Shown piece after piece: positions 1 through 11,827 of a DNA stretch of 11,827 nucleotides (positions are counted from its first letter, which is position 1; each line of letters starts with the position of its first letter). The translations under genes and the position numbers were made by a program. The stretch is from Fimbriimonadaceae bacterium (GTDB lineage: Bacteria; Armatimonadota; Fimbriimonadia; Fimbriimonadales; Fimbriimonadaceae): the NCBI GenBank assembly GCA_022842565.1, contig JALHPH010000002.1, positions 1 to 11,827 of the forward strand. The letters run 5' to 3'. Under the pieces are notes generated by a model that searched no databases, was not told where the DNA came from, and saw only the letters and a program-made list of their open reading frames with translations.

Positions 1-224
1 AGTGCGCCACTAACCCGGGCAACTTCTTCTTGAAACGCCCGGAAATCCTCTTCGCTCCAGTCAGGTCCGCCGTAGTCGGCGGGCCGCCTCAGCGCCATCC
101 ATTCCCGGGCGCAAAGGCCGTTCAGCGCCTGGGCCAGAGCGCTCACATCGTGGTCGATGCGGGCCGCATGTGGCCGCACTTCGGTTTGCAAAAACTCGAC
201 CGCTGCTTCGAGAGAACTAGCCAT
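1..224 (-). CDS. Probable acyl-CoA dehydrogenase, N-terminal fragment (cut by window edge)
   Basis: This open frame starts with ATG at 224..222 and runs off the left edge, so only about 74 residues are visible. They are helical and charged, and include the segment MALRRPADYGGPDWSEEDF followed by FQEEVARVSGA. The 'R-P-x-x-Y-G-G' segment followed by an acidic helix resembles the N-terminal helical domain of flavin-dependent acyl-CoA dehydrogenases, which oxidise acyl-CoA thioesters to the trans-2-enoyl form. The catalytic Glu and FAD-contacting segments lie outside the window, so family membership is inferred from the N-terminus alone. The start lies inside the last codons of glyS (8-nt overlap), which suggests translational coupling. 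There is no functional link between the two products that I can name. Confidence 0.6.
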   Translation of the reverse strand, partial: MASSLEAAVEFLQTEVRPHAARIDHDVSALAQALNGLCAREWMALRRPADYGGPDWSEEDFRAFQEEVARVSGA

Positions 225-2205
225 CGACAACAATTTTGGTCCAGTCGCCTGCTTGGGTCAAGACTTGCGCCACCTCGGCCACCAGCGCAAGGCGTGCGCC
301 GCGCACGCGTTCGTCCTCCGCCATGATCATGGTCTGATCGAAAAAGGCATTGATCGGCTGAACCAGCTCTTGCGGCCCTACGCCCTCGCGCAGCTTCGTC
401 GCCAGGTCCGCGCCAGGCTCGCTCTCCAGATCACTCACGACCAGCGTCGCGGTAGGCTCAATTCCCTTCTTCTTGGCCGCCGAAAGGATGTTCAGCGGTC
501 GCGAGGCGGTTTGGACCAGCAGCGGGTCCTGGGCAAGCGCCGTGACCTTGGCTAGCCGCTCCCTGATCCCGTGCGCATCCATCGCCGAATACCCGACTTC
601 CAAACCCATCGCGGCCTCCAGGAGGTCGTACCTCGCCTCCGGCATCAGCACGCCGTAGCGGCTCGCCATGATTTCCTCCGTTTTGGCAATCGCCTTGTCC
701 GAGTCCAGCTCCACCCCCTGCGAGCGGTATAGCTTCAGGGCTGATTCCAGCAACCCGTGCAGACCGAGGGAGCGGCTCGCGAGCCATTCCGCTTCGATCA
801 GGACCGTGGCGGCGCGGCGGAGACCATACGGGTCGCTGCTGCCACTCGGCACCAGCCCTTGCCCCAGATAGCCCGCGAGCTTATCCACTTGGTCAGCCAC
901 AAAGAGGGCCAGGCTCACTGGCTGATCGGCGGTGACTTTGCCCAGATCGTATTGGGTTCGTAGGGCATGACAGACCTCGGCTGGCCAGCCCGCGCGTTCG
1001 GCATAGACACCGCCCACAATGCCCTGCAGCGAGGCGAGCTCGCTCACCAATCCACTCGCCAGATCCGCCTTGGCGAAAAGCCCCGCTTGGCGCGAAGTAT
1101 CGGCGTGGTTCGGAGCGATCTCGGCACAAAGCGACGCTAGACGGTCGGCCCGTGCTCGCACCGAACCGAGCTTCTCCTGAAAAGTCATGCGCTCGGTTGC
1201 AGCCAGAAAGTCCTCCATCGTACGGCGGCGGTCCTCATCGAAAAAGAACTTCGCGTCGTTAAACCGAGCACTCAGTACCCAGGCATTGCCGCGCCGAACG
1301 GTCGCCTCGTCGCCGCCGTTCCGGATGCTCACAAAGTGATTGGTCAGCGCGCCATCGGCACCGCGAACCGGGAAGAATCGCTCGTGCTTGGCCATCGCGG
1401 TCACCAGCACAGGCTCGGGCAGCTCCAGGTAGCCGGGCAGGAATTCGCCCAAAAGCGCTTGCGGCCACTCCGTCAGATAGACATTTTCTTCGATCAGAGC
1501 CTCGGTCATCTCCGGCTGGTTTTGGGTCACGGCGCGGGCACCGTCGACGATCCGTGAGCGACGCACTTCCGCATCTGGCTCCACATTGCGCGCGCGCAGC
1601 TCGCGCAGGAGCTGCTCCAAGCTCGTTGCTTCAAATTCTTCTGGGTACTCGAATCGGTGCCCCCTGCTTTGCAGACCGCTCGCGACACCTTCAATGTCGA
1701 ACGGAACAACCGCGCCGTCAAAAGCCGCCAGCATCCACCGAATCGGTCGCGCGAACCGCATGCGGGCGCTCCCCCAGCGCATGGTCTTATCGAAGGTCAG
1801 CGCGCGGACCGAATCCGGCAGCAGCTCCATCAGCACGTCGTGCGTGGGTCGCCCAGCAATCTCCTTCAGAATCCAAACGTAGTCGCCCTCGACGCGGACG
1901 GATTCCGCGGCCACGCCCTGTGAGCGGCAAAACCCCTGCAGGGCGCCGCTTGGCGCGCCGTCGGCCCCATAAGCGGCCTTCACCGCCGGGCCGCGCACTT
2001 CCTTTTGCTGATCAGGTTGCCGCTCCTCCACTCCCGCCACCGAAACGATCAGCCGGCGCGGCGTGGCGAAAACCTGCGAATCGCCGTAAGCGATGTTGGC
2101 AGCGGTCAGTCGCTCGGTGATTTGTGCGCGCAGTTGCTGAACGGTGGAGGCCACAGCATGGGCGGGCAATTCCTCACAACCCAGTTCAAAGAGGAGTTCC
2201 GGCAT
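217..2205 (-). CDS. glyS: Glycyl-tRNA synthetase beta subunit
   Basis: GlyS is the large subunit of the bacterial alpha2-beta2 glycyl-tRNA synthetase, which charges tRNA-Gly in the cytoplasm. The beta subunit supplies tRNA recognition and anticodon binding. At 662 aa it is slightly shorter than the usual roughly 690. Family landmarks appear in order: LLFELGCEELPA (residues 4-15), KTMRWGSARMRFARPIRWML (140-159), HERFFPV and VSIRNGG (274-298), ARFNDAKFFFDEDRR (313-327), the HD-like region SELASLQGIVGGVYAERAG (388-406), PSGSSDPYGLRRAA (453-466), and a C-terminal anticodon-binding-type domain ending in FFDQTMIMAED...RLALVAEV (621-645). The start is ATG at the conserved N-terminus. There is no Shine-Dalgarno sequence, but a GGTACACT motif lies just upstream. 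The catalytic alpha subunit (glyQ) is not in the window. The 3' end overlaps the acyl-CoA dehydrogenase-like start. Confidence 0.97.
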   Translation of the reverse strand: MPELLFELGCEELPAHAVASTVQQLRAQITERLTAANIAYGDSQVFATPRRLIVSVAGVEERQPDQQKEVRGPAVKAAYGADGAPSGALQGFCRSQGVAAESVRVEGDYVWILKEIAGRPTHDVLMELLPDSVRALTFDKTMRWGSARMRFARPIRWMLAAFDGAVVPFDIEGVASGLQSRGHRFEYPEEFEATSLEQLLRELRARNVEPDAEVRRSRIVDGARAVTQNQPEMTEALIEENVYLTEWPQALLGEFLPGYLELPEPVLVTAMAKHERFFPVRGADGALTNHFVSIRNGGDEATVRRGNAWVLSARFNDAKFFFDEDRRRTMEDFLAATERMTFQEKLGSVRARADRLASLCAEIAPNHADTSRQAGLFAKADLASGLVSELASLQGIVGGVYAERAGWPAEVCHALRTQYDLGKVTADQPVSLALFVADQVDKLAGYLGQGLVPSGSSDPYGLRRAATVLIEAEWLASRSLGLHGLLESALKLYRSQGVELDSDKAIAKTEEIMASRYGVLMPEARYDLLEAAMGLEVGYSAMDAHGIRERLAKVTALAQDPLLVQTASRPLNILSAAKKKGIEPTATLVVSDLESEPGADLATKLREGVGPQELVQPINAFFDQTMIMAEDERVRGARLALVAEVAQVLTQAGDWTKIVVDG

Positions 2206-2214
2206 CGAATCCGC

Positions 2215-2222
2215 AGTGTACC
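2215..2222 (-). promoter_or_regulatory. Putative -10 element for glyS (GGTACACT)
   Basis: On the minus strand GGTACACT ends 9 nt before the glyS ATG, inside the 27-nt gap after the preceding gene. TACACT is a reasonable -10 hexamer. No -35 hexamer is seen 16-18 nt upstream. Closely similar sequences precede hslU and serS. If it is used, the mRNA would begin only about 3 nt before the ATG, leaving no room for a ribosome binding site. Confidence 0.45.
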
Positions 2223-2232
2223 GCTGGCAGGC

Positions 2233-3486
2233 TCAGGTGGCTTGTTGGGCTGCTTCGCGGCGCATCCGGATCGGCGAGCGCTCAGCCATCGACCGCCACC
2301 ACGCCTCGACCGGCCCAACCGCGAAGTACCTCAGCCAAACCGCCGAAAACAGTAAGTTCGCGCCCCACACGCAAACGACAATCGCCAGGTCTTGCGCCGG
2401 CTCCAGCTTGCCAAAGAGCCTGCCGCCGTAACTGTAATAAATCGTGGTGCAAATCACGCTCTGGAGCAGATAATTGGTGAGCGCCAATTTCCCTACGTTT
2501 TCGATGGGCGAGAGCCAGCGCGGAACTCCGCAAGCGCACGCCAGCATCAGCGTCGCCAGGATTCCAATCGACAAGATCGGTGCAGCGATCATCTCGATAA
2601 AGACATGGTAGCCAGTCCCAAATGCGGTCGGGGTGACCCAAAGTGAAAGCGCATTGAGCGGAATTCCCACGCCAAGGCCGATCCGTTGGAGCTTTTGCCA
2701 GAGCTGCCGGTGAGATTCAGGATCGGTGAAGGCACCCTTATCCGCCAGCATGAATCCAGTAAGAAAAAGAGCGATGAGGGTTGGAAGGAGCATCAAGAGG
2801 CTAACAGCCATCCCAAAAAAGAAAATGGCTCGATAGATCAGCTGTTCGCCATAGAAGCCTGCCCCAAATACGCGAGTCTCCGCTGAGGGCGAAACGTACG
2901 TCGCAAAGTCTCCGAGGTCCTTCATGCTCATCCCTGGTCCGCTAGACAACAGCATCATGGCAAGACCAGCCGCGACTGCGGCTAATACCCAGCCTTTCAA
3001 GAGTCGGCTCATTTTTTCTCGCTGGGTCCCTGCTAGCATCGCAATGACGAGCAGTGCCGCGCATGCATATGAAAACAGAATGTCGCCCCACCAAATGAAG
3101 ATGCCATGGAGAGCACCGATGAACCCGAGCAAAAAATAGCGCCGATACGCGCGGCCAATGGGCTGCTGAGCATTGACACGCTTGGTGAGGTGAAGACACA
3201 GACCCGCGCCAAACAGAAGGCATAGCAGACTCCGGAATTTGCCGCTCACCAAGAAACCCGTCCAAGCCTGGATTTGGGTTTCAAGGGCCGTGTATTCCAC
3301 CTTGATTCCAAGCATTTCAACCAAGCTTGGATCGCTAAACCCCCAGATATTGGCGAGAAGAATGCCGAGGATGGCGATGCCGCGCAGCACGTCGAGGCTC
3401 CTCGCTCGGTGCGTCGTGGTCGGCAAAATAGGGGTCTCGGCGCTCATTGCCATTTCATACGTTTCCGGTCCCACCAACCGTCGCAC
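2233..3486 (-). CDS. DUF418 / YeiB-like multi-pass membrane protein
   Basis: This 417-aa polytopic inner-membrane protein belongs to the DUF418 (YeiB) family, whose biochemical role is not established. Hallmarks are LDVLRGIAILGILLANI (residues 31-47, first membrane helix), KFRSLLCLLFGAGL (83-96), WWGDILFSYA (132-141), NVGKLALTNYLLQS (330-343), and the C-terminal FAVGPVEAWWR (388-398) followed by a short basic tail. About ten hydrophobic segments are visible. The GTG start overlaps the stop of the upstream exoD-like gene by one base (TAGTG), which favours coupled translation. In-frame ATGs at 3453 and 3447 are alternatives and would remove 11 or 13 residues with no membrane content. Its place behind pagL-like and exoD-like genes suggests a surface or envelope role, by inference. 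Confidence 0.9.
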   Translation of the reverse strand: MRRLVGPETYEMAMSAETPILPTTTHRARSLDVLRGIAILGILLANIWGFSDPSLVEMLGIKVEYTALETQIQAWTGFLVSGKFRSLLCLLFGAGLCLHLTKRVNAQQPIGRAYRRYFLLGFIGALHGIFIWWGDILFSYACAALLVIAMLAGTQREKMSRLLKGWVLAAVAAGLAMMLLSSGPGMSMKDLGDFATYVSPSAETRVFGAGFYGEQLIYRAIFFFGMAVSLLMLLPTLIALFLTGFMLADKGAFTDPESHRQLWQKLQRIGLGVGIPLNALSLWVTPTAFGTGYHVFIEMIAAPILSIGILATLMLACACGVPRWLSPIENVGKLALTNYLLQSVICTTIYYSYGGRLFGKLEPAQDLAIVVCVWGANLLFSAVWLRYFAVGPVEAWWRSMAERSPIRMRREAAQQAT

Positions 3487-4100
3487 TAAGACCGCCCGAG
3501 CGTCCGCTTAATCATCTCAAGCCCCTCGGGGCCATGGAGCCGGATCATCACAACAACCCAAATGGCGAGGGCCAAGCCCATCATTGCAAGCAGCAAACCA
3601 ACGAGTCCAAACAAGCCGTCCTCTTCCAGCAGTCCCAGAGCAATCAGACTTACGGCCAGCGCGGGCGCAGAATTCGTTCCCGGAAATGGCAACGACATGG
3701 CCGCCGCTGCCAAAAGGATCGTCGGCCCCAAGAGGACCTGGAACATCACTGGGCGGTAGAGCCACGTCATGCGCGGCCGCAAGAATCGCTCAAAAAAGCT
3801 GGCCCATTTGTGCATCGTGCGAACAAACCGAGAATCGCCCGTTTTCACTTTTCGGGTCATCACCCACGCCGGAAACCACGGCTGCTCGCGCCGCGCCATC
3901 ATCTGCACCGCCACCAACGCAATGAGGACCGCGAACACCGTAGAGAACCCCGGCGGCGTGAATGGCAAGGCGATGGGGAGCGAAAAAATGACGAGCAGGA
4001 ACGCAAAGCCGCGGTGCTCGCTCCGCTCCAAAATATCCTTGATGGTCAGCTCGCCGCTCTGCGAAAGAAACACTTGGTCGAGGTTCTCAGAAAGTTTCAT
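3486..4100 (-). CDS. ExoD-family membrane protein (exopolysaccharide synthesis ExoD-like)
   Basis: This 204-aa membrane protein matches the ExoD family, named for a Rhizobium gene needed for normal exopolysaccharide production and alkali tolerance; its molecular activity is unknown. Family signs are a cytoplasmic N-terminus, then RGFAFLLVIFSLPIALPF...GFSTVFAVLIALVAVQMM (residues 30-68), PWFPAWV (74-80), the basic FLRPRMTWL segment (106-114), LPFPGTNSAPALAVSLIALGLLEEDG (137-162), and a last hydrophobic helix (164-186). The length is normal for the family. The ATG lies 18 nt after the pagL-like stop with no Shine-Dalgarno sequence, and the stop overlaps the next start, so the three genes are probably one transcript. 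Family assignment is firm; the role here is inferred. Confidence 0.88.
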   Translation of the reverse strand: MKLSENLDQVFLSQSGELTIKDILERSEHRGFAFLLVIFSLPIALPFTPPGFSTVFAVLIALVAVQMMARREQPWFPAWVMTRKVKTGDSRFVRTMHKWASFFERFLRPRMTWLYRPVMFQVLLGPTILLAAAAMSLPFPGTNSAPALAVSLIALGLLEEDGLFGLVGLLLAMMGLALAIWVVVMIRLHGPEGLEMIKRTLGRS

Positions 4101-4118
4101 TGTGCGTGCGGTAGTTGG

Positions 4119-4682
4119 TTAGATTCGAAACGTGCTGAAAACAATGAGCTGGTTCTGGCCTTGGTTGCTCCCCACGGTACCAGCATTTGAAATGTGCATG
4201 AGCCGAAGCCCGATCGAGCCGACCGAAGACACTCGATAGGGAAAAAGGACTCCCACGCCGAAGGTTGGGGTGCTATTGAGCAGGGTGTTCAAGTCCCATG
4301 TTCGCCGCGAGGAGTAGTGAAGACCCCAACCGGCTTCAACATAAAAGCCCCTCCGACTCGGGCCAATGTTCTCGTATCTTCCCATGGCCAGTACCCCCAA
4401 CGAGAGCGACTGATCGCGGGGCTGCAAACGCCAACCCCCGCCGTAGGTGTAGCTCAGGTGTGTTTCAAGCGAGAGTTTGAGCGAGCGATTGAAGAGCGTC
4501 AATCGCTTCTCGGGCCGAGTGGCTTGGTAAGAAATCACGAAACCAGCGCGCTCATCTTGCGACCCCAAAACTGGCAGACTCCACAAAACCCCAAGGCCCA
4601 GCGCCTGGTAATGCTCGTTCAGCGGCTCTTGCGCGGGCTGGGCCAAAGCGGACAGAACGAAAAGCGGATAAAGGGGAAGCAT
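4119..4682 (-). CDS. PagL-like lipid A deacylase family outer-membrane protein
   Basis: This is a secreted beta-barrel protein of 187 aa from the ATG at 4682; a TTG at 4691 would add three residues. The N-terminus MLPLYPLFVLSALAQPAQ is a hydrophobic signal peptide with a likely A-L-A cleavage site. It is unusual in having no basic residue before the core. Alternating amphipathic strands follow. Near the C-terminus sits LRLMHISNAG (about residues 160-168 of this form), the HxSN motif of PagL lipid A 3-O-deacylases, whose His and Ser are catalytic. The third PagL residue, a Glu 12 positions after the Ser, is Asn here. The protein ends in an aromatic strand (VFSTFRI). PagL trims an acyl chain from lipid A, so the gene implies a lipopolysaccharide-type outer membrane. 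Enzyme activity is uncertain because of the Asn. Confidence 0.75.
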   Translation of the reverse strand: MLPLYPLFVLSALAQPAQEPLNEHYQALGLGVLWSLPVLGSQDERAGFVISYQATRPEKRLTLFNRSLKLSLETHLSYTYGGGWRLQPRDQSLSLGVLAMGRYENIGPSRRGFYVEAGWGLHYSSRRTWDLNTLLNSTPTFGVGVLFPYRVSSVGSIGLRLMHISNAGTVGSNQGQNQLIVFSTFRI

Positions 4683-4693
4683 GGAACTCAAGG

Positions 4694-4702
4694 AAGATAC
4701 CC
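4694..4702 (-). promoter_or_regulatory. Putative -10 element for the pagL-exoD-DUF418 operon (GGGTATCTT)
   Basis: On the minus strand GGGTATCTT ends 11 nt before the ATG at 4682 and 2 nt before the alternative TTG. TATCTT fits a loose TAnnnT -10 hexamer and is preceded by GG, as in the motifs at glyS, hslU and serS. No convincing -35 is seen. Support is weak and positional. Confidence 0.25.
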
Positions 4703-4711
4703 AGCCACCAC

Positions 4712-4720
4712 GGGTACATT
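4712..4720 (+). promoter_or_regulatory. Putative -10 element for hslU (GGGTACATT)
   Basis: GGGTACATT ends 6 nt before the hslU GTG, so transcription would start at or next to the start codon, giving a leaderless message. No Shine-Dalgarno sequence lies between it and the GTG. It resembles GGTACACT at glyS and GGGTACAACT at serS. There is no matching -35 hexamer. Confidence 0.45.
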
Positions 4721-4726
4721 CTGATC

Positions 4727-6136
4727 GTGAATGCTCTCCCGATCGAGGACCTGACGCCTGCCCAGATCGTCGCCGAACTCGACGAATACATCATTGGCCA
4801 AAAGGCCGCCAAGCGTGCGGTCGCCGTCGCCTTGCGAAATCGCTACCGACGGCTGAGCCTCCCCGAGAGCATTCGCAACGACGTTCTGCCCAAAAACATC
4901 CTCATGATCGGCCCGACTGGGGTCGGCAAAACCGAGATCGCGCGCCGACTCGCCCAGCTCGCCCGGGCACCGTTCATTAAGGTCGAAGCGACCAAGTTCA
5001 CCGAAGTCGGATATGTGGGCCGCGACGTGGACAGCATCATTCGCGATCTGGCTGCCAACGCCGTGCGGCTCGTCGAAAAGGAGCGGGCGGAGCTCATCGA
5101 ACCCGCCGCACGTGCATCCGCGCTCCAAAAGCTCGCGGGCATGGTGCTGGACCGCATGGAACCGGATACCGGCTACGAGCTTGGCAGCGATCCGCTGGAT
5201 ACCGAATCGTGGATCGAACAGCAACGCAAATTCGAAGAAAAGGCCCGTGAGCGGGAGGCTCGAACCCTGCAAATCCAGGCCGAAATCGAAGCCGGGCAAC
5301 ACCAAGAAGTGCTTGTAGAAATCGAGACCGAGGAGCAAGGCACTCAGTTCCTGCAGGTCTTCACGCCGCAAGGAATGGAAGAGATGGGACTCGATATGAT
5401 GGGTCCCAACAGCCCGTTTGGTGGTACGCGACGTGCCTTCCGACAAGCCCGCGTGGCCGACGCCTTGCCAATCCTCATCGAATCGGAATCGAAACAAATG
5501 ATGGACTCGGGCACGCTCAACCGCGAAGCCATCGAGCGCACCGAACAAACCGGCATCGTGTTCATCGACGAGATCGACAAAGTGGCGATTCAGAGCAAGG
5601 GAGGCTCGGGTCCCGATGTGAGCCGCGAGGGCGTGCAGCGCGACCTCCTTCCGGTGATTGAGGGTTCGACGGTCGCGACCAAGTTCGGTCCCGTCCGCAC
5701 CGACCACATCTTGTTCATCGCTGCCGGAGCCTTCCACATGGCCAAGCCGAGCGACCTCATCCCCGAGCTTCAGGGCCGACTACCCATCCGCGTAGAACTG
5801 GAAAGCCTTGGGGAGGAGGACTTCGTACGGATTCTGCGCGAGCCGCGCAACGCGCTCACCAAACAGTACCAGCAGCTTCTGGCGGTGGACGGTGTGCAGT
5901 TAGCACTTACCGATGACGCCATCCTGGAGCTCGCGCATTTTGCCCGTGAAGCCAATCAGCGCATCGAAAACATCGGCGCCCGTCGGCTCCACACCGTCAT
6001 GGAGCGAATGCTTGAAGACGTTCTTTTCGAAGCACCCTACGCCGAAGAGCGCACGCTCGTGATTGATCGGCAAGCCGTGCGCGACAAGCTCACGCCGCTG
6101 CTCGCCAATGTTGAATCCCTGAAACGAGTCCTATAA
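4727..6136 (+). CDS. hslU: ATP-dependent protease ATPase subunit HslU (ClpY)
   Basis: HslU is a hexameric AAA+ unfoldase that feeds substrates to the HslV peptidase in the cytoplasm. At 469 aa it is a little longer than the usual roughly 443. Visible elements are the N-terminal LTPAQIVAELDEYIIGQ (residues 9-25), Walker A GPTGVGKT (62-69), pore loop GYVGRD (95-100), the intermediate domain (about 110-245, rich in Glu and Gln), Walker B IVFIDEID (277-284), sensor 1 near FIAAGAF (330-336), the ELQGRLPIRVEL box with the arginine finger (347-358), sensor 2 NIGARRLHTV (415-424), and a C-terminal tail ending in SLKRVL, which in this family docks into HslV. GTG at 4727 is the only sensible in-frame start; the ATG at 4731 is out of frame. 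hslV, usually just upstream, is not present; instead a divergent pagL-like gene sits there. Confidence 0.97.
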   Translation: MNALPIEDLTPAQIVAELDEYIIGQKAAKRAVAVALRNRYRRLSLPESIRNDVLPKNILMIGPTGVGKTEIARRLAQLARAPFIKVEATKFTEVGYVGRDVDSIIRDLAANAVRLVEKERAELIEPAARASALQKLAGMVLDRMEPDTGYELGSDPLDTESWIEQQRKFEEKAREREARTLQIQAEIEAGQHQEVLVEIETEEQGTQFLQVFTPQGMEEMGLDMMGPNSPFGGTRRAFRQARVADALPILIESESKQMMDSGTLNREAIERTEQTGIVFIDEIDKVAIQSKGGSGPDVSREGVQRDLLPVIEGSTVATKFGPVRTDHILFIAAGAFHMAKPSDLIPELQGRLPIRVELESLGEEDFVRILREPRNALTKQYQQLLAVDGVQLALTDDAILELAHFAREANQRIENIGARRLHTVMERMLEDVLFEAPYAEERTLVIDRQAVRDKLTPLLANVESLKRVL

Positions 6137-6155
6137 CGAGTCACAAAACCGACCC

Positions 6156-6782
6156 ATGAACGAAAGCGCGCCCAAAAAGAAAGGCGTCCATTTGGCCCTC
6201 AAAATCTGGTTTTTCTTCCACGTGTTCATGATGATCGCGTGGAGCATGCCGCTTTCGGACCCAGCCGTGCGGTCGGGCACCGTGCCAGCCAAGGGCCTCG
6301 ACCAGGTTTGGATCACCAACGACAAATTGGTGCGCGAGAGCTTCCTGAGCAACTACACGGTGCGCACCGGGCTCTGGCAGTATTGGGACATGTTTGCGCC
6401 GAACCCGCTGAGCGTGGATTACTACGTGGATGGGGTGATCCAGTTTGCGGATGGGAGTGTGAGCGAGGGCAATTTCCCGCGCATAGCCAAGCTGCCTATG
6501 TGGGAAAAAATGGGCTTCGAGCGATACCGAAAATTCACGGAGCGCCTGCACTCGCGCGAAAACCAGTTTTTGTGGCCCGCCGCTGCGTATCGCCTGGCAC
6601 TCCAAAACGCCAAAGACTCGCGTAATCCGCCCGTGAAAGTCACGCTGCTGCTGCACATGCGCAAAGTCGGCCCGCCTGGCAAAGACCCGGATGTGGACAA
6701 GTACATTCCTGAAGCGCTCTACGTGCTCGTGGTCGATCAGCAACGCCTGGCGCTCGATAAGGGCTGGAGTTTGCAGCGATGA
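6156..6782 (+). CDS. Single-pass membrane-anchored protein with YWDMFAPNP motif, partner of HTTM protein
   Basis: I do not recognise a named family for this 208-aa protein. The N-terminus is basic (ESAPKKKG), followed by one hydrophobic helix (about residues 11-32), which makes it a signal anchor with the remainder probably outside the cytoplasm. A short aromatic motif, YWDMFAPNP (76-84), precedes a predicted beta-rich stretch with DGVIQFADGS (92-101). WxMF motifs of this kind are, as I recall, seen next to or fused with HTTM-type membrane proteins, which fits the next gene. It starts 19 nt after hslU with no clear ribosome binding site, and its TGA overlaps the next ATG (ATGA at 6779-6782), so the two are probably translationally coupled. 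Co-function with the HTTM protein is an inference from this coupling. Confidence 0.8.
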   Translation: MNESAPKKKGVHLALKIWFFFHVFMMIAWSMPLSDPAVRSGTVPAKGLDQVWITNDKLVRESFLSNYTVRTGLWQYWDMFAPNPLSVDYYVDGVIQFADGSVSEGNFPRIAKLPMWEKMGFERYRKFTERLHSRENQFLWPAAAYRLALQNAKDSRNPPVKVTLLLHMRKVGPPGKDPDVDKYIPEALYVLVVDQQRLALDKGWSLQR

Positions 6783-7675
6783 TGGCACGATTGAACGATT
6801 GGTTTTTCGGCTATGGATCGCCCGCCACGCTTGCGGTCTATCGCATCCTCATCGGCACGCTGGCCCTGATGAACTGGCTGCTGCTCACTCCGTTTTACGC
6901 CGAGTGGTTCACCGAAAGTGGGTTCGTCAACCGCGAACTCACGCGCCGCTGGGCCGGCGAACTCCTGCGCATCGACCCCTTCACCGTATTCCCTTCCGAC
7001 GCACTTGCGCAAGGCGCATGGTGGGTGATGGGATTGGTCGCCGTCATGACCATTCTTGGCTACAAAACCCGGTTTGCGACGGTGGTGCTGTTCATCTGTT
7101 TGGTGGCCTTCCACCACCGAAACCCGGTCATCCTGCATAGCGGCGACACACTGCTCCGAATGAGCTTATTCGCGCTCGCCGTCTCGCCATGTGGGCTCAT
7201 GTACTCGCTCGATGCACGCAACCAAAAGGGGCCAGTGCCTGAGGTCAGTCTATGGCCGCAGCGCATGGTGCAGATCCAGATGGCCATCATGTACGCCACC
7301 ACCGTGATCCACAAAGCCTACGGCGAACTTTGGCAAAACGGCACCGCCGCCTGGTACCCGACACGGCTCGCCGAGTTCACGCGGTTCCCCGTACCACCTT
7401 TTCTCGATACCACTCCGTTCATTCAGATCGCGACTTACGGAACGCTGATCGTCGAGATCGGTTTGGCGACGCTTGTTTTTGCAAAGCCGTATCGAAAATG
7501 GGTGCTGCTGGGCGGGCTTGCGTTGCACGGCATGATCGAATGGCGAATGAACATCCCGCTGTTCGCATTCATCGCCTGCGCCCAATACATCAGCCACTAC
7601 GAAGGCAGCGAAACAGAGCGGTGGGTTCAACGCGTCCTTCACCGAAAGAGCAACCTCGAACATGCGCATTCCTAA
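6779..7675 (+). CDS. HTTM-domain (vitamin K-dependent gamma-carboxylase-like) membrane protein
   Basis: This 298-aa polytopic membrane protein has the horizontally transferred transmembrane (HTTM) fold, shared with vitamin K-dependent gamma-carboxylase. The reaction of most bacterial members is unknown. Visible features are YRILIGTLALMNWLLL (residues 21-36), a helix around 80-110 leading to FHHRNPVILHSGDTLLRM (111-128), a second helix to MYSLDAR (141-147), WPQRMVQIQMAIMYATTVIHK (159-179) followed by GELWQNGTAAWYP (182-194), and LGGLALHGMIE (244-254). The conserved HxxNP, SGD and GTAWY-like elements are typical of the family. GGAG lies 9 nt before the ATG, one of the better ribosome-binding sites in the window. 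The ATG overlaps the previous stop, and the 3' end overlaps the next start by 14 nt. The length suggests the HTTM core alone, without a carboxylase C-terminal domain. Confidence 0.85.
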   Translation: MMARLNDWFFGYGSPATLAVYRILIGTLALMNWLLLTPFYAEWFTESGFVNRELTRRWAGELLRIDPFTVFPSDALAQGAWWVMGLVAVMTILGYKTRFATVVLFICLVAFHHRNPVILHSGDTLLRMSLFALAVSPCGLMYSLDARNQKGPVPEVSLWPQRMVQIQMAIMYATTVIHKAYGELWQNGTAAWYPTRLAEFTRFPVPPFLDTTPFIQIATYGTLIVEIGLATLVFAKPYRKWVLLGGLALHGMIEWRMNIPLFAFIACAQYISHYEGSETERWVQRVLHRKSNLEHAHS

Positions 7676-8528
7676 GGGCCTGAACTATTCACTGAAAGAG
7701 GTTTTTCGCCTCTCCCCGGCCAAGACCCCGGGCTTCGGTATCACGACCGATGCCTACTGGACGATCCTCTGCGGACAGCCCACTCTTCCGATCCTGGATC
7801 ACGTGGCCCATCCCAAGGGCGAAGGTGGCGCGGTCACCGGCATGTTGGCCCCGCTGAAGGACGCCAAGAAAGATGATCATCAACAGCCCCTGCGCCGCGG
7901 AATCTACGCCTTTGCTTCCACCGACAAAAAGACGGTGCTTCGGCTCATGATCATGCCGGTGGATGAGGCCAGATTCAGCCCCGACCCCTTCTTACAATCG
8001 CCGCTCGCTTTGGAGTTTAGCGAAGAGGTACGGCTTCGGGTCGGCGCGACCTGGCACCTCATTCAGATGACCTTCGAATCGCATGACCCAGCCGTGTATC
8101 CATCGCTGGATTTGGCGCTTGCGCTTGCGCAACGCATCGCGAGTCTGACTGGGGGTGTGGTCGCCGACCCCGCGGCCACCAGCTACCGACTGCCGGAAGA
8201 AGTGCTGCAGGACCCACGCCTCGATCCGCGCGTGGATGTCCGTGAGCACATTCGGGTTCGCCCTACCGCCGAGGGGATGCTCACGCACGGCATGATCAAA
8301 TTCGGCTGGCCGGAGTACCTGATGCGCGATGTGCCGGACGACCTCGTCCAACTGGCCGGCAGCTTCCTGCTCACCGTCGGGCAACAACACCTGGTGGGCA
8401 ACGTGCTCTCGGTTGGCGATCAAGTAAACGGCTTCACAGTGACCCACGCCGGCGGAATGCCGCCTCGTCACGAGCTCATCCTGGCGAGCAGCAAAACCTG
8501 GGAAGAGGCGCTGCAGCGCGGCTCGTAG
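7662..8528 (+). CDS. Uncharacterised soluble protein (possible DUF4261-like C-terminal half)
   Basis: I do not firmly recognise this 288-aa protein. It has no signal peptide and no membrane helix. The C-terminal half shows TGGVVADPAATSYRLPEEVL (about residues 163-182), then THGMIKFGWPEYLMRDVP (208-225) and FLLTVGQQHLVGN (235-247). A 'gG.v.Dp' stretch followed by 'T.GM.KFG.PE' recalls DUF4261-type proteins of unknown function, but I hold that loosely. The N-terminal half (residues 1-110) resembles nothing I know. The ATG at 7662 overlaps the HTTM gene by 14 nt in another frame. Base composition and codon use match the neighbours, so it is a real gene and part of the hslU-HTTM transcript unit. 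It ends 27 nt before serS. Confidence 0.75.
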   Translation: MRIPKGLNYSLKEVFRLSPAKTPGFGITTDAYWTILCGQPTLPILDHVAHPKGEGGAVTGMLAPLKDAKKDDHQQPLRRGIYAFASTDKKTVLRLMIMPVDEARFSPDPFLQSPLALEFSEEVRLRVGATWHLIQMTFESHDPAVYPSLDLALALAQRIASLTGGVVADPAATSYRLPEEVLQDPRLDPRVDVREHIRVRPTAEGMLTHGMIKFGWPEYLMRDVPDDLVQLAGSFLLTVGQQHLVGNVLSVGDQVNGFTVTHAGGMPPRHELILASSKTWEEALQRGS

Positions 8529-9839
<1,311 letters not shown>

Positions 9840-9844
9840 AGGGG

Positions 9845-9874
9845 TTGACAAACCAAACGCCTAGGTGAGATAAT
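9845..9874 (+). promoter_or_regulatory. Sigma-70 promoter upstream of the rtcB leader / small RNA
   Basis: A perfect -35 TTGACA (9845-9850) and a near-consensus -10 GATAAT (9869-9874) are separated by 18 nt, starting 5 nt after the serS stop. It is the only promoter in the window with both hexamers close to consensus. Transcription should start near 9881, about 189 nt before rtcB, exactly where the paired structure begins. Confidence 0.8.
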
Positions 9875-9890
9875 CCGCGAGCCAACAGCA

Positions 9891-9983
9891 GTGAATCCAC
9901 AAATCAGTCTCAATACGCAATGCCCCAACGTTCTGGATAGAGCGCTGAATTTTGCGTATGCACGGCTCAGGATTCACGAGTAA
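9891..9983 (+). other. Possible 30-codon leader ORF inside the structured region
   Basis: A frame opening with GTG at 9891 and ending with TAA at 9981-9983 would encode 30 residues beginning MNPQISLNTQC and ending ARLRIHE. There is no Shine-Dalgarno sequence before it, and it spans both arms of the second, third and apical stems. Selection for base-pairing explains the sequence better than coding. A shorter ATG frame of six codons (9920-9940) lies in another frame. Recorded only as an alternative to a purely structural RNA. Confidence 0.15.
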
Positions 9984-10011
9984 CAAACAACACTCACTGT
10001 TGCACTCTCCC

Positions 10012-10046
10012 GCGCCGAGCTCTTCCAGAGAACTCGGCGCTTTTTT
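10012..10046 (+). terminator. Intrinsic terminator just before rtcB
   Basis: GCGCCGAG (10012-10019) pairs perfectly with CTCGGCGC (10033-10040). CTCT (10020-10023) pairs with AGAG (10027-10030) around a TCC loop, leaving a two-base AA bulge. Six T residues follow at 10041-10046. It is a strong Rho-independent terminator whose U-tract ends 23 nt before the rtcB ATG, so it either ends a separate small RNA or controls read-through into rtcB. Confidence 0.9.
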
Positions 10047-10069
10047 GTTCAAACCTATGGAAACAACTC

Positions 10070-11242
10070 ATGAAGATCATTGAAAACGTTCCTGTTTGGG
10101 GGTCGCCCGTTGATGAGGGCGCCTTAAAGCAGATCAAGACTATCGCCTCGGATTCCGCCGAGCACGTGGCACTGATGGCCGACCACCACGTCGGCTACAG
10201 CATGCCGATCGGCGGAGTCGCGGCCTACCGTGAGTACCTCTCACCGAGCGGTGTCGGCTACGATATTGCATGCGGAAACAAGGCGGTGCTCACCGACATG
10301 GACGGCGTGGAGCTTCGAAAGAATATCCACCGCGTCATGGACGACATTGCTGACAAGATCAGCTTTGGTGTCGGCCGAAAGAACAAGGAATCGGTCGAGC
10401 ACGAGCTCTTCGAGGACGACGCCTGGTCGATGGACCCGATCCGTCAGAACAAGGCGAAGTTCGAGTCGCAGCTTGGCACCGTCGGCAGCGGCAACCACTA
10501 CGTGGACCTCTTCACCGACGAGTTGGATCGCGTCTGGGTGGGAGTGCACTTTGGCTCCCGCGGCCTCGGTCATACCATTGCCACGCACTTCATTAAGCAG
10601 GGTGGCGGCACGGATGGCATGTGGGTCCCGGCGACGCTCATTCACGAGAAGAGCGACCTCGGCGAGCAGTATCTGAAGCTTCTCGAACTGGCCGGCCGCT
10701 ATGCCTACGCTGGGCGTGACTGGGTTTGCGGAAAGGTCTGTCGAATCTTGAAAACCAAGATCGTGGAGGAAGTCCACAACCACCACAACTTCGCTTGGCG
10801 CGAAAACCATGGTGGCGTCGATTACTGGGTCATCCGAAAGGGTGCCACTCCTGCGTTCCCTGGTCAAAAGGGGTTCGTCGGGGGTTCTATGGGCGATGAC
10901 AGCGTCATCTTGGAAGGTGTCGATTCGGAGGAGAGCAAGCTCGCACTCTACAGCACCGTCCACGGCGCGGGGCGTGCGCTTTCGCGAACGCAAGCAGCCG
11001 GTAAGGCAAAGCGTGGCGGACGCCGAACGGGCGGCATGATCACCGAGCGGATGATGGAAGCATGGGTGAAGGAGAAGGGCGTTGTTTTGCGCGGAGGCGG
11101 GACTGATGAGGCTCCCCACTGCTACAAGCGACTCCCCGAAGTGCTGGAACACCATGCCCCGACTATCAAGATCCTTCATCGATTAAAGCCAGTCGGCGTC
11201 GCGATGGCGGGCGGAGATACCCGTGATCCGTATAAGGACTAA
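10070..11242 (+). CDS. rtcB: RNA-splicing ligase RtcB (3'-phosphate/2',3'-cyclic phosphate to 5'-OH)
   Basis: RtcB is a GTP- and Mn2+-dependent ligase that joins RNA 3'-phosphate or 2',3'-cyclic phosphate ends to 5'-OH ends in tRNA splicing or RNA repair. At 390 aa it is close to the 408 aa of E. coli RtcB. Key motifs are intact: GVGYDIACG (61-69) with metal-binding Cys68, QLGTVGSGNHYVD (134-146) with His143, HFGSRGLGH (160-168), HNHHNF (236-241), RKGA (256-259), the guanylylated histidine in VHGAGR (His298), DEAPHCYK (346-353), and the C-terminal RLKPVGVAMA. GGAA lies 7 nt before the ATG. No rtcA, archease, rtcR or prfH gene is near. Its neighbours serS and a convergent membrane gene look unrelated. 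Regulation probably runs through the leader and terminator just upstream. Confidence 0.96.
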   Translation: MKIIENVPVWGSPVDEGALKQIKTIASDSAEHVALMADHHVGYSMPIGGVAAYREYLSPSGVGYDIACGNKAVLTDMDGVELRKNIHRVMDDIADKISFGVGRKNKESVEHELFEDDAWSMDPIRQNKAKFESQLGTVGSGNHYVDLFTDELDRVWVGVHFGSRGLGHTIATHFIKQGGGTDGMWVPATLIHEKSDLGEQYLKLLELAGRYAYAGRDWVCGKVCRILKTKIVEEVHNHHNFAWRENHGGVDYWVIRKGATPAFPGQKGFVGGSMGDDSVILEGVDSEESKLALYSTVHGAGRALSRTQAAGKAKRGGRRTGGMITERMMEAWVKEKGVVLRGGGTDEAPHCYKRLPEVLEHHAPTIKILHRLKPVGVAMAGGDTRDPYKD

Positions 11243-11250
11243 AAGCATGA

Positions 11251-11278
11251 GAGCCGCCACGCGCTGCGTGGACGGCTC
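11251..11278. terminator. GC-rich hairpin between convergent genes, possible bidirectional terminator
   Basis: GAGCCGCCACGC pairs with GCGTGG-A-CGGCTC around a GCT loop: 12 base pairs with one bulged A. On the plus strand no T-run follows. On the minus strand TCATGCTTTTA follows, a weak U-tract about six bases away. It lies 8 nt after the rtcB stop, and 15 nt past the 3' end of the convergent gene. It may terminate the minus-strand gene and stabilise the rtcB mRNA end. Confidence 0.5.
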
Positions 11279-11293
11279 CAGCTTGCCTCGTGA

Positions 11294-11749
11294 TTACCCT
11301 CCCCAGGGTTGGTTGGAAGATCGAATGGGACCAGGAATGGCCATGTGGCGGGGATGCACGTGCACCCATCGCAGGCTTTGCTCCCATCGGTCGGGCAGCA
11401 CCAGCACAATCAGCAACGTGAACAGCAACGGGAAAACAGCGAAAGTTGCGAACGGCATCGGAAGCAAGAAGATTGCGCAGAAAAACACCATCGGAAAGGC
11501 TCCCCAGAACAGCGACACGCCCTTGCTCATGCAGCGCAGCATCATGGCGAGCGCACAACTAACCATGCCCACCAGTTGCAGCCCCATTTGCAGGTCCGCA
11601 AGCGGCCGGTAAACCGGATCGCTGGAAATCGGAAAATTCATGAGAATTCCGGCAGCAAGACTGCCGCTCAGAAGCCAAAAGAGCGCCGCCAAGCTGGCTA
11701 ACGAAGTCAGATAGTTCTTCTCATCGCGCGATCCATAAATCTTCTTCAT
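11294..11749 (-). CDS. Small four-helix integral membrane protein, unknown function
   Basis: I do not recognise this 151-aa protein. It starts with a short basic cytoplasmic stretch (MKKIYGSRDEKNY), followed by four hydrophobic segments at about residues 16-37, 52-72, 78-96 and 100-118. A polar C-terminal tail follows (RWEQSLRWVHVHPRHM...), so both ends are probably cytoplasmic. There are no conserved catalytic motifs that I can name. The ATG at 11749 lacks a Shine-Dalgarno sequence but overlaps a TGA of an upstream open frame (ATGA), so it may be translated by coupling to a gene beyond the right edge. Codon use agrees with the rest of the window, and the frame is closed by a hairpin past its 3' end. 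It is probably real. Confidence 0.7.
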   Translation of the reverse strand: MKKIYGSRDEKNYLTSLASLAALFWLLSGSLAAGILMNFPISSDPVYRPLADLQMGLQLVGMVSCALAMMLRCMSKGVSLFWGAFPMVFFCAIFLLPMPFATFAVFPLLFTLLIVLVLPDRWEQSLRWVHVHPRHMAIPGPIRSSNQPWGG

Positions 11750-11827
11750 GGTTCATAGAGGTGCAATCTTCGTGCCATGTGATCCGGTACTCTCGCTAGA
11801 ACTTCATGGCATCTTTGCTTCATGCTC
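11746..11827 (-). CDS. Possible C-terminal fragment of an upstream gene (cut by window edge)
   Basis: One minus-strand frame is open from the right edge to TGA at 11748..11746, about 26 residues including RCHEVLARVPDHMARRL. Its stop overlaps the next ATG in the ATGA arrangement typical of coupled bacterial genes. The other two minus-strand frames close near the edge. Third-position GC is lower than in the neighbours (about 11 of 26 codons), which weakens the case. The fragment is too short to identify. It could also be an untranslated leader. Confidence 0.3.
   Translation of the reverse strand, partial: SMKQRCHEVLARVPDHMARRLHLYEP

Follow-up and report, generated by a model that had tools for sequence, protein, structure and literature searches.

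A candidate leader-peptide transcription attenuator upstream of rtcB in Fimbriimonadaceae

Attenuators of the trp and his type depend on mutually exclusive RNA pairings that are read by ribosome position, and the rtcB leader described here is predicted to share that logic, although its peptide in our window has no run of one amino acid and the peptides vary by genome. The bmrC/bmrD attenuator of B. subtilis reportedly uses a leader peptide. It is presented as ribosome-mediated transcriptional attenuation (PMC4191407), as we propose for rtcB, but the target gene and the likely signal differ, and in the rtcB leader working stall positions are predicted across much of the open reading frame (ORF). 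The nearest logic that we have seen in print appears to be that of toiL, an upstream ORF (uORF) of topAI-yjhQ in E. coli in which a stall anywhere is proposed to open the switch (PMC12121999); toiL resembles the rtcB leader in combining a short ORF with a hairpin that represses the next gene, and it senses several translation stresses. Unlike the rtcB leader, with its intrinsic terminator and predicted antiterminator, toiL acts on translation and Rho, and its target is a toxin-antitoxin pair rather than an RNA ligase.

Control by RtcR and sigma-54 concerns the same target gene. According to two reports, RtcR activates the rtc operon of Salmonella in response to tRNA fragments (PMC7790460) and binds 5' tRNA fragments (PMC7790460, PMC5175333), and the E. 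coli rtc operon is activated by many kinds of translation damage (PMC5175333), with translation-impairing agents as activators (PMC7790460, PMC5175333). There the sensor of 5' tRNA fragments is RtcR, whereas the sensor proposed here would be the ribosome itself. Our literature search, judged mostly from titles, returned no rtcB under a leader peptide, attenuation, a uORF or a riboswitch. Here we analyse a stretch of 11,827 nucleotides from a Fimbriimonadaceae bacterium (contig JALHPH010000002.1; hereafter the window) and suggest, from its sequence and modelled folds, that the element before rtcB is probably a leader-peptide (ribosome-mediated) transcription attenuator of that gene.

The rtcB leader in the window

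The leader and its gene comprise the following features.

9845..9874, plus strand: sigma-70-type promoter TTGACA-18-GATAAT, 11/12 consensus matches, TG before the -10
9881..10046, plus strand: predicted leader transcript, its start placed about 7 nt past the -10 and its 3' end at the end of the T run
9883..10002, plus strand: predicted rod of nested stems pairing the ORF start with the ORF end (anti-antiterminator)
9883-9888 / 9997-10002: predicted outer stem CAACAG/CUGUUG
9891-9898 / 9970-9977: predicted stem GUGAAUCC/GGAUUCAC, 8 bp
9913-9920 / 9952-9959: predicted stem AUACGCAA/UUGCGUAU
9929-9934 / 9939-9944: apical stem CGUUCU/AGAGCG, one G-U
9891..9983, plus strand: candidate leader-peptide ORF, 30 codons, GTG start and TAA stop, without a Shine-Dalgarno (SD) sequence, stop 28 nt 5' of the terminator
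10012..10046, plus strand: intrinsic terminator with an 8-bp stem, an inner 4-bp stem and T6, seen in the fold and by a finder (E -18.1)
10070..11242, plus strand: rtcB, encoding a 390-aa RNA ligase RtcB (PF01139, E 1.8e-65), ATG at 10070

The architecture put forward in the original prediction, made from the letters of this DNA, was borne out. Its promoter (-35 at 9845-9850, -10 at 9869-9874, spacer 18) is the sole site of promoter quality in 9700-10200, where shuffles give 0.3 such sites; its four nested stems are recovered by folding, with a 195-nt segment at -58.6 kcal/mol and a z of -3.79 that none of 200 shuffles equalled in stability; and its terminator (arms 10012-10019 and 10033-10040) ends in six T's at 10041-10046, 23 nt 5' of rtcB. 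A generic terminator scan omits 10012-10046, probably from its 3-8 loop limit and the interrupted hairpin, and both the fold and a dedicated finder recover it. A same-strand promoter and an intrinsic terminator, as an attenuator of rtcB would need, thus stand upstream of the gene; our folding scripts took 9882 as the transcript start.

The gene product exceeds the PF01139 cut-off, and its alignment to an archaeal-type RtcB of solved structure (4dwr) runs through the conserved GYDI-CG, GSGNH, GSRGLGH and HGAGR stretches. The earlier suggestion that a leader gated by a terminator and transcribed from a sigma-70-type promoter would differ in logic from RtcR and sigma-54 also found support: a search for RtcR (PF06956) that was positive in the E. 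coli control detected it in none of the 85 family genomes, among which that of the window (G000) is 70% complete. We know of no described mechanism by which bacteria lacking RtcR control RNA repair.

The candidate ORF encodes VNPQISLNTQCPNVLDRALNFAYARLRIHE. Its GTG codon opens the 8-bp stem and its stop codon sits just past that stem. An ATG or GTG ORF of at least 20 codons ending 16-34 nt 5' of the terminator arises in 6.6% of window shuffles. The peptide shares IS.N at equal residues, followed by P..LDR, with the leader peptide of the genus-mate G002, and this likeness at equal distance from the start (p 0.008, uncorrected and the best of 55 pairs) lends modest support to a GTG start at 9891. 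The candidate short ORF between promoter and terminator begins in the window with a GTG that has no SD, and in relatives with an SD-led or leaderless ATG; the ORF of the window is the least secure part of the argument, which depends equally on the relatives.

Elsewhere in the window, a 288-aa ORF (7662-8528) lies between an HTTM-domain gene and serS, and neither NCBIfam nor Pfam gives a match to it at E up to 0.001. Among named matches, those closest to serS itself come from Fimbriimonadaceae and other Armatimonadota. On the minus strand, 4119-4691 matches PagL, a lipid A 3-O-deacylase (PF09411, E 1.2e-12), a match that would be in keeping with a lipid A-bearing outer membrane in the Fimbriimonadaceae lineage.

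Recurrence of promoter, short ORF and terminator before rtcB

Promoter, short ORF, intrinsic terminator and rtcB form a plan that is repeated in genomes whose leader sequences are dissimilar. At E <=1e-80, rtcB is matched in 57 of 85 family genomes. Family and phylum together hold 77 rtcB places at our cut-offs, and 74 upstream stretches, the window included, were examined; G079 (one base upstream), G114 and G121 were left out, and weaker rtcB matches such as that of G025 lie outside the count. Our detector, which was written once the first leaders were known, required a promoter of at least 8/12 and an ATG or GTG ORF, 6-45 codons long, that either follows an SD or is in leaderless position. 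The stop codon had to lie 0-60 nt ahead of a terminator scoring -12 kcal/mol or lower, and the gene had to begin within 130 nt of that terminator. The detector calls a leader in 10 of the 74 regions, and eight calls are convincing (G002, G089, G087, G009, G006, G063, G064 and G043); those in G096, inside an upstream gene, and G137, over a tRNA-like stretch, were dropped by eye. It misses the window, whose GTG without SD it does not count, and G070, where an SD is absent and the ATG is not immediately preceded by a promoter that scores high enough. In the 58 family regions examined it fires nine times, one of these calls being rejected, and most family rtcB regions are without a leader.

Before other genes the same arrangement is rare: with a wider span allowed, the detector fired at 0/301 in one control scan and at 6/913 in a larger one; two of these six are the rtcB genes of G002 and G089, found again, which leaves 4/911 and, over both scans, 4/1212. 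The control genes are open frames of at least 130 codons, not annotated genes, and come from five genomes, mostly G002; measured against them, 8 of 57 family rtcB regions (the denominator used in this test) versus 4 of 1212 other genes gives a Fisher p of 4e-9. Start signals fall into two kinds, an SD with ATG in G002, G089, G087, G006, G064 and G043 (there in another ORF than the one used in the folding tests), and, in G009 and G063, an ATG 7-8 nt past the -10; by eye, the second G046 gene (G046b) and G070 look leaderless.

For comparison of leaders we used 11, selected with the detector and by inspection among 20 regions whose terminator lies no more than 130 nt away; the other nine were excluded as upstream-gene ends or unclear. 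An ATG ORF of at least 20 codons ends 16-34 nt 5' of the terminator in nine of these 11, which were picked partly for their ORFs; shuffling the ten longer leaders yields such an ORF in 2-6% of cases, and shuffling the short G043 leader in 0%. RtcB proteins at least 68% identical to the window's are found in 12 family genomes, seven of them with a leader, counting the window and G070. The spacing from stop codon to terminator resembles that of ordinary genes (median 23 nt, n 37), and we dropped it as a special mark.

The original prediction had made conservation of the stems in relatives, by sequence or covariation, its own test, and such conservation was not found. The leader DNA matches nothing but the window itself among 40 related genomes, and six of the 11 leaders, when aligned, give 5 invariant columns of 215; because the leaders cannot be aligned, no meaningful covariation test can be made. 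Nor are the leader peptides conserved, even within a genus, a dissimilarity that disfavours a conserved arrest peptide and favours a switch acting in cis. Linkage of the leader to serS was likewise rejected, since the gene after serS differs among the relatives that we read.

Beyond the family, rtcB regions in the phylum have a terminator in three cases (G124, G137 and G111), none accepted as a leader. In other phyla, the window's RtcB subfamily (E <=1e-60) occurs in 4 of 48 genomes, and the detector finds no leader at those four loci; at L229 the upstream sequence runs to no more than about 75 bases, and at L228 a terminator-like hairpin is present but no ORF was called. A separate arrangement precedes the first rtcB of G046 (L141, G046:C3), where a promoter-like CATAAT, an SD and a 6-codon ORF (MTRFSP) are followed by a strong hairpin without a T run ahead of the gene. 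It could represent the rtcB leader switch in reduced or translational form.

Predicted three-state folding of the leader

The proposed switch turns on a pairing between two further segments.

9960..9966, plus strand: predicted antiterminator 5' half GCACGGC, within the final third of the ORF
10014..10020, plus strand: predicted antiterminator 3' half GCCGAGC, overlapping the terminator 5' arm

Transcription would begin at about 9881. If the leader were untranslated, the ORF region would fold as the rod, the terminator at 10012-10046 would form and rtcB would be off. A ribosome that had reached the stop codon (9981-9983) would cover the 3' part of the ORF, and the terminator would again form and keep rtcB off. 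A stall before about two thirds of the ORF had been read would instead break the rod, so that 9960-9966 could pair with 10014-10020 and RNA polymerase could read into rtcB. We infer both translation of the ORF and stall-driven read-through, and the natural trigger may be translation trouble, such as a broken tRNA or rRNA that RtcB mends, a guess from RtcB function.

We scored three states, namely no ribosome, a ribosome stalled at each codon and a ribosome at the stop codon, by the capture of the terminator 5' arm by upstream RNA, with the stall mask reaching to 12 nt past the A-site codon. In the window, predicted capture energies are -1.4 kcal/mol for free RNA, -10.6 for the best stall and -1.5 at the stop, a stall margin of 9.1 kcal/mol that 2 of 400 dinucleotide shuffles match. 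The original prediction had seen no convincing antiterminator, and this stands for the free RNA but not for RNA carrying a modelled stalled ribosome: the pairing, with its one A-A mismatch, appears only with the 5' part of the leader masked. Stalls with the A site at any codon up to about 20 are predicted to expose it, those at codons 5-14 more weakly. When the terminator 3' arm is included, the terminator wins at equilibrium even under ribosome stall, and the switch would therefore have to act during transcription. A decision made while the RNA is being synthesized is usual for attenuators.

Across the 11 leaders, in whose choice the folding tests played no part, the predicted margin is at least 8 kcal/mol in five (G002 14.4, G089 9.5, G064 9.1, the window 9.1 and G063 8.9). 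It is lower in six (G087 5.2, G009 4.6, G070 4.0, G006 3.4, G043 2.9 and G046b -0.3), and these do not clearly stand beyond their shuffles, which reached the margin in 3/40, 2/40, 7/40, 8/40, 8/40 and 31/40, respectively, and in larger sets in 19/200 for G087 and 14/200 for G009. An antiterminator that excludes the terminator and is seen only under stall is accordingly predicted in the window and not clearly in those six. Two entries depend on the ORF used: G043 was folded with a shorter ORF (MKLVYGGFPA) than the detector's, and G046b, which enters the counts with its 14-codon ORF, has a margin of 7.1 with a 30-codon leaderless ORF chosen afterwards (4/100 shuffles). Ordinary gene ends with terminators reach 8 kcal/mol in 0 of 46 cases and 6 kcal/mol in 4 of 46, and leaders and gene ends differ by a rank test on the margin (p 2e-4) and by a Fisher test at 8 kcal/mol (p 1e-4; thresholds of 3, 4, 6 and 8 kcal/mol were tried). 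A simpler antiterminator score separates them as well, with a mean z of -2.27 for the 11 leaders versus +0.45 for the 46 gene ends (p 2e-5).

Stall profiles by codon are fairly flat in G002, G089, G063 and the second G046 gene. Since nearly every codon in the first two thirds of the leader is predicted to be a stall site that releases the antiterminator, and since leader peptides differ between genomes, the leader could be a codon-agnostic stall sensor that reports many kinds of translation arrest, among them the loss of any tRNA that is cut, and switches on the resealing ligase. We put this forward tentatively, at somewhat less than even chances.

Alternative readings and implications

Could the element instead be a discrete small RNA, whether 6S-like or of another kind, that acts in trans and lies before rtcB by chance, with rtcB reached by read-through? 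The original prediction had kept a separate RNA in play, and the rod fold with its open internal loop, its z of -3.79 and the strong terminator would all fit. The 6S model RF00013 also finds nothing in 85 family genomes (under stricter filters, with at most 26 candidates scored per genome), so that a divergent 6S could sit anywhere; the same model gave matches in control genomes that included E. coli and B. subtilis, and any 6S RNA of these genomes is beyond its search. The leader itself, however, has no Rfam match at gathering scores or at E up to 10 and no sequence relative in 40 genomes, the same place in relatives holds dissimilar sequences with SD-led or leaderless ORFs, and the window's three-state pairing is beyond chance, all of which leaves this reading unlikely. 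With no known RNA family matched, riboswitch or T-box identity was rejected. A leader that senses a ligand or RNA, whether as a new riboswitch or through being cut and religated by RtcB itself, with the ORF incidental, would account for the strong internal structure, but the aligned leaders show no visible conservation of the kind expected of a ligand pocket, and the ORFs are commoner than chance; we regard it as less probable again.

Only marginally below that we place the absence of any regulation, in which serS transcripts stop at the terminator, the promoter is weak or incidental and rtcB expression is basal. It draws on the tandem order of serS and rtcB, on the terminators of ordinary genes, which lie a median of 23 nt past the stop codon, and on terminator-like hairpins near the start of 45 of 301 ordinary genes. 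Yet the promoter sits between serS and the terminator, the neighbours of serS differ in relatives while promoter, ORF and terminator recur before rtcB, and the three-state margin test tells against it. A Y RNA partner of the Ro60 (TROVE) protein, as in rsr-yrl-rtcBA operons, is highly improbable: Y RNAs are encoded together with rtcBA in Salmonella (PMC7790460), but the leader matches no Y RNA family, and TROVE, found in 32 of 85 family genomes, occurs in two of the 11 leader genomes (G070 and G089) and was found neither in G000 (70% complete) nor in G002 (99%). Y RNA identity was rejected on the missing family match and the TROVE counts, among which the negative for the incomplete G000 carries little weight. 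Separately, G058, G061 and G045 each have a TROVE (Ro60-like) match on the rtcB strand, its end lying about 0.7-0.8 kb before that gene, possibly an Rsr-rtcB operon in Fimbriimonadaceae.

Ribosome-mediated attenuation, the reading that we favour, would tie an RNA ligase directly to the process that its substrates serve. It predicts that rtcB is induced by tRNA-cutting enzymes and ribosome inhibitors, and such a stall attenuator would provide an RtcR-like response to translation damage without a protein sensor. If the leader does respond to stalls irrespective of codon, it would constitute a self-contained damage-to-repair loop that replaces RtcR.
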